From NCBI GenBank assembly GCA_036279355.1, contig DASUJH010000034.1, positions 1-64,000 on the forward strand: a stretch of DNA of 64,000 nucleotides. Reading direction: 5' to 3'. The stretch comes from Gemmatimonadales bacterium (GTDB lineage Bacteria > Gemmatimonadota > Gemmatimonadetes > Gemmatimonadales > GWC2-71-9). Position numbers and translations under genes: made by a program. How positions within the stretch are numbered: the first letter of the stretch is position 1; each line of letters starts with the position of its first letter. The notes below the pieces were generated by a model that was given only the letters and a program-made list of their open reading frames with translations, ran no database searches and was not told the DNA's origin. Below, in pieces: positions 1 through 64,000 of this stretch.

Positions 1-469
1 GGCTCGACTGCATGTCGTAGATCACCGGGACGCCGTAGAGATGTCCCAAGAGCACCGCCGGGAATGCCGCCTCCTCGACCGCGTGGATGCAGTCATAGCG
101 GCGGCGCCTCAGGCGCCGCCATATGGCCGGAACCAGCGTGGCGTCGAGTGCGAGCTTGCGGAACGAGAACCCGATGGGAACGTGGCGTATTCCAAACGGG
201 TTGGCGCTGCGGATGATCTTGACGCCCGGCAGCTTGATCGGCCGGCCCAGCGGATAGGTTACCACGTCCACCCGATAGTCGAGTTGCCTGAGCGCCCTCA
301 GCACGTTGAGCACGGCGATCGGGGTGCCGCGGTCATCGTAGAACGGCTCCGGGGCCACCACCAGCACGCGGCGCCGCGGGCCATCGGATGCTCGCCATCC
401 CGCCGGGGGCGTGGTGCGGCCCCGGGTTACCGCGAATGCACCGATGCGGTCGTCAGCCCGTTGTGACAT
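1..469 (-). CDS. Glycosyltransferase, GT-B type, N-terminal part (cut by window edge)
   Basis: The first 156 residues are visible and the C-terminus lies outside the window. After a polar 30-residue leader comes a hydrophobic strand RVLVVAPEPFYDDRGTP, then a segment ending in HAVEEAAFPAVLLG and GVPVIYDMQSS. This is the N-terminal Rossmann domain of GT-B glycosyltransferases (GT4-like), in which a sugar-nucleotide-dependent enzyme acts on a lipid or glycan at the inner membrane face. The start ATG at 469 has GGGGAG about 11 bases upstream. Donor, acceptor and pathway cannot be told from this half. Family confident, specific role unknown. Confidence 0.8.
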   Translation of the reverse strand, partial: MSQRADDRIGAFAVTRGRTTPPAGWRASDGPRRRVLVVAPEPFYDDRGTPIAVLNVLRALRQLDYRVDVVTYPLGRPIKLPGVKIIRSANPFGIRHVPIGFSFRKLALDATLVPAIWRRLRRRRYDCIHAVEEAAFPAVLLGHLYGVPVIYDMQSS

Positions 470-694
470 CGTCAGTTGGACTCCCCGGCCCGGCGCCGGT
501 GTTGCCGCCCCCGCAACCGCCGGCGCCGACGCTGCGCCGCTTCGCCCTGGTCGGGCGTTGCGCCGCGGCCCCGCTGAGTCGATGCCGCGCGTCGGTGCGA
601 GGGCGCCTCGAGCATGCGAACAATTGGGCGCTTGCAGGAGCAAGTCAACAGCCTTCGAGCAAGTTGCATGCCCTCGGGGAAGTCGCGGCCGGAC

Positions 695-1861
695 TTAGCG
701 CAGGAGCATCTTGGCGATGGTCTGAAGCTGCATGTTGCTGGTTCCTTCGTAGATCGTCCCGATCTTCGCGTCCCGGTAATACTTCTCGGCCGGATACTCA
801 GTCGAATAACCGTAGCCGCCGAACAGCTCCAGGCAGCGCGACGTGGTGCGGTCGGCCACCTGCGAGCTGAACAGCTTCGCCATCGCCGCCTCCCGCGCGA
901 ACGGCTGGCCGGCATCCTTGAGGCGCGCCGCGTTGTAGACCATGAGCCGCGCGGCCTCCAGCTCGGTGGCCATCTGGGCGAGCTGGAACTGCACGCCCTG
1001 GAATTCCGCGATCGCGCGCCCGAACTGCTTCCGCTCCTTCACGTACGCCGTGGCCGCCTCGAGCGCGCCGGTCGCGATGCCGAGCATCTGCGCCCCGATG
1101 CCGATGCGGCCTTCATTCAGCGTCTCGATAGCGATCTTGTAGCCCTGACCCACGGGGCCCAGCACGTTCTCGGCCGGCACCCGGGCCTCTTCCAGGATGA
1201 GCTCCACCGTGCTCGACGCGCGGATGCCGAGCTTGCTCTCCTTCTTGCCGATGGCGAAGCCGGGAAAATCGCGCTCGACGAGAAACGCGGTGATACCCTT
1301 GTAGCCCCTGGCAAAATCGGTGTTGGCGAACACGATGAAGAGGGCCGCCTCGGCCCCGTTCGTGATCCAGAACTTCCGCCCCGTGAGCGCCCAGCCGCCG
1401 TCCGTGCGGTCCGCCCGCGTCTCGAGAGCGAACGCATCGCTCCCGCTCGCAGGCTCGGAGAGCGCGAACGCGCCAAGCAGCTCGCTCGTGAGCCGCGGGA
1501 AGTACCGCGCGCACTGCGCGTCGCTGCCCCAGCGGCCGAGCGCGTTGTTCACCAGCGTGTTGTGCACGTCCACATAGATCGCCGCCGACGCGTCCACCCG
1601 CGCCAGCTCCTCGATTGCGAGCGTCGCCATCAGGATCGTGCCGCCCGCGCCGCCGAACCGCTCCGGTACCCCGATGCCCATGAGCCCGAGCTCGAAGAAT
1701 TGCCGCAGCAGCTCGGGGCGGAACGCGCCGGCCGCTTCCATTTCGGCCACGTGCGGCCGAACCTCACGCTCGGCGAATTCACGGACGGTCGAGCGGAACA
1801 GTTCCTCCTCCTCGGCGAGCGAGGTGAGGGCAGGAATCACGGCGATGGACGCATCGGGCAT
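695..1861 (-). CDS. Acyl-CoA dehydrogenase
   Basis: FAD-dependent acyl-CoA dehydrogenase, which introduces a trans-2 double bond into acyl-CoA and passes electrons to ETF. About 388 residues from the ATG at 1861, the normal family length. It shows the N-terminal helical domain (EELFRSTVREFAEREV), the middle beta domain (FALSEPASGSDA, then FWITNGAEA) and a C-terminal domain ending with the catalytic-glutamate block GTIYEGTSNMQLQTIA. The pattern is closest to short/branched-chain dehydrogenases; substrate is inferred only. An in-frame ATG at 1885 is an alternative start, and neither has a good ribosome site. It stands alone, with no thiolase or ETF gene beside it. Confidence 0.93.
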   Translation of the reverse strand: MPDASIAVIPALTSLAEEEELFRSTVREFAEREVRPHVAEMEAAGAFRPELLRQFFELGLMGIGVPERFGGAGGTILMATLAIEELARVDASAAIYVDVHNTLVNNALGRWGSDAQCARYFPRLTSELLGAFALSEPASGSDAFALETRADRTDGGWALTGRKFWITNGAEAALFIVFANTDFARGYKGITAFLVERDFPGFAIGKKESKLGIRASSTVELILEEARVPAENVLGPVGQGYKIAIETLNEGRIGIGAQMLGIATGALEAATAYVKERKQFGRAIAEFQGVQFQLAQMATELEAARLMVYNAARLKDAGQPFAREAAMAKLFSSQVADRTTSRCLELFGGYGYSTEYPAEKYYRDAKIGTIYEGTSNMQLQTIAKMLLR

Positions 1862-2103
1862 GGGCGGCTCGCGGGGGAGAAACATGTGACGGCTCATCCA
1901 ATATCGCGGGACGGCAGCCCGCAAGTCGAGAGCGCGGAGCGCTTCTGCTGCGGCCGGTGACCCGCGCACCATCCCATGTGCCCGGCGCGTCACGGCGCCC
2001 CTGCACGGCCGGGGCCTACGTTGCGAAGGAGAGCGGTGCCGTGGCCGCACGGTGGAGCGCCTCGGTCCGCATGGCCGCGCGATGGGGGAGGAGGGTTCCG
2101 ACG

Positions 2104-2301
2104 GTGCAACCGACAACGCGACGATCCAACGTTCATGAATGCATCGGTGGTCCGTTCGACGGGGACGGCATCGCCTGCCCCCGGAAGCCAGGCCGCGAGT
2201 ATCGTGTGCCCCTCACGATGGGCGGGGTCTACCACGGGATGTACGTGCTCGATGTCCGGAGCGGCGCGTGGGTGCTGCGGTGGATTCCGAGCGACGACTG
2301 A
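2104..2301 (+). CDS. Small conserved-looking protein with GGPFDG motif
   Basis: A 65-residue frame starting at GTG 2104, chosen because AGGAGG ends 9 bases upstream (2089-2094); this supports a real gene. The protein has HECIGGPFDGDG near the N-terminus and a C-terminal half rich in aromatic residues (GGVYHGMYVLDVR, then WVLRWIPSDD). Small proteins with a GG-P-x-DG start and alternating aromatic strands occur in many bacteria without assigned function. No signal peptide or membrane segment. It precedes the secreted protein at 2340 by 38 bases on the same strand and may share its transcript. Function unknown. Confidence 0.6.
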   Translation: MQPTTRRSNVHECIGGPFDGDGIACPRKPGREYRVPLTMGGVYHGMYVLDVRSGAWVLRWIPSDD

Positions 2302-2339
2302 GCCCAACGCACGCTGAGCGGCGCGCGCGAGGAGGAGTC

Positions 2340-2903
2340 ATGAAGGCGAAGCTGGGAGGATGGTCGACACTCGTGCTCTCGACGCTGCTGGCCGTGGCGC
2401 TCGCCGCGGCCCCGGCGCCGCGCCTTGCCGCCCAGGCCACGGTGAACGGGGTGCAATCGGGCGTGCAGGTGGAACAACTGCCCCCGCAGCGTCTGGTGTA
2501 TGCCGTCTACGATGGGGCCGCTACGGCAACCTCGGTGTTCGGCTCCATCAAGGCGGCGCAGCGCGCCGCCGGAGGGCTGCGCGGCTCGTACGCCGTGGTC
2601 CGGAGCCTCGACACCGGCCGCATCACGGTGACGGAGCGGCAAGCGGGCACGCTGGGCCAGACAGCGCTCCTGAGCGGGGTCGTTGCACTGCTCGGCCCTG
2701 GAAACCAGCCGAAGGCGCAGAAGGCGGGAGAGAATGCGGCGCAGCCGGCCGCGGTCGACAGCCTGCGTGCCGCGCTCACGCCGGGCACGTCCGCCATCGT
2801 CGGCGTCGTGAACGAGCCCTCGGCGGAGGCGGTCGCCAAGCGGCTGCGCGAGAAAAACCCGCGCTCGATCGTGAACGAGCGGGTCATGGTGAATCCGGGC
2901 TGA
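2340..2903 (+). CDS. Secreted protein of unknown function
   Basis: 187 residues from an ATG with GGAGGAG just upstream. The N-terminus is a clear Sec signal (Lys-Lys, then LVLSTLLAVALAAA, and a cleavage-like site LAAQA near residue 30). The mature part has two similar alpha/beta-looking halves. One holds YDGAATATSVFGSIKAAQ followed by a strand RGSYAVVRSLDTGRITVTE; the other ends in SAEAVAKRLREKNP. This is loosely reminiscent of DUF1269-like proteins, in which a tail helix senses or packs against the membrane, but that similarity is weak. A periplasmic location is inferred. No function assigned. Confidence 0.75.
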   Translation: MKAKLGGWSTLVLSTLLAVALAAAPAPRLAAQATVNGVQSGVQVEQLPPQRLVYAVYDGAATATSVFGSIKAAQRAAGGLRGSYAVVRSLDTGRITVTERQAGTLGQTALLSGVVALLGPGNQPKAQKAGENAAQPAAVDSLRAALTPGTSAIVGVVNEPSAEAVAKRLREKNPRSIVNERVMVNPG

Positions 2904-3018
2904 GCGCTCGAGGGCGCGCCCCGCGGCGCGGCGTGCGGCCGCTTTGCGCTCCCGGCTGCGCCGACGCACCTTAGGATCCCGAATCGCTTCTCGTTACGCC
3001 TCTCGCGAGGGATCCCAA

Positions 3019-3411
3019 GTGAGCGAGCGCCCCCGCCCCGCCCCCGCCTTCAGCGTCGCGGCCCGCGCGCGCAGCTTTCGCTACGCGCTGCGCGGCATCG
3101 CCGCCGTCCTCCGCACCCAACACAACGCCTGGATCCACGCCGCCGCGTCCGCCGCCGCCGTGGCGCTGGGTATCGCGGTCGGGCTCTCGCGCGCCGAATG
3201 GTGCCTGGTGGTGCTCGCGATCGTGGCCGTGTGGACCGCGGAGGCCCTCAACACCGCGTTCGAGGCGCTCTGCGACGTCGCCTCGCCCGGGCTCCATCCG
3301 CTGGTCGAGCGCGCCAAGGACATCGCGGCCGGCGCCGTGCTCATCGCGGCGGTGGGGGCCGCAGTGGTGGGGCTGCTGGTCTTCGTGCCCCATCTGCGCG
3401 TCACTGCGTAA
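3019..3411 (+). CDS. dgkA: Diacylglycerol/undecaprenol kinase family protein
   Basis: 130-residue integral membrane lipid kinase, the usual size for DgkA/UdpK. It transfers the ATP gamma-phosphate to diacylglycerol or undecaprenol in the inner membrane. The sequence shows the surface helix RSFRYALRGIAAVLRTQ, three hydrophobic segments, the signature EALNTAFE and the second signature VERAKDIAAGAVL. The GTG at 3019 was chosen because the homology starts just after it and GAGG lies 10 bases upstream. Its last 11 bases overlap the convergent PAP2 phosphatase gene, whose family does the reverse chemistry on undecaprenyl lipids. Which lipid is used is not decided by the sequence. Confidence 0.9.
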   Translation: MSERPRPAPAFSVAARARSFRYALRGIAAVLRTQHNAWIHAAASAAAVALGIAVGLSRAEWCLVVLAIVAVWTAEALNTAFEALCDVASPGLHPLVERAKDIAAGAVLIAAVGAAVVGLLVFVPHLRVTA

Positions 3412-4216
3412 ACTGCCAGCCGATCGCGGCACCGCCGCCGGGGGCCCGGAGAAACGTCGGCGGGCGGATGCCGAATACGCGCCATCGCCCACGCACCAGC
3501 TTGGCCGACGTGAACCCCACCAGCGCGCCGAAGCCGGTGTCGCTGAGCCAGTGCTTGTCGTCGTTGATCCGCGAATAGACCACACCGGTGGCCACCGTGT
3601 AGAGGCCCACGGTCGCCCAGGTGCGGTGGATGTCGTCGGCGAGCGAGGTGGCGAGCGCGAACGCCACCGCTACGTGGCCCGAGGGCAGCGCGGGGTCGTG
3701 CGACAGCGGATCGAAGTCGAACGCGCCGACGCCGCCCGCCGGACGCTCTCGGCCGAGGATTTCCTTGATCGCGAGCGTCGAGCCGCCTGCCAGGCCCACC
3801 GACGCCACCGCGCGTGCACCGGTATGGACGAGCGCCGGGCGATGCGCCACGAGGCCCGTCACGATAAGCGCCGCGCTCACCGGTGCGAACACCTCGACCT
3901 GTCCCACGTGCCGGAATGCCGACGCGATGTGGTTCGACGTTTCCGAGCGGTGCTCCTGCGCGGAGCGCTCGACCGGCTCGTCGATCAGCATGAGCGTGGA
4001 CGTGGCCGCGACGGCGCCGGCGGCCTCGTACCAGCGGATGGCGTGGACCGGCGCCGGGGCAATATCCGCTGGCGTGGCGACCGCCGGGGCGATGGCCGCC
4101 GGCGTGGCGACCGCCGGGGCGATAGCCGCCGGCGCTGCCTGCGCGCGGAGCGGCGTGAGCGCCGCCGAGCAAAGCAGCCCGGCGGTCCCGATTCGCCACG
4201 AGACTTCAGCGAGCAT
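3401..4216 (-). CDS. PAP2-family membrane phosphatase
   Basis: 271-residue phosphatidic-acid-phosphatase-2 (PAP2) protein. Its three catalytic blocks are present in order: KEILGRERP, PSGH with surrounding hydrophobics, and SRINDDKHWLSD (SR-x5-H-x3-D). Such enzymes dephosphorylate undecaprenyl pyrophosphate or phosphatidates on the outer face of the inner membrane. An N-terminal signal or anchor is followed by an Ala/Pro-rich linker made of 10-residue repeats (DNA repeat 4053-4142). The start overlaps the stop of the upstream metF-fusion gene by 11 bases, so translation is probably coupled, though a functional link to methionine is not evident. The gene also overlaps convergent dgkA at its 3' end. 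Confidence 0.88.
   Translation of the reverse strand: MLAEVSWRIGTAGLLCSAALTPLRAQAAPAAIAPAVATPAAIAPAVATPADIAPAPVHAIRWYEAAGAVAATSTLMLIDEPVERSAQEHRSETSNHIASAFRHVGQVEVFAPVSAALIVTGLVAHRPALVHTGARAVASVGLAGGSTLAIKEILGRERPAGGVGAFDFDPLSHDPALPSGHVAVAFALATSLADDIHRTWATVGLYTVATGVVYSRINDDKHWLSDTGFGALVGFTSAKLVRGRWRVFGIRPPTFLRAPGGGAAIGWQFTQ
4053..4142. repeat. Tandem 30-bp repeat inside the PAP2 gene
   Basis: Three head-to-tail units (4053-4082, 4083-4112, 4113-4142). The first two are nearly identical and the third diverges after base 22. They encode a repeating 10-residue Ala/Pro/Val/Thr linker between the signal segment and the catalytic part. Unit length is a multiple of three, so copy-number change would keep the frame. 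Confidence 0.85.
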
Positions 4217-6116
4217 CGGCGCCCGCCGGGGCGCTCGCCGCCGACCCGGCGAGGCTGTCCGCGAGCACCTCGAGCGCCACCGGCACCCGCCCCAGCGGCG
4301 CCGCCACCTGCACGCCGTGCACGCGGCTCCGCACCGCCGCGATCATGTCCCGCGCGATGCACACGCCCTCGGCGAGCGCGGCCTCCTTCCCGTTGGCGCT
4401 CGCTCGCCGCATCCGGTCCAGCACCGCCTGCGGCACACTCACCCCCGGCACCTCGTTGGCGAGAAACTCCGCGTTCCGGAGCGACACCAGCGGCCAGATG
4501 CCCGCCAGCACCGGGATCCGGTACTGCTCGACGTCGCGCAGAAACCGGTCGAGCTGCTCCAGGTCGAACACCGGCTGGGTGATCGCCACTTCGGCTCCGG
4601 CCTCGACCTTCCAGGCAAAGCGCCGGAGCTCGCGCTCGCGGTCGGCCGCGGTGGGGTTGGCGCCGACGGCGATCAGAAACCGCGTCCTGTCGCCCAGCGC
4701 ATTGCCGCCCGGGTCGAGCCCGTGATTGAGCCGCGAGACCAGGTTCGTGAGTCCGATCGAATCGATGTCGAACACCGCGGTGGCATCGGGATAGGGGCCC
4801 ATCTTGGGTGGGTCGCCCGTCACGATGAGCAGGTTGTTGAGCCCCGCCGCCGCGGCGCCGAGGAGGTCCGAGAGCATGCCGAGAAGGTTGCGGTCGCGGC
4901 AGGCGTAGTGCACCACCGCCTCGATCCCGACCTCGCGCTGGATCATGAGGCCCGAGAGGAGCGCCCCCATCCTGCTCTGCGCCCGCGGGCCGTCGGGCAC
5001 GTTCACCGCGTCCACGCCCGCCGCCTTGAGCTGGCGGCACTGCTCGAACATGGGCTGCGGCCGCACGCCTTTGGGCGGCACGATCTCGACCGTCGTGATG
5101 AACCCGCCGTTGGCGAGCTTGGCCGCGAGCCGGGAGCGCTCCGCCATCGGGACCGGTGGGGTGGCGCTGGCCGGCACCGGCGCCGCACTCGTGGCGTCCA
5201 TTGCTGTCAGGGTGCCGGTGGCGGTCACGCCGAGGTGCCGGGGCGAGACGCTCCGCACGAACTTGGCTACCTCGCGGATGTGCTCGGGCGTCGTCCCGCA
5301 ACACCCGCCCACGAAGCGCGCGCCCGCCTCCACGATCCACTTGGCGTACGTCCCCATGTATTCGGGGCTCGCCATGTAGATCTTTCGGTCCTCGATCTCG
5401 CGCGGCAAGCCCGCGTTGGGCTGCGCGCTGATCGGGAGCGTGATGCTCTTGGCGAGCTTCTCCACCGCCTCGAGCACGCCCGCCGGCCCCACCGAACAGT
5501 TGACGCCGACGGCGTCCACGCCCATCGCGGCAATCCGCGGTCCGAACACCGTGGGGTCCGTGCCGTAGTGCGTCTTTCCATCGGTGCCGATCGTCATCTG
5601 CGCGATGATCGGGAGGTCCGACACCTCGCGCACCGCGAGCACCGCGGCGCCAAGCTCCTTCACGTCGCTGAACGTCTCGAGGATGAAGCCGTGCACGCCG
5701 CCCTCGACGAGCCCCGCCGCCTGGCGGCGGAACGCTGCTTTCGCCTCGGCCACCGACGTTTCGCCGTAGGGCTCGATCCGCACACCGAGCGGCCCGATCG
5801 CCCCGGCCACGGCGGCGCGCTCGCCCGCCGCTTCGCGCGCGAGCGCCGCGGCCGCCGCGTTGATCCGCTCGGTGTCCGCCGCGAGCCCGTAGTGCGCCAG
5901 CTTGAGCGGGTTCGCGCCGAATGTGTTGGTCTCCAGCAACTCGGCTCCCGCGCGCACGTAGTCGCGGTGGATCTCGCGCACGAGATCCGGCTGCCGGAGG
6001 CTCAGCTCGTCGTAGCAGACGTTGAGGAAGACGCCGCGCCCATAGAGCATCGTGCCCATGGCGCCGTCCACCACGTGGACCCGGTTGTCGGTGAGGAGAT
6101 CGCGGATGGTTGGCAT
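4206..6116 (-). CDS. Homocysteine S-methyltransferase / methylenetetrahydrofolate reductase fusion
   Basis: 636-residue two-domain enzyme of the YitJ type. Residues about 1-300 form a betaine-homocysteine-methyltransferase-like barrel: VDGAMGTMLYGRG at the N-terminus, GVNCSVGP, and the zinc-binding pair in [12 protein letters not shown]. Residues about 340-620 form a MetF domain (TTVEIVPPKG, DAVNVPDGPRA, LIVTGDPPK), which reduces 5,10-methylene-THF to 5-methyl-THF with FAD. The start at ATG 6116 (MPTIRDLL) fits the family better than a longer frame. It lies 11 bases downstream of metH, so one transcript would make both the methyl donor and the methyltransferase. The methyl donor for the N-terminal domain is unknown. 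Confidence 0.92.
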   Translation of the reverse strand: MPTIRDLLTDNRVHVVDGAMGTMLYGRGVFLNVCYDELSLRQPDLVREIHRDYVRAGAELLETNTFGANPLKLAHYGLAADTERINAAAAALAREAAGERAAVAGAIGPLGVRIEPYGETSVAEAKAAFRRQAAGLVEGGVHGFILETFSDVKELGAAVLAVREVSDLPIIAQMTIGTDGKTHYGTDPTVFGPRIAAMGVDAVGVNCSVGPAGVLEAVEKLAKSITLPISAQPNAGLPREIEDRKIYMASPEYMGTYAKWIVEAGARFVGGCCGTTPEHIREVAKFVRSVSPRHLGVTATGTLTAMDATSAAPVPASATPPVPMAERSRLAAKLANGGFITTVEIVPPKGVRPQPMFEQCRQLKAAGVDAVNVPDGPRAQSRMGALLSGLMIQREVGIEAVVHYACRDRNLLGMLSDLLGAAAAGLNNLLIVTGDPPKMGPYPDATAVFDIDSIGLTNLVSRLNHGLDPGGNALGDRTRFLIAVGANPTAADRERELRRFAWKVEAGAEVAITQPVFDLEQLDRFLRDVEQYRIPVLAGIWPLVSLRNAEFLANEVPGVSVPQAVLDRMRRASANGKEAALAEGVCIARDMIAAVRSRVHGVQVAAPLGRVPVALEVLADSLAGSAASAPAGADAR

Positions 6117-6127
6117 GGTTGCGCCCG

Positions 6128-9916
<3,789 letters not shown>

Positions 9917-9935
9917 CCGGTCCCCAAAGCGAAAT

Positions 9936-9960
9936 GCCCGGAGCCAAAACGGCCCCGGGC
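9936..9960 (-). terminator. Stem-loop between riboswitch and metH start (possible terminator)
   Basis: On the minus strand a 10-bp stem (one G-U pair) closes a GTTTT loop and is followed by ATTTCGCTTT, an imperfect U-rich run. It sits 9 bases after the end of the SAM-II aptamer and about 20 bases before metH. It could be an intrinsic terminator used as expression platform, or a structure that shapes access to the start codon. The weak U-run leaves this open. Confidence 0.5.
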
Positions 9961-9969
9961 AACGGCGGC

Positions 9970-10019
9970 GTTTTAGCGGTTGTTTAACGTGGCCGCAAGC
10001 TGCCTGCAAATCGCCACGA
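9970..10019 (-). promoter_or_regulatory. SAM-II riboswitch in the metH leader
   Basis: The minus strand carries the SAM-II hallmarks in order. A perfect 6-bp P1 stem (CGTGGC at 10018-10013 with GCCACG at 9993-9988) is directly followed on its 5' arm by GATTTG and preceded on its 3' arm by GCTTGCG. TTAAACAA comes next, then GCTAAAA at 9977-9971. From memory of the family, GAUUUG, GCUUGC-GCCAC, UUAAA and GCUAAA are its conserved blocks. SAM binding shuts down methionine-synthesis genes, which fits the downstream metH and metF genes. The leader would start near 10036 if the promoter below is right. I could not run a covariance-model search. Confidence 0.85.
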
Positions 10020-10042
10020 AAATCGGATTGTCTTCCATCTGC

Positions 10043-10072
10043 AAACTAGCACCTCCGGCCGCGTGCGTTCAA
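10043..10072 (-). promoter_or_regulatory. Putative promoter of the metH operon
   Basis: On the minus strand TTGAAC (10072-10067), an 18-base gap and TAGTTT (10048-10043) resemble a sigma-70 -35/-10 pair. Transcription would begin about 15 bases before the riboswitch P1 stem, which is the expected layout. Confidence 0.45.
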
Positions 10073-10154
10073 GGGGCCGGCGCCGGGAGGCCGCGACTGG
10101 CTCGGGTCGGCCTCCGCGGGTACATTCGGGCGTCAACCGGGAGCCTACCGAACC

Positions 10155-12575
10155 GTGGATTTGCGCGAGCAGCTCGAGGCTGCCCTCGGAGCAGCCTACA
10201 CCATCGAGAGCGAGCTTGGTGGTGGCGGCATGTCGCGTGTGTTCATTGCGCACGAGAAGGCGCTTGGCCGCAAGGTCGTCGTCAAGCTGCTCCCTCCCGA
10301 GCTCGCCGCGTCGGTCAACCTCGAGCGGTTCCGCCGGGAAATCCTCCTCGCCGCGGGCTTGCAGCACCCCTGCATCGTCCCGCTCCTCGCCGCGGGCGAG
10401 ATGGACGGGCTCCCCTATCTCACCATGCCCCTCGTCGTCGGCGAGTCGCTGCGCGCGCGGCTCAGCCGGAACGGGGCGATCGAGATCCCCGACGCGGTGC
10501 GGATCCTCCGCGACATCGGCTCGGCGCTCACGTACGCGCACGAGCACGGCGTCGTCCATCGCGACATCAAACCCGACAACGTCCTGCTCTCCGGCGGGTT
10601 CGCCCTCATCACTGATTTCGGCGTGGCGAAGGCGGTGACCGCCGCCGCCGGCAGCGGCGCAGCCGGGCTCACGTCCACCGGGCTCGCGATCGGCACGCCG
10701 GCCTACATGGCGCCCGAGCAGGTGGTCGCCGACACCAACTGCGACCATCGGGTCGATCTCTACGCCTTCGGGATGATGGGCTACGAGATGATCGCCGGGC
10801 AGCACCCGTTTGGCGGGCGCCCGCCGCGCTCGCTGCTCGCCGCGCAGGTCATGGAGGTGCCCCCGCCACTCGGCTCCGTCTGCCCGGAAACGCCGAGCGA
10901 GCTGGCTGAGCTCATCGGCCGGTGTCTTGCCAAGGAGCCCGCCGACCGCCCGCAATCCGCCGCAGGCATCATGGCGGCGCTCGACCGGGTTGACGCCGCG
11001 GGGCGGAGCGCGCGCTCGATCCGGCCGCCGGGCGTGCGCTCCGCCGTCGGTCCCGCGGTCGGACTGGAAACCCCGCCGGCCGTTTCCTCCCCCTCGCCCG
11101 CGCCCCCCACGTTGCCGCGTACCACCGTATCGCGCCCAACCGGGCGGATGACATCCGGCGGCAGCCGCCGCCGCAGCGGTGCGCGCAAGGAGCGGCCGAT
11201 CGACTCGCTTGCCATCCTGCCGTTCCTCAACGCGAGCGCTAACCCGGATGACGAGTTCCTGAGCGACGGCATCGCCGAAACCATCATCAACAAGCTCTCG
11301 CGGATTCCGGGCCTCAGGGTCGCCGCCCGCTCGGTGGTCTTCCGCTACAAGGACCGCGACGTGGATCCGATGGCCGCGGCAAAGGACATGCGGGTGCGCG
11401 CGTTCGTGAGCGGCCGCGTCATCCACCGGGGCGACGCGCTCGTGGTCAAGGTGGAGCTGGTGGACACCCAATCCGGGTCTCAGCTCTGGGGCGACCAGTA
11501 CAACCGCCCGTTCGCCGACATCTTCGCCGTGCAGGAAGAGATGGCCGCCGAAATCTCCCGCGCGCTCCAGCTCCAGCTTACCAGTGAGGACAAGCGGCAG
11601 CTCGGCAAGCGGGAAACCCAAAACGCCGCGGCCTATCAGGCCTACCTCAAGGGCCGCTACTACTGGAACCAGCGCACCATCGAGCCGCTCCGCCTTGCCA
11701 ACCGCTACTTCCACGAGGCGATCGCGGCTGACCCCGCGTACGCCATCGCGTACGCCGGCCTCTCCGACACCTACAGCGTGCTTGGCTACTATGGCGCCGA
11801 GCGCCCTCGCGATGCATCGCCTCGGGCACGCGCGGCCGCGCTCCGGGCCCTTGAAATCGATCCGCAGCTGGCGGAGGCGCACGCGTCGATGGCGTTCGTG
11901 CAGTTGTTCTACGAGCGCGACTATGCCGGCGCAGGCCGCGAGCTCGAGCGGGCCATGGAGCTCGATCCCGGCTATGCGACCGCGCACCAGTGGTACGGCT
12001 GGTACCTCCTCATCATGCGGCGTTTCGAGGAGTCGGTCGCCTCGTTCGAGCGCGCCCTCGAGCGCGACCCGCTCTCGCTCATCATCAACGACCATTACGC
12101 CTATGGGCTCGGGCTCGCCGGACGGTGGGATGATGCGATCGAGCAGTGCCGCAAGACCACGGAGCTGAGCCCGGTCTTCCCCCTTGTCTTCTGGCGTCTC
12201 GGCTGGATCTACGCCGAGCTCGGGCGCTACGAGGAGGCGATCGTCGCGTACCGGCGCTGTGTCGAGGGCACGAGAGGGCTCGTCGCGCTCGGCGATCTGG
12301 GACAGGCATACGGTCTCGCGGGGCAGCGCGGCGAGGCCCGCGGTGTTCTCGCACGACTCGAGGAGATGTCGCGGACGACATACACCTCGCCGCTGTGCAG
12401 CGCCATCGCGCACTCCGGGATCGGTGAGGACGACGCGGCCTTCGCGGACTTGGAGCGCGCCTACGACGACCGTGCGAGCGACCTCTCGCGCCTGGATCTT
12501 CTCCACTGGCCCGACTCGATGCGGACCGACGCCCGCTTCGCCTCGCTCCTCACGCGGCTCGGACTCGCGCGCTGA
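10155..12575 (+). CDS. Serine/threonine protein kinase with FlgO-like and TPR domains
   Basis: 806 residues from GTG 10155. Residues 15-280 are a Hanks-type kinase: glycine loop at 21-25, lysine in VVVKLLPPE (Lys44), HRDIKPDN (135-142), DFGVAKA (154-160), GTPAYMAPEQ. After a Pro/Ser/Arg linker, a FlgO/adenylate-cyclase-associated domain follows (DSLAILPFLNAS, then LSDGIAETIINKLSRIPGL). The C-terminal 300 residues contain TPR units. No membrane segment is evident, so it is probably a soluble signalling kinase with a scaffold-like tail. A weak -10-like TACATT lies at 10121-10126. It is divergent from metH with no clear functional tie. Substrates unknown. Confidence 0.93.
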   Translation: MDLREQLEAALGAAYTIESELGGGGMSRVFIAHEKALGRKVVVKLLPPELAASVNLERFRREILLAAGLQHPCIVPLLAAGEMDGLPYLTMPLVVGESLRARLSRNGAIEIPDAVRILRDIGSALTYAHEHGVVHRDIKPDNVLLSGGFALITDFGVAKAVTAAAGSGAAGLTSTGLAIGTPAYMAPEQVVADTNCDHRVDLYAFGMMGYEMIAGQHPFGGRPPRSLLAAQVMEVPPPLGSVCPETPSELAELIGRCLAKEPADRPQSAAGIMAALDRVDAAGRSARSIRPPGVRSAVGPAVGLETPPAVSSPSPAPPTLPRTTVSRPTGRMTSGGSRRRSGARKERPIDSLAILPFLNASANPDDEFLSDGIAETIINKLSRIPGLRVAARSVVFRYKDRDVDPMAAAKDMRVRAFVSGRVIHRGDALVVKVELVDTQSGSQLWGDQYNRPFADIFAVQEEMAAEISRALQLQLTSEDKRQLGKRETQNAAAYQAYLKGRYYWNQRTIEPLRLANRYFHEAIAADPAYAIAYAGLSDTYSVLGYYGAERPRDASPRARAAALRALEIDPQLAEAHASMAFVQLFYERDYAGAGRELERAMELDPGYATAHQWYGWYLLIMRRFEESVASFERALERDPLSLIINDHYAYGLGLAGRWDDAIEQCRKTTELSPVFPLVFWRLGWIYAELGRYEEAIVAYRRCVEGTRGLVALGDLGQAYGLAGQRGEARGVLARLEEMSRTTYTSPLCSAIAHSGIGEDDAAFADLERAYDDRASDLSRLDLLHWPDSMRTDARFASLLTRLGLAR

Positions 12576-12604
12576 TGGTTCTCCCCAACGACGGAGGAGT
12601 TCCG

Positions 12605-13819
12605 ATGCTGGTCTTCTCGATTCCCCTGGGCCCGGCCGACCGCCTCGCGCAGCTTTTCTCCTATCCCAATATTCCGGGCAGCGCCGCGACTCTCGCGGAG
12701 ACCATTCACCGCTGGTTCGATCAGACCCTCCGCCGCGATGGTCTCGCCGCCCGCGACGCGACCTTCAACCTGCGGGTGAACGACGGCGCCTACACGCTGA
12801 ACCTCATCGGCCCGCCGTCCGTCTCGGGCGATCTGCTGGTGTACACCAAGCGCCTGCCGCAGTTCCTGAAGAACGGCTGGGGTGCGCTGTCCACCGACAT
12901 CCCGGCCATCAAGGCCGCGAACCTCTGGGATCCCCAGAACAACGGCTGGCGCTTCATGCTGCCCTGGGGCATGGCGATGGTCCGGCACCGGGCCCTCCAG
13001 CTCTTCCACTTTCCGCCGATGAACCTGCTCGATCCCTCGCGCGATTATCTGGACGACGCGGTGCCGGTCCGCTGCGACGAGCTGCTTCAGGCCAACGGCG
13101 TCACCGCCCGCGAAGACCTCGATCTGCTCTCGCGCGTGATCGATTGCGTGCCGATCGCCGCGGGGGACGACCAGGGCACGTACATCTCACCCACCGTGAC
13201 GCCGACGGACTATTTCGCGGATTACCAGAAGGGACAGATCGCGCTCCTGCTCAATCTCGCCGCATCCAACCCGGCGTTCACTGTCCCGCTCGTCGTGTAC
13301 GGCGGTCCGGCCAAGACCGTTTTCCAGGAGCTCTTCGGTGTCACCCTGGGTGTGAATCAGGCCGTCATGGTCGAGATCCTGCCCGGCGTGGGCACGCCGG
13401 TGCTCGGCGCCAACCACCCCTACTACTTCTTTGCCCAGGCGCAGGGCTTCGATACGGTCGGCGACGGCAAGATGATCGCGGCGGACTGCCCGACCGCGCA
13501 GCAGCTCATGGTGCAGGATCTCATTGCCGCGCGCTGGCTCGCGGCGATGGCAAACGATCCAAGCCAGAACCCGCAGGCGGTGCTCAGCGCCTGCACCAGC
13601 TACTGGAATGATCCCGCGCAGGCCGGCGCCGTGTGTGCCATGGTGCAGCACGAAGGTTCGCTTTACTACGCCAACGGCACTCCGGCGGACTTCAGCTTTC
13701 CGGTCTCCCTCGAGCAGGGCGCGGCCTTCTGCCAGGCCAACGGCAATAACCCGTGCGCGGCCGCGCCCGCCCAACCGGCCGCGGCCGCGGTGGCAAGTTC
13801 AGGCGGCGCCGTTCCCTGA
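12605..13819 (+). CDS. Large protein of unknown function
   Basis: 404 residues starting at ATG 12605, supported by GGAGGAG with ideal spacing (12593-12599). I recognise no domain. It has no signal peptide or membrane helix; composition is balanced, with many aromatic residues (NGWRFMLPWGMAM, HPYYFFAQAQGFD) and six scattered cysteines, and the last 30 residues are Ala/Pro-rich. The kinase gene ends 29 bases upstream on the same strand, so co-transcription is likely. Its 3' end overlaps the convergent GMC oxidoreductase gene by 21 bases. Function unknown. Confidence 0.75.
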   Translation: MLVFSIPLGPADRLAQLFSYPNIPGSAATLAETIHRWFDQTLRRDGLAARDATFNLRVNDGAYTLNLIGPPSVSGDLLVYTKRLPQFLKNGWGALSTDIPAIKAANLWDPQNNGWRFMLPWGMAMVRHRALQLFHFPPMNLLDPSRDYLDDAVPVRCDELLQANGVTAREDLDLLSRVIDCVPIAAGDDQGTYISPTVTPTDYFADYQKGQIALLLNLAASNPAFTVPLVVYGGPAKTVFQELFGVTLGVNQAVMVEILPGVGTPVLGANHPYYFFAQAQGFDTVGDGKMIAADCPTAQQLMVQDLIAARWLAAMANDPSQNPQAVLSACTSYWNDPAQAGAVCAMVQHEGSLYYANGTPADFSFPVSLEQGAAFCQANGNNPCAAAPAQPAAAAVASSGGAVP

Positions 13820-15340
13820 GATCATCGCGGCCGCCTTCTCGCCGATCATGACCGAGGGGGCGTTCGTGTTGCCGGTCGTGACCGTGGGCATGATCGAGGC
13901 GTCCGCCACCCGGAGCCCCTGGGTTCCGTACACCCTGAGCTCGGGGTCCACGACGCAGGTCTCGTCGATCCCCATCTTGCAACTCCCGGCGGGGTGGAAG
14001 TACGTCGTGACGCTCTGGCGGAGAAAGTCGGCCATCTCGGCGCGGCCGAGCGGCCCGGGCATTACTTCCCGCTTGCGAAATTCGGCAAAGGCGCCGGTGG
14101 CGCCGATTTCCCGGCAGAGATCGATCGCGAAGAGCAGCGCCTGAACGTCCGCATCCCGGCCCAGGTAGTTCATGTCGATCGCCGGCGGGATCGTGGGGTC
14201 GGGCGAGGTGATCGTGACACTGCCGCGCGCGGCCGGACGCACGAGCGACGGCGCGATCGCATAGCAGTTGGGCGACGGGAGCCTTCCCGCGAGCTCCGGC
14301 GTGGCGAACGGAAACTCTATGATCACCGGCTGGATGTCGGGACAGATCATCCGCTGATCCGACTTCCACCAGAGCGTGCTCTCGGCGCCGTTGTTCCTCG
14401 GCGGCGGCAGGGTGCCTTTCGTTTCGTAGTTGATGGCGCCCACCAGCGGATGGTCGTGCAGGTTCTTTCCCACGCCGGGCAGGTTCACCGTGACGTGCAC
14501 GTCGAGCGCCCGCAACTCGTCCGCGGGGCCGATCCCGGAAAGCTGCAGGAGCCGCGGCGAGCCGATCGCGCCAGCGCAGACGATCACCTCACGTGCCGCC
14601 CGCGCCGACGCCGGCGCGCCATCCCGCCGGTATTCGACGCCAACGCACCGGGTGCCCTCGAACCGCAGGCAGTGTACTTCGGCGTTGGTGTGCACCGTGA
14701 GGTTCGATCGCTGCCTGGCCGCCTCCAGATAGGCGCGCGCCACGCTGTTCCGCTTGCCGTTCTTGATGGTGACGTTGAAGAAGCTCGCGCCGAGCATGGA
14801 CGGGCCGTTGTTGTCCTCCACGATCGGCAGCCCCATCTCCCCAGCGCCGGCAATGAAGGCGCTCGCGATCGGATTGGGGTCGTCCGGCAGTTGCACGTGC
14901 AGCGGCCCGCCGACTGCGCGGTACTCGCTTGGCCCCCCGGCGTAGTCCTCGATTTTCTTGAAGAGCGGCAGTACGCTCGCGAAGTCCCAGCCGGGGTTGC
15001 CCTGATAGGCCCAGTTGTCGAAATCGGTCGGGTGGCCGCGCACCCAGGCGTTCGCGTTATGGCTGTGACAGCCGCCGATCATCTTGCCGCGGGGGCAGTG
15101 GACCACGCGACCTGCTGCATGGTGCTGGGCCGTGGTGCTGTAGCCCCAATCCAGGGCACCGTAGAAGAGCGTCGGCCACCTGGTCGGGTCCTCCACCGCG
15201 GCGTGCGCGTCCGAACCACCCGCCTCGAGCAGCAGCACCCGGACGTCGGGGTTCTCCGAGAGCCGGGTGCTCACCACACACCCCGCGGAGCCAGCGCCGA
15301 TCACGAGGTAGTCGCAGGCGTCCGCCGGCCGCCGGGCCAT
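13799..15340 (-). CDS. GMC-family FAD oxidoreductase (choline dehydrogenase/oxidase-like)
   Basis: 513-residue glucose-methanol-choline flavoprotein. The N-terminal dinucleotide fold is YLVIGAGSAGCVV (11-23) with LLLEAGG (37-42). The second signature reads RGKMIGGCHSHNANAW (84-99), and the catalytic His/Asn pair lies in HPAGSCKMG and TTGNTNAPS near the C-terminus. His94 aligns with the histidine that carries covalent FAD in choline oxidase (GGCSSHN there), so covalent flavin is possible. It oxidises an alcohol, but the substrate cannot be named; no betaine aldehyde dehydrogenase is beside it. GAGGGAG precedes the ATG. It lies 45 bases after the YggT gene on the same strand. Confidence 0.92.
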   Translation of the reverse strand: MARRPADACDYLVIGAGSAGCVVSTRLSENPDVRVLLLEAGGSDAHAAVEDPTRWPTLFYGALDWGYSTTAQHHAAGRVVHCPRGKMIGGCHSHNANAWVRGHPTDFDNWAYQGNPGWDFASVLPLFKKIEDYAGGPSEYRAVGGPLHVQLPDDPNPIASAFIAGAGEMGLPIVEDNNGPSMLGASFFNVTIKNGKRNSVARAYLEAARQRSNLTVHTNAEVHCLRFEGTRCVGVEYRRDGAPASARAAREVIVCAGAIGSPRLLQLSGIGPADELRALDVHVTVNLPGVGKNLHDHPLVGAINYETKGTLPPPRNNGAESTLWWKSDQRMICPDIQPVIIEFPFATPELAGRLPSPNCYAIAPSLVRPAARGSVTITSPDPTIPPAIDMNYLGRDADVQALLFAIDLCREIGATGAFAEFRKREVMPGPLGRAEMADFLRQSVTTYFHPAGSCKMGIDETCVVDPELRVYGTQGLRVADASIMPTVTTGNTNAPSVMIGEKAAAMISGNGAA

Positions 15341-15385
15341 GGTGGTCTCCCTCGAAGTGTGGGGTGGAAAATGCGGCGGCGACCG

Positions 15386-15964
15386 TCACACCAGCGCGCG
15401 AATCACCGCCTGCTGCGCGATCCAGAGCAGAAAGTACGCGACGAGCGGGCTCAAGTCGAGCGGCCCAAATGGCGGCAGCACCCGCCGGAGCGGTTCAAGC
15501 AGCCACTCGGTGAGCGCCATCACCGGCCGCATCCACGGCCGGTGCGGCGAGATGCCGATCCACGCCGCAATCACCCGCACGATGAGCGCGATCATCAGGA
15601 TCCGGAAGACCCACGACACCGCCTCGATGAGCCAGATCTGCGGGGTCGCGTGCGCCAGCCCGGCCATCTCGTAGGCGAACCCGATCAGCCAGTCGATGCC
15701 CGCGATGAGCAGCAAACCGCCCACGACGACGATCACGAGCAGCCAGAGCGGCGCATCCTTCGGGTTCCCGCCCGAGCGAAGGATCCGCCGCTCGAGCGGT
15801 AGCAGCACCGGCTCGCTCATCCGGCGGACGAACCTCGCCCAGCCGCCGAACGGGCTCAACCGCTTCGACCGCACCGCCCCTGTGGTGAGCGCGATGACCG
15901 CCGCGTACGCGAGCGCCGCGACCGCAAGCCAGCGCGCCACGAGCTGCAGGAGTGCCGGGATCAC
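15386..15964 (-). CDS. YggT-family membrane protein
   Basis: 192 residues from GTG 15964, chosen because it forms a GTGA overlap with the stop of the upstream lipoprotein gene. About five hydrophobic segments are visible: an N-terminal one, LWLLVIVVVGGLLLIAGIDW, an internal one, and the YggT signature region FRILMIALIVRVIAAWIGI followed by LTEWLLEPLRRVLPP and a terminal helix. YggT proteins (one or two copies of the domain) are linked to osmotic stress and septum-associated functions, but the mechanism is unknown. It is the third gene of a coupled desaturase-lipoprotein-YggT chain. Confidence 0.85.
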   Translation of the reverse strand: MIPALLQLVARWLAVAALAYAAVIALTTGAVRSKRLSPFGGWARFVRRMSEPVLLPLERRILRSGGNPKDAPLWLLVIVVVGGLLLIAGIDWLIGFAYEMAGLAHATPQIWLIEAVSWVFRILMIALIVRVIAAWIGISPHRPWMRPVMALTEWLLEPLRRVLPPFGPLDLSPLVAYFLLWIAQQAVIRALV

Positions 15965-16407
15965 GGCGCGGGGACCTCGTACTGCGCGACGGCTCCCGAT
16001 GCCGTGGTACAGACGAGCCTGAACCGGCCCCCGTTGAGCGACGCCTCCTCCAGTACCCGCGGGTTCGCCTCGCACGCGGCCACCCGCCGCCCGCGCGGCT
16101 GGCGAAAGGCGACGGTGACGAGCGACGAATCGCTCACGACGGCGATGCGGCGCACGAACAGCGGGGCGAGGCTGTCGATGCCCATCTGGCGAAGCGAGCT
16201 GGGGGGACGGCCGCGGTGCGAGCCCTGATAGTCAGCCGCGCGGTCCACCAGCACGAAGGCCTCGCGGCCCAGCAGGGCGGCGTCCCGCACGGCGGGAGGA
16301 AGGGTGTCCACTGCGCGATTCGAAGCCGCCGCGGCCGCTGGCGACGATCGGCCGCAGCCGGATACAATGGCGGCGAGCAGGACCGTACCAGCGAGCCCGC
16401 GGGTCAT
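15961..16407 (-). CDS. Small lipoprotein
   Basis: 148 residues. The signal LLAAIVSGCGRSS carries a lipobox with Cys18, so it is predicted to be lipid-anchored in the periplasm. The mature part starts with a Ser/Ala stretch and contains EAFVLVDRAADYQGSHRGRPP followed by strand-like segments and one cysteine pair (CEAN, LVCTT). The GRPPSSLRQMG stretch resembles secretion-pilin tails, but that is too weak for a call. It overlaps the desaturase stop and the YggT start by 4 bases each, indicating tight translational coupling. Confidence 0.75.
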   Translation of the reverse strand: MTRGLAGTVLLAAIVSGCGRSSPAAAAASNRAVDTLPPAVRDAALLGREAFVLVDRAADYQGSHRGRPPSSLRQMGIDSLAPLFVRRIAVVSDSSLVTVAFRQPRGRRVAACEANPRVLEEASLNGGRFRLVCTTASGAVAQYEVPAP

Positions 16408-17378
16408 TCCATTGCGAATTCGCGGTTGAACACGACGTCGAAGCGGAAGGTCTTCGCGCGGCTTCGGGTTTCCATGATTTCCGCCACCCGCCTCAGCCGA
16501 TCCGGAATCGCCAGGATCTTTTCCTGGGCGATGCGGCCCAGCTCGCCAAGTCCGGTGAGCTTCTCGATCCGCCAGTACCGGATCTGCTCCTGGACGATGC
16601 GCAGATAGTCGCGGGGACCGTAGATGCCCGCGCGGCGGATCACGTCCGCCAGCTCGCGGAAGCCCGGCATCGAGTGGCCCGGCATATCGATGCTCGGCAG
16701 GATGAACGATGCGGAGTGGAGCGCCTGGTCAGGATCGCGCTTGAGGATTTCCTCGAAGACGGTACGGTAGAACGTGTAGTGCCGGGCCTCTTCCCGCGCC
16801 ACGTTGCCGAGGATGATGCCGAGACTGGGTTCGTACTCGGCCGCGAGCTTGCCGGTTTCCGCGTGCGAGTGCTGGGTCGCGCGCTCCTGAACCGTGGTGT
16901 AGGCGAACACCCGGTAAGGGTCGCGGTCCCACGCCGGGTGGAACCCCGCCTTGAGATACTCGAACTGCATCTCCTCGAGCCGGCGCTGCTGCAGGACCCG
17001 CGACTCCCGGGCGTAGTCGTGGATGATTTGGCCGTGCCGGTCTTCCTCGGCCGTCCAGAGGTTGTTCCACGTCCGCCAGTGGCTGTCGTCGCCCAGGTAC
17101 ACGGCGAGCAGCCTGTGGAAGTGGGGCAGCCCTTCCTCGGTGAGGAGGTTGAGCGCGAGCGCCGCGCGCACCGGGTCGGGAATCCCGGCGGCGCGCTCGC
17201 GGAGCTTGGCAAAATGGGTGTCGGGGCATTCGTCGGGAGCCGGATTGATGAGGTCCGCCGGAAACCACAACTCCCGCTTCTCCTCGTGGATCTGCATCAG
17301 CTCCCGGACCTTGGCCTCAAGGTCCTGAAGCACCTCGATTTTCGAGAACAGCTCCCGCGCAGCTTCCGTGATGCCCAT
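16404..17378 (-). CDS. Acyl-ACP desaturase (soluble di-iron type)
   Basis: 324-residue ferritin-like desaturase of the stearoyl-ACP desaturase/DesA family. It inserts a cis double bond into ACP-bound fatty acids using O2 and reduced ferredoxin. Two ExxH iron ligands sit in TAEEDRHGQI and REEARHYTFY, with further glutamates in the preceding helices; length and order match the family. The ATG at 17378 (MGITEAAREL) was chosen over a longer frame that lacks homology. No good ribosome site. It leads the coupled chain with the lipoprotein and YggT genes, consistent with an envelope-lipid role (inference). Confidence 0.92.
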   Translation of the reverse strand: MGITEAARELFSKIEVLQDLEAKVRELMQIHEEKRELWFPADLINPAPDECPDTHFAKLRERAAGIPDPVRAALALNLLTEEGLPHFHRLLAVYLGDDSHWRTWNNLWTAEEDRHGQIIHDYARESRVLQQRRLEEMQFEYLKAGFHPAWDRDPYRVFAYTTVQERATQHSHAETGKLAAEYEPSLGIILGNVAREEARHYTFYRTVFEEILKRDPDQALHSASFILPSIDMPGHSMPGFRELADVIRRAGIYGPRDYLRIVQEQIRYWRIEKLTGLGELGRIAQEKILAIPDRLRRVAEIMETRSRAKTFRFDVVFNREFAME

Positions 17379-17437
17379 GGCTCGCGTCGTTGGAGGATAC
17401 CGGCGCCCGAAGGAACGCCGCAGGTACACACGCAAAG

Positions 17438-17504
17438 ACCAGCCATGGAAGATACTGTGGCTGGTCGCTATGATGCCAATCCGACCGGGCTTAATCCCGG
17501 TCGG
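17438..17504 (-). terminator. Two stem-loops at the end of the GNAT gene
   Basis: On the minus strand a 9-bp perfect stem (17504-17496 with 17489-17481) includes the GNAT stop codon in its loop. A second 8-bp perfect stem (17465-17458 with 17445-17438) follows, ending in TCTTTGC. Together they probably stop transcription before the desaturase gene. Neither has a strong U-run. Confidence 0.5.
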
Positions 17505-17934
17505 CGCCGAGCGATTTCTCGAGGAGAATCCACACCCGGCCGCCGATGTACCCCTCCCGGCGCAGCACCCGCCGCCACCCCAGCGCCCCAAGCAGCGGCT
17601 CCGACTCGAGGTCGTCAGTCCAGAACTCGGCCAGCTGCGCACCCGCCTCGCGCGACCGCTCCTCGAAGGCCGCCAAGAGCTGGTGCGCGTAGCCCTGGTG
17701 GCGCTCCGACGGCAGCACCGCCACGTCGAGCAGTTGCGACACACCACCCCGTACCGAGAAGCGGAGGCCCCCGATCCAGTCGCCGATCTCGTTGCTCAGC
17801 ACGAGATAGTGATCGTTGACCGGGCTCCCCCAGCCCGCGGCGTCGCCCGACTCGCTCGATTCGCTCACGAGCTCGGCGAACCACTGTGCGAAGTCGCTGT
17901 CCTGTTCCATTTCTCTGATCTGGCGCTCGTCCAT
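17491..17934 (-). CDS. GNAT-family N-acetyltransferase
   Basis: 147 residues from ATG 17934. The acetyl-CoA-binding motif A is clear: LLDVAVLPSERHQGYAHQLL, with RHQGYA as the pyrophosphate loop. It is followed by a helix (FEERSREAGAQLAEF) and a terminal strand block (LLGALGWRRVLRREGYI). A second ATG at 17946 abuts an AGGAGG with no spacing, while the chosen ATG lies 12 bases from it. Substrate unknown; the gene stands alone and ends in two hairpins. Confidence 0.85.
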   Translation of the reverse strand: MDERQIREMEQDSDFAQWFAELVSESSESGDAAGWGSPVNDHYLVLSNEIGDWIGGLRFSVRGGVSQLLDVAVLPSERHQGYAHQLLAAFEERSREAGAQLAEFWTDDLESEPLLGALGWRRVLRREGYIGGRVWILLEKSLGADRD

Positions 17935-18094
17935 TGACCGACCCATCCTCCTGGTGGTCTGCCACCAGCCCTGAGCAACACTAATGCCAATCGCAACTTG
18001 GTCTGGCCGTGGGCTCTGTCACTCGACCGTTGCGGCGCCGCTCCAATGAAACGCGCGTCACCGCCGCGGCGTTCCGCCTCGCGTGCGCCCGCGC

Positions 18095-18100
18095 TATACT
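18095..18100 (+). promoter_or_regulatory. -10 hexamer TATACT of trxC (leaderless layout)
   Basis: TATACT ends only 6 bases before the trxC ATG, so transcription would start at or next to the A of the start codon. A poor -35 candidate (TTCCGC, 18072-18077) lies 17 bases upstream. No Shine-Dalgarno sequence is present, which agrees with a leaderless message. Confidence 0.55.
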
Positions 18101-18106
18101 CCGATC

Positions 18107-18565
18107 ATGGCCACCGCTGCACCCGCCGGACGGCCCGTCACCGTGCCCTGCGCGTTCTGCGGGCGACTCAACCGCGTGGACATCGATCGCCTCGCCGCCG
18201 GTCCCAAATGTGCCCAATGCGGCCGGCCCATCCGCCTCGACCGTCCCCTCAAAGTGACCGACGGGGACTTCGACTGCGTCATCGGAGGGTCGAGCCTCCC
18301 CATCGTGCTCGACTGCTACGCCGACTGGTGCGGACCCTGCCGCATGATGGCCCCGACCCTCGACGAGTTCGCCCTGGAGTTCCAGGGCCAGGTACTGGTC
18401 CTCAAGCTCGACACCGATCGCAATCCGGCGACCACGCCCCGGCTTGGCATCCGCGGCATTCCTACGCTCATCGCGTACCGTGGCGGCCAGGAGCAGCGCC
18501 GGCACGTAGGGCTCGCCGATCGATCTACGCTCGAAGCGCTCGCCGGCGTGGGGGGCGCCCCCTAG
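18107..18565 (+). CDS. trxC: Thioredoxin 2 (zinc-ribbon thioredoxin)
   Basis: 152 residues. An N-terminal zinc ribbon (CAFC at 15-18, CAQC at 35-38) is joined to a thioredoxin fold with active site DWCGPCRM (WCGPC at 74-78) and the cis-proline loop GIRGIPTL. This is the TrxC architecture, a cytosolic disulfide reductase often tied to oxidative stress. The start ATG at 18107 begins directly at the conserved region and sits 6 bases after a TATACT hexamer. It is convergent with the YfcC-type transporter gene. Confidence 0.95.
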   Translation: MATAAPAGRPVTVPCAFCGRLNRVDIDRLAAGPKCAQCGRPIRLDRPLKVTDGDFDCVIGGSSLPIVLDCYADWCGPCRMMAPTLDEFALEFQGQVLVLKLDTDRNPATTPRLGIRGIPTLIAYRGGQEQRRHVGLADRSTLEALAGVGGAP

Positions 18566-18603
18566 GCCGCAACGCGGCCGCCGGCCCCGGTGGCGCATCG
18601 CCT

Positions 18604-19986
18604 TCAAAGGTGCGCCGCGATTCCTCCCACCACTGCGACCAGTCCCACCCCCAGCAGTATTCCCCAAAGCGGCAGCACGAACCGGAACCAGCGGCCGAAG
18701 GGCACGCCGAGCGCCGCGAGGATCGCCATGAGCGCACCGTTGGTCGGCGTCACCACGTCGCAGAGGCCGGCGCCGTACTGGTACGCCAGCACGGTCACCT
18801 GCCGGGAGAGACCGAGCAGATCCGACACCGGCACCAGGATGGGGATCGTGAGCACCGCCTGTCCGCTTACGCTCGGCACGGGTATGTGGATCAATGTGTG
18901 CGCCGCCACCATGGCGGAAGCGGAGAGCGCCACCGGCAGGTGCGCGAGCGGGGTAAAGAGCCCGTGGACGATGGTGTCGAGAATGCGGCCCTCGTCCAAC
19001 GCGATGTAGATGGCTCGTGCAAAGCCCACGATCATCGCCGCCCCCGCCATCGCGCGGAAACCGGTCACGAACGCCTCCGCGGTCCCCGACCAGCCCATGC
19101 CGGCCACAAGCCCGGCCGCGAGTCCCATGAGGAAGAACACCGCCGACAGCTCGTCGAAGCCCCAGCCGAGCCGCAGGACGCCCACGACGAGCAGCACGAA
19201 CGCAGCGAGGACGAGCAGTAGCACCACGGCCTCCCGGCCGCGGGGAGTGGCCGCGGCGGTCTGGTCGGGGAGCGCCTCGCGCATCGGATCGGGCTTCCGC
19301 CTGGTGCGCGCCGCATAGCGCATGGTCCAAGCGATCCAGATCGTGAGGGCGAGAGCGAGGAAGAGCGCCCGGTACGCGCTGCCCGAGAGCGGCGGCAGCT
19401 CGGCCAACTTCTGTGCGATGCCGACCTGGAACGGATTGATGGGGCTGAACGCCGAGCCGATAGCTGCCGCGCCCACGCTGATGGCTGCCGCCGTCACCGC
19501 GTCGAAGCCGAGGCGGCGCGTGAGAACGAGGAGGAGAGGTACGAACGCGATGATCTCCTCCTGCATGTTCTCCACCGCGCCGCCGGCCGCAAACGCGAGC
19601 GAGGCCACCGGGATCACGAGCGCCTCCCGCGTGCTGAGCTTGCGCACCATCCATCCCACCGCTTCGCCGAGGGCGCCGGTCTGCTCCACCACCGCGAAGG
19701 CGCCGCCCACGAGAAAGACGAGGAACACCACCGAGGCCGCGTCTACCAACCCCTTGGGTACGGCGACAACCGCCTCGAACGGCCCGACGGGCCGCGCCTC
19801 CACGCGGGCGTACGTTCCAGGCACGACGACGCTGCGCCCCGTCGCGGGATTCTCACGCCGCTCGTACCGCCCCGCCGGCAGTACGTAACTCAGCAGTACG
19901 GCCACGACCAGGCAGCCGAGCAGGAGGACGATGGGATGGGGGAGGCGGAGCCTCGACTGAAGCCGAACCCCTAGAGGGTCCGGCAC
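18604..19986 (-). CDS. YfcC/DcuC-type membrane transporter
   Basis: 460 residues and about 12 hydrophobic segments, matching the C4-dicarboxylate/basic amino acid YfcC-like family. Recognisable parts are the N-terminal helix with LSYVLPAGRYERRE, the re-entrant-like stretch FAAGGAVENMQEEIIAF, INPFQVGIAQ and the C-terminal PSVSGQAVLTIPI and GLCDVVTPTNGAL. These proteins move carboxylates or peptides across the inner membrane; the substrate is not decided. The GTG at 19986 overlaps the upstream gene by 16 bases and no in-frame ATG exists nearby, so the start is inferred. Confidence 0.85.
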   Translation of the reverse strand: MPDPLGVRLQSRLRLPHPIVLLLGCLVVAVLLSYVLPAGRYERRENPATGRSVVVPGTYARVEARPVGPFEAVVAVPKGLVDAASVVFLVFLVGGAFAVVEQTGALGEAVGWMVRKLSTREALVIPVASLAFAAGGAVENMQEEIIAFVPLLLVLTRRLGFDAVTAAAISVGAAAIGSAFSPINPFQVGIAQKLAELPPLSGSAYRALFLALALTIWIAWTMRYAARTRRKPDPMREALPDQTAAATPRGREAVVLLLVLAAFVLLVVGVLRLGWGFDELSAVFFLMGLAAGLVAGMGWSGTAEAFVTGFRAMAGAAMIVGFARAIYIALDEGRILDTIVHGLFTPLAHLPVALSASAMVAAHTLIHIPVPSVSGQAVLTIPILVPVSDLLGLSRQVTVLAYQYGAGLCDVVTPTNGALMAILAALGVPFGRWFRFVLPLWGILLGVGLVAVVGGIAAHL

Positions 19987-20243
19987 TCGCGGCTCACCGG
20001 CGGCGTGTTGGTGCAGGCGATGGATTCGTTCATGCCCTTCGCAATGGGGCCGCACGCGGCGGTCCGGGCCTGCCGCTCCGCGTCATCGGTCGATGCCGCC
20101 GACGCGGCGGCATGCCCCGATTTTCCGTTGTAGGCAACGGCGACGGTGCACTCGAACCGCTGGGACGCGAGCGTCGTGTAGAGCAGCAGCGCGGCGAACG
20201 CGGCGAGCGCGACCAGGGTGAGAACCGTGCTTCGGCGCGGCAT
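19971..20243 (-). CDS. Small membrane-anchored protein
   Basis: 90 residues from an ATG with GGAG 8 bases upstream. One N-terminal membrane segment (STVLTLVALAAFAALLLYTTL) is followed by a short periplasmic-type domain with four cysteines (FECTVAV, TAACG, IACTN, RECRTL) that could pair. It is probably an anchored periplasmic protein. It overlaps the transporter start and is likely co-transcribed with it; an accessory role is possible but unproven. Family not recognised. Confidence 0.65.
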   Translation of the reverse strand: MPRRSTVLTLVALAAFAALLLYTTLASQRFECTVAVAYNGKSGHAAASAASTDDAERQARTAACGPIAKGMNESIACTNTPPVSRECRTL

Positions 20244-20355
20244 GTCGATCTCCGGATGGATGCCGGAATATTTCCCGCCGGCACGGGTGACGCCAGCCAC
20301 TGCCGGGCCGCGCCGCCGCGCGAATAGTATTCAGGCGTCAGCATGGGAAGGCTCG

Positions 20356-20673
20356 ATGCGTGAGTCGGGGAAGACTGGTTGGACTTGGCGCGGCGCACTG
20401 CGGCTGCTGGCCGGCGCGAGCGGCACGCTGACGGGCATGCTCGCGGTCGTGCTCTTGCTCGATTGGTCCGGTCTCCCCGGCCCCGGGGCGATCCCGGCGG
20501 ACGCGGCGCGATTTCTCGGCGCACTCGCCCTGTTCGCGGCGGCGCTCAGCGCGCTGTTGCTTCTGGCCGCGTCGTGGCCGGGAGAGGTGCGGCCCCGGCC
20601 CCGCGGCCCCGGCGGCGGTGAGCCGGTGCCGCTGGATCGGCGCGCCTCCGGCCGCGCTCGGCGGGCCGCCTAG
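20356..20673 (+). CDS. Small two-helix membrane protein
   Basis: 105 residues; the ATG at 20356 is preceded by GGGAAGG with good spacing, and a -10-like TAGTAT lies at 20326-20331. Two hydrophobic segments (around residues 14-37 and 50-71) are followed by an Arg/Pro/Gly-rich cytosolic tail. The stop codon directly abuts the GTG of the next gene, the JAMM-like protein, so the two are surely co-transcribed. Function unknown. Confidence 0.65.
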   Translation: MRESGKTGWTWRGALRLLAGASGTLTGMLAVVLLLDWSGLPGPGAIPADAARFLGALALFAAALSALLLLAASWPGEVRPRPRGPGGGEPVPLDRRASGRARRAA

Positions 20674-21252
20674 GTGGCGGCCATTCCGCGCGCCGCGCTT
20701 GCGCTGGCGCTCGCCGCCGTGCTCGCCGGCGCGGCGGCGTTCGCCACCACCAGCGTCCAGCGCGATACCGGACCCAGGGTGGTGCTCTACCGGGCCGCGC
20801 GTGACTCGATGAACGCGGTGTTCATCGACGGCAATCGCCACTGGAACGAGCTGGCCGACCTCAACACACTGGAGCGGATGCTTGGCACTGTACGTCCGAC
20901 CCAGCGCGAATTCCTGGGCTGTCTGCAGGGCCACGTCGATGGCTCGACCGTCGTGATTGATGGTTGGGTGCCCGCCAGCAACATGAAGCAACTTCAGCTC
21001 GCCGTCACCGGCGACTGCGACAGCGTGCCGCGGCTCGTGGGCACCTGGCACACCCATCCCTACCACGCCGACGTCGACAACAAGCCGGTCAAGGAGCGCT
21101 CGCTCTCGAAGCAGGATCTCATGACCTTCGGCGAGTCGTCATTCCCGGTGACGCTGGTCGTCTGGGACGTGGACTCGATCGATGTCGCCGCCCGCGGGCG
21201 CGGCGGTGAGATCCGCCACCCTGCGCCGCTTCGGGTGACGCCGCTAGAGTAA
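20674..21252 (+). CDS. Membrane-anchored JAMM/MPN-like protein
   Basis: 192 residues from GTG 20674. An N-terminal hydrophobic anchor (about 8-25) precedes a domain that looks like a bacterial JAB/JAMM metalloprotease. Glu79 lies in QREFLGCLQGHVDG, the zinc site His-x-His is in GTWHTHPYH (126, 128), and Ser145/Asp148 are in LSKQDLMTF. The loop between His and Ser is longer than usual. JAMM enzymes cleave isopeptide or peptide bonds with a zinc. Location on the periplasmic side is inferred from the anchor. No ubiquitin-like or E1-like gene is adjacent. It overlaps convergent mgtE by 9 bases. Confidence 0.72.
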   Translation: MAAIPRAALALALAAVLAGAAAFATTSVQRDTGPRVVLYRAARDSMNAVFIDGNRHWNELADLNTLERMLGTVRPTQREFLGCLQGHVDGSTVVIDGWVPASNMKQLQLAVTGDCDSVPRLVGTWHTHPYHADVDNKPVKERSLSKQDLMTFGESSFPVTLVVWDVDSIDVAARGRGGEIRHPAPLRVTPLE

Positions 21253-22635
21253 GGTGCCCCGGAGGATCACGAGCGCCACGCTGAAGTAGATCACGAGGCC
21301 GGTCACGTCCACCAGCGTCGCCACGAATGGGGCGGACGCGCTCGCCGGATCGAAGCCGAGGCGGCGGAGCACGAACGGCAGCATCGAGCCGGCGAGCGAG
21401 CCGAAGAGTACCACGCCCACGAGCGCCATCCCCACGGTGAGCGCCACCAGCCGGTAGTTCGCCCCGTAGTCGTACCATCCCACGGCCTGCCACGTGAAGA
21501 TGCGCAGGATGCCGATAAGCCCGAGGATCACGCCGAGGGCGAGGCCCGACGGCAGCTCGCGCATCGCCACGCGCCACCAGTCGCGCAGCGTCACCTCACG
21601 GAGCGCCATCGCGCGGATGATGAGCGAGGTGGCCTGCGACCCTGAGTTGCCGCCCGAGCTGATGATGAGCGGAATGAAGAGCGCCAGCACTACGGCGCGG
21701 CTGATCTCCGCCTCGAAGTGCCCCATTGCCGTGGCCGTGAGCATTTCGCCGAGGAAGAGGGCGCAGAGCCACCCCGCCCGCTTTTTCACCATGTTGATGA
21801 GCCCGATCTGCATGTAGGGCTCCTCGAGCGCCTCCATACCGCCGAACTTCTGCACGTCCTCGGTGTTTTCGCGCACCAGCGCATCGATGATGTCGTCCAC
21901 CGTCACGATGCCGAGCACCCGCTGGGCGTCGTCGAGCACGGGGATTGCCAGGAGGTTGTACTTGGAAATGAGCCGCGCGACCTCCTCGCGATCAGTAAAG
22001 GGCCGGACGCTCACCAGCTTGGGCGCATCGCTCACCTCGGCGACGTGCTGGTGCGGGTCGGCCACCATGAGCTCGCGGAGCGACACGACGTGGCGGAGCC
22101 GCTGATCGCGCGGGTCCAGCACGTAGATCGCGTACACCGTCTCCTTCGCCTGGCCGACCTCGCGGATGTAGGCCTGGACCCGCTCGACCGTCCAATCGCC
22201 CGGGACGCCGAGATACTCGGTCGTCATGATGCCGCCGGCGCTGGTCGGCGGATAGCGCATGAGCAGGTCGAGCGCCTGCCGCGTGGGCGCGGCCAGGACA
22301 TGGCTCAGCCGTCCGCGTGCCTCGGGGTCGAGCTCGCGGAACAGCTCTACCTGCTGGTCGGCCGACATCGCCTCGACCAGCGGCACCGCGCGCGACGCAT
22401 CGAGCCGGGCCACGATCTCGCCGCGGCGGCTCAACTCGGGCTCGTCGAACACCTGCACGGCGCGGTGGAACGGCAGCGCCGCCACCACGCGCACCGCCGG
22501 CTCGAGCGGCAGGTCGTTCAGCGCCTCGGCGATGTCGGCCGGGAGAAAATCGGCGCACGCAGCCTGGAAGTCCTCCTCGTCGCCGGAGAGGAGGTAGAGC
22601 AGTTCGGGGGAGGGGGGGGCGGACTTCGCGGTCAT
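21244..22635 (-). CDS. mgtE: Magnesium transporter MgtE
   Basis: 463 residues with the MgtE layout: N-terminal superhelical domain (LNDLPLEPAVRVVAALP and RELDPEARGRLSHVLAAP), two CBS domains (about 140-265, including TVDDIIDALVREN), then five membrane helices with the pore signature SSGGNSGSQATSLIIRA. It is an Mg2+-gated channel in the inner membrane; the cytosolic domains close the pore when Mg2+ is high. The ATG overlaps the cutA stop as ATGA, so expression is coupled to cutA. Confidence 0.95.
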   Translation of the reverse strand: MTAKSAPPSPELLYLLSGDEEDFQAACADFLPADIAEALNDLPLEPAVRVVAALPFHRAVQVFDEPELSRRGEIVARLDASRAVPLVEAMSADQQVELFRELDPEARGRLSHVLAAPTRQALDLLMRYPPTSAGGIMTTEYLGVPGDWTVERVQAYIREVGQAKETVYAIYVLDPRDQRLRHVVSLRELMVADPHQHVAEVSDAPKLVSVRPFTDREEVARLISKYNLLAIPVLDDAQRVLGIVTVDDIIDALVRENTEDVQKFGGMEALEEPYMQIGLINMVKKRAGWLCALFLGEMLTATAMGHFEAEISRAVVLALFIPLIISSGGNSGSQATSLIIRAMALREVTLRDWWRVAMRELPSGLALGVILGLIGILRIFTWQAVGWYDYGANYRLVALTVGMALVGVVLFGSLAGSMLPFVLRRLGFDPASASAPFVATLVDVTGLVIYFSVALVILRGTLL

Positions 22636-22979
22636 GGCTCGGACGGGCTCGGCGTGGGCGCGGAACGCACGCACTCCTCGATCCAGGCGAGATAGGCCGG
22701 GTTCGCCGCCACGATCGGAAGCGCGATCACTTCAGGAACGTCGTAGGGATGGAGCGCCGCGAGCCGGGCCGCGAGCGCCGGAAAGCGGGCGCGGGTGGTC
22801 TTGAGGTGACAGTACCACTCCTCCGCCCGCTCCACCGCGCCTTGCCAGCGGTAGATGCTCGCGATCGGGCCCGCGATCTGAGCGCAGGCCGCGAGTCGCT
22901 CATCCACCAGGGCCATGCCCAGGCGCTCGGCTGCTTCGCGCGAGTCGAGCGTGGTGGTGACCTGGCAGCACTCGATCAT
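22632..22979 (-). CDS. cutA: CutA1-family divalent cation tolerance protein
   Basis: 115 residues, normal for CutA1, a small trimeric ferredoxin-like protein linked to copper and other divalent cation tolerance. Conserved pieces are VTTTLDSREAAERL, LVDERLAACAQI, SIYRWQGAVERAEEWYCHLKT and HPYDVPEVIALPI. It is immediately upstream of mgtE with a 4-base overlap, a sensible pairing of metal-related genes. The biochemical role of the family is still poorly defined. Confidence 0.95.
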   Translation of the reverse strand: MIECCQVTTTLDSREAAERLGMALVDERLAACAQIAGPIASIYRWQGAVERAEEWYCHLKTTRARFPALAARLAALHPYDVPEVIALPIVAANPAYLAWIEECVRSAPTPSPSEP

Positions 22980-23024
22980 GGGACGGCTCTGCGCGCCGTG
23001 GATTCCTGCCGGCGCGGCGCCGCG

Positions 23025-23441
23025 CTAGGTGCCTGCGTTGGCCTTGCCGCCCGCCGCACCGGCTCCCGGCGGGAGGTCGGGGGTGTCGGCGGGTCGCTCG
23101 CCATCAGCGACCGGTACCACTGCGGTTCGCCAGCCACTCTTGAACTTGACGGTGAGCCGGCTGCCCAGCGTGTCGACCGTGATGTTGACGACGTCGGGCA
23201 TGGTGCGCGCGTATGCCGTCGCGACGCCCGCGGCGTGCGCCAGCTCCTCGAGCGAGTTGCCGGTGTGCGCCTGAGCGAATGCACGCCCGATGGCGATCAC
23301 CTCGGCCTCCTCGTGGCCATAGCGCGCCCACTGGTCGGCCGGAGTCAGGCCCTTCTGCGAGCTGATGCGCGGATACACGTCGTACGCTCGGCAGCCGGCG
23401 AGTGCCACGAGCAGGATGGCGGACGCGAGCGCACGGTGCAT
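23025..23441 (-). CDS. Lipoprotein of unknown function
   Basis: 138 residues. The start ATG at 23441 gives a clean lipoprotein signal, with LLVALAGC as the lipobox (Cys17). The mature part contains TPADQWARYGHEEAEVIAIGRAFAQAH and a strand-rich piece TVDTLGSRLTVKFKSGWR, ending in a Pro/Ala/Gly tail. No family recognised. It lies 45 bases before cutA on the same strand and has its own likely promoter (TATTAT near 23475). Confidence 0.7.
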   Translation of the reverse strand: MHRALASAILLVALAGCRAYDVYPRISSQKGLTPADQWARYGHEEAEVIAIGRAFAQAHTGNSLEELAHAAGVATAYARTMPDVVNITVDTLGSRLTVKFKSGWRTAVVPVADGERPADTPDLPPGAGAAGGKANAGT

Positions 23442-23472
23442 GGACGAGGTCCTCGGCGAGGGGTTCGGCCCG

Positions 23473-23478
23473 ATAATA
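23473..23478 (-). promoter_or_regulatory. -10 hexamer TATTAT before the lipoprotein gene
   Basis: On the minus strand TTGTATATTATCG stands out in a GC-rich setting about 31 bases before the start codon. TATTAT or the overlapping TATATT could serve as -10; no good -35 is seen. Confidence 0.4.
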
Positions 23479-23484
23479 TACAAC

Positions 23485-24450
23485 TCAGAACGTGACTTGG
23501 AACTGCGCCAGCACCTCGCCTCGGCGGATGCCGGGCGCGCCGATCTTGCGGGAGATGTACTCCAGCACGCATCGCGTGCGCCGGCTCCATGGATAGGCGT
23601 TCACCGCCGCGGTCCACGCCCGGTTCTTCCGCTGCGGGCTCACCGCGTCACGAGTGAACCACTCGTACTTGCCCACGAGCTGCACGCTCGGGATCAAGAA
23701 GTAGCCCGCGAGCGCATACCAGCCCTCGTCCACCGGCGCATCGATGCCATCGCGCGATCCGGCGACGTATTCGCCCCGCGCGACGAAGCCGTGCGCCTCG
23801 TAGTTGGCGTCGGCGCCGTAGCGGGTGCTGTCGCCGAAGTAGCGCGCCAGGTTGGCGCCCAGGGAGACTCCGGCGATGGGGCGGACGACGAGTCGCGCAA
23901 CACCCAGCACCGTCGAATCGCGGTTAGCGGTGACGTTCTGGCCCTCGCCGTTGAATACGCCGGTGTAGAGCGTGGCGATCCGATGCATCGTGTACTCGCC
24001 CATGAGACCGATGTCGCGCTTGGGCGCGAGTGAGTCCACGACGGTGGAGCGGTCGGCGGTCTCGACCACCGTGAGCGACGTCGTGAACTCCCGGGTGAAC
24101 GGTGTCTTGAACTGGCCCGCCTCGAGCGCCCACGGCCCTCGCGGTGCGTAGCGGACGTACGCGTCCTGGAGCGAGACGGTGGCGCTGCCAGCGCCGGCCG
24201 AGCCGGTGCGGAACTCGCCCTGGATGCGCCAGGTGAGCCCGGGCGCGACGGCTCCGCCGGCCGCGAGCCGCGCGCGGTTGATGCTCGCAGTGAGCCCGAT
24301 GTCTGTCTGGTAGGTTTCGCGGACCTGCGCGTAACCGCTGAGACGCACGATCGGCGCCTCGGCCGACTTGTCGGGAGCTGGCGCCGACTGGGCGGCGAGC
24401 GGCGCTGCGGCCGCGAGCAGCAGGAGCGCCCGGCAGATGAAGCGGAGCAT
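23485..24450 (-). CDS. Phosphate-selective-type outer membrane porin (OprO/OprP-like)
   Basis: 321 residues from ATG 24450 after AAGGTGG. A signal peptide ends in PLAAQSA near residue 22. The rest is made of alternating beta strands with typical OprP phrases: VRLSGYAQVRETYQ, YVRYAPRGPWALEAGQFKTPFTREF, and a final strand ending in phenylalanine (LAQFQVTF), as required for barrel insertion. It would form an outer-membrane channel. Phosphate selectivity is a family label only. It lies downstream of the ModE-type gene, separated by a large inverted repeat. Confidence 0.85.
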   Translation of the reverse strand: MLRFICRALLLLAAAAPLAAQSAPAPDKSAEAPIVRLSGYAQVRETYQTDIGLTASINRARLAAGGAVAPGLTWRIQGEFRTGSAGAGSATVSLQDAYVRYAPRGPWALEAGQFKTPFTREFTTSLTVVETADRSTVVDSLAPKRDIGLMGEYTMHRIATLYTGVFNGEGQNVTANRDSTVLGVARLVVRPIAGVSLGANLARYFGDSTRYGADANYEAHGFVARGEYVAGSRDGIDAPVDEGWYALAGYFLIPSVQLVGKYEWFTRDAVSPQRKNRAWTAAVNAYPWSRRTRCVLEYISRKIGAPGIRRGEVLAQFQVTF

Positions 24451-24489
24451 GGCCACCTTGGGAGGGAGACTCGCCAAGGTATCGCGCAC

Positions 24490-24523
24490 CGGTCCGATAG
24501 GCAACACGTTGCCTATCGGACCG
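24490..24523. repeat. 34-bp near-perfect inverted repeat (16-bp arms, 2-base centre)
   Basis: Arms 24490-24505 and 24508-24523 are exact reverse complements around a central AC. The arms contain GGTCCGATAGGCAAC, which is less GC-rich than the surroundings. It lies between the stop of the ModE-type gene (24531) and the porin start (24450). No U-run follows on the minus strand, so it may be a protein-binding site for porin control or an unusual terminator. Confidence 0.8.
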
Positions 24524-24530
24524 CGCGCGG

Positions 24531-24905
24531 CTACGCTTGAGGCCGCGCGAGCGCCCGGGCAAACGCGCGGGCGCTCGCGCGCTCGACACGGTCGCGCCAC
24601 GCGCGGTAGAGTCGAATGAGGCGGCGCGCTTCGGGCGTGAGCTCCGCCCGGCCGCGCACGGCGCCGCCTCGCCGAGTCACGACGAGCGGCGTGCCGAGCG
24701 CCCGCTCCATTCGCCGGATGCGGGTCAAGCAGGTGCGATAGCTCATCCGAGTGGTACGGCACCCCGCGCGAATGGTCCCCGTGCGATCGATGCCTTCGAG
24801 CAGTTGCACATAGCGCGGGCCCATGAGGAACTCGCCGTCAAGCACGAGCCAGCCCTTGATCTGGCCGGCGAGGCCCGGCGGGAGAGCGGAAGCAGCGTCT
24901 GGCAT
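24531..24905 (-). CDS. ModE-type winged-helix regulator (DNA-binding domain only)
   Basis: 124 residues. The central part fits the N-terminal DNA-binding domain of ModE: GPRYVQLLEGIDRTGTIRAG, then the recognition segment RTTRMSYRTCLTRIRRMERALG, then the wing PLVVTRRGGAVRGRAELTPEAR. No molybdate-binding (MOP) domain follows, so metal sensing, if any, is not by the usual route. It is divergent from the WtpA-type binding protein gene (95-bp gap), which supports a role in molybdate or tungstate control. The C-terminal Arg/Ala tail is of unknown use. Confidence 0.78.
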   Translation of the reverse strand: MPDAASALPPGLAGQIKGWLVLDGEFLMGPRYVQLLEGIDRTGTIRAGCRTTRMSYRTCLTRIRRMERALGTPLVVTRRGGAVRGRAELTPEARRLIRLYRAWRDRVERASARAFARALARPQA

Positions 24906-25000
24906 CGGTCAATCACCGGTCGAAGCGCAGCTAACATAACGGGGCACGACCCGGCGCGGGCCGCCGAGTCCGGACCATTCTCGAACCGGTTGGAGCGATC

Positions 25001-25996
25001 ATGCTGATCCTCTCGTCCCAGCGGCGGTGTGCGCTGCTCGCCCTCGTTGCGGCGCTATGGGCGTGCGGCCCGCGCGGGGGTGCCAGCGCCACCCCGCATG
25101 ATGCAGCGCATGGTGGGCAGGACCTCGCGGGGCGCCTTGTGGTGTACAACGCCGGCAGCCTGGCCAAGCCGTTCGGCGATCTGCTGAAGGCGTTTCACTC
25201 CCGGCATCCGCGCGTCGCGCCCGCCGAGGAGAACTCCGGCAGCCTCGAAGCGGCGCGCAAGCTCACCGAACTGGGCAAGATTCCCGACGTGATCGGCGTC
25301 GCCGACTACGGCGTCATCCCCAAACTGCTCATTCCGGAATTCGCCACCTGGTACGCCAGCTTCGCGACCAACGCGATGGTGCTGGCGTACACCGATCGCT
25401 CGACGGCGGCCGCGGAAATCAACGACGACAACTGGTGGCGCATCCTGCTCCGGCCGGGTGTGCGCTCGGGCCATTCCAACCCGGCGCTCGATCCCAACGG
25501 CTACCGGACGCTCATGGTCTATCAACTGGCCGAGAGGTTCTATCACCAGCCGGGGCTCGCCGAGCGGCTCCGCCGCGCGGTCCCGGCGCGGAACGTTCGC
25601 CCGAAGGAAGTCGATCTGACCGCGCTGGTGCAGGCCGGCGAGCTCGACTACGCCTGGACCTACTACTCGGTCGCGAAGACGACCGGTCTCCGCCACGTCG
25701 ACCTGCCCGCCGCGATCAATCTGAGCGACCCGTCGAAGGCAGACTGGTACGCAGAGGCGCGCGTGTGGGTGCCGGCCCCGGGCCGCGCCGCCCGCGATTC
25801 GGTCGAGTTCGTGGGCCAGCCGATCGTATATGCGCTCACGATTCCCACCGCGGCCCCCCATCCAGAGGTCGCAGCCGCGTTCGTGCACTTCATCTTCTCC
25901 CCCGACGGGCAGGCGATCCTCCGCGACGCCGGCTTCGTCGTCCTGCCGAAGCCGGAGCTCGGCGGCCCCGGCACTCCGCCCGCCGGGCTCTTCTGA
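25001..25996 (+). CDS. Molybdate/tungstate-binding lipoprotein (WtpA/ModA-like)
   Basis: 331 residues. The signal LALVAALWACGPRGG has a lipobox (Cys22), so it is a lipid-anchored periplasmic binding protein. The mature domain shows VVYNAGSLAKPFGDLLKAFH, DVIGVADYGVIPKLL, SGHSNPALDPNGYRTLM and GELDYAWTYYSVA, the WtpA/ModA pattern. It would deliver the oxyanion to an ABC importer, but no permease or ATPase gene follows; the next gene is P5C dehydrogenase. GGAG lies 6 bases before the ATG. The divergent ModE-type regulator supports the metal assignment. Confidence 0.87.
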   Translation: MLILSSQRRCALLALVAALWACGPRGGASATPHDAAHGGQDLAGRLVVYNAGSLAKPFGDLLKAFHSRHPRVAPAEENSGSLEAARKLTELGKIPDVIGVADYGVIPKLLIPEFATWYASFATNAMVLAYTDRSTAAAEINDDNWWRILLRPGVRSGHSNPALDPNGYRTLMVYQLAERFYHQPGLAERLRRAVPARNVRPKEVDLTALVQAGELDYAWTYYSVAKTTGLRHVDLPAAINLSDPSKADWYAEARVWVPAPGRAARDSVEFVGQPIVYALTIPTAAPHPEVAAAFVHFIFSPDGQAILRDAGFVVLPKPELGGPGTPPAGLF

Positions 25997-26056
25997 CCGG
26001 GCGCGTCCTGCGGTAGCGCGGCACCGGCGCGCGATGCGACGATTATCTTCCGGGCC

Positions 26057-27685
26057 ATGAGCGGCGTTCCGAATCTTCCGGTCCCGGCCAACGAGCCGGT
26101 CCTCTCATACGCCCCCGGCACCGCCGAGCGCGCGGCGCTCAAGCAGGCGCTCGGGACGGTGGGCGCGGAGGCCGTCGAAATCCCGATCGTCGTGGGCGGG
26201 CGCGAGCTCCGCGGCGCGAGCACGCACCCGGTGGTCTCGCCCCACTGCCACGGGCGCGTGCTCGCGCGGGTTCACCAGGCGGACGCCGCGATCGTGACGC
26301 GCGCCGTCGACGCCGCGCTCGAGGCGCACCGGGACTGGAGCCACTGGCGCTTCGAGGATCGCGCCGCCGTCTTTCTCCGGGCCGCCGAGCGCCTCGCCAC
26401 CACCCATCGCCAACTGCTCAACGCGGCCACCATGCTGGGGCAGAGTAAGACGGCGTTCCAAGCGGAAATCGACAGCGCCTGCGAGTTGATCGACTTCCTA
26501 CGGTTCAACGTGCACTTCGCCGAGCGGATCTACCGCGAACAGCCCGCCTCCGCGCCGGGCGTGTGGAACCGGCTCGATCACCGTCCGCTCGAAGGGTTCG
26601 TCTACTCCGTGACGCCGTTCAACTTCACCGCGATCGGCGGCAATCTCCCCACCGCGCCCGCGCTCATGGGCAATACGGTTGTGTGGAAGCCTTCCGCCAC
26701 GGCGGCGCTCAGCAACTGGCACTTCTACCGCCTGCTCATGGAGTCGGGCTTGCCACCCGGCGTCATCAATTTCGTCCCGGGAGATCCGGTGCTGGTGAGT
26801 GACGTGCTGCTCGCGCACCGCATGCTGGGCGGCATCCACTTTACCGGCTCGACCACCGTCTTCCGGGAGCTCTGGCGGCGCGTGGGCGAGAATCTGAGCG
26901 GCTACGTGAGCTATCCGCGGCTGGTGGGTGAGACCGGCGGTAAGGATTTCATCCTCGCGCACGAGAGCGCGGATCCGGCGGCGTTGGTGGCGGCGACGGT
27001 GCGCGGCGCGTTCGAGTATCAGGGGCAGAAGTGCAGCGCGGCCTCGCGGCTCTACGTCCCCGACACGCTCTGGCCCCGGGTCCGCGACGCGCTCGTCGCC
27101 GCCATCGAGCAAATCCGCGTGGGCGACGTCGCCGATTTCCGCAATTTCATGGGCGCCGTGATCGACCGGCGCGCGTTCGACCGGATCCGCGGGCACCTCG
27201 AATCCGCCGGGCACGCATCCGGCGTGCGCATGCTGGCCGGCGGCGGCGCCGACGACCGCGTCGGCTACTTCGTCCAGCCGACGCTGCTCGAGTCCCAAGA
27301 CCCGGGCTCGACGCTCATGTGCGAGGAGATCTTCGGCCCCGTGCTCACCGCGCACGTGTATCCTGCCGCGCGGTGGGCCGATACGCTGGCGCTGGTCGAT
27401 CGGACGAGTCCGTACGCGCTCACCGGCGCGGTGTTCGCGCGCGACCAGCGCGCGCTCGCCCAAGCGGACCGCGCGCTCCGGAACGCCGCGGGGAATTACT
27501 ACGTGAACGACAAGCCGACCGGCGCCGTGGTGGGCCAGCAACCGTTCGGCGGCGCCCGCGCGAGCGGCACCGACGACAAGGCGGGCTCCATCCTCAACCT
27601 GCTGCGCTGGGTCGCTCCGCGCAGCATCAAGGAAACGTTCGCGCCGCCGACCGACTGGCGCTACCCGTTCATGGCGGAGCCCTGA
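26057..27685 (+). CDS. L-glutamate gamma-semialdehyde (P5C) dehydrogenase
   Basis: 542-residue aldehyde dehydrogenase of the stand-alone P5C dehydrogenase type (long N-terminus, length like eukaryotic ALDH4A1). It oxidises glutamate semialdehyde to glutamate with NAD+ in proline breakdown. Catalytic Cys326 is in YQGQKCSAAS and Glu292 in GETGGKD; cofactor loops are VTPFNFTAIGGN and HFTGST. No proline dehydrogenase is in the window. A TATCTT hexamer ends 7 bases before the ATG and there is no Shine-Dalgarno, suggesting a leaderless transcript. Its stop overlaps the convergent PEP-CTERM gene by 17 bases. Confidence 0.95.
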   Translation: MSGVPNLPVPANEPVLSYAPGTAERAALKQALGTVGAEAVEIPIVVGGRELRGASTHPVVSPHCHGRVLARVHQADAAIVTRAVDAALEAHRDWSHWRFEDRAAVFLRAAERLATTHRQLLNAATMLGQSKTAFQAEIDSACELIDFLRFNVHFAERIYREQPASAPGVWNRLDHRPLEGFVYSVTPFNFTAIGGNLPTAPALMGNTVVWKPSATAALSNWHFYRLLMESGLPPGVINFVPGDPVLVSDVLLAHRMLGGIHFTGSTTVFRELWRRVGENLSGYVSYPRLVGETGGKDFILAHESADPAALVAATVRGAFEYQGQKCSAASRLYVPDTLWPRVRDALVAAIEQIRVGDVADFRNFMGAVIDRRAFDRIRGHLESAGHASGVRMLAGGGADDRVGYFVQPTLLESQDPGSTLMCEEIFGPVLTAHVYPAARWADTLALVDRTSPYALTGAVFARDQRALAQADRALRNAAGNYYVNDKPTGAVVGQQPFGGARASGTDDKAGSILNLLRWVAPRSIKETFAPPTDWRYPFMAEP

Positions 27686-28466
27686 GGCTGCTGCGACGCG
27701 TCGACCGCTGTGAGCGGCGGCGGCGCGAGCGCACGAGCCCGAGTCCCGCCAAGCCGCTCGCCATGAGTAGCAGCGTGCCGGGCTCGGGCGTCGTCGTCAC
27801 CGGAGGAAATGTGGTCGGCGGTCCGCCCGGTGGCGGAGAACCCGGCGGCGGCGACTCCGGCGGCGGCCCCGCTCCTGGTGGGCCCCCGGTGGGTCCGTTC
27901 GAGAGCGGTGGCAGTGCATCGCCGCTGCTCCCGTGGAGCAGCTCGATGAAGAGCCCTGTGCCCAGTCCCGCACCGAGCCCGATCCACGGCCAAGGTCCCG
28001 CACTCGCGACCCACGCCGAAGAGTCCGCGGTCGACACCTCGGAGGCCGCGGGGCCTCCGGGCGTCCCGGCCGGAGGCGGGAGCACGAGAGGGGCTGCCGC
28101 CACCGGGCGCAGTCGCGCATCCAGCGCCGGATCGAGCTGAAGCGGCGGCACGGCGACGACCTGCGGCCTCGGCCCTGGAGCCACGCCCACATCAAATTGT
28201 TGGCACGTCCCGGCCGGCTGGTTGAGCGGCGCCGCCCGCGCGGCGAACGGCAGGGCGCGAGCGCGCCGGTGGCGATGCGGCACCGGCCCCGCCGTTTGCC
28301 GCTTTGCGGGGCCGGTCGCATGACGCAAGGGAGCCGGCGTGTCACGCCGCCGGGCCACCCGGTGAGGGATTGCCGCACGTTCCCGGGCCGCCGCTGGCTG
28401 CGAGGAGGGCGTGCAGACGGGATCCTGCTGCGGCGCTTGAAGCAGCGCCAGGAGCAGCATGAGCAT
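27669..28466 (-). CDS. Proline-rich PEP-CTERM protein
   Basis: 265 residues from ATG 28466 (GAGG 6 bases upstream). A short N-terminal hydrophobic signal (LMLLLALLQA) is followed by a low-complexity Ala/Pro/Arg region, one membrane-like stretch (WIGLGAGLGTGLFIELL), a Gly/Pro repeat zone, and a C-terminal PEP-CTERM signal: TPEPGTLLLMASGLAGLGLV followed by an arginine cluster. Exosortase would cleave at the PEP motif and release or attach the protein at the surface. No exosortase gene is in the window. The role of the middle part is unknown. Confidence 0.72.
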   Translation of the reverse strand: MLMLLLALLQAPQQDPVCTPSSQPAAARERAAIPHRVARRRDTPAPLRHATGPAKRQTAGPVPHRHRRARALPFAARAAPLNQPAGTCQQFDVGVAPGPRPQVVAVPPLQLDPALDARLRPVAAAPLVLPPPAGTPGGPAASEVSTADSSAWVASAGPWPWIGLGAGLGTGLFIELLHGSSGDALPPLSNGPTGGPPGAGPPPESPPPGSPPPGGPPTTFPPVTTTPEPGTLLLMASGLAGLGLVRSRRRRSQRSTRRSSLRAPP

Positions 28467-28574
28467 CGGATCCTCGTGGGTGTGGCGGGGGAAGGCCAAC
28501 GTACCCCCGATTTCCAGGGTTGTCCATGCGGCCCGAGGGCTTAGCGCCGCAGCGGCGACCGGCTAGCTTGGAGC

Positions 28575-28991
28575 ATGCGTATCGTTCAGGGCCGTGGCGG
28601 ACCCACTGTGCTCGTGCCGCTCGACCGCGACCGGGCCCGGCGGCAGCGCAGGGTTCGCACGTTCGCCCGCGCCCTCGGTGGCTGCGCGACGGGCGCGGCG
28701 GCCGTGCTCCTGTGGCGCGCCGCGCCGATTCCGCGCGTCGGCGCCGCGCCACCGATCGAGGTCGCCGCTGCGGTGGGTCCCACATACCTGCCGCTCACGA
28801 TCATGGCCCTGGGTTTCCTCCTTGCGCTCCTCAAGGAACGCGCCGGCGGCTTCGTCATGAGCGTGAGCGCGGTCGCGTGGCTCATCGTGGGCCCGGCGCC
28901 CGAAGTGCCCTTGCCCATGGCGCTCGTGATCGGGGCCGCCGGCCTGATTGCGGGCCTTTGCTTCATCTGGCTCGGGAATGCCTCGCGCTGA
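28575..28991 (+). CDS. Small integral membrane protein
   Basis: 138 residues. A basic N-terminus (RDRARRQRRVR) precedes four hydrophobic segments, including TYLPLTIMALGFLLALL and PMALVIGAAGLIAGLCFIWL. TAGCTT ends 5 bases before the ATG, so the message may be nearly leaderless. It overlaps the following secreted protein gene by 14 bases. No family recognised. Confidence 0.6.
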   Translation: MRIVQGRGGPTVLVPLDRDRARRQRRVRTFARALGGCATGAAAVLLWRAAPIPRVGAAPPIEVAAAVGPTYLPLTIMALGFLLALLKERAGGFVMSVSAVAWLIVGPAPEVPLPMALVIGAAGLIAGLCFIWLGNASR

Positions 28992-29814
28992 ACTGCCCGC
29001 AATCCTCGGCGTGCTGGCCCTACTTCTCGCTCCACCGGTCCCCCCCATCCGTTACACATCAGCGCAACTCGACTGCGCCCGCTTTCACGTGCTCACGCGA
29101 AGCGACATCGAGACCAGTCTCGCCGGAAGGCGGCGGCGGGAGACGGTCGAGGTCGAAGGGCGCTGGATCGTGCGCGCGGAACCTGCCACACGGGATTCGG
29201 CCCGACTGGAGGCCTGGTTCGACACCCTGGCCGTCTGGCGGCGCGGGCCGGAAGGGACGCTCGCGCCGGATACCGACGGCCTGATCGGCGGTCGCTACGG
29301 CGGCGAGCTTTCGGCGGATGGCCACTACGTCGCCGAGACACACCCGTTCGTGCCCGACGACCTGGCGCAGGTCGTCGATCTCTCCGACGCGCTCGGCGAG
29401 CTGCTTCCCCCGGTCCCGGGCGCGCCGCTCGCCGTCGGCGGTGTATGGCGCGATACACTGAGGGGCGTCGAGATTCGCCGGCTCACCGACAGCGCCGCGG
29501 CGTCGGGCGCCAAGCTCGGCCGCTACAAGCTCGCAGTACGCCGCGAGGCGACGGAGGCCCCGGTCTCCGGCGATTCGCAGCCCATTCCCGTCCATCAGAC
29601 TACACACGAGGATGGCGAGTTCGTCTGGGATCCGGATCACGGCTTTGTGCGGCGGAAAGGCCAAATCGTGGTCGAGACCGACATCCCCACGAGCGGCCGC
29701 GTGCGTCGCGCGGTGCGCTCGCGCGTCGAGCAGCATGTCGTGGTGGAGCGGCTCAGCGCCGCGGCGCCCTGCCCCGCACGAAGCGCTGCTCAGGATCGAA
29801 TAGCGCCGCCGTGA
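28978..29814 (+). CDS. Secreted protein of unknown function
   Basis: 278 residues from ATG 28978. The N-terminus is a signal-like hydrophobic run (ELPAILGVLALLLAPPVPP). The mature part looks like alternating strands (RRETVEVEGRWIVRAEP, GRYGGELSADGHYVAETHPFVPDD, LAVGGVWRDTLRGVEIRRL), suggesting a beta-rich periplasmic domain. It overlaps the preceding membrane protein gene and, at its 3' end, 62 bases of the convergent ABC permease gene. Function unknown; the small membrane protein upstream may be a partner. Confidence 0.68.
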   Translation: MPRAELPAILGVLALLLAPPVPPIRYTSAQLDCARFHVLTRSDIETSLAGRRRRETVEVEGRWIVRAEPATRDSARLEAWFDTLAVWRRGPEGTLAPDTDGLIGGRYGGELSADGHYVAETHPFVPDDLAQVVDLSDALGELLPPVPGAPLAVGGVWRDTLRGVEIRRLTDSAAASGAKLGRYKLAVRREATEAPVSGDSQPIPVHQTTHEDGEFVWDPDHGFVRRKGQIVVETDIPTSGRVRRAVRSRVEQHVVVERLSAAAPCPARSAAQDRIAPP

Positions 29815-30529
29815 GCCCGAAGGCGAGCACGGTCGTTGCCGCGAGCACCGCGATATCGGTCGAGACGGAGAATTCAGCCGGCTGGCGGAGCGCATGGCGC
29901 ATCAGGTCGGCCATGTAGGTGACCGGATTGATCCGCGCGAACGCGCGCAGCACGGGCGGCATACCCTGCGTGGGGTAGAGCGCCCCGCTCACGAAGAGCA
30001 GCGGAAAAAGCACCACGTTGATGACGCCGCCGAAGTTCTCTACCGAGGTGAGCCGCGCTGCCACCAGCAACCCGAGCGTGGCACTCGCGAGCGCGGTAAG
30101 GGCGAGCGCGGCGGCCCCACGGGCGAAGTCGCCGGCAGTCATGGAGAGCGCGAGCGGCGCGCACGCGAGCACGATGGCGCCCTGCACCCCGCCGATCACG
30201 GCCGCGGCCACTGCGCGGCCGGCGAGCACCGCGCCGGCCCCCGAGGGACTCGCCAGCATGAGCCGCAGCATGCCGAATTCCCGGTCGTACACCGTCGAGA
30301 TCGCGGTGAGCATGCCGCCGAAGAGCCCCGCCATCACGATGCCGCCGGGATAGGCGAAGGCCTGATAGCTGAGGCCGCCCTCGATTCGCGTGATCGAGTT
30401 GAAGCCGGCGCCCACGAGAAAGACCCAGATGAACGGGCGGACGAGGCCCGCCAGCAGCCGGCTGCGCTGCCGTACGCTCCGGACGAGATCGCGCACGACG
30501 ATCCCCCAGGCGGTGCTGACACCGCTCAC
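29753..30529 (-). CDS. ABC-2 type permease at the end of the pqq operon
   Basis: 258 residues with six hydrophobic segments and ABC-2 permease phrases: RPFIWVFLVGAGFNSI, YDREFGMLRLMLASP, FPLLFVSGALYPTQGMPP, and FARINPVTYMADLMRHAL. It forms the membrane half of an exporter with the ATPase encoded upstream (4-base overlap, coupled). Position after pqqE suggests export of PQQ or of a product made with it, but this is inference; drug or polysaccharide export cannot be excluded. Confidence 0.88.
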   Translation of the reverse strand: MSGVSTAWGIVVRDLVRSVRQRSRLLAGLVRPFIWVFLVGAGFNSITRIEGGLSYQAFAYPGGIVMAGLFGGMLTAISTVYDREFGMLRLMLASPSGAGAVLAGRAVAAAVIGGVQGAIVLACAPLALSMTAGDFARGAAALALTALASATLGLLVAARLTSVENFGGVINVVLFPLLFVSGALYPTQGMPPVLRAFARINPVTYMADLMRHALRQPAEFSVSTDIAVLAATTVLAFGLTAALFDPEQRFVRGRAPRR

Positions 30530-31470
30530 GAGCCGAACTCGCTCTCTCGCGCCTGCGTGCGGTCGAAGTAGACGTCCTCGAGGGTGGCGGGCCGGAGCGC
30601 CAGGCGGGTAATGCGCGCCGCGCCCGCCGCCGCTGCCAACTTGCCTGCCACATCACCCCCGCCGCCGAGGGCGATCCGCCAGCCTCGATCGGTGGGACGG
30701 GCGGAGCGTACGAGCCCACGTGACCGGAGCGCCTCGAGCACGCCCGCCGCGCCCTCACCTTCGAGCTCGGCCACCTGTTCGCCGAGCGCGCTCCTGAGCG
30801 CGGCCGGTGCTTCGTCAGCCACGACCCGTCCGCGGGCGAGCATCACCACGCGATCGCTCGGCTCGGCTTCGGAGAGGTAGTGGGTGGAGAAGAGGATCGT
30901 GGCGCCGCGCTCGCTCCGCTCCGCGTCGAGCAGGCGCCACATCCGATCGCGATGCTCGGGGTCGAGTCCGACCGTCGGCTCGTCGAGGATGAGCAGCGGC
31001 GGGCGGTGCAGCGTGGCGCGGGCGATGTCGGCAAGACGCCGCCAGCCGCCGGAGAGCTGGCGTGCGGGCTGGCCGGCTCGCGCGGCGAGGCCGGTCCGCT
31101 CGATGGCCTGCTTCACTGCGTCGCGCTGCAGCTGACCACCCAGGCCCACGAGCCGCGCGGCGAAGCGGAGATTTTCCTCCACTGTGAGGAGGCCATCGAT
31201 GCTCGGTTCCTGGAAGACGAGACCGAGCCGGCGCCGCACGGCCGCCCGGTCGCGCACGACGTCGTGCCCGAACACCCGCGCGGCGCCACGGCTCGGGGCC
31301 AGCAGCGTCGCCAGCAGCAGCATGGCGGTCGTCTTGCCGGCGCCGTTCGGGCCGAGAATGCCGACGAGGGCCCCGGCCGGAAGGCTGAGATCGAGCGCAG
31401 CGAGCGCGCGCGTCTTGCCGTAATCCCGGCCGAGGCCCTCGGTCTCAATCGCGAGCGGCGGTCCGCTCAC
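30526..31470 (-). CDS. ABC transporter ATPase of the pqq operon
   Basis: 314 residues from GTG 31470, 22 bases after pqqE. Walker A GPNGAGKTT, Q-loop VFQEPSIDG, signature LSGGWRR, Walker B LLILDEPTVGLDPEH and H-loop STHYL are intact. The C-terminal 80 residues form a small extra domain with RPATLEDVYFDRT, typical of ABC-2 exporters (DrrA/NodI-like). It pairs with the permease at 29753-30529. Role in moving PQQ is inferred from the operon. Confidence 0.9.
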   Translation of the reverse strand: MSGPPLAIETEGLGRDYGKTRALAALDLSLPAGALVGILGPNGAGKTTAMLLLATLLAPSRGAARVFGHDVVRDRAAVRRRLGLVFQEPSIDGLLTVEENLRFAARLVGLGGQLQRDAVKQAIERTGLAARAGQPARQLSGGWRRLADIARATLHRPPLLILDEPTVGLDPEHRDRMWRLLDAERSERGATILFSTHYLSEAEPSDRVVMLARGRVVADEAPAALRSALGEQVAELEGEGAAGVLEALRSRGLVRSARPTDRGWRIALGGGGDVAGKLAAAAGAARITRLALRPATLEDVYFDRTQARESEFGS

Positions 31471-31492
31471 GTCGCTGGCGCGGCCCCGGACC

Positions 31493-32581
31493 TCACGCCC
31501 CCTGCGGCTCGGCGGCGAAATCCCGATACTCGTATTCGGCCGGCTCCTGCTCGCCGAGCGCCTCGTCGATGATATGGCGGAACGGCGTGAGCCCGCACAC
31601 CGGATCCGGGTTTGCCGCGTCGCCGGTGAGAGCGAAGGCCTGGCAGCGGCACCCACCGAAGTCCACGGACTTCATGGGACAGGTGCGGCACGGCTCCTTC
31701 ATCCATGCGTCGCCGCGGAACGCCTGGAACCCGGGCGACTCGTGCCAGATCCAGTCGAGCGGTCGATCGCGCACGTTCGGAAACGAGAGCGTCGGGATCG
31801 CATACGCACCGTGGCACGGCAGCGCCAGTCCGTTCGGCCCCACCACGATGTAGAACCGGCCCCATCCGCCGTAGCAGGCCTTGGGCCGATCCTCGAAGTA
31901 GTCGGGCAGCACGAAGAGCATCTGCATCTTGCCCTTATAGCGCTGCATCCGCTCTTCCGCGATCGCTTTGGCACGGCGCACCTGCTCGCGGGTGGGCATG
32001 AGCGTCGCCCGGTTCCTGAGCCCCCAGCCGTAATACTGCGTGTTGGCAAGCTCCAGCCGATCGGCGCCCAGGCTCGCGGCCATGTCGATGATCTCACCGA
32101 TCCGGTCGAGATTCGCTCGGTGCAGCACGACGTTGATCGAGAACGCGAAGCCGAGCTCGGTCACGAGCGCGATGGCCGCGCGCTTCTGCTTGACCGAGCT
32201 CACCCCGGCGATCCGCTCGGCGGACTCGACGTCGGAGTCCTGGATCGAGATCTGCACGTGCTCGAGCCCCGCCTCGCGCAGCGCGTGGGCCCGCTTGCGG
32301 GTGAGCCCAAGGCCGGAGGTGACGAGCGTGCTGTAAAGTCCGAGCCCGCGGGCGTGGGCCGCAAGCTCCTCGAGATCACGGCGGACGAGCGGCTCGCCGC
32401 CGGAAAGGCCGAGCTGCAGAACTCCGAGCTCGCGCGCCTGGGTGAAAACCCGCTTCCAGTCTTCGGTCGCAAGCTCGCCTTCGGCGCGAACCAGCTCGAG
32501 CGGGTTGGAGCAGTAGGGACAGTGCAGCGGACAGCGATGTGTCAGCTCCGCCAGCAGCGTGGTCGGACGTTCGGAAGTCAT
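31493..32581 (-). CDS. pqqE: PqqA peptide cyclase (radical SAM)
   Basis: 362-residue radical SAM enzyme that links the Glu and Tyr side chains of PqqA, the first step of PQQ synthesis. The 4Fe-4S motif is CPLHCPYC (Cys17, 21, 24), followed by GLSGGEPLVRRD. The C-terminal SPASM domain has auxiliary-cluster cysteines in CHGAYAIP, CRTCPMKSVDFGGCRCQ and PVCGLTPFR. The ATG overlaps the pqqD stop by 4 bases, fitting the known PqqD-PqqE partnership. Confidence 0.97.
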   Translation of the reverse strand: MTSERPTTLLAELTHRCPLHCPYCSNPLELVRAEGELATEDWKRVFTQARELGVLQLGLSGGEPLVRRDLEELAAHARGLGLYSTLVTSGLGLTRKRAHALREAGLEHVQISIQDSDVESAERIAGVSSVKQKRAAIALVTELGFAFSINVVLHRANLDRIGEIIDMAASLGADRLELANTQYYGWGLRNRATLMPTREQVRRAKAIAEERMQRYKGKMQMLFVLPDYFEDRPKACYGGWGRFYIVVGPNGLALPCHGAYAIPTLSFPNVRDRPLDWIWHESPGFQAFRGDAWMKEPCRTCPMKSVDFGGCRCQAFALTGDAANPDPVCGLTPFRHIIDEALGEQEPAEYEYRDFAAEPQGA

Positions 32582-32841
32582 CGGATCAACTCTCTCTCGG
32601 CCAGGTACGACAGGTATTCGGTCACGTCCGCCGTCACGTCCGCCTGGTAGCGCTCACGCAGGATTGCCGCGATGTCCGCCACCGTGCGCTGGCCGTCCAC
32701 GAGCTCGAGCACGGCCGCGCCGGTCTCGTTAAGCAACACCGCGCCCTCGGGGTAGAGCAGAACGCGCCGCTGGCGCACGGGGTCGAAGTCGAGCCGTGCG
32801 AGGCGCCAGAGGCGGGGGACGAAATCGGTCGAAAGCGGCAT
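32578..32841 (-). CDS. pqqD: PqqA-binding chaperone
   Basis: 87 residues, a RiPP-recognition-element protein that binds PqqA and presents it to PqqE. The winged-helix pattern is visible: LYPEGAVLLNETGAAVLELVDGQRTVADIAAILRE is contained in its middle part, with the conserved Asn-Glu-Thr-Gly turn. Six bases separate it from pqqC and it overlaps pqqE by 4 bases. Confidence 0.96.
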   Translation of the reverse strand: MPLSTDFVPRLWRLARLDFDPVRQRRVLLYPEGAVLLNETGAAVLELVDGQRTVADIAAILRERYQADVTADVTEYLSYLAERELIR

Positions 32842-32847
32842 CGCGAC

Positions 32848-33615
32848 TCAGGCGGGCTGGCCGTCCTCGCGGTAGGCGTTGTGGATGGTGTCGATCATGG
32901 CCCAGAGCAGATCGAGCTTGAATTTGAGGGCCTCGAATGCCTGGCGCTGGGTGTCGACAGTGGTGCAGTGCCGCTTCACGACGGCGAGGCCGTGATGCAC
33001 GTCGCGGGGCGCCTGCACGAGACGGCTGCGGAAGTAATCGAGCCCCTCGGGCGGAATCCACGGATAGTGCTTCGGGAAGGCCTCGATCCGCTGCTGGTGA
33101 ATCTTTGGCGCGAACAGCTCGGTGAGCGAAGATGCTACGGCCTGGACCCAGGGCTTGGCTTTGCAGAAGCTCACGTAGGATTCGCAGATGAAGCGCACGG
33201 CCGGCAGCACGTGGCGCTCGTCTTCCATTGCCTCCCGCGGCACGCCGAGGGCCACCCCAAGTCGGATCCAGAGCTCGATACCGCCGGTGCCCGGCGCGGT
33301 GCCGTCGTGGTCAATGATGCGCTGGATCCACTCGCGCCGGAGGTCGGGGTCGGGGCAGTTGGACAGGATGGCGGCGTCCTTCCGCGGCACGACGCGCTGA
33401 TACACCAGCCTGTTGGCCACCCAGCCCTGAAACTGCCGCTGGGTGAGCCGGCCGGCGTACATGAGCTGGTGGAACGGATGCTCCACGTAGTACGAGCCGC
33501 TGAAGTTGCGCAGCGCCTGCTCCAGCTCGTCGGGCGTAAGCGGCCGGACGAGCACCGGAAACGGCGGCGCTGGCGGCGTGGCGAGCCGGTCGGCGGACAG
33601 TGTCGCGGTCGTCAT
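32848..33615 (-). CDS. pqqC: Pyrroloquinoline-quinone synthase
   Basis: 255-residue-class cofactorless oxidase (254 here) that performs the final ring closure and oxidation to PQQ. It is all-helical with typical segments YYVEHPFHQLMYAGRL, VANRLVYQRVVPRKDAAIL, WIQRIIDHDG and VQAPRDVHHGLAVV. The start ATG at 33615 (MTTATLSADR) has GGAG 11 bases upstream; a longer frame up to 33675 lacks similarity. It lies between pqqB and pqqD in the normal order. Confidence 0.97.
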   Translation of the reverse strand: MTTATLSADRLATPPAPPFPVLVRPLTPDELEQALRNFSGSYYVEHPFHQLMYAGRLTQRQFQGWVANRLVYQRVVPRKDAAILSNCPDPDLRREWIQRIIDHDGTAPGTGGIELWIRLGVALGVPREAMEDERHVLPAVRFICESYVSFCKAKPWVQAVASSLTELFAPKIHQQRIEAFPKHYPWIPPEGLDYFRSRLVQAPRDVHHGLAVVKRHCTTVDTQRQAFEALKFKLDLLWAMIDTIHNAYREDGQPA

Positions 33616-33643
33616 TTCAATTCGTTCTCCATCGCATGCGCAG

Positions 33644-34552
33644 TCATATCTCGAAGTGCATTCCGTCCATTCCAACAGTGAGGCCGGCCCGCTCGACCAG
33701 CGCCCGCTCGGGTGAGCCCTCCACCAGCACCGGGTTGGTGTTGTTGATGTGGGTGTACACCCGGTGGCGTCCGGGCAGCGTGGCCAGCAATTCCAGGCTC
33801 CCTTCCGGCCCCGACATCGGCAGGTGATCCATCTGGCGGGCCGTCCGGTCGCCGATGCCGAGGGCGATCAGCTCGTCGTCAGTCCAGAATGTCCCGTCGA
33901 AAAGTACCAGGTCTGCAGCGTGGAGCCGCGACATGAGCCGTTTGTCCAGGCCGCCGCACCCGGGCACGAAAGCGCAGACTCCGCCGGTTGCGCTGTCCCG
34001 GAGCAGGAGGCCAACGGTGTGTCCCTCGGCTTCGGTGCTCGCGAATCGCGGCGGGCCGGCCGGCACGGCGAACGCCTCGACGGTGACGCCCGTCTCCGTG
34101 CCATGGGCATATCGCAGCGCTACCTGCCTTCCAAGATGCAGCTCGACCAGATCCACATCGGCGAAGGCGCGAGTCACTGGCAACAGCCGGGAATCCCGCT
34201 CGAGCACCTCGGCCACCGCACATGTGGTGTAGAGGCGGAGCCAGCGGCCCTCGCGAAGCAGGACGATGCCGAGCGTGTGGTCCAGCTCTGCGTCGGTGGC
34301 GACGACTCCGGCAACGGGTACGTGACGGGCGCCCGTGGGGACGGGGCTCGGAAGCCGGGTCAACTGTTCGCGGATGTCCGGCGAGGCGTTGAGCAGGAAC
34401 CAGCGCGAACCGTCGACGCTCACCGCTGCGGACGACTGGGTCCGCGGCCGGGCGCGCGCCGGGTTACTACGCGCGGTGCGGCAGGGGGGACACCAGCAAT
34501 TCCACTGAGGAAATCCGCCCCCGGCCGCGGTGCCAAGCAGGATGATCTGCAC
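33644..34552 (-). CDS. pqqB: PQQ biosynthesis hydroxylase PqqB
   Basis: 302 residues from GTG 34552. It has a metallo-beta-lactamase fold with the PqqB zinc cysteines (FPQWNCWCPPCR) near the N-terminus and metal-site stretches ATDAELDHTLG, FDGTFWTDDELI and the C-terminal YTHINNTNP. PqqB is described as an iron-dependent hydroxylase acting on the processed Glu-Tyr intermediate. The GTG directly follows the hairpin after pqqA; a longer frame from 34597 runs through that hairpin and is rejected. Confidence 0.95.
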   Translation of the reverse strand: MQIILLGTAAGGGFPQWNCWCPPCRTARSNPARARPRTQSSAAVSVDGSRWFLLNASPDIREQLTRLPSPVPTGARHVPVAGVVATDAELDHTLGIVLLREGRWLRLYTTCAVAEVLERDSRLLPVTRAFADVDLVELHLGRQVALRYAHGTETGVTVEAFAVPAGPPRFASTEAEGHTVGLLLRDSATGGVCAFVPGCGGLDKRLMSRLHAADLVLFDGTFWTDDELIALGIGDRTARQMDHLPMSGPEGSLELLATLPGRHRVYTHINNTNPVLVEGSPERALVERAGLTVGMDGMHFEI

Positions 34553-34565
34553 CTGAAAACGCCGA

Positions 34566-34587
34566 GGGGCTCGCTTGCGCGAGCCCC
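34566..34587 (-). terminator. Attenuator-like hairpin between pqqA and pqqB
   Basis: A perfect 9-bp stem (34587-34579 with 34574-34566) with a 4-base loop is followed on the minus strand by TCGGCGTTTTC. This looks like a partial terminator. It lies 18 bases after the pqqA stop and would allow more pqqA message than pqqBCDE message, as needed for a consumed peptide substrate. Confidence 0.72.
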
Positions 34588-34605
34588 CCGTCTGCATTGC
34601 GTTGC

Positions 34606-34680
34606 TTAGAGGGTCGCGACGTAGGCGGTCACTTCCATCGTGACGGCCACGACTTCGGCCTCGGGCTTGGTCCAGCGCAT
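34606..34680 (-). CDS. pqqA: PQQ precursor peptide
   Basis: 24-residue peptide that starts MRWTKPEAE and contains EVTAY: Glu16 and Tyr20 are four apart, the pair that PqqE cross-links and that becomes PQQ. The motif matches known PqqA peptides, in which E-V-T-x-Y is conserved. GGAGG lies 6 bases before the ATG. The gene is too short for usual ORF cut-offs and would easily be missed. A hairpin follows before pqqB. Confidence 0.95.
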   Translation of the reverse strand: MRWTKPEAEVVAVTMEVTAYVATL

Positions 34681-34922
34681 GTGGTGCCTCCGCTAGTGAT
34701 GGTGGTGGGCCTCGTGCGGCCCTGAGACATTCGGTGGGGTTTTTGCCCCAGCCGGGCGTACGCTCGGCCCGACGACGCCCGCAGATACGCAGGCTGCGTG
34801 CCGCTTTTGAGTCAAACGTGTATCACATACATAAGGCAACCGCTACCATAGCATTACGTAACAGCGGATCATCCGGCCCAGCGCTGAAGCGCAGCGCCGA
34901 GCATTGGGTCAACTCACTCCAA
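34681..34922 (-). promoter_or_regulatory. Leader/promoter region of the pqq operon with an AT-rich block
   Basis: No gene here. Bases 34800-34865 are clearly AT-richer than anything nearby and probably contain the pqqA promoter, reading on the minus strand. I could not settle a -35/-10 pair. Between that block and pqqA lies a small stem-loop (TGGGG and CCCCA around CAAAAA, near 34735-34750). Confidence 0.4.
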
Positions 34923-34940
34923 GTGGGTGATTCCACCCAC
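34923..34940 (-). terminator. Possible terminator after the NtrC-type regulator
   Basis: A 6-bp perfect stem (34940-34935 with 34928-34923) and 6-base loop start 6 bases after the stop codon. They are followed on the minus strand by TTGGAGTGAGTT, a weak U-containing run. It would end the three-gene regulatory operon before the pqq promoter. Confidence 0.4.
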
Positions 34941-34946
34941 CCGCCG

Positions 34947-36410
34947 TCAGCCCTGAATGCCGAACTTCTTGAGGCGGTAACGCAGCGTGTCGCGGCTGAT
35001 GCCGAGCCGCTGGGCCGCCCGGGTCTGATTGCCACCCGCTTCGCGGAGCGCCTGCTCGATCAGATTCCGTTCCCAAGTGTTGAGATCGCCGCCATCGGGG
35101 GGCAATGCACCGGGCGAAGGTGAAGGGCCCGAGGGGCGTGCGGCGCCCGCGCTCTCGCCAACCGTGGATGCAGGCGGAGCCGAAGTTGCGACGGGGCCGG
35201 CGGTCGGCTCCCAGATCTCCGCCGGCGCTTCCGCCGGGCTGGCGAGCGAGAGGTGCTCCAGCTCGAGCGTGGATCCCTGGCTCCAGAGCGTGGCCCGCTC
35301 GATCACGTGGCTCAGCTCACGCACATTGCCCGGCCAAGGGTAGGCCAGCAGCTGGTCGCGCGCACGCGGGTCGATTCGCCGCACCGCCTTTCCGTACTTC
35401 GCGCTGAACTGCTGCAGGAAGCGCTCGGCGAGCAGCAGGATGTCGTTACCCCGCTCGCGCAGCGGCGGCAGGCGGAGCAGGATGACCGCGAGGCGGAAGT
35501 AGAGATCACGACGGAAGCGGTCGAGCTGGACGCCGCGCTCCAGGTCGCGGTTGGTGGCGGCGAGAATCCTCACGTCCACCTTGCGGTCCCGTATCCCGCC
35601 CACGCGCCGCACCACCCGCTCCTCGATGGCGCGGAGCAGCTTGCCCTGAAGTGACAGCTCCACGTCGCCGATTTCATCGAGAAAGAGGAAGCCGCCGCCG
35701 GCCGCCTCGAAGAGCCCGAGCTTGGATTCCTTGGCATCGGTGAAGGCGCCGCGCTCGTATCCGAAGAGCTCCGCCTCCATGAGCGAGGCGGGCAGCGCGG
35801 TGCAGTTCACCTCGATGAACGGCTTGATCGACCGCGGGCCCGACGCATGAATGGTCCGCGCCACGAGTCCTTTCCCGGTGCCGGTTTCACCGGTGATGAG
35901 CACCGGCGGCGTCTCGTCCAGCGCCGCGATCTGGCTGGCGCGCTCGAGGACAGCGCGCACGGCCGGCGACTCGCCCACGATGCCGGCGAACGGTACATCA
36001 CGGGCCGCGCGTCCGCGGTAGTACGACAGCTCCTGCTTGAGCAGCGCCGTTTCGCGGGCGCGGTCGGCCAGGAGCTTCAGCTCCTCGAGGTCCACCGGCT
36101 TCTTGACGTAGTCGAAGGCGCCGAGCTTCACGGCTTCCACCGCGCCCTCGATCGAGCCGTAGGCCGTCATGATCACGACCGCAATTGCCGGATCGAACTC
36201 GCGGATCCGCTTGAGCAGGTCGATGCCGCTCATGCCGGGCAAGCGCACGTCGGAGAACACCACGTCGGGCCGAAGGCTCTCCAGCAGGCCGAGTGCGGTC
36301 TCCGCGTCGCCGGCCACCTCCGCCTCATAGCCCTGCTCAGCGAGGTACGCCTTCACCGCACGCGCGAGGGTGCGCTCGTCATCCACGATGAGGACCGTGG
36401 AGCCGCTCAC
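34947..36410 (-). CDS. NtrC-family sigma-54-type response regulator
   Basis: 487 residues from GTG 36410, which overlaps the kinase stop as GTGA. The receiver domain has the phosphate acceptor Asp54 (VFSDVRLPGM) and YVKKPVD. The AAA+ domain has Walker A GETGTGKG and Walker B FLFLDEIGD; the sigma-54 loop reads ERGAFTDA rather than GAFTGA. After an Ala/Pro/Ser linker, the Fis-type HTH is NQTRAAQRLGISRDTLRYRL. It is partnered with the histidine kinase just upstream. Targets unknown; the pqq operon is next downstream but behind its own promoter. Confidence 0.93.
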   Translation of the reverse strand: MSGSTVLIVDDERTLARAVKAYLAEQGYEAEVAGDAETALGLLESLRPDVVFSDVRLPGMSGIDLLKRIREFDPAIAVVIMTAYGSIEGAVEAVKLGAFDYVKKPVDLEELKLLADRARETALLKQELSYYRGRAARDVPFAGIVGESPAVRAVLERASQIAALDETPPVLITGETGTGKGLVARTIHASGPRSIKPFIEVNCTALPASLMEAELFGYERGAFTDAKESKLGLFEAAGGGFLFLDEIGDVELSLQGKLLRAIEERVVRRVGGIRDRKVDVRILAATNRDLERGVQLDRFRRDLYFRLAVILLRLPPLRERGNDILLLAERFLQQFSAKYGKAVRRIDPRARDQLLAYPWPGNVRELSHVIERATLWSQGSTLELEHLSLASPAEAPAEIWEPTAGPVATSAPPASTVGESAGAARPSGPSPSPGALPPDGGDLNTWERNLIEQALREAGGNQTRAAQRLGISRDTLRYRLKKFGIQG

Positions 36411-37972
36411 GCCGACCCCGCCCGGGCAAGGGTCTCTTCGGCCGGGGCATCGGCCGGGAGCCAGATGCGCACAGTGGTGCCGGCACCGGCGCGGCTCGCG
36501 ATCTCGAGCCGGCCGCCGTTCTGCTCCACGTAGCGTTTGGCGATGGCGAGTCCGAGTCCCGTGCCCTCCGCCCGCGTGGTGAAGAACGGCTCGCAAACCG
36601 AGGGCAGGACCTGTTCGGGGATGCCCTTGCCGGTGTCGGCGATCTCAACCGCAACGCCGCAGGTATCGGCCGCGTCCGCGGGCGCCGGCTGCGGTGCGCC
36701 CCGCGCTGCGATGGTGAGCCGACCGCCGGCAGGCATCGCGTCGAGCGCATTGGAGACCACCTCCACGAGCGCCTGCTCGAGTTGCATTGGGTCCACGCGC
36801 ACCGGCGGCAGATCCGGGGGAACCGCGAGCGTAAGCTCGACCTTCTGCTCGCGGAGCGCCGGCGCGAAGGCCGGCAGCAGGCCATCGATTAGCTGTGCGA
36901 CGTTCTCGCGAAGCCGGTGGAACGGCGCGGGCCGCGAGAAGCTGAGCAGGTGGCTCACACGCCGGTCGAGCCGGTCGACTTCTTCGATAATGGACGTGAG
37001 ATGCTCGCGGGCGGCCGGCGAGTCGGGGTGGCGCTGTACCAGCTGCGCGGAGGCGCGGAGACTCGCGAGCGGGTTGCGCAGCCCGTGGGCGACGGCGGCG
37101 GCCATCTCGCCGATCGAGGCAAGCTTCTCCGACTGCACGAGCTGGGATTGGGTGCGCTCGAGCTGGCCGATCTTGGCGGCAAGCTCGGCGTTGAGCCGCA
37201 CCATGGCCGCGCGCGACTGCCTCAGGCTGTCGGTCATGCTGGCAAAGGCGCGCGCCAGGTCGCCCACCTCGTCGCGCGAGCGCACGTCGATCGGGTGCTC
37301 GAGGTCGCCGCCGCCGACCACCGCCATGCCCTCGCGAAGCTGGTTGATGGGCCGCGCGAGGCTGCGCGAGATGACGAGCGATGTGAGCAATCCGGCCCCG
37401 ACGGCCACGACGATGATGGCAAGCAGAATGCGGCGCTCATTCGCGACGATCTGCTGCACCCCGGCAAAGGCGCGTTGCACGCTGAACTCGCGCGCGCGCC
37501 GGTAGATGTCGTGATTCATCTCGGTGAGCGCGGGAAAGAGCCGCTGCTGAAGCTCCCGCCGCGCGAGCGTGTATGCCGAATCGCGGTGCCCGGTATCATA
37601 GAGCGTGAAGACGCTGTCGGCCGCCGTCTGGATGCTCGTTTGAAGCGTCCGCACCCGGTCCGCGAGCTCGTGCTCGTCGGGCCGGAGCTCGGCGGTCCAT
37701 CGGGTGAACCAGTAGTCCACCACCTGCCCATTGAGGCGGAACTCGTCCCGCGCGGTCGGATCGAGACCGCTGAGATACCGCCAGACGACCGCGTTCTGGT
37801 TGAACATGGCCGTCTCGACTTCGGCGTAGGTCCGCGTGCGCGTGAGGCTGTGGCCGAGGGTTTCCAGCGCGCGCTGTTCCAGTGCGTTGCTGCGGATCGC
37901 CTCGGCGCCGACCAGCAGCACCGGGAGTACCATCAGCGCGGAACCCAGCAGGAGCTTGCGCTGAAAGGTCAT
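36407..37972 (-). CDS. Membrane histidine kinase
   Basis: 521 residues. The first membrane segment is LLLGSALMVLPVLLVGA, followed by a helical periplasmic sensor of about 160 residues. A second segment (LLAIIVVAVGAGLLTSLVI) leads to HAMP and a coiled coil. The dimerisation box with the phosphorylated histidine is AAAVAHGLRNPLASLRAS, and the ATPase has the N box EVVSNALDAMP, G1 DTGKGIPE and G2 GTGLGLAIA. ATG 37972 overlaps the upstream stop as ATGA. It phosphorylates the NtrC-type regulator downstream (inferred from coupling). Ligand unknown. Confidence 0.93.
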   Translation of the reverse strand: MTFQRKLLLGSALMVLPVLLVGAEAIRSNALEQRALETLGHSLTRTRTYAEVETAMFNQNAVVWRYLSGLDPTARDEFRLNGQVVDYWFTRWTAELRPDEHELADRVRTLQTSIQTAADSVFTLYDTGHRDSAYTLARRELQQRLFPALTEMNHDIYRRAREFSVQRAFAGVQQIVANERRILLAIIVVAVGAGLLTSLVISRSLARPINQLREGMAVVGGGDLEHPIDVRSRDEVGDLARAFASMTDSLRQSRAAMVRLNAELAAKIGQLERTQSQLVQSEKLASIGEMAAAVAHGLRNPLASLRASAQLVQRHPDSPAAREHLTSIIEEVDRLDRRVSHLLSFSRPAPFHRLRENVAQLIDGLLPAFAPALREQKVELTLAVPPDLPPVRVDPMQLEQALVEVVSNALDAMPAGGRLTIAARGAPQPAPADAADTCGVAVEIADTGKGIPEQVLPSVCEPFFTTRAEGTGLGLAIAKRYVEQNGGRLEIASRAGAGTTVRIWLPADAPAEETLARAGSA

Positions 37973-39360
37973 AGCGCCGGTGGAGACGCCGGCGCCGCGC
38001 TCGCGAGGCCCGCGTCCCGCCACCAGCGGTAGAAGGTCGCCCGGCCGATGCCGAGGGCGCGGGCCGCGGCGGTCCGATTGCCGCCGTGCGACGAGAGCGC
38101 GCGGAGCAGGAGTGCACGCCGGTCGTCCCGGTCGCGCGGCCCGGCGGCCTCGGCGGCGGGCGCGGCGGGTGCCACGCTTCGCGATGCGGGCGGAAGTCGG
38201 TCCGGGCTCAGCACGGCGCCGGGCCGGCCTTCGAGCGACGCGATGGCCTGACGAATCACGCGGTCCAGCTCGCGAACGTTGCCGGGCCATGGTCGCGCCT
38301 GCAGCAGGGCGAGCGTTTCGGGCGGGATGGTCTGACCCGGCGCGCCATAGCGCGCGAGCAGGTGCTCGGCCAGCAGTCCGATGTCTGACCGCCGCTCGCG
38401 CAGCGGCGGCACCGCGAGCCGCACGACCCGCAAGCGGGTGTACAGATCCTCACGGAACCGTCCGGCTTCGACCTCGCGCTCGAGCGGGCGGCTGGACGCG
38501 GCGATGATGCGCAGATCCACGCGGCGCGGCGTCGGATCGCCGGCGCGCTGCATCTCACCGGTCTCGAGCACGCGGCAAATCCGCGCCTGGAGCGCGGGCG
38601 GCAGTCCGCCCACTTCGTCGAGGAAGAGCGTGCCGGTGTGGGCCAGCTCGATCCGGCCGATCGTGGTCCCGACCGCACCGGCGGGGCCGCCCCGCACCTG
38701 GCCGAACAGCTCGCGTTCGAGCGCCGGCGCTCCGAGCGCGGGGCAGGCGATCGTGATGAGCGGCCGCTCCGCGCGCCGGCTCCGGGCGTGAAGCAGTTGG
38801 GCGAAGAGCTCCTTGCCGGTGCCGCGCTCGCCCTCGATCAAGACCGGCGCGTCGCTCGGTGCGACCGCTTCGACGAGCTGGTAGAGGGCGCGCATCGATG
38901 GGTGCTCACCGACCAGGGCGCCGTACCCGGGGCGCCCGCCCGCGGCCACCTGCTGGCGGCACAAAATGGCGAGGTCGCGGATGAGCAGCAGGACCCCGAT
39001 GCCGCCGGCGCCGTCGCGCCAGGGGGTGGCGCTCATCTCGGCCGTGCGGAGGTTGCCCTGGGCGCAGAGGACGTCGCCGACCGCGTGGGTGCGGGTCCCA
39101 CTCTCGCGGGCGCCCCAGAGAAGGGCTGCCATTGCGGGTTCAAGGCGCACGACGTCGCGCCACGGCCGATGCATGGCCGCGTCAGGCGCGAGTCCGGTGA
39201 CGCGGCTCGCCGCGGGGTTGTGGAGGACGACTCGGCCGGCCGCGTCCACGGCCACCGCGCCGTCGTCGCTCGCATCGAGCCACGCGGCGACGATGCCCGC
39301 GGTGAGCGGGGCGAGCGCGGAGGGGCCGGTTGGCACAGGATCGCGACGCATGTGGGGCAT
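37969..39360 (-). CDS. PAS-AAA+-HTH regulator lacking the sigma-54 loop
   Basis: 463 residues. The N-terminal PAS-like domain (DASDDGAVAVDAAGRVVLHN) is followed by an AAA+ domain with Walker A EGERGTGKE, Walker B LFLDEVGG and RPWPGNVRELDR, and a Fis-type HTH (NRTAAARALGIGRATFYRWW). Where sigma-54 activators carry GAFTGA, this protein has GGPAGAVGTTIG, so it probably does not open sigma-54 complexes in the normal way. ATG 39360 is an arbitrary choice; 39351 is also possible. It heads the three-gene operon with the kinase and regulator. Confidence 0.85.
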   Translation of the reverse strand: MPHMRRDPVPTGPSALAPLTAGIVAAWLDASDDGAVAVDAAGRVVLHNPAASRVTGLAPDAAMHRPWRDVVRLEPAMAALLWGARESGTRTHAVGDVLCAQGNLRTAEMSATPWRDGAGGIGVLLLIRDLAILCRQQVAAGGRPGYGALVGEHPSMRALYQLVEAVAPSDAPVLIEGERGTGKELFAQLLHARSRRAERPLITIACPALGAPALERELFGQVRGGPAGAVGTTIGRIELAHTGTLFLDEVGGLPPALQARICRVLETGEMQRAGDPTPRRVDLRIIAASSRPLEREVEAGRFREDLYTRLRVVRLAVPPLRERRSDIGLLAEHLLARYGAPGQTIPPETLALLQARPWPGNVRELDRVIRQAIASLEGRPGAVLSPDRLPPASRSVAPAAPAAEAAGPRDRDDRRALLLRALSSHGGNRTAAARALGIGRATFYRWWRDAGLASAAPASPPAL

Positions 39361-39404
39361 GGGGTGTACGACGCTTCGTCGCGAGAAGTATGGCGGTCCC
39401 GCCG

Positions 39405-40994
39405 TCAGTGCGCCATCCCGCGGTCCCCGGTCGTGCGGCCCGTCCGGAAGAGCAGCAGAAGCGGCAGGCTCACCACCAGGCTCACGCCCATGATGAGGAA
39501 CACCTTCTCGAACGCGATGACGCTCGCCTGACGCTCGAGAACGAACTCGAGAAGCGCGTACGCCTTCATCCGCGCCTGCTCGAGCCCGCCGCCCAGCGTG
39601 TGCATGTGCCGGGTCGCCATTTCGAGCCATGCGCGCACCGCCGGCTGGCCGGCGTCGAGATGCGGCACCAGCGCGGTGCGCGCCTGCTCGGTGAAGCGGC
39701 TCAGGACCGTCGTCGCGGCAGCGATGCCGAAGCTGCCGCCGAGTTGCCGCGAGAGGTTGAACAGCCCGGTGCCCTGCGCGTACTGGCTGGGCCGGAGATC
39801 GGCGACCGTGAGCTGGCTCAGGGGCACGAAGATGAGTCCGAGACCGGTGCCGCGGAGCACCATCGGCCAGAAGAGATCGTGCATCCCGATGGCGAGGGTG
39901 AAGCGGGAATGGAGCCACATCGCCCACATGAAGAGGAGGGTGCCGGCCGCGATCATGAGCCGCGCATCGAGCCGATTGCTGTAGCGGCCGACGACCGCCA
40001 TCGTCACCGCACTCGCGATGGCGCCCGGCAGGATCACGAGGCCGCTGTCCCAGGCGGAGTAGCCGAGCAGCGTCTGGAGAAACACCGGCAGGGCGAAGAC
40101 GCTCGCGTAAAGGCCGAAGCCGAGGGTAACGCCGAACGCCACCCCGGCAAAGAGCTGGCGATTGCGCAGGATCCGGAGGTCCACGATCGGCTGCTCCGCC
40201 ACCAGCTCGTGCCAGATGAAGGCGACGAGGCCAATGCCGGCGACGATCGCTTCGATGAAGATCTCGCGCGAGCCGAACCAGTCCTTCGACTCGCCGCGCT
40301 CGAGCAGGATCTGGAGCGTGCCGATGCCGATGATGAGCAACGCGAGCCCGAGCCAGTCCATCCGGTCGGTGCGCTCGGACGTGTGCACCGGCTCGGGAAC
40401 GAAGCGCCACGTCATGACTGCCGCGACCGCGCCGAGCGGCAGGTTGATGTAGAAGATCCAGGGCCAGGAGTAGTTGTCCGTGATCCAGCCGCCGAGCGTG
40501 GGTCCGAGCGTGGGACCCACCATCACGCCCATGCCGAAGATCGCCATAGCGACGCCGCGCTCCTCCAGCGGGAACACGTCGAAGAGGATGGCCTGCGCGG
40601 TCGAAATGAGGGCGGCGCCGCCGATGCCCTGGAGCACCCGCGCGCCGATCAGCTGCTCGAGCGTGTGCGCGTTGCCGGCGAGAAACGACGCGGCGGTGAA
40701 GAGGAGGATCGAGCCCGTGTAATAGTTGCGCCGCCCGAAGCGGGCGGAGAGCCAGCCGGTGATCGGCAACACGATCACGTTGGCGACGATGTACCCGGTG
40801 CTCACCCAGGCGATCTCATCGAGCGTGGCGCCGAGATTTCCCATCATGTGCGGGATCGCGACGTTCACGATACTCGTGTCGAGCAGCTCGAGCACGCTGG
40901 CGAGCACCACCGCGAATGCGATGAGATAGCGGTATCGATAGACGTCCGCGCGCGCCAGGCCACCGGCGGGCGCGGGGAGCGAAAGCGTGGCCAC
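39405..40994 (-). CDS. DHA2-family multidrug efflux MFS transporter (EmrB-like)
   Basis: 529 residues and about 14 hydrophobic segments, the DHA2 layout. Characteristic pieces are LELLDTSIVNVAIPHMMGNL in helix 1, SARFGRRNYY after helix 2, GARVLQGIGGAALIS and GPTLGPTLGGWI. It drives proton-coupled export of drugs or similar amphiphiles together with the membrane fusion protein and TolC-type channel encoded upstream. Only 3 bases separate it from the emrA-like gene. Substrate unknown. Confidence 0.94.
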   Translation of the reverse strand: MATLSLPAPAGGLARADVYRYRYLIAFAVVLASVLELLDTSIVNVAIPHMMGNLGATLDEIAWVSTGYIVANVIVLPITGWLSARFGRRNYYTGSILLFTAASFLAGNAHTLEQLIGARVLQGIGGAALISTAQAILFDVFPLEERGVAMAIFGMGVMVGPTLGPTLGGWITDNYSWPWIFYINLPLGAVAAVMTWRFVPEPVHTSERTDRMDWLGLALLIIGIGTLQILLERGESKDWFGSREIFIEAIVAGIGLVAFIWHELVAEQPIVDLRILRNRQLFAGVAFGVTLGFGLYASVFALPVFLQTLLGYSAWDSGLVILPGAIASAVTMAVVGRYSNRLDARLMIAAGTLLFMWAMWLHSRFTLAIGMHDLFWPMVLRGTGLGLIFVPLSQLTVADLRPSQYAQGTGLFNLSRQLGGSFGIAAATTVLSRFTEQARTALVPHLDAGQPAVRAWLEMATRHMHTLGGGLEQARMKAYALLEFVLERQASVIAFEKVFLIMGVSLVVSLPLLLLFRTGRTTGDRGMAH

Positions 40995-40997
40995 GGA

Positions 40998-42122
40998 TCA
41001 GCGGGTCGTGATCGTCGCCTCGACCGACATGCCGGGGCGGAGCGGCCGCGCTGGATCGATGCTGCCGTCCACGGCGATGCGCACCGGCACCCGCTGCACC
41101 ACCTTGGTGAAGTTGCCGGTCGCGTTATCGGGCGGCAGCAGCGCGAAGCGCGCCCCGGTGGCGGGGCTCAGACTCTCGACGTGGCCGAGAAAGGTGCGGC
41201 CGGGGTAGGCGTCCACCGTGAACGTCGCCTTGTCGCCCACCGACACGCCAGGGAGCTGGGTCTCCTTGAGGTTTGCCGTCACCCACACGTCGCGGAGCGG
41301 CACGATCGACATGAGCGCCTGACCCACCTGCACCAGTCCGCCCGGCTCTACGCTGCGATTGGCCACCACACCGTCCGTCGGCGACAGGATGTATGCGTAG
41401 CTCAACTGCAGGCGGGCGTTGTCGAGCGCAGCTTGCGCCGCCTCGAGCCGCGCCGTGGCGCCGGAGAGCGCGGCGGTGGAGGCCGAGACCTGGCTGCCCG
41501 CCGCGGCGGCTTGCTTGCGTGCGGCGTCGAGCTCGGCGGCGGCGGCATCGTAGGCGGCCTGCGCCGCGTCGAGTTGCTGGGCGGCCACGATCTGCTTGGC
41601 GGCAAGTCCCCGAATCCGCTCCAGGTCGGACGCGGCGCGCTTGAAGTTCGCCTCGGCGGAGGCCACGCTCGCCCGGGCGCTCGCGGCCTGGGCCCTGGTC
41701 GTGGCGACCTGCGCCGTAGCCTGGCCGGTCTGCTGCGCGGTTCCCGCCGCCGCGCGGGTGCTCGCGAGCTCGGCTTCCGCTTCCTGGACGCGCACCTTGA
41801 GATCCCGGTCATCGAGGACGACGAGCGTGTCGCCCGCCTTCACCCGCTCGTTGTTGTCGACCAGGACGCGATCCACGAACGCCTGCACCTTGGGCGAGAC
41901 TACGACGATGTGACCGTCCACCTGGGCATTGTCGGTCGAGGCGTGGCTCCGGCTGTAGATCCACTTGCGGCCTGCCCACACGGCCCCGGCGAGTACGACG
42001 ATGCCGGCGATGAGGAACGTGAGCCAGCGCCGCCGCGAGCGCGGGGCAGGCAGTTCGCTGTCGACGACCTCGTGCTCGAACGTCTCGGTCGAAGGGCGGC
42101 GGGGAGCGGTGTCGGTTGCCAT
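40998..42122 (-). CDS. HlyD/EmrA-type membrane fusion protein
   Basis: 374 residues. One N-terminal membrane segment (WLTFLIAGIVVLAGAVWAG) is followed by the first half of a lipoyl domain (STDNAQVDGHIVVVSPKVQAFV), a long alanine-rich coiled-coil hairpin (about residues 100-230), the second lipoyl half (SPTDGVVANRSVEPGGLV) and a beta-barrel domain (VWVTANLKETQL). It joins the inner-membrane transporter to the TolC-like channel across the periplasm. The gene lies 42 bases after the TolC-like gene. Confidence 0.94.
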   Translation of the reverse strand: MATDTAPRRPSTETFEHEVVDSELPAPRSRRRWLTFLIAGIVVLAGAVWAGRKWIYSRSHASTDNAQVDGHIVVVSPKVQAFVDRVLVDNNERVKAGDTLVVLDDRDLKVRVQEAEAELASTRAAAGTAQQTGQATAQVATTRAQAASARASVASAEANFKRAASDLERIRGLAAKQIVAAQQLDAAQAAYDAAAAELDAARKQAAAAGSQVSASTAALSGATARLEAAQAALDNARLQLSYAYILSPTDGVVANRSVEPGGLVQVGQALMSIVPLRDVWVTANLKETQLPGVSVGDKATFTVDAYPGRTFLGHVESLSPATGARFALLPPDNATGNFTKVVQRVPVRIAVDGSIDPARPLRPGMSVEATITTR

Positions 42123-42164
42123 GGTCGTCTCGTTCCGCGCGGTCGGCGCTTCCGCCGCCGGCCG

Positions 42165-43481
42165 CTAACGCAATTGGTCGATGATGCCGAGCGCGCGGTA
42201 GGCGCGCACTCGTGCGGTGCCGTAGTTCAGCCGAGCCTGGATCAGCGCGTCGCGCGCGGCGATCACCGCGCTCTGCGCCTGGGTGGTCTCGACACTTCCC
42301 GCCACACCGGCCTGGAATCGCTGCTGGGCCTGGGACAGCTCCTCCTCGGCCAGCCGGAGCCGCTCTTCCGCGATCGCGGCCTGCTGGCGCGCGGAGGCAA
42401 CGTCGAGCACCGACTGGCGCGCTTCGGTCTCGATCCGATTGCCCAGATCGCGCTCGCGGATCTCCTGCGCCGCAAGCCTGGACTCCTGCTCCTTCACCCG
42501 GCTCCGGCGGCTGAATCCGTCGAGGATCGGGACCGTGATGCCCAATTGCACGTTGTAGGTGCCGGCGAGGTTCCCGAGCCCGGGCCCGGTCTGCTGGTAA
42601 TAGCCGCTCACACCGAGACTCGGGATGCGTTCGAATCGGATCGACTTGAGATTCTGCCGCGCCGCCTCGGTGCGCTGCCGTGCCGCCCGCAGCTCGGCGC
42701 GATGGTCTCGCGCGTAGCGGGCGGCGGCGGCGGGATCGAGCGGGATGTCGACGGCGCCGAGCCCGAGCGAATCGGCAAGGTCGAGCTCGGTGCCGGGCGG
42801 CAGGTCGAGCGTCCTGAGGAGGTCGAGCCGGGCGCGGTCAAGCGCGTTGCGGGACACCTCGAGCTGGGTGCGCACGGCCGCGTAGCTGACTTCGCTCCGG
42901 GTCCGGTCGATTGCGGGGCTCACGCCGGCCTGGACCAGTTGCCGCGCCTGGTCGAGCAGGTCCGCGGCCACGGCGCTGTCGGCGTCGCGGGCGGCCACCG
43001 TCTCCCGCGCGCTCAGCACCCCGAGGTACGCCAGGCCGGCGGTGGCGCCGGCCAGCTCGCCCACCGCTTGCGCGTCGAGTCCCGCCGCCACCGCGGTGTC
43101 GCGGGCGGCGCGGAGCCGCGTGATTGCCGAGGCATCGAACAGGGTCTCCGAGGCGCCGAGGCGAAAGCGCCAGACCGAAAAGTCGGGTGAGATACCGGAG
43201 ATGCCGGGAAATCCGAACTCGTCGAGGTTGATGGTCTGGCGCGTCACATTCGCCGCGCCGGCCACGGTGGGGAGCAGCGCGGCCCGGCGCTCGCCCACGC
43301 GCGCCTCGGAAACACGCGCGTCGAGCTCGGCGATCACCGCGTCAATGCCCTGCTTCCGGCCGAGTGCGATTGCCTCGAGCAGCGTGAGCGGCCCGGTCGG
43401 AGGCTTCGGCCCCGCGCGCGCCTGCGCGGCGAGCGGGAGCGGAGCGGCGGCCAGGCCGAGCATCAGCAGCGGTGCGCGCAT
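42165..43481 (-). CDS. TolC-family outer membrane efflux protein
   Basis: 438 residues with a signal peptide (LLMLGLAAAPLPLAAQARA). The rest has two repeats of the outer membrane efflux domain, with long helices such as AAVRTQLEVSRNALDRARL and EERLRLAEEELSQAQQRF, and strands in the regions FGFPGISG and LGVSGYYQQ. It forms the outer-membrane channel of the tripartite pump. It lies 12 bases downstream of the tetR gene in the same operon. Confidence 0.93.
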   Translation of the reverse strand: MRAPLLMLGLAAAPLPLAAQARAGPKPPTGPLTLLEAIALGRKQGIDAVIAELDARVSEARVGERRAALLPTVAGAANVTRQTINLDEFGFPGISGISPDFSVWRFRLGASETLFDASAITRLRAARDTAVAAGLDAQAVGELAGATAGLAYLGVLSARETVAARDADSAVAADLLDQARQLVQAGVSPAIDRTRSEVSYAAVRTQLEVSRNALDRARLDLLRTLDLPPGTELDLADSLGLGAVDIPLDPAAAARYARDHRAELRAARQRTEAARQNLKSIRFERIPSLGVSGYYQQTGPGLGNLAGTYNVQLGITVPILDGFSRRSRVKEQESRLAAQEIRERDLGNRIETEARQSVLDVASARQQAAIAEERLRLAEEELSQAQQRFQAGVAGSVETTQAQSAVIAARDALIQARLNYGTARVRAYRALGIIDQLR

Positions 43482-43493
43482 GGCGTCCCGGCC

Positions 43494-44147
43494 TCAGTCG
43501 CCCATCGGAGAGCGCGTGAGGACGCCCTCGAGGCAGAGTTCGATGATGCCTTCGAGCGCGGCCTCGTCGGAGAGTGCCTGGGGATCAAATTCGCGGTAGA
43601 AGCATTGCGAGAGCGAGGTCTGCACCAGGAGCAGCGGCAGCCCGCGCGCGGCGAAACGGTGCGCCACCGGCCTGAATTCGCCACTCGCAATGCCGCGGTC
43701 GAGTACCAGCTCGAGCAGGCGGCGGGCGCGGAGGATCACTTCGTCGAAGTAGAAGCGGCCGAGCTCGGGGAAGCTCGTCAGCTCGGAGGTGACCAATCTC
43801 GCGATCCGTCCGAGACCACCCCGCTGCATCCGGTCGAACATCGTGCGCACGAGCGTCACGAGGAGATCGCGGTAGGGGCCCTCGTGCTGCTCGACCAGTG
43901 CTTCGCCCTGCTCGATCATGGGGACGATTTTCGCCCGCACCATCTCGCGGAAGAGCGCTTCCTTGGAATCGAAGTAGAGATAGACCGTTCCCTTGCTGAC
44001 TCCGGCGCGCTGGGCCACGTCGTCGAGCTTGGCGCGGGCGAAGCCGTACTCGCCGAAAATCTCCTGTGCGGCATCGAGGATCTCTTCGGGGCGGGCCTCG
44101 GGGCGCCGTTGCCAGCGCGGTGCGGGTGGGTTGGATTGGGGAATCAC
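43494..44147 (-). CDS. TetR-family repressor of the efflux operon
   Basis: 217 residues from GTG 44147 (GGAG 5 bases upstream). The N-terminal HTH is typical: EEILDAAQEIFGEYGFARAK, DDVAQRAGVSKGTVYLYF, DSKEALFREMV. The C-terminal ligand domain is helical. It is the first gene of the tetR-tolC-emrA-emrB operon, and an 18-bp perfect palindrome sits 17 bases before its start, so self-repression relieved by a pump substrate is the obvious model (inference). Confidence 0.94.
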   Translation of the reverse strand: MIPQSNPPAPRWQRRPEARPEEILDAAQEIFGEYGFARAKLDDVAQRAGVSKGTVYLYFDSKEALFREMVRAKIVPMIEQGEALVEQHEGPYRDLLVTLVRTMFDRMQRGGLGRIARLVTSELTSFPELGRFYFDEVILRARRLLELVLDRGIASGEFRPVAHRFAARGLPLLLVQTSLSQCFYREFDPQALSDEAALEGIIELCLEGVLTRSPMGD

Positions 44148-44163
44148 CAGAACTCCAAATTAG

Positions 44164-44181
44164 TTACTGACCGGTCAGTAA
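44164..44181. promoter_or_regulatory. 18-bp palindromic operator for the TetR repressor
   Basis: TTACTGACCGGTCAGTAA is a perfect palindrome placed directly upstream of the repressor gene, where it would overlap the promoter. Operators with TGACCGGTCA cores are common for TetR proteins that control efflux operons. Confidence 0.82.
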
Positions 44182-44314
44182 GATAACCGCGCAGCGACGG
44201 GCGTCAACCGAGTCCGCCGGCCGACGGGGCCGGCGCGCAGTCTTACTCCTTAACCGGAAGCCGCGCCGTTGATTAGATCACAGCGCCAAGTCCGCGCGTC
44301 GGGGAGCGATTCCC

Positions 44315-44343
44315 TTGATACGCGCCATGCAGCGACCTAAACT
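44315..44343 (+). promoter_or_regulatory. Sigma-70-type promoter of the TPR/ABC/M16 operon
   Basis: TTGATA (44315-44320), 17 bases, TAAACT (44338-44343) is one of the better -35/-10 pairs in the window. It lies 33 bases before the ATG of the TPR gene, leaving room for GGGAGG at 44363-44368. Confidence 0.55.
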
Positions 44344-44376
44344 TGTGCGCACCACCGCCGCCGGGAGGTCGTGCCG

Positions 44377-45507
44377 ATGTCGGACGCATTTCGCACCTCC
44401 GACGACTTCGACGAACAGGCCCACCAGCTCTACAACGACGGACGATACGACGACGCGCTTGCCCTCCTGAACGAGGGACTCTCCCTCTACCCCAATGCAG
44501 TCGAGCTCCACGTCGGGACGGCGTACGCTCATCTCGCGCGCGAAGAGTACGCTTGGGCCCGGCGCAGCTTCGAGCGCGCGCTCGCCATCGATCCCGACCA
44601 CGAGGACAGCCTCACGGGGCTGGGCGAGACGCTGCTCAAGTTCGGCGACCGGGCCGCCGCGCTCAACGCGTTCGAGCGCACGATCGAGCTCGGTTTCCGC
44701 GACGACCACGACCTGATGCTGCAGGTGGGCCGTGCGCTGTTTCGCGAGGGGCTCGTGGGGCACGCGCAGCGGTTCTTCGATTTCGCGGCGAGCGCGCACC
44801 CGGATTCGGCCGACGCCACGGCGTGCCTGGGCTACGCCTGTCATCGGCGGGGCGACGACAGCGGCGCGCTCTTCTGGCTCCGGCGCGCGCTCGAGCTGGA
44901 CGGGGATTTTCCCGAGGCGCGGATCTATCTCGCGAACATGCTCTACGACCGCGGCGAGTCCGAGGCGGCGCTGCACCATCTCGAGCGGACCCGGCCGGAG
45001 GAGCACTTCGATGAGCTGGGGATCTGGCGCACGATCGAGCTCAAGAAATTGGTGTACCGCCTGCGCGACGAAGATCCCGAGCTGCAACCCTGGCTCGCGC
45101 GCCTGGGGGAAGTCGCCGGCGAGCCCGACTCGATCGAGCTGCTCCTCGCCGAGGTCGAGGCGCAGCAGTCGGACGGCAGCGTGCGCGACCCGCACCAGCT
45201 CGAGCTGTTCGGCACGCTCCTCTCCGAGCTGCACGCGATGCAGCGGCGTCCGGCGCATTCGGGGCACGCCGGCGACGCGCACGCCATCGGCACGCTGTCC
45301 GGCGAAACGTTCCGGGGCACCTGGGATGAGATCCTCCTCCAGATGAAGGCCGCCGATCGGGAGTGGGCCGACGCCTCGATGGCGGAGTACATGCTCGGGC
45401 TCGCGCGGCGGGGGCGGGCCGAAACCGGAGTGGTGATTCCGGTGACGGACGCCGAGGCGTTCATTCGGGGGAGCGCCGAGGCGGGCGTACTGCGCATCAT
45501 CCAGTGA
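44377..45507 (+). CDS. Tetratricopeptide-repeat protein
   Basis: 376 residues from ATG 44377, chosen for its 8-base spacing from GGGAGG. Residues 10-205 are TPR units (DEQAHQLYNDGRYDDALALL; YAWARRSFERALAIDPDHED; SGALFWLRRALELDGDFPEA). The C-terminal 170 residues are acidic and helical, with GTWDEILLQMKAADREWADASMAEYM near the end; no enzyme motif. No signal peptide, so it is probably a cytosolic scaffold. It overlaps the next gene as GTGA and may assist the ABC/M16 system. Confidence 0.85.
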   Translation: MSDAFRTSDDFDEQAHQLYNDGRYDDALALLNEGLSLYPNAVELHVGTAYAHLAREEYAWARRSFERALAIDPDHEDSLTGLGETLLKFGDRAAALNAFERTIELGFRDDHDLMLQVGRALFREGLVGHAQRFFDFAASAHPDSADATACLGYACHRRGDDSGALFWLRRALELDGDFPEARIYLANMLYDRGESEAALHHLERTRPEEHFDELGIWRTIELKKLVYRLRDEDPELQPWLARLGEVAGEPDSIELLLAEVEAQQSDGSVRDPHQLELFGTLLSELHAMQRRPAHSGHAGDAHAIGTLSGETFRGTWDEILLQMKAADREWADASMAEYMLGLARRGRAETGVVIPVTDAEAFIRGSAEAGVLRIIQ

Positions 45508-46436
45508 TCGAGCTGCAGGACCTTTCGAAAACCTACCGCTCGTGGGCCGGCAGCCGGACCGTGCCGGCGCTCGACGGCGTCGCCGTGACCATCGAGGCCG
45601 GCGAGGTCGCCGGCATCGCGGGGCCCAACGGCGCCGGCAAGTCGACGCTCATCTCAATCCTCCTCGGCTTCCTCTCACCCACCGGCGGCACGGCCCGGAT
45701 CGACGGCCTCGTCCCACGAGCGTACGTGGAGCGCCGCGGCGTGGGCTATCTGGCCGAGCTCATCGCGATTCCGCCGCGCTGGACGGTCGAGGCGACGCTC
45801 CGCCGAGGCGCGGCGCTGGCGGGTGTGCCCGAGGCGGCGCGGCCCTCGCGCATCGACGATCTGCTGCACCGGCTCGGTCTCGCCGATCAGCGCGCGAAGC
45901 AGGCGCGGCAACTTTCGAAGGGCAACCTGCAGCGGCTCGGACTCGCTCAGGCACTCGTCTCCGACGCCGATCTGATCGTGCTCGACGAGCCGACGCACGG
46001 CCTCGACCCCGTGTGGACCCAGCGCTTCCGGGACGTCGTGCGCGGGCTCCGGCGGCCGGGCCGTACGGTCGTGATCGCGTCGCACAACCTCGACGAGCTC
46101 GAGCGCCTGGCCGACCGGGTGCTGATCCTCAATCAGGGGCGCCTCGAGCGGGTGGTCGCCGTTGGCGCCGCGCCGGAGGTCGCCGCGGGGACCGCCCCGC
46201 CGCCGCTCGTCTATCGACTGGCGCTCGCCGCCCCTCATCCTGCGCTCCCCGCGACCTTTCCAGGCGCTGCCCCCATCGCCGGCCGCACGGCCGAATGGCG
46301 CGTAGTGGGCGATCTCGGCGAGCTCAACCGTAGCCTCGCCGCGCTCCTCGCGGCCGGCGCCACCGTGCGCTCGTTCGACGCGGAGGAGAGCCGGCTCGAG
46401 AGTGAGTTTCGGGCGGCCGTGGGGGACGCGCCGTGA
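45504..46436 (+). CDS. ABC transporter ATPase
   Basis: 310 residues. Walker A is GPNGAGKST, the signature LSKGNLQRLGL is a variant of LSGGQ, Walker B is LIVLDEPTHGLDP and the H-loop is ASHNLDE. A C-terminal 90-residue extension is typical of ABC-2 type exporters. GTG 45504 overlaps the TPR stop and the stop overlaps the GTG of the membrane gene, so all three are translationally coupled. Cargo unknown. Confidence 0.92.
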   Translation: MIELQDLSKTYRSWAGSRTVPALDGVAVTIEAGEVAGIAGPNGAGKSTLISILLGFLSPTGGTARIDGLVPRAYVERRGVGYLAELIAIPPRWTVEATLRRGAALAGVPEAARPSRIDDLLHRLGLADQRAKQARQLSKGNLQRLGLAQALVSDADLIVLDEPTHGLDPVWTQRFRDVVRGLRRPGRTVVIASHNLDELERLADRVLILNQGRLERVVAVGAAPEVAAGTAPPPLVYRLALAAPHPALPATFPGAAPIAGRTAEWRVVGDLGELNRSLAALLAAGATVRSFDAEESRLESEFRAAVGDAP

Positions 46437-47176
46437 ACGCACGCGAGCCGCGCGCGGGGCCCCGGCGCATGCCGCTCCGCTATGCCGGTTGGATGGCGCG
46501 CGACGTGGCCGCGGGGCCGGGGCTGCCGATGCTTGCGGTGGCCGCGCTCGCGCTGCTGCTGATGAATTCCGTCACGATCACTACCGACATTGCAGGCGGG
46601 CAAGCGACAGTCCTCCTCTACGAGCTGGATCTCGCGACCAAGGTGCTGATCCTGTTGGCGACCGCGGGGATGGTGAGCGCGGACTTTGCCGGCGGATACC
46701 ACCGCACGCTTTTTGCCCACCCGGTGAGCCCGCCGCTTTACTATCTTGAGCGGTGGATCGTCGGCGGCGTTGCGGTGCTCGTCTGCGCCGCGCCGATGGC
46801 GCTCGCGGTGGCGATTCGGCTCGATGGCTCGATCGCCGCGGCGGGTGGGCTCCTCGTTCGCGCGTCGCTCATGTACTTCCTGCTGGGTGGGCTGGTGTTT
46901 CTGCTGTCGACATTTCTCCGTCGTGATTGGCTGGTCGCCGTCCTGCTGCTGCTTCTGCAGGCCACGCTCGGCTTCGCCGAGACCACGGGCTTCGCCTCGC
47001 ACCCGCTCACGGAAACGGTGTACGCTCTGCTCCCGCCGTTTCACCTGGTGGGTGTGCAGCGGCCGCTGCCCACCGGGGGCGCGCTGCTCTACGTGGCGCT
47101 CTACGGCGTGGCGCTCGCCGCCGCGGCGCTGGCGGTGCTGCGCTGGCGCCCTCTCTCTACCGGCGCGCGCGGATGA
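46433..47176 (+). CDS. ABC-2-type membrane subunit (probable)
   Basis: 247 residues, six hydrophobic segments (for example LPMLAVAALALLLMNSV, LYYLERWIVGGVAVLVCAA and ALLYVALYGVALAAAALAV). Family motifs are faint, but size, topology and its place directly after the ATPase gene support the permease role. The segment FAGGYHRTLFAHPVSPPLYY between helices resembles the loop in which ABC-2 permeases contact their ATPase. It overlaps the M16 gene as ATGA. Confidence 0.78.
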   Translation: MNAREPRAGPRRMPLRYAGWMARDVAAGPGLPMLAVAALALLLMNSVTITTDIAGGQATVLLYELDLATKVLILLATAGMVSADFAGGYHRTLFAHPVSPPLYYLERWIVGGVAVLVCAAPMALAVAIRLDGSIAAAGGLLVRASLMYFLLGGLVFLLSTFLRRDWLVAVLLLLLQATLGFAETTGFASHPLTETVYALLPPFHLVGVQRPLPTGGALLYVALYGVALAAAALAVLRWRPLSTGARG

Positions 47177-49803
47177 CGGACGAGCAGGGGCCGGGCCGCT
47201 GGTCGGGCGGTGTGCGGCGCGAGGTATTGCCGAACGGGCTCACGGTTCTGGTGCAGCGCGACGCGTCCGCCCCGGTGGTCGCGGTGGTGACGCATGTCAA
47301 GGCCGGCTTTTTCGATGAGCCGGACCGCTGGGGCGGCATCTCGCACGTGCTGGAGCACATGTTCTTCAAGGGGACGGCGCGCCGGGGCGTGGGCGCGGTG
47401 GCGCGCGAGACCAAGGCGGCCGGCGGCTACCTCAACGCCAGCACCGGGTACGACCAGACCAACTACTTCGTCGTGCTGCCACGCGAGGGCCTGGCGTCCG
47501 CGCTCGAGATTCAGGCCGACGCGCTCCGGAACGCGGCGCTCGATGGGGGCGAGCTCGCACGCGAGCTCCAAGTGATCATCCAGGAAGCCAAGCGCAAGCT
47601 GGACAGCCCGGAGGCGGTGGCCGCCGAGACCCTGCACGAAGTCATGTTCGACCGGCACCGGATCCGGCGCTGGCGCATCGGCCGCGAGGAGGATCTCGCG
47701 CGCTTCACGCGGGACGACGTGCGGGGATACTACGAGTCACGCTACGTCCCCGAACGCACGATCGTGGCGATCGTGGGCGACGTCGACCCCGAGGCCGCGC
47801 TCGCGCTCGCCCGCGAGGCCTACGGCGGGTGGCCGCCGCGCCCGGGTGCGCTCGACCGCTCGCCCGAGGAGCCCCCGCACCGTGGCGTGCGGGCGCGGAC
47901 GCTCCGCGGCGATGTGGCGCAGGCCCAGCTCGTGATCGGCTGGCCCACGGTGCCGCCGCTGCATCCCGACTCGCCCGCGCTCGACCTCGCGGCGGCGGTG
48001 CTGAGCGCCGGCCGCGGGAGCTGGCTTTACCGGGCGCTGCGCGAGCCCGGCATCGTCTCGGGAATCGCCTCCTGGAACTACGCGCCGACCGAGCTCGGCG
48101 TGTTTGCCGTGAGCGCCGACCTCGAGCCCGAGCGCCTTCCGGCGGCCGTCGAGGGCATCGCCGAGGCGACCGCGCGCCTTGGCATGCTCGGGCCGTCCGA
48201 ACCCGATCTCACGCGGGCCCGCACGCTCGTGCTTGCGCGCTGGGCGCGGCGCCTCGAGTCGATGGAGGGCCGCGCCTCGGCGCTCGCGGCGGCGGAAGCG
48301 CTCGGTGGCGTCGAGATTCTGGACCGCGAGTACGACGCGCTCCAGACGGCAACGGCGGACGACGTGCGCGCCGTTGCCGCGCGATACCTGGCGCCGGACA
48401 ATGTCTCGGGCGTGGCGTATCTCCCGCGCGGGCGCGGCGCCGATCTCACCGTCGAGATGCTGGCGCGCGCCTTTGCGGTCACGGCGCTGCGGCCGCTCGC
48501 GAGCCCGGCCGGGTCCGCGCCGCGCGCGGCGGGTCCGAGAGCAGCGCAGGCGCGCGAGCGGGATGCCGGCGTGTGGCAGCTTGCATTGCCCGGTGTGGAC
48601 GTGCTCGTGCGCCGCAAGATCGGCGTGCCCATGGTGGCGCTCGGCATCTACGTGCCTCGGCTGGAGTTCGATCCGCCCGGCGAGGCGGGGATCGGCGCGC
48701 TCACCGTGCGCGGCGCGCTCCGCGGCGCGGGCGCGCTCGACGCCGCCGGTCTCGCGTTCGCGGTCGAGCGGCTCGGGGGCACGCTCGGGGCGAGCAGCAC
48801 GGTGGATTGGCTCGGCGTCGGCACCGCCGTTCTCGCCGAACGGCTGCCGGAAGCCGGCGCGTTGCTCGATCTCGTGTACACGGCGCCGCGCTTCGGCGAG
48901 GCGGAGATCGCGGCGGAGCGGGATCTCATGATCGTCGAGGCCACGCAGGTGGCGGACGATATGTTCCGCTACCCGTTCCAACTCGCCTTCGGCGCGGCCT
49001 TCGGCGATCTCACCTACGGCCGGCCGATCGGCGGCCTGGCGGAGACGCTCGCTGGACTCACTGCGGGCGATGCGCGCCGCTGGCACGAGCGCGCGTTATT
49101 GGGCGTGCGGCCGGTCGTGGTGGCCGTGGGCGACGTGGAGCCCGAGCGAGCGGCGGAGCAGCTTGCGGGCGTGTTCGGCGCGTACCCGCAGCGCGCGCGC
49201 GCGATGGTCACGGCGCCGGTGGCCTGGGCGCTCGACTCCCGGCCACTTGTGCGCGCGGTGGAGCGCGAGAAGGCCCAGAGCGCGCTCGCGATGGTGTTCC
49301 AGGGACCCGACCGCCGCGCCCCCGATCGCTGGGCCGGCGATGTCTGGGCGGCGATCGCAAGCGGGCTCGGCGGCCGGCTCTTCGAGGCGCTGCGCGACCG
49401 CCGCTCGCTGGCGTACACGGTCGTCGCCTCATCCTGGCAGAAGGGGCGTGCCGGGGCGCTCGTTACCTACATCGCGACGTCACCCGATCGCGAGGAGGAA
49501 GCGCGCTCGGCGATGCTGGCTGAGCTGGAGCGGTTCGTGCGCGAGCCGGCAAGCGAGGAGGAGCTGCGCCAGGCGGTGAGCTATCTCGCCGGCCAGGTGC
49601 AGGTGCGCTTGCAGAGCGGCGCGGCGGTGGCCGGCGATATCCTCGAGGCGTGGCTCGTGGGGGATGGGCTGGGCGAGCTGGCCGATCCCGCGGCGCGCTA
49701 CCGCGCGGTCACCGCCGACGCCGTGCGCGCGGTTGCGGCGCATTATCTCGATGCGGCGCGGCGGGCGGAGGGCGTCGTCCGAGGCACGCGCGGACGCCGC
49801 TGA
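47173..49803 (+). CDS. M16-family zinc metalloprotease (two-domain)
   Basis: 876 residues. The N-terminal half has the inverted zinc motif HVLEH (58-62) with Glu138 in VIIQEAKRK, exactly 76 residues later as in active M16 enzymes. The C-terminal half repeats the fold without a zinc site (substrate-clamp half), with the R/Y pair region RDRRSLAYTVVAS. No signal peptide, so it is cytosolic. It is the last of four coupled genes and could trim a peptide moved by the ABC transporter. PqqF, the PQQ protease, belongs to the same family and is missing from the pqq operon. Confidence 0.93.
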   Translation: MTDEQGPGRWSGGVRREVLPNGLTVLVQRDASAPVVAVVTHVKAGFFDEPDRWGGISHVLEHMFFKGTARRGVGAVARETKAAGGYLNASTGYDQTNYFVVLPREGLASALEIQADALRNAALDGGELARELQVIIQEAKRKLDSPEAVAAETLHEVMFDRHRIRRWRIGREEDLARFTRDDVRGYYESRYVPERTIVAIVGDVDPEAALALAREAYGGWPPRPGALDRSPEEPPHRGVRARTLRGDVAQAQLVIGWPTVPPLHPDSPALDLAAAVLSAGRGSWLYRALREPGIVSGIASWNYAPTELGVFAVSADLEPERLPAAVEGIAEATARLGMLGPSEPDLTRARTLVLARWARRLESMEGRASALAAAEALGGVEILDREYDALQTATADDVRAVAARYLAPDNVSGVAYLPRGRGADLTVEMLARAFAVTALRPLASPAGSAPRAAGPRAAQARERDAGVWQLALPGVDVLVRRKIGVPMVALGIYVPRLEFDPPGEAGIGALTVRGALRGAGALDAAGLAFAVERLGGTLGASSTVDWLGVGTAVLAERLPEAGALLDLVYTAPRFGEAEIAAERDLMIVEATQVADDMFRYPFQLAFGAAFGDLTYGRPIGGLAETLAGLTAGDARRWHERALLGVRPVVVAVGDVEPERAAEQLAGVFGAYPQRARAMVTAPVAWALDSRPLVRAVEREKAQSALAMVFQGPDRRAPDRWAGDVWAAIASGLGGRLFEALRDRRSLAYTVVASSWQKGRAGALVTYIATSPDREEEARSAMLAELERFVREPASEEELRQAVSYLAGQVQVRLQSGAAVAGDILEAWLVGDGLGELADPAARYRAVTADAVRAVAAHYLDAARRAEGVVRGTRGRR

Positions 49804-49852
49804 GCGCGGACGCCGCCGAGCGGCGCACGCCCGCGGCACCTGCGTCAAGCGT

Positions 49853-50155
49853 TCAGCCGCCGAGCCGACGCCGAATCACGTCCATCCCGCGCGAAGCCTC
49901 CGCCGGGCGGCGTGCCACGACGTCCACCAGGCAGAGCCCGTCGTCCAACCCGACGTGAATCACGATGTGCCCCTCGCGGCAGACGAGCGCCACCCCAAGC
50001 GTGCCCGTGCCGGGCCGCGCGACTGGCGGGCCATGCGAGGGCATGCCCACCGCCCCCGCCGCCGCGACGACCAGCGCGGAGAGCGCCGCCGCGTCGAGCC
50101 GCGCGCCGGGAGCGGCGGTGAACTCGGCCAGCGCGTGATCGAAGGCTGCATCCAT
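49853..50155 (-). CDS. SpeD-like (AdoMet decarboxylase family) protein lacking the processing serine
   Basis: 100 residues. The segment GTLGVALVCREGHIVIHVGLD aligns with the SpeD core ([20 protein letters not shown]), and the following LCLVDVVARRPAEASRGMDVIRR matches its last strand and helix. In active enzymes the Ser after Glu becomes the pyruvoyl group and a later Cys acts as acid; here these are Gly62 and Arg82. The protein should be unable to self-process. ATG 50155 has no clear ribosome site. It is divergent from the CDP-alcohol transferase gene. Similarity is from pattern memory and should be confirmed. Confidence 0.6.
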   Translation of the reverse strand: MDAAFDHALAEFTAAPGARLDAAALSALVVAAAGAVGMPSHGPPVARPGTGTLGVALVCREGHIVIHVGLDDGLCLVDVVARRPAEASRGMDVIRRRLGG

Positions 50156-50215
50156 CGGCGGCGTGGCGGCGGGTGGAGGAGCGGCAGGCGTGGGCGCGCG
50201 ATGTATGTTAGGGTG

Positions 50216-50773
50216 ATGCCCGAAAGTAGTCCCGCCCCTATGGGCCAGCAAGCTCGACCGCTCTGGAGCGCCGCCGATGTCTTGACGGCGCTCAGGCTCC
50301 CGCTCGCGGTCGCATTTCCGCTCGCGAGCGGAACTGGTGCGCGGTTCTTCATCCTCGTGCTGGCTGCCGCGAGCGACCTGCTCGACGGGCGGCTCGCGCG
50401 GCGGTACGGCAGCTCGGCATTCGGTGCGGTGCTGGATCCGATCGCGGACAAACTGTTCATGGTCTCCGCATTCGGCGTCGTGCTCGCGTCGGGGCGCCTC
50501 GCGCTCTACGAGGTCGTGGGCGTGCTGCTCCGGGACATCGTGGCGAGCGTGGCGTTCTTCGCGACCGCGGCCAAGCGGGCAACCCGCGCGATTCCGGCGC
50601 GCCCGAGCGGCAAGGCGGTAACGGTGGCCCAACTGCTCACGCTCCTCGCCTTTCTCTTCGATTCTCCGCTGCTCCACCCGCTCGCGTGGGGGACGGCGGC
50701 CCTCGCACTCTATGCCATCGGGGACTACAGCCGCGCGGCCGGAGAGCGGCGCCCGCTCGGCGGCACGAGCTGA
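50216..50773 (+). CDS. CDP-alcohol phosphatidyltransferase
   Basis: 185-residue membrane enzyme that transfers a phosphatidyl group from a CDP-lipid to an alcohol. The motif reads DGRLARRYGSSAFGAVLDPIAD. All catalytic Asp residues are present, but the gap between Ala-Arg and Gly is 7 residues instead of 8. Five to six hydrophobic segments follow. TATGTT ends 6 bases before ATG 50216 and no Shine-Dalgarno is seen, so the transcript may be leaderless. The stop overlaps the OsmC gene (TGATG). The acceptor alcohol is not predictable. Confidence 0.88.
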   Translation: MPESSPAPMGQQARPLWSAADVLTALRLPLAVAFPLASGTGARFFILVLAAASDLLDGRLARRYGSSAFGAVLDPIADKLFMVSAFGVVLASGRLALYEVVGVLLRDIVASVAFFATAAKRATRAIPARPSGKAVTVAQLLTLLAFLFDSPLLHPLAWGTAALALYAIGDYSRAAGERRPLGGTS

Positions 50774-51210
50774 TGCCAAACGGGGGGGCCGAGGCGCCCA
50801 GCGCGCCGGAAGCCAGGCGCGTGGCCCTCGAGTGGTTGGGCGATCTTCGCTTCGAGGGCGCTGAATCCGGGGGGCCCACGATGCTGCTCGATGCCGATGG
50901 CGTCGAGGCGCCGGGGCCCATGGCCGCGCTGCTGCTCGCGGCCGCGGCGTGTTCCGGCGCGGACGTGGTCTCGATACTCGGCAAGATGCGGGTAAAGCTC
51001 GAGGCATGCAGGATCGAGGTGGCCGGCGTGCGCCGCGAAATTGAGCCGCGCCGCTACACGTCGGTGCACTTCACGTTCGAGCTCAAGGGCGCCGCCCTCG
51101 ACGAGGCAAAGGCGCGCCGGGCGATCGACCTTTCGCTCACCCGTTATTGCTCGGTGGTGCACTCGCTCGCGCCGGACATCGCCATCGCATATGAGCTGCG
51201 GTTGACGTGA
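50773..51210 (+). CDS. OsmC-family protein
   Basis: 145 residues of the OsmC/Ohr fold, thiol-dependent peroxide reductases or related stress proteins. The first conserved cysteine lies in LAAAACSGADVVSILGKM and the second in LTRYCSVVHSLAP; the strand RYTSVHFTFELKG lies between them. It is the YhfA-like subgroup by length and pattern. The start overlaps the previous stop by one base and the end overlaps the next gene, so this is a three-gene coupled set. Confidence 0.9.
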   Translation: MPNGGAEAPSAPEARRVALEWLGDLRFEGAESGGPTMLLDADGVEAPGPMAALLLAAAACSGADVVSILGKMRVKLEACRIEVAGVRREIEPRRYTSVHFTFELKGAALDEAKARRAIDLSLTRYCSVVHSLAPDIAIAYELRLT

Positions 51211-51725
51211 TGGCCGCCGGGTGCGGCGCAGCGCGGCGGACCGGTGCGGCGCGGGCCGCGCTGCTCGCCACGGTGGCCGTTTCGGTGGCGCTTCGCGTGG
51301 CGGCAGCGCAGGGCGTGCGAGAGCTGGGCGCGCAGGCGGTGGTCACCACCGCCGATCCGGTTCTTGCCGCGGCGGGTCTCTATGCTGCCGTTCGTCCCTC
51401 GCTCCGCACCCGCATCGCGCTCACAGCCGTGGCGGGTCCGACGCTCAGCGCGGGGACTGGCGGCGACGTCGCGGGCCGGGCCGAGTTGCTGGGGCACTTT
51501 CTTCTTGCTCCCACCGTCGCGCGCCATGCGGGAGTGTACGTGGGCGGCGGCCTGGCCGGCGTCGTAGGCCCGGCAGATCGGGCTGTTCTGGTGCTGGTGG
51601 CGGGTCTGGAGCAGCGCCCAGGCGCGCCGGCCGGGTGGGCACTGGAACTCGGCGTGGGCGGCGGGATCAGGATCGCCGCGGGCTATCGATGGCGCCGGTT
51701 TCCCGCTGGTTGGCCGCGGAAATGA
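51210..51725 (+). CDS. Exported protein, possibly outer-membrane beta-structure
   Basis: 171 residues from ATG 51210 (TGATG overlap with the OsmC gene; GTG 51207 is an alternative). A signal-like N-terminus (ALLATVAVSVALRVAAAQG) is followed by short alternating strands (GLYAAVRPSLRTRIALTAVAG; GVYVGGGLAGVVG; WALELGVGGGIRIAAGYRWR). This suggests a small beta-barrel or lipocalin-like fold. No family recognised. It ends before a strong bidirectional hairpin. Confidence 0.6.
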   Translation: MAAGCGAARRTGAARAALLATVAVSVALRVAAAQGVRELGAQAVVTTADPVLAAAGLYAAVRPSLRTRIALTAVAGPTLSAGTGGDVAGRAELLGHFLLAPTVARHAGVYVGGGLAGVVGPADRAVLVLVAGLEQRPGAPAGWALELGVGGGIRIAAGYRWRRFPAGWPRK

Positions 51726-51730
51726 CAAAA

Positions 51731-51756
51731 CGCCCCGTGACATCGATCACGGGGCG
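51731..51756. terminator. Strong hairpin between convergent genes (terminator)
   Basis: A perfect 10-bp stem (51731-51740 with 51747-51756) with a 6-base loop lies between the two stop codons. On the minus strand it is followed by TTTTGTCATTT, a fair U-run, so it ends the gene at 51781. On the plus strand only the stem is present. Confidence 0.8.
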
Positions 51757-51780
51757 GCGGATGCTTCGTGTCAGACTTGC

Positions 51781-52065
51781 TCAGACTGCGACCGAGTCCG
51801 CGCTCGGCTGGTCGGCCGCGTCAGGCCGCCGGTGCACCGGCTGGCAGTAGCGCTCGCCGAGAGTACGGAGCTCCCGCAGCGCCTCATCGCTCAGATCTGG
51901 ATACCGGTCGGCGAGGTATTGCATGGTGTCGTCGAACCACTCGCCTTGATGTTCGGGCAGGGCCTCGATGACGCCGCAGCGCAGGACGTGGCTGAACAGT
52001 TCGTCGCGGGCCTGGTCGAAGGAGGACGCGGTTGCCGGGGCACGTCTGGGTTTGGTCTTGCTCAT
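51781..52065 (-). CDS. Small soluble protein of unknown function
   Basis: 94 residues, preceded by AAGGAAGG. Acidic and helical, with FDQARDELFSHVLRCGVIEA and WFDDTMQYLADRYPDLSDEALRELRTLGERY; the basic N-terminus SKTKPRRAP is probably disordered. No known domain. It has its own promoter candidate (TATATT at 52121-52126) and a 5' untranslated hairpin, and ends at a strong terminator, so it is expressed as a single-gene unit. Confidence 0.7.
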   Translation of the reverse strand: MSKTKPRRAPATASSFDQARDELFSHVLRCGVIEALPEHQGEWFDDTMQYLADRYPDLSDEALRELRTLGERYCQPVHRRPDAADQPSADSVAV

Positions 52066-52096
52066 CTACCTTCCTTGTAATGGTCTCATCTCACCG

Positions 52097-52126
52097 GGCG
52101 CAGCCCTCTGCGCCGCGGGCAATATA
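52097..52126 (-). promoter_or_regulatory. Promoter -10 TATATT and leader hairpin of the gene at 51781
   Basis: On the minus strand TATATT (52126-52121) is a good -10 in very GC-rich DNA. Just after the expected start lies a perfect 7-bp stem with a 4-base loop (52114-52108 with 52103-52097), which may stabilise or control the message. Confidence 0.45.
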
Positions 52127-52286
52127 ACCGGCCGGCGCGTGGCGTTGCAGGCCCGCGATCGGCCTACGCCTTCGCCGCCGGCGTACGCCTTCACCCGCGG
52201 CTTCGCCCTCGCGCGGGCCGCGTTAGATTCATCCCGGGCGAAATGGGGAACTCGGCGCGGGGCCGACTCCGGCCCGCGAGGATGTC

Positions 52287-52598
52287 ATGGCAGAACACGA
52301 CGAGGTATACGATCAGGGTCGGGCCGACCGGCTCGTGGCCCTACTGCGGGAGCTTGCCGCCAGAATCCAGGAGCTCGACCGCGGCGGCCAACTCTTGAGC
52401 GGGAGCGGAGTTCCCGAGCTGCTGCGCCGCATGGGCGACGCTCGGGCCGAGCTGTTCCACTACGAGGTGCGCAGCACCTACGACACGCCTGAGGTGGCCG
52501 AGCACCGGCGGATCGTGGACGAGGCGCGGCGCGCCGGCAATGGGCTTCCGGACGAGCCCGAGGACGACGAGCCATGGCGGAAGCGCCCCTCGGCGTGA
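52287..52598 (+). CDS. Small acidic protein of unknown function
   Basis: 103 residues; GAGG lies 6 bases before the ATG. Helical and charged, with DRLVALLRELAARIQELDRGG and LRRMGDARAELFHYEVRSTYD, then an acidic tail (DEPEDDEPW). No domain recognised. Its last 25 bases overlap the DsbA-like gene, so both are made from one message. Confidence 0.65.
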   Translation: MAEHDEVYDQGRADRLVALLRELAARIQELDRGGQLLSGSGVPELLRRMGDARAELFHYEVRSTYDTPEVAEHRRIVDEARRAGNGLPDEPEDDEPWRKRPSA

Positions 52599-53260
52599 GG
52601 CGGTTCTACGCACTGCTCGCCCTGGTGGCGGTGATCGGGCTCGGCGTGCTTGGCTGGCTCGTCAGCCGGCCGGCCACGGTGAGCATTCCGGCCAATGTCG
52701 CGATCCAGCCATCGGACACGGCCGGCTTTCACGGGTATCTCATGGGCTCGCCGAGCGCGCCGGTCGAGATCACGGAGTACGCGGACTACCAGTGTCCCTT
52801 CTGCCAAACGTTCGACCAACTCCAGTTTCCGACGATCAAGACGAAGCTCATCGACACCGGCCGGCTCCGCTGGCGCTACCGGGACTTCCCGCTCTCGCAG
52901 CACAGCTTCTCCCGGCTCGCCGCGCACTCGGCGGCGTGCGCCGACGAACAAGGGAAGTACTGGGAGCAGCACGAACGCATCTACGCAGGCCAGGCGCAGT
53001 GGGCGGCGTCGAGCGATGCGGGGAGATACTTCCGGGATTATGCCAGAGAGAACGGCCTCGACCTCAACCGCTACGACGCGTGCATGCGTTCCGGCACGTA
53101 CGCCGGCCGCATCCAGGCGAGCTATGATGAAGGGGTGCGGGTGGGTGTCACCGGCACCCCGACGCTGCTCGTTGGCGGCAGGCTCTATCAGGGGCGCCTG
53201 GATTCGGACGCCATCGAGCGGCTGGTCGATTCGCTCGCGCCCCGGACGGCGGCGCGATGA
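52574..53260 (+). CDS. DsbA-like thiol-disulfide oxidoreductase
   Basis: 228 residues. An N-terminal signal-anchor (YALLALVAVIGLGVLGWLV) puts the domain in the periplasm. The thioredoxin-like fold has the active site DYQCPFCQTF and the cis-proline loop GVTGTPTLLVGG, with the helical insert between them. It belongs to the thioredoxin_4 group of DsbA/BdbD-like proteins and would oxidise or reshuffle cysteines in exported proteins. It overlaps the small acidic gene and lies 31 bases before kup. Confidence 0.92.
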   Translation: MAEAPLGVRRFYALLALVAVIGLGVLGWLVSRPATVSIPANVAIQPSDTAGFHGYLMGSPSAPVEITEYADYQCPFCQTFDQLQFPTIKTKLIDTGRLRWRYRDFPLSQHSFSRLAAHSAACADEQGKYWEQHERIYAGQAQWAASSDAGRYFRDYARENGLDLNRYDACMRSGTYAGRIQASYDEGVRVGVTGTPTLLVGGRLYQGRLDSDAIERLVDSLAPRTAAR

Positions 53261-53291
53261 CGCGGTGCACGGCGTAGCGTGAAGGCATAGC

Positions 53292-55199
53292 GTGTCGGAG
53301 GCGGCGCACACTCCGCCTCGAGGACGGGCGCTCGCGGGGCTGTCCCTGGCCGCGCTCGGCGTCGTCTACGGGGACATCGGCACCAGCCCGCTGTACGCGG
53401 TGAAGGAATGCTTCGGGGGCGAGTACGGCATTCCGCCCACCGTAAGCAACGTGCTCGGCATCCTCTCGCTGATCGTCTGGTCGCTCAACTTCATCATCTC
53501 CTACAAGTACATCTCGCAGGTCATGCGGGCCGACAACCGCGGCGAAGGGGGCATTCTGGCCCTCATGGCGCTGGTGCGGCCCAAGAGCTCAGGCGCGTCG
53601 GTCCACGCACGCCGGACACTGGTCGCGCTCGGCATCTTCGGCGCGGCGCTGCTCTACGGCGACGGGGTGATCACGCCGGCGATCTCCGTGCTGGGCGCGG
53701 TGGAGGGGCTCAACGTGGCGACCCCCGCCTTCGATCACCTGGTGGTGCCGATCACGGTGGCGATCCTGATCGCGCTGTTCGCGTTCCAGCGGCGCGGCAC
53801 GGCAGGGGTGGGCGCCGTGTTCGGGCCGCTCATGCTGCTCTGGTTCCTCGCAATCGCGGCGCTCGGCCTGCGCGGCATCCTGCTCGAGCCCTCGGTGCTG
53901 CGCGCGCTCAATCCGTGGTATGCGGTGGACTTCTTCATCCGCGACGGCTCCCAGGCGTTCTTCATTCTCGGCGCCGTCGTGCTCGTGCTTACCGGCGGCG
54001 AAGCGCTCTATGCAGACATGGGCCACTTCGGCAAGCGGCCGATCCGCGCGGCATGGTTCACGCTGGTGCTGCCGGCGCTCCTGCTCAACTACTTCGGCCA
54101 GGGCGCGCTGCTCCTCCGGAACGCACCCGCGGTGGCCAATCCGTTCTACTCCCTGGTTCCGCCGTCGCTGCTCATCCCCATGGTGATCGTCGCGTCGGCC
54201 GCGGCGGTCGTCGCGTCGCAGGCGCTCATCTCGGGGGCGTTTTCCCTGACGCGGCAGGCGATGCAGCTCGGCTACAGCCCGCGGGTCACGATCTGGCATA
54301 CGTCGAGCACCGAAGCCGGACAGATCTACATCCCGCAGGTGAACCAGGCGCTTGCCGTGGCCTGCGTCGGCCTGGTGCTCGGGTTCCGTTCGGCCAGTAA
54401 CCTCGCCGCGGCGTACGGCATCGCGGTGACCGGCACGATGGCCATTACGAGCATCCTCTTCGGCGCCGTGGCGCGCGGTCTCTGGCACTGGCCCCGGTGG
54501 AAGGCGTTCGGTCTCGCGGGGCTCTTCCTCGCCGTGGACCTCGCCTTCTTCAGCGCAAACCTGGTGAAGGTCACGCAGGGCGGCTGGTTTCCGCTGGTGG
54601 TGGCGGTCGCGATCTTCACGCTGATGATGACGTGGAAGCAGGGCCGCACGATTCTCGCCGGGATCATGCGGGAGAACGCGCTGCCGATGGACGTGTTCCT
54701 CGCCGACATCGGCCGGCGCCGGCCGCCGCGGGTGCCCGGCGTCGCCGTCTTTCTCACCTCCGATCCACGCGGCGCGCCACCCGTTCTCCTCCACCACCTC
54801 AAGCACAACAAGGTGCTGCACGAGCGGGTGATCCTGCTGTCGATTCTGACCGAGGAGTTTCCCCAGGTGCGGGAGGACGAGCGGGTGCGGTGCCGTGAGC
54901 TGGGCGAAGGCTTCTACCAGGTGATATCGCGTTTCGGCTTCATGGAGACGCCGGACGTGCCGAGAGTCGTGCGTTCCCTGGCCGACCCCGCGCAGGATGG
55001 CCCGGCGGTGCCGGTGAACCTGATGCAGACGACGTTCTATCTCGGACGCGAGACGCTCATCGCCACCGGCAACCACCGCATGGCGCGGTGGCGGAAGAAG
55101 CTCTTCATCATCATGACGCGGAATGCGCAGCCGGCCACCGCGTTCTTCGGCCTGCCGCCGAACAGGGTTGTAGAGTTGGGAGCGCAGATACAGTTGTAA
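53292..55199 (+). CDS. kup: Potassium uptake protein Kup
   Basis: 635 residues from GTG 53292. Twelve hydrophobic segments and Kup signatures: LGVVYGDIGTSPLYAVKECF in helix 1, ADNRGEGGILALMALVRP, LYGDGVITPAISVLGAVEGL, and LTGGEALYADMGHFGKRPIR. The cytosolic C-terminal domain has HHLKHNKVLHERVILLSI. It imports K+ with protons across the inner membrane. No regulatory site is seen upstream. Confidence 0.97.
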   Translation: MSEAAHTPPRGRALAGLSLAALGVVYGDIGTSPLYAVKECFGGEYGIPPTVSNVLGILSLIVWSLNFIISYKYISQVMRADNRGEGGILALMALVRPKSSGASVHARRTLVALGIFGAALLYGDGVITPAISVLGAVEGLNVATPAFDHLVVPITVAILIALFAFQRRGTAGVGAVFGPLMLLWFLAIAALGLRGILLEPSVLRALNPWYAVDFFIRDGSQAFFILGAVVLVLTGGEALYADMGHFGKRPIRAAWFTLVLPALLLNYFGQGALLLRNAPAVANPFYSLVPPSLLIPMVIVASAAAVVASQALISGAFSLTRQAMQLGYSPRVTIWHTSSTEAGQIYIPQVNQALAVACVGLVLGFRSASNLAAAYGIAVTGTMAITSILFGAVARGLWHWPRWKAFGLAGLFLAVDLAFFSANLVKVTQGGWFPLVVAVAIFTLMMTWKQGRTILAGIMRENALPMDVFLADIGRRRPPRVPGVAVFLTSDPRGAPPVLLHHLKHNKVLHERVILLSILTEEFPQVREDERVRCRELGEGFYQVISRFGFMETPDVPRVVRSLADPAQDGPAVPVNLMQTTFYLGRETLIATGNHRMARWRKKLFIIMTRNAQPATAFFGLPPNRVVELGAQIQL

Positions 55200-55229
55200 G
55201 CTTGTCCTGCCTGCCTTACGCCCTCCCGC

Positions 55230-57185
<1,956 letters not shown>

Positions 57186-57582
57186 AAGGGCGCGGTGGCA
57201 AAGGATGACGCAAGCTAGGGAGAAACCGGGTGGTCGGCTAGACTGCCAGTTGCAGTTTTCCGGGCCCTCGTGCGGAGTGCGACGCACGGGTGCTGCAACA
57301 TCCGTTCGGACGCCGAGCCAATGAGCCGGGCGACATGAGTTTACGTCCAATGGCACCACTCTCGCCCCTCCGGGTCCGCACGGTCAACGGGACCGTGAAG
57401 GATCACCACGACCGCCCGATAAGAGCACACCCGGAGCGATCCGGGGCCGCAAAACTAGAGGTCTCATCCTCGGCGTCCGCCAAGCGCGGCGCTGCAGGCG
57501 GGGGTGAGATAGCTCGGTGCCGAAGGTGGATCAAGGCGAGCGCCGCGGGTTCGTGCCAGCCTTGTCGGGTGTGGGAGGACGT
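57186..57582. other. 397-bp intergenic region between acs and the STAS gene
   Basis: Divergent control region. It contains a perfect 7-bp stem with 5-base loop (57379-57385 and 57391-57397) and a few less GC-rich patches (around 57240 and 57450), but no promoter pair I can defend. No small gene is convincing here. Confidence 0.4.
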
Positions 57583-57897
57583 ATGAACTCCGCGCACGCG
57601 ACGGCCCGTGAGTTGGTCGCCCCCGAACGACTCGGCCTCGACACGAGGGTCGAGTTCCGCAAGGCCGCCATCGCACTCCTCGACCAACTCCCCGAGGGAG
57701 ACGGGCGTCTCCTGATCGAGCTCAACGGCACCCGCCACGTCGATTCGGCCGGCCTGGGCGCGTTGATGCTCATCCAGCGGCACGCCGCCGCGCGGCGCCA
57801 GACGGTGGTGCTGCGGCATCCGAGCGACGAGCTGCGATTCCTCCTCGTCCTGACGAAACTGGCGGACCTTTTCCAGCTCGAGTCGGCCGCGGCGTGA
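57583..57897 (+). CDS. STAS-domain protein (anti-sigma factor antagonist type)
   Basis: 104 residues from ATG 57583 with GGGAGG nearby. The domain fits SpoIIAA-like proteins: RLLIELNGTRHVDSAGLGALM with Ser55 at the phosphorylation position, and LLVLTKLADLFQLE at the end. Such proteins release a sigma factor or control a phosphatase when the serine is unphosphorylated. No anti-sigma kinase gene is adjacent; a response regulator gene follows 137 bases later. Confidence 0.87.
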   Translation: MNSAHATARELVAPERLGLDTRVEFRKAAIALLDQLPEGDGRLLIELNGTRHVDSAGLGALMLIQRHAAARRQTVVLRHPSDELRFLLVLTKLADLFQLESAAA

Positions 57898-58034
57898 TGC
57901 GGGGGCATGACGGCCCCGCGATCGTTGCCGCTTTCGCTATGGACGGTATCGCCGGAAGGGATTAGTGTTCCCCACTCACGACCCCAGGCCCACGCGAGGC
58001 CCGTCACGGGCCACGTGTTTTAAGGTTGCGCGGC

Positions 58035-58403
58035 ATGAATGATGGCAAGGGGCGCCGGCGCGTGCTGATCGTCGAGGACGAGCCGGCCCTGCGGCTCAGC
58101 TACGAGCGTTACTTCACCCCCAGATACGACCTCGTCTTCGCGAGCACGGGTGCGGAGGCCATGGCCCGGCTCGAAGAGCGGGCGCCGGACGTGGCCGTGC
58201 TCGACATGCGTCTGCCCGACACCGACGGGGTCGAGCTCCTGCGCCGGATCCGCCATTCCCGGCCCGAGCTGCCGGTCATCATCACCACCGCCTATATGAG
58301 CATCGAGCCGCAGCTCAAGGTGCTCGACCTCCCGCACTCCGGTTACATCGTTAAACCGTTCCGCCTCGACGAGCTCGGCGCGCGCATCGATGCCGTCCTC
58401 TGA
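58035..58403 (+). CDS. Single-domain response regulator
   Basis: 122 residues, receiver domain only. Acidic pocket VEDEP, phosphate acceptor Asp57 (VAVLDMRLPDTDG), ITTAYMS and the lysine in YIVKPFRLDE. No output domain, so it acts by protein contacts (CheY/Spo0F-like) or in a phosphorelay. ATG 58035 follows TAAGG; a TTG at 58026 is less likely. Its 3' end overlaps ccmA by 14 bases, so it is co-translated with the cytochrome c maturation genes, which is an unusual partner. Confidence 0.9.
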   Translation: MNDGKGRRRVLIVEDEPALRLSYERYFTPRYDLVFASTGAEAMARLEERAPDVAVLDMRLPDTDGVELLRRIRHSRPELPVIITTAYMSIEPQLKVLDLPHSGYIVKPFRLDELGARIDAVL

Positions 58404-59106
58404 CGGCCCGCTGCTCGAAGGCGTCGGGCTGTACCGTTCCTTCGGCCGCGCGCGCGTGCTGCGAGGTCTCGATCTCTCGCTTGGCCCCGGGGAAGCGCTC
58501 GCCGTCGTCGGGCCGAACGGGGCGGGCAAGACGACGCTGCTCCGCCTCCTCGCCGGCCTCATGCGGCCCACCCGCGGCGAGGTGCGCGCGCTCGGCCGAC
58601 GCGTGGAGCCGTCGGCGCCCGAGAGCCGGCGCGCGCTCGGTTTTCTATCGCACCAGTCGCTGCTCTACGACGACCTCTCGATCCTCGAGAGCCTCACCTT
58701 TGCCGCGCGGCTCTACGGGCTCGATGCGCCGGTCCGTGCCGCGCGCGCCGCGCTGGAGTCGGTCGGGCTCGCCGACCGCGCGGCCGACAGGCCCCCGAGC
58801 CTGAGCCGCGGCATGCTGCAGCGCGCGGCCATCGCGCGGGCGCTGCTGCACGGCCCGCGCGTGCTGCTGCTCGACGAACCGTTCACGGCGCTCGATGCCG
58901 GCGCGGCGGAGCGGCTCCGCGCGATGCTGCACGCCCGGCTCGCCGAGGGGCTCGCGATCGTGCTGGTGACGCACGATCTGCCGGAGGCGTGGGCGCTGGC
59001 GTCGCGCGTTGCGGTGCTGGCCGGCGGGCGCTGGGCGCTGGAGACGCCGCGGCGGGGCGAGCTGGCTGAATTTCTGCCGCGGTACCACGAGCTGGCGCAT
59101 GCCTGA
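58390..59106 (+). CDS. ccmA: Haem exporter ATPase CcmA
   Basis: 238 residues. ABC ATPase with Walker A GPNGAGKTT, signature LSRGMLQRAAIARALL, Walker B VLLLDEPFTALDAG and H-loop VTHDLPEA. The gene order with ccmB, ccmC and ccmD identifies it as CcmA, which powers release of haem-loaded CcmE in cytochrome c maturation. Its stop codon lies inside the first copy of the 16-bp repeat that precedes ccmB. Confidence 0.9.
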   Translation: MPSSDGPLLEGVGLYRSFGRARVLRGLDLSLGPGEALAVVGPNGAGKTTLLRLLAGLMRPTRGEVRALGRRVEPSAPESRRALGFLSHQSLLYDDLSILESLTFAARLYGLDAPVRAARAALESVGLADRAADRPPSLSRGMLQRAAIARALLHGPRVLLLDEPFTALDAGAAERLRAMLHARLAEGLAIVLVTHDLPEAWALASRVAVLAGGRWALETPRRGELAEFLPRYHELAHA

Positions 59107-59160
59107 CGGAGCGCATGCCTGACGGGGCGTATGCCTGACGCGGCGTATGCCTGAGGCGAT
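59097..59160 (+). repeat. Four tandem 16-bp copies of the ccmB start region
   Basis: Units at 59097-59112, 59113-59128, 59129-59144 and 59145-59160 differ by only one or two bases, apart from the fourth, which runs into ccmB. Each carries ATGCCTGA. Because 16 is not a multiple of 3, each ATG is in a new frame. The first three open 7-codon ORFs (59099-59122, 59115-59138, 59131-59154; MPDGAHA-type peptides), and each of their stops overlaps the next ATG by 8 bases. The fourth ATG (59147) starts ccmB. Confidence 0.92.
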
Positions 59161-59827
59161 CCGCCTCGCCCTTGCCGTGGCGGCCAAGGACGTGCGCGCC
59201 GAGCTCCGCAGCAAGACCGCGCTGCTCTCCGCGCTCGTGTTCGCGGCGCTCGTGCTCGTGATCTTCAACTTCGCCCGCGACCCGACCGCCCTCTCCGCCA
59301 CCGATCTCGCGCCGAGCGTGCTGTGGGTGACGTTCGCCTTCGCGGCGATGGTGGCGATGAACCGGGCGTTCACCGTGGAGCGGGAGCACGGCGCGCTCGA
59401 CGGCCTGCTGCTCGCCCCGCTCCCGCGCGAGGCGCTCTTCTGGGGCAAGCTCCTCGCCAACCTGGCCTTCGTGGGCGCCGTCGAGGCCGTGACGCTGCCG
59501 CTCTTCGTCCTCTTCTTCAACGTAGACCTCACGCACGCGCTGCCCGGCATCGTCGGCACCGCGGCGCTCGCCACCATCGGGTTCGTGGCCGTCGGCACGA
59601 TCTTCGGCGCCATGGCGGTGCGGACGCGCTTCGCCGAGCTGATGCTGCCAGTGCTGCTGCTGCCCTTCATGGTGCCGCCGATCGTGGGCGCCGTGCAGGT
59701 GACGGCCCGTTTGCTCGCCGGCCGCCCGTTGAGTGAGATGCTGGGCTGGCTTAGGTTACTCGCATTGTACGACGTGGTCTTCCTCACGCTCACGACGCTG
59801 GCCTTCCGTGCGGTCGTCGACGAATGA
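59147..59827 (+). CDS. ccmB: Haem exporter membrane protein CcmB
   Basis: 226 residues with six hydrophobic segments. CcmB landmarks are AAKDVRAELRSKTALLSALVF at the N-terminus, FTVEREHGALDGLLLAPL and LLLPFMVPPIVGAVQVTA. It forms the CcmABCD complex that loads haem for cytochrome c maturation. Translation probably relies on re-initiation, given the repeat of start sites just upstream and the absence of a Shine-Dalgarno sequence. Confidence 0.93.
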   Translation: MPEAIRLALAVAAKDVRAELRSKTALLSALVFAALVLVIFNFARDPTALSATDLAPSVLWVTFAFAAMVAMNRAFTVEREHGALDGLLLAPLPREALFWGKLLANLAFVGAVEAVTLPLFVLFFNVDLTHALPGIVGTAALATIGFVAVGTIFGAMAVRTRFAELMLPVLLLPFMVPPIVGAVQVTARLLAGRPLSEMLGWLRLLALYDVVFLTLTTLAFRAVVDE

Positions 59828-59837
59828 TGCTCAGGCG

Positions 59838-60575
59838 ATGATCTCCGACGTGGCGGGCGCGGCTCCGGCGAACGCCGTCGCCGCGGCGTTGGCGCACGCC
59901 CGCGCCGTGATGCGGCGGGGTCTCGTGACGAGCGCGGTGGCGCTGCTCGGCATTGCGGGGGTCTACGCGCTGGCGCTCGGGTACACGCCCATCGAGGTAC
60001 ACCAGGGGCTCGCGCAGAAAATCTTCTACGTGCACGTACCGGCGGCGTGGAGCGCCCTGCTCGCGTTCTCCCTCGTCGGGATCGCGAGCGCGCTCTACCT
60101 CTGGCTCAGTGATCCCCGGCTCGACCTTTTCGCCGCCTCGTCGGCGGAAGTGGGAGTGGCGTTCAGCCTGGTGATGCTCACGACCGGCCCGATCTGGGCC
60201 AAGCCGATCTGGGGCACCTGGTGGACCTGGGACGCGCGGCTCACGCTCACGCTCTTTCTTTTCTTCCTCTTCGTGGGATACCTGGCGCTCCGCGCGGCAC
60301 TCCGCGACCCGCAGGAGCGAGCGCGCCTCAGCGCCGTCGTGGGCATCATGGGCATGCTGCTGGTGCCGTTCATCCACCTGAGCGTGTACCTCTTCCGCAC
60401 GCTGCACCCGCAGCCCATCGTGCTCAAGCCGAGCGCGCCCTCGCTGCCGTGGGAGATGCTGCGGACCCTGCTCGTGTCGGCCGGGTGCTTCACCCTGCTC
60501 TACGTCGGCTTCGTCATGGTGCGCTACGGGATCGGGCTCGCGCTCGACGCGCGGGAACTGGGCGATGCCGCCTGA
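59838..60575 (+). CDS. ccmC: Haem-handling protein CcmC
   Basis: 245 residues with six hydrophobic segments and the tryptophan-rich periplasmic motif WGTWWTWDARL, which binds haem with the flanking histidines (IFYVHVPAAW and FIHLSVYLFRTLHPQ). CcmC attaches haem to CcmE. ATG 59838 lies 10 bases after the ccmB stop; a longer frame overlapping ccmB is rejected. The gene overlaps ccmD by 11 bases. Confidence 0.95.
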   Translation: MISDVAGAAPANAVAAALAHARAVMRRGLVTSAVALLGIAGVYALALGYTPIEVHQGLAQKIFYVHVPAAWSALLAFSLVGIASALYLWLSDPRLDLFAASSAEVGVAFSLVMLTTGPIWAKPIWGTWWTWDARLTLTLFLFFLFVGYLALRAALRDPQERARLSAVVGIMGMLLVPFIHLSVYLFRTLHPQPIVLKPSAPSLPWEMLRTLLVSAGCFTLLYVGFVMVRYGIGLALDARELGDAA

Positions 60576-60696
60576 GACGCCGGTCAACGGCGGATATCTC
60601 GCGGCGGCGTACATCGTCGCGGCGGTGATTCTGATTGGCTACTGGATTGCGCTCTGGCGCCGGGCGCGCCGCGCCGGAGGCGCCGAGGCTCCTTAG
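60565..60696 (+). CDS. ccmD: CcmD-like small membrane protein
   Basis: 43 residues, one membrane helix (YLAAAYIVAAVILIGYWIAL) followed by a basic tail (WRRARRAGG). This is the CcmD pattern: a tiny protein that stabilises the CcmABC complex. It overlaps the ccmC end by 11 bases and ends 4 bases before the convergent aquaporin stop. Too short for a standard ORF list. Confidence 0.8.
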   Translation: MPPETPVNGGYLAAAYIVAAVILIGYWIALWRRARRAGGAEAP

Positions 60697-60700
60697 CGAT

Positions 60701-61387
60701 CTACGCCTCGGCCTCGGGTGACATGAGCCAGTGCTCCCAGACGAGCGCCGCGATGATTCCTCCCACGATCGGACCGATCCACCATACCAGCTGATCGGCC
60801 CAGCCGCCGCCCGCGACCGCGGGCCCGAACGCGCGCGCCGGGTTCATGACGCCGCCGGTGAGCGGCCCGCCCACCAGGATGTCGAAGAGCAGCACGAGCC
60901 CGATCCCGAACCCGCCGACCTTGGGCGCGGTGGGCGCGATCGCCGTTCCGAAGACGGCCAAGACGAGAAAGAAGGTGAGCACCAATTCGAGGCCCATGCC
61001 GGCCCAGACGCTCATGGTGTCGGCGAGGACAGGTACGCCCACCGCGGCCGGCACCACGTACTGAGCTGGAAGCAGCAGGCGCACGAGGAGTGCGCCGATC
61101 ACGGCGCCCACGAGCTGCGCCACGACGTACGCGACCGCGTCGCCCACGCTCATGCGCCCGGCGCTCAACACGCCGATGGTGACCGCGGGATTGTGATGCC
61201 CGCCCGAGATGTTCATCGTCGCCGTGATCATCACCGACAACACCAGCGCGTGCGCGACCGCGATGCCGAGCAGCCCGATGCCGCTGCTCGGGAAGCCGCC
61301 GTTCACCACGACGACCCCGCACCCGATGAAGATGAGTCCGAACGTACCGATGGCTTCGGCGAGCAGCCGGCGGGAGAGCGAAGGCAT
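60701..61387 (-). CDS. Aquaporin/MIP family channel
   Basis: 228 residues, six membrane helices plus two half-helices with the NPA motifs GGHHNPAVT (66-68) and GVMNPARAFGP. The second NPA is followed by Arg, the selectivity-filter arginine. It conducts water or small neutral solutes. Water versus glycerol preference is not settled; the sequence around the second NPA looks AqpZ-like. Stands alone, convergent to the ccm operon. Confidence 0.93.
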   Translation of the reverse strand: MPSLSRRLLAEAIGTFGLIFIGCGVVVVNGGFPSSGIGLLGIAVAHALVLSVMITATMNISGGHHNPAVTIGVLSAGRMSVGDAVAYVVAQLVGAVIGALLVRLLLPAQYVVPAAVGVPVLADTMSVWAGMGLELVLTFFLVLAVFGTAIAPTAPKVGGFGIGLVLLFDILVGGPLTGGVMNPARAFGPAVAGGGWADQLVWWIGPIVGGIIAALVWEHWLMSPEAEA

Positions 61388-61462
61388 TCGGCGCCTCGAT
61401 GGCGGAGAGGAGGGCCAGCGTGGACGCGCGAATGTACGGCGAATTCGGAATCCGAGTAAGAC

Positions 61463-62707
61463 CTACTCCGCGCGACGCAGCACCAGCGCCGCGTTCACCC
61501 CGCCGAAACCGAACGAGTTGCTGAGGATGAATTCCGGCTCGGCGTCGCGGCCGTTGCCGGTGAGATAATCGAGATCGCACGCGGGGTCGGGCGTCTGGAG
61601 ATTCACGGTGGGCGGCAGCCAGCCGCGGCGAAGCGCCAGCGCGCAGATGGCCGCCTCGATGGCGCCGCTCGCGCCCAGGGCGTGGCCGTAGTAACCCTTG
61701 GTGCCGCTCACCGCGACGCGATACGCATGGGCGCCGAACACCTGCTTGATCGAGCCGGTTTCGGTAGGGTCGTTGAGTGGCGTCGAAGAGGCGTGCGCGT
61801 TGATGTATCCCACCTCCGTCGGCGCGACGTGCGCCTCGGCCAGTGCCAGACGCATGGCACGGGCAGCCTGGCGGCCGTCGGGGCGCGGTGCGGTCATGTG
61901 GTGCGCGTCGTTGGTGAGCCCGTAGCCGCAGATCTCGCCGTAGATCGGGGCGCCGCGCGCGAGCGCACGACCGCGCTCCTCCAGCACGAGCACCGCCGCG
62001 CCCTCACCCATCACGAATCCGTCCCTGCCCTCATCGAACGGCCGGCTCGCGCGCGCCGGATCGTCGTTTCGGGTCGACATGGCGCGGATGATGGCGAACG
62101 CGCCGAAGCAGAGCGGCGCGAGCGGCGCCTCGGCGCCGCCCGCCACCATCGCGTCGGCTTCGCCACGCGCGATGGCGCGGAATGCCTCGCCCACCGCGAT
62201 CGTCCCCGAGGCGCAGCTCATGCCGTTCGTCGCGTTGGGGCCGGTGAAGCCGAACTCGATGGCCACGTTGCAGCTCGCGGCCCCGGCAAAGACCGCCAGC
62301 GCGAGGGAAGGATCGACGCCACGGGGCCCGTGCTGGAGAAATTCGCGCGACTGCATCTCACCGAACGCGACGCCGCCGAGCGCGGTGCCCATCATTACGC
62401 CGATGGCATCCGGGTCCTCGCGCCGGGCGTCGAGCTGCGCATCGGTGAGTGCCATCCGCGCCGCCGCGACCGTAAACTGTGCGAACCGATCCAGCCGGCG
62501 GGCGCGGCGCTCCTCCAGGTGATCGCTCGGATGGAAGTCGCGCACCTCGGCCGCGATGCGGCTCCGGAACGGGCTCGGGTCGAATCGGGTGATGCAGCCG
62601 ACGGCGGATTGCGCGGCGCGGAGCCCGTTCCACAGCGCTTCGACCCCGATCCCGATCGGCGTCACCGCGCCGACGCCGGTTACGACGACACGCCGGGCGT
62701 CAGGCAT
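61463..62707 (-). CDS. 3-oxoacyl-ACP synthase II-type condensing enzyme (FabF-like)
   Basis: 414 residues, complete ketosynthase. Catalytic Cys165 is in NGMSCASGTIAVG, the histidines are His305 (YINAHASSTPLND) and His342 (GYYGHALGASG), and the terminal GFGGVNAAL loop is present. FabF normally has STPxND and STK before its histidine; here the latter is GTK. It condenses malonyl-ACP with an acyl chain. Because it overlaps an SRPBCC cyclase-like gene and a methyltransferase gene follows, it may belong to a small polyketide-like pathway rather than general lipid synthesis (inference). Confidence 0.93.
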   Translation of the reverse strand: MPDARRVVVTGVGAVTPIGIGVEALWNGLRAAQSAVGCITRFDPSPFRSRIAAEVRDFHPSDHLEERRARRLDRFAQFTVAAARMALTDAQLDARREDPDAIGVMMGTALGGVAFGEMQSREFLQHGPRGVDPSLALAVFAGAASCNVAIEFGFTGPNATNGMSCASGTIAVGEAFRAIARGEADAMVAGGAEAPLAPLCFGAFAIIRAMSTRNDDPARASRPFDEGRDGFVMGEGAAVLVLEERGRALARGAPIYGEICGYGLTNDAHHMTAPRPDGRQAARAMRLALAEAHVAPTEVGYINAHASSTPLNDPTETGSIKQVFGAHAYRVAVSGTKGYYGHALGASGAIEAAICALALRRGWLPPTVNLQTPDPACDLDYLTGNGRDAEPEFILSNSFGFGGVNAALVLRRAE

Positions 62708-63188
62708 GTGCCGCCTCCGCTTCGCCGGCCGCCGTTTCCACCGCCCGCTTGATCCCGGCCAGCGTGCGCGACGCGATCCCGTGCACGAACACCGGCCCGA
62801 TGATCCAGTCCGCCGCCGGGCGCCCGATCAGCGGCCAGCGCGGTCCCGCCCACTCGTGCACGATTGTCACGTCGGTCCTCCCCCCTCCCGCGCCCCGCAT
62901 CATGCGCCACTCGACGTCCATGCCGGTGGTGACGCCGCGAATGTGCCGATACCGCACGGCCGGCGCCGCACGGTCGATCCACATCTCCGATGCCCACCAC
63001 GTCGGATAACGCAGCGGGCCGAACGGCCGCCAGGCGGCCATCTCCACCACGCCGCCGTCCGCGCGCCGCTCGAGCATCCTGACCCAGCGGTAGTGTTCGA
63101 GCAGCGCGGGCCAGCGCTCGACGTCCGCCGCCGCGGCAAAGACCCGCTCGAGCGGCGCCGCCACCGTGATCCGGTCCTCGGTGCGCAT
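62700..63188 (-). CDS. SRPBCC-family (cyclase/aromatase-like) protein
   Basis: 162 residues from ATG 63188 (GTG 63197 is possible). The START/SRPBCC fold shows TEDRITVAAPLERVFAAAADVERWPALLEHY at the N-terminus (given in part), middle strands (YPTWWASEMWIDRAAPAVRY) and a long C-terminal helix. Members act as polyketide cyclases or bind hydrophobic ligands. It overlaps the FabF gene by 8 bases; the pair suggests action on an ACP-bound polyketone. Substrate unknown. Confidence 0.82.
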   Translation of the reverse strand: MRTEDRITVAAPLERVFAAAADVERWPALLEHYRWVRMLERRADGGVVEMAAWRPFGPLRYPTWWASEMWIDRAAPAVRYRHIRGVTTGMDVEWRMMRGAGGGRTDVTIVHEWAGPRWPLIGRPAADWIIGPVFVHGIASRTLAGIKRAVETAAGEAEAAHA

Positions 63189-63245
63189 CAGCCCCACACC
63201 CGCGCGTGCCCCACGGACGAGGCCGGCATCGTCATGCCCGCCCGC

Positions 63246-63938
63246 TCACGCCGGCGCCCACGTGGCCACCAGCCGGTAGCCCGGGCGCCGCGCCACCCGC
63301 CCGCGCACACCGGCCCGCTCGAGCAGGCGCGCCAGCTCGGTCACGGTGAATCCCCGCCGGATGGACGTGATTCCGTCGGCCCGGGTGACCGGGTCGAATC
63401 GCAGCGCCCGCGAGCCCACCCAGAAGGCAGCGGCACCGAGCGCGGCCCGGCGCAGATCGGCGACGATGACGCCGAGCCGGGCCAACCGGTCGCAGGTGCG
63501 GAAGAGCTGGACCACCGAGTCCGGCTCGAAGTGGTGCGCCACCTGGCTTACGAGTACCACGTCCACGCTCTTCTCTGCGATCGGAGGACGTCCGGCGCAC
63601 CCCACGACCAGCGGCAATCCGCGCGCGCGGGCCAGTCGCGCCGCGATCCGATTCCGCTCGAGCCCGACCGGCGCGATCCGGATGCCGCGTGCCGCGCCCC
63701 AGCGCACGGCCGCGCCCGGCGCGTCGCCGAGTCCGGTGCCGATGTCGAGCAACGAGACCGCGGCGCCGGCTGGAAGATTCCCCAGCGTGCGCCGGAGGCC
63801 GTAACGCAGCGCCGCGAGTCCGCCGAACCACCGGTTTGCCCGGGCGATGTCGGTGAGCGTCGCCTCGACCTTGGCGGCGCCCGCCGCCGGGTCGTCGAGC
63901 AGCTCGAACCCGATCCGCCGAATCGCCAGGTCGGTCAT
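63246..63938 (-). CDS. SAM-dependent methyltransferase
   Basis: 230 residues, class I methyltransferase: SAM-binding loop LLDIGTGLGDAPGAA, then VGLERNRIAARLARARGL and VDVVLVSQVAHHF. This UbiE/COQ5-like layout, starting with FELLDDPAA and a helix with ANRWFGGL, is common in genes beside polyketide synthases and FAD oxidoreductases. It starts at 63938 with an ATGA overlap to the cut-off gene upstream and lies 57 bases before the SRPBCC gene. Acceptor unknown. Confidence 0.85.
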   Translation of the reverse strand: MTDLAIRRIGFELLDDPAAGAAKVEATLTDIARANRWFGGLAALRYGLRRTLGNLPAGAAVSLLDIGTGLGDAPGAAVRWGAARGIRIAPVGLERNRIAARLARARGLPLVVGCAGRPPIAEKSVDVVLVSQVAHHFEPDSVVQLFRTCDRLARLGVIVADLRRAALGAAAFWVGSRALRFDPVTRADGITSIRRGFTVTELARLLERAGVRGRVARRPGYRLVATWAPA

Positions 63939-64000
63939 GCGAGCGCGGCGTACCCGCCGCGATAGTACAGGAGCGGGCGGCCCGCGCCGGTCCCGCCGCC
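63935..64000 (-). CDS. C-terminal end of an unidentified protein (cut by window edge)
   Basis: Only the last 21 codons are inside the window (ending LLYYRGGYAALA). The stop overlaps the methyltransferase start by 4 bases, so this gene is co-translated and belongs to the same cluster. Too little to assign; an FAD-dependent oxidoreductase would fit the neighbourhood but cannot be shown. Confidence 0.5.
   Translation of the reverse strand, partial: GGGTGAGRPLLYYRGGYAALA

Follow-up and report, generated by a model that had tools for sequence, protein, structure and literature searches.

Background

In Bacillus subtilis, the yitJ gene, which encodes a fusion of homocysteine S-methyltransferase and methylenetetrahydrofolate reductase (BHMT-MTHFR), is under the control of a SAM-I (S-box) terminator switch. 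SAM-II (SAM_alpha, RF00521; Corbino et al. 2005) is an unrelated aptamer class that combines a set of conserved blocks with a P1 stem and a pseudoknot, lies upstream of methionine genes and is arranged as an OFF switch with a terminator after the aptamer; such terminators were noted already when the class was discovered (PMC1273637). For the SAM-II riboswitch of metZ in the alphaproteobacterium Sinorhizobium meliloti, Rho-independent termination was predicted to depend on SAM and to yield a short RNA, and this RNA rises under high SAM, while some other SAM-II RNAs act on translation (PMC9373788).

Here we describe a SAM-II riboswitch in front of metH in a stretch of 64,000 nucleotides from a Gemmatimonadales bacterium (contig DASUJH010000034.1; hereafter the window). 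It shares the aptamer, the methionine genes and the terminator arrangement with the RNAs of Corbino et al. (2005), but it belongs to the phylum Gemmatimonadota, its P2b helix has only about 3 bp, and its terminator complements the CUAAA strand of the aptamer and not mainly the 3' strand of P2b. Compared with S. meliloti, where metZ is the gene concerned, the leader precedes metH and a BHMT-MTHFR gene. The likeness to yitJ is that a SAM-sensing terminator switch would again stand before a BHMT-MTHFR gene, although SAM-I riboswitches were not found in this genome.

Results

A search of the whole window with the Rfam model RF00521 gave a match on the minus strand at 10027-9953 (47.4 bits, gathering cut-off 36, E 1.5e-7), which spans the full model (positions 1-79) and is the only one in the 3.25-Mb genome (97.5% complete). 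The original prediction of a full set of SAM-II blocks with a perfect 6-bp P1 agrees with this result: the blocks GAUUUG, CUUGC, GUUAAA, CAA and GCUAAA are all intact, and in the Infernal alignment the P1 strands CGUGGC (10013-10018) and GCCACG (9988-9993) form six of six pairs. The P2b pseudoknot, assigned by complementarity, pairs GGC in the P1 loop (10002-10004) with GCC (9967-9969) and is thus limited to 3 bp in the window. Scoring P2b by the longest complementary run, the first test tried, gave no significant covariation; it was replaced by an anchored permutation test, the second tried, in which pairing across the phylum exceeded that of permuted partners (p 0.002 for the sum). The SAM-contacting 3' core strand of the aptamer, GCUAAAACG, lies at 9969-9977. 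The related long-loop SAM-II model, RF01726, reached 25.1 bits in the window, under its cut-off of 44, and a search of the genome for SAH riboswitches gave no match; as the control for that search gave none either, this says little about their absence. We conclude that the metH leader is a genuine SAM-II riboswitch, predicted to bind SAM. Positions 9970-10072, to which the element had been assigned, take in the promoter through the end of the aptamer core, but the expression platform (9969-9925) falls outside them.

The aptamer is followed on the same strand by metH (6128-9916), which encodes a cobalamin-dependent methionine synthase with the Pfam domains Met_synt_B12, S-methyl_trans, Pterin_bind and B12-binding; the ATG at 9916 agrees with the start positions in relatives, and a GTG at 9886 is also possible. 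Next comes the YitJ-like BHMT-MTHFR fusion (ORF as listed at 4206-6164, minus strand; Pfam S-methyl_trans and MTHFR), such that the metH and metF genes seen downstream in the original prediction are metH and this fusion. Its true start is probably the ATG just past the metH stop codon, and it is likely part of the same operon as metH. Upstream of the leader there is a divergent protein kinase gene. The promoter that had been proposed just upstream, TTGAAC - 18 nt - TAGTTT (10043-10072, minus strand), is a possible one as read from the sequence: in 129 related leaders, -10-like hexamers are concentrated 28-34 nt upstream of GAUUUG, but the match to the sigma-70 consensus is only 7 of 12 positions and a promoter scan reported none at its threshold. 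The nearest named relatives of MetH, at 75, 70 and 69% identity, come from Gemmatimonadales, Gemmatimonadetes and Gemmatimonadota MAGs, and all four named Gemmatimonadota genomes searched carry SAM-II, in keeping with the phylum that had been suggested for the host.

Between the aptamer and the gene there is a predicted intrinsic terminator, UGCCCGGGGCC-GUUUU-GGCUCCGGGCA, at 9961-9935 on the minus strand with a weak U-tract, UUUCGCUUUG, at 9934-9925. Its stem has 11 bp (-23.4 kcal/mol) and not the 10 bp given in the original prediction, which was right about the hairpin and the weak tail. Among 131 SAM-II loci cut out from Gemmatimonadota, a terminator-like hairpin scoring 20 or more begins no further than 13 nt from CUAAA in 110, and the median score is 27.2 compared with 14.4 in dinucleotide shuffles; the hairpin in the window scores 31.9 (99th percentile of its shuffles, 32.5). 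In 19 closely related leaders, 20 cells in the stem are changed on both sides, a number reached by none of 500 shuffles. The stem has therefore been turned over with compensation, which argues that selection acts on the hairpin structure itself. Its loop is better conserved than its stem.

The loop of the terminator with flanking stem bases of the 3' arm, CGUUUUGGC (9951-9943), is complementary to the core strand GCUAAAACG (9977-9969) over 9 bp with one G-U pair, and the duplex is more stable than in shuffles (-11.4 and -7.9 kcal/mol, respectively; z -2.6). This pairing is kept in 95% of cells in the 19 related leaders and falls to about 53% or less if slid by at least one base; these leaders were picked for loops resembling that of the window, and the value therefore applies to that group and does not test how common the pairing is. 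Within the group the complementarity is conserved and shows no covariation, because the aptamer strand is invariant. Among the 131 loci, with no choice based on the loop, TTTRGY occurs in the terminator region of 37 (shuffle mean 8.4, maximum 15), and the pairs flanking it covary when compared with permuted partners (p 0.009 and 0.0005), where the two-sided changes amount to few events in relatives that are not independent. The flanking pairs seen include ACG/CGU, GAG/UUC, AAG/CUU and AGG/CUU, as well as CAG/CUG in Acidobacteriota. We regard the pairing of GCUAAAACG with CGUUUUGGC as a candidate antiterminator that looks new; in the texts searched we found no description of an antiterminator formed from the CUAAA strand. 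An alternative that uses the 3' strand of P1, GCGGCCACG with CGGGGCCGU, was noted by eye.

Stepwise folding of the window leader gave the antiterminator a probability of 0.81-0.95 as the first part of the 3' arm appears, and the terminator takes over once most of that arm is out. With the aptamer strand blocked, as SAM binding would do, the probability of the terminator is 0.80-1.0 from the first GGC on. These calculations use nearest-neighbour energies without pseudoknots or kinetics and show the competition between the two folds and their order. At equilibrium the terminator (-23.4) is favoured over the antiterminator hairpin (-17.2), and a switch between them must therefore be kinetic or leaky. 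In the mechanism that we propose, GCUAAAACG would, without SAM, pair with CGUUUUGGC as soon as the latter emerges and so keep the terminator's loop and a portion of its stem engaged, while with SAM bound GCUAAAACG would be locked in the aptamer and the terminator would fold at once. We consider the chances of this particular switch to be about even.

The coupling step was compared between groups by the duplex z of the core strand with the terminator. The mean is -1.35 in the Gemmatimonadota metH-type leaders, -1.9 in Acidobacteriota, -2.5 in Nitrospirota and -0.14 in Alphaproteobacteria; the comparison is limited by common descent and by small groups (6 and 4 loci). The complementarity is thus seen again in related metH leaders as well as in Acidobacteriota and Nitrospirota and is absent from the sampled Alphaproteobacteria. 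In the Gemmatimonadota metH group the excess is carried by 44% of the loci, and therefore this coupling is not universal there. In Gemmatimonadota leaders before genes other than metH it is the 5' strand of P2b that has an excess (mean z -0.9, with 27% of loci beyond -1.5), e.g. in L026, L172, L179 and L196 among others, where the P2b 5' strand GCCGCC complements GGCGGC in the 5' arm of the terminator.

With attenuation kept, the coupling might instead bypass the CUAAA strand, in that P1 or P2b does the switching, as complementarity of P2b hints for Alphaproteobacteria, and the CGUUUUGGC loop is simply inherited. The alphaproteobacterial 3' strand of P2b is indeed a better complement of the terminator (z -1.0) than the core strand is, and both the missing covariation of the antiterminator in the close-family alignment and the greater stability of the terminator in the window fit such a coupling. 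However, the same P2b strand has no excess in the Gemmatimonadota metH leaders (z +0.33), the loop is conserved more strongly than any other part of a hairpin with a turned-over stem, and other families and phyla retain its complement although the flanks have changed. We consider switching by P1 or P2b less likely than the core-strand switch, but a real possibility.

Control of translation, where the pseudoknot hides the ribosome-binding site as it does in the Sargasso Sea type, is known for some SAM-II RNAs (PMC9373788), and some Gemmatimonadota leaders (e.g. L008, L016 and L115) lack an adjacent terminator and place the start codon 8 nt downstream of CUAAA. In the window, however, the P2b strand AACGCC contains nothing like a Shine-Dalgarno sequence, and the start codon, probably at 9916, lies approximately 50 nt downstream, past the hairpin. 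We rejected this mode for the window because a ribosome-binding site is lacking near the pseudoknot, and its probability here is low. In L008, L016, L115 and similar leaders the gene that starts after CUAAA is of the BHMT-MTHFR type, and an ordinary Shine-Dalgarno sequence would not fit outside the aptamer; having no hairpin and a start codon this close, these few leaders fit translational control and are likely subject to it.

With one genome taken per species, incomplete MAGs among them, scores reach the RF00521 cut-off in 221 of the 395 Gemmatimonadota genomes sampled, 262 match at E 0.001 or better, and a match is present in 92 of 138 genera. The same search passed 78/190 genomes of Alphaproteobacteria, 11/149 of Acidobacteriota, 5/198 of Bacteroidota and 3/100 of Nitrospirota, where each comparison group takes its identity from the named locus chosen as its centre. 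SAM-II is common in Gemmatimonadota. We found no paper that joins the two (subscription journals were mostly outside the search, and the Rfam listing may include such sequences), and to this extent the original prediction of a riboswitch outside its best-known groups holds for the literature; a single case is, however, not remarkable because the class is widespread in the phylum. Sporadic horizontal transfer is not supported as the source of SAM-II in the phylum because, by genus counts, two thirds of the genera have a match. That the metH leader is a chance or decayed match without function, as its 47 bits compared with up to 88 bits in alphaproteobacterial examples might suggest, is extremely improbable given that every conserved position is intact, that dozens of relatives have the aptamer at the same place before the same gene, and that none of 14 control genomes matches the model.

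At 93 of the 131 Gemmatimonadota loci, the gene that follows falls into a single large cluster of metH and BHMT-MTHFR genes, and the others include metX, metY, homoserine dehydrogenase, a threonine-synthase-like gene and panB. Six leaders (L002, L010, L022, L025, L029 and L112) have the SAM-II aptamer and a terminator directly before panB, encoding ketopantoate hydroxymethyltransferase; in L112, panB is followed by threonine-synthase-like and GHMP-kinase-like ORFs. To our knowledge, no SAM switch had been linked with pantothenate and threonine genes. Elsewhere SAM-II precedes genes for threonine-synthase-like PLP enzymes (L125, L135, L137, L143 and L149), homoserine dehydrogenase (L200 and L201) and metX-like alpha/beta hydrolases (L175 and L193), the hydrolase being fused to homoserine dehydrogenase in L175. 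The aptamer is also present before a TonB-dependent receptor ORF (L184) and before RimK-like ATP-grasp ORFs (L204 and the plus strand of L002), which are possible transport or ligase targets. The window itself has a second riboswitch, a c-di-GMP-I match (RF01051) at 57414-57524 on the plus strand with 47.0 bits (cut-off 35); the first long ORF after it on the plus strand, starting at 58390, resembles, as judged from its sequence, an ABC-type ATPase (heme-exporter CcmA-like).

Discussion

From the aptamer, the genes and the hairpin with its covariation in relatives, all read from sequence, we infer that this SAM-II riboswitch most likely binds SAM and represses metH and BHMT-MTHFR at high SAM by premature transcription termination, i.e. 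that it acts as a SAM-OFF attenuator. The original prediction had raised control of transcription as something unusual for the class. Attenuation is the best reading of the locus, but it is not unusual: terminators after SAM-II aptamers have been described since the discovery of the class (PMC1273637) and SAM-dependent termination was predicted, with support from RNA levels, for metZ (PMC9373788), and therefore the main surprise of that prediction falls away.

The group comparison would extend the proposed switch beyond this leader. In Gemmatimonadota, Acidobacteriota and Nitrospirota, GCUAAA might, in RNA without SAM, pair with the loop and 3' arm of the terminator, and a second coupling, between the pseudoknot 5' strand and the 5' arm of the terminator, might operate in leaders before other genes; we would give this scheme an equal chance of being right or wrong. 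Taken together, the couplings suggest at least two or three different connections between the same aptamer and its terminators.

A riboswitch class that has been treated as mainly alphaproteobacterial now extends into Gemmatimonadota, where the share of sampled genomes with SAM-II is larger than in Alphaproteobacteria. If the core-strand coupling is true, ligand binding and antitermination would compete for the same bases.
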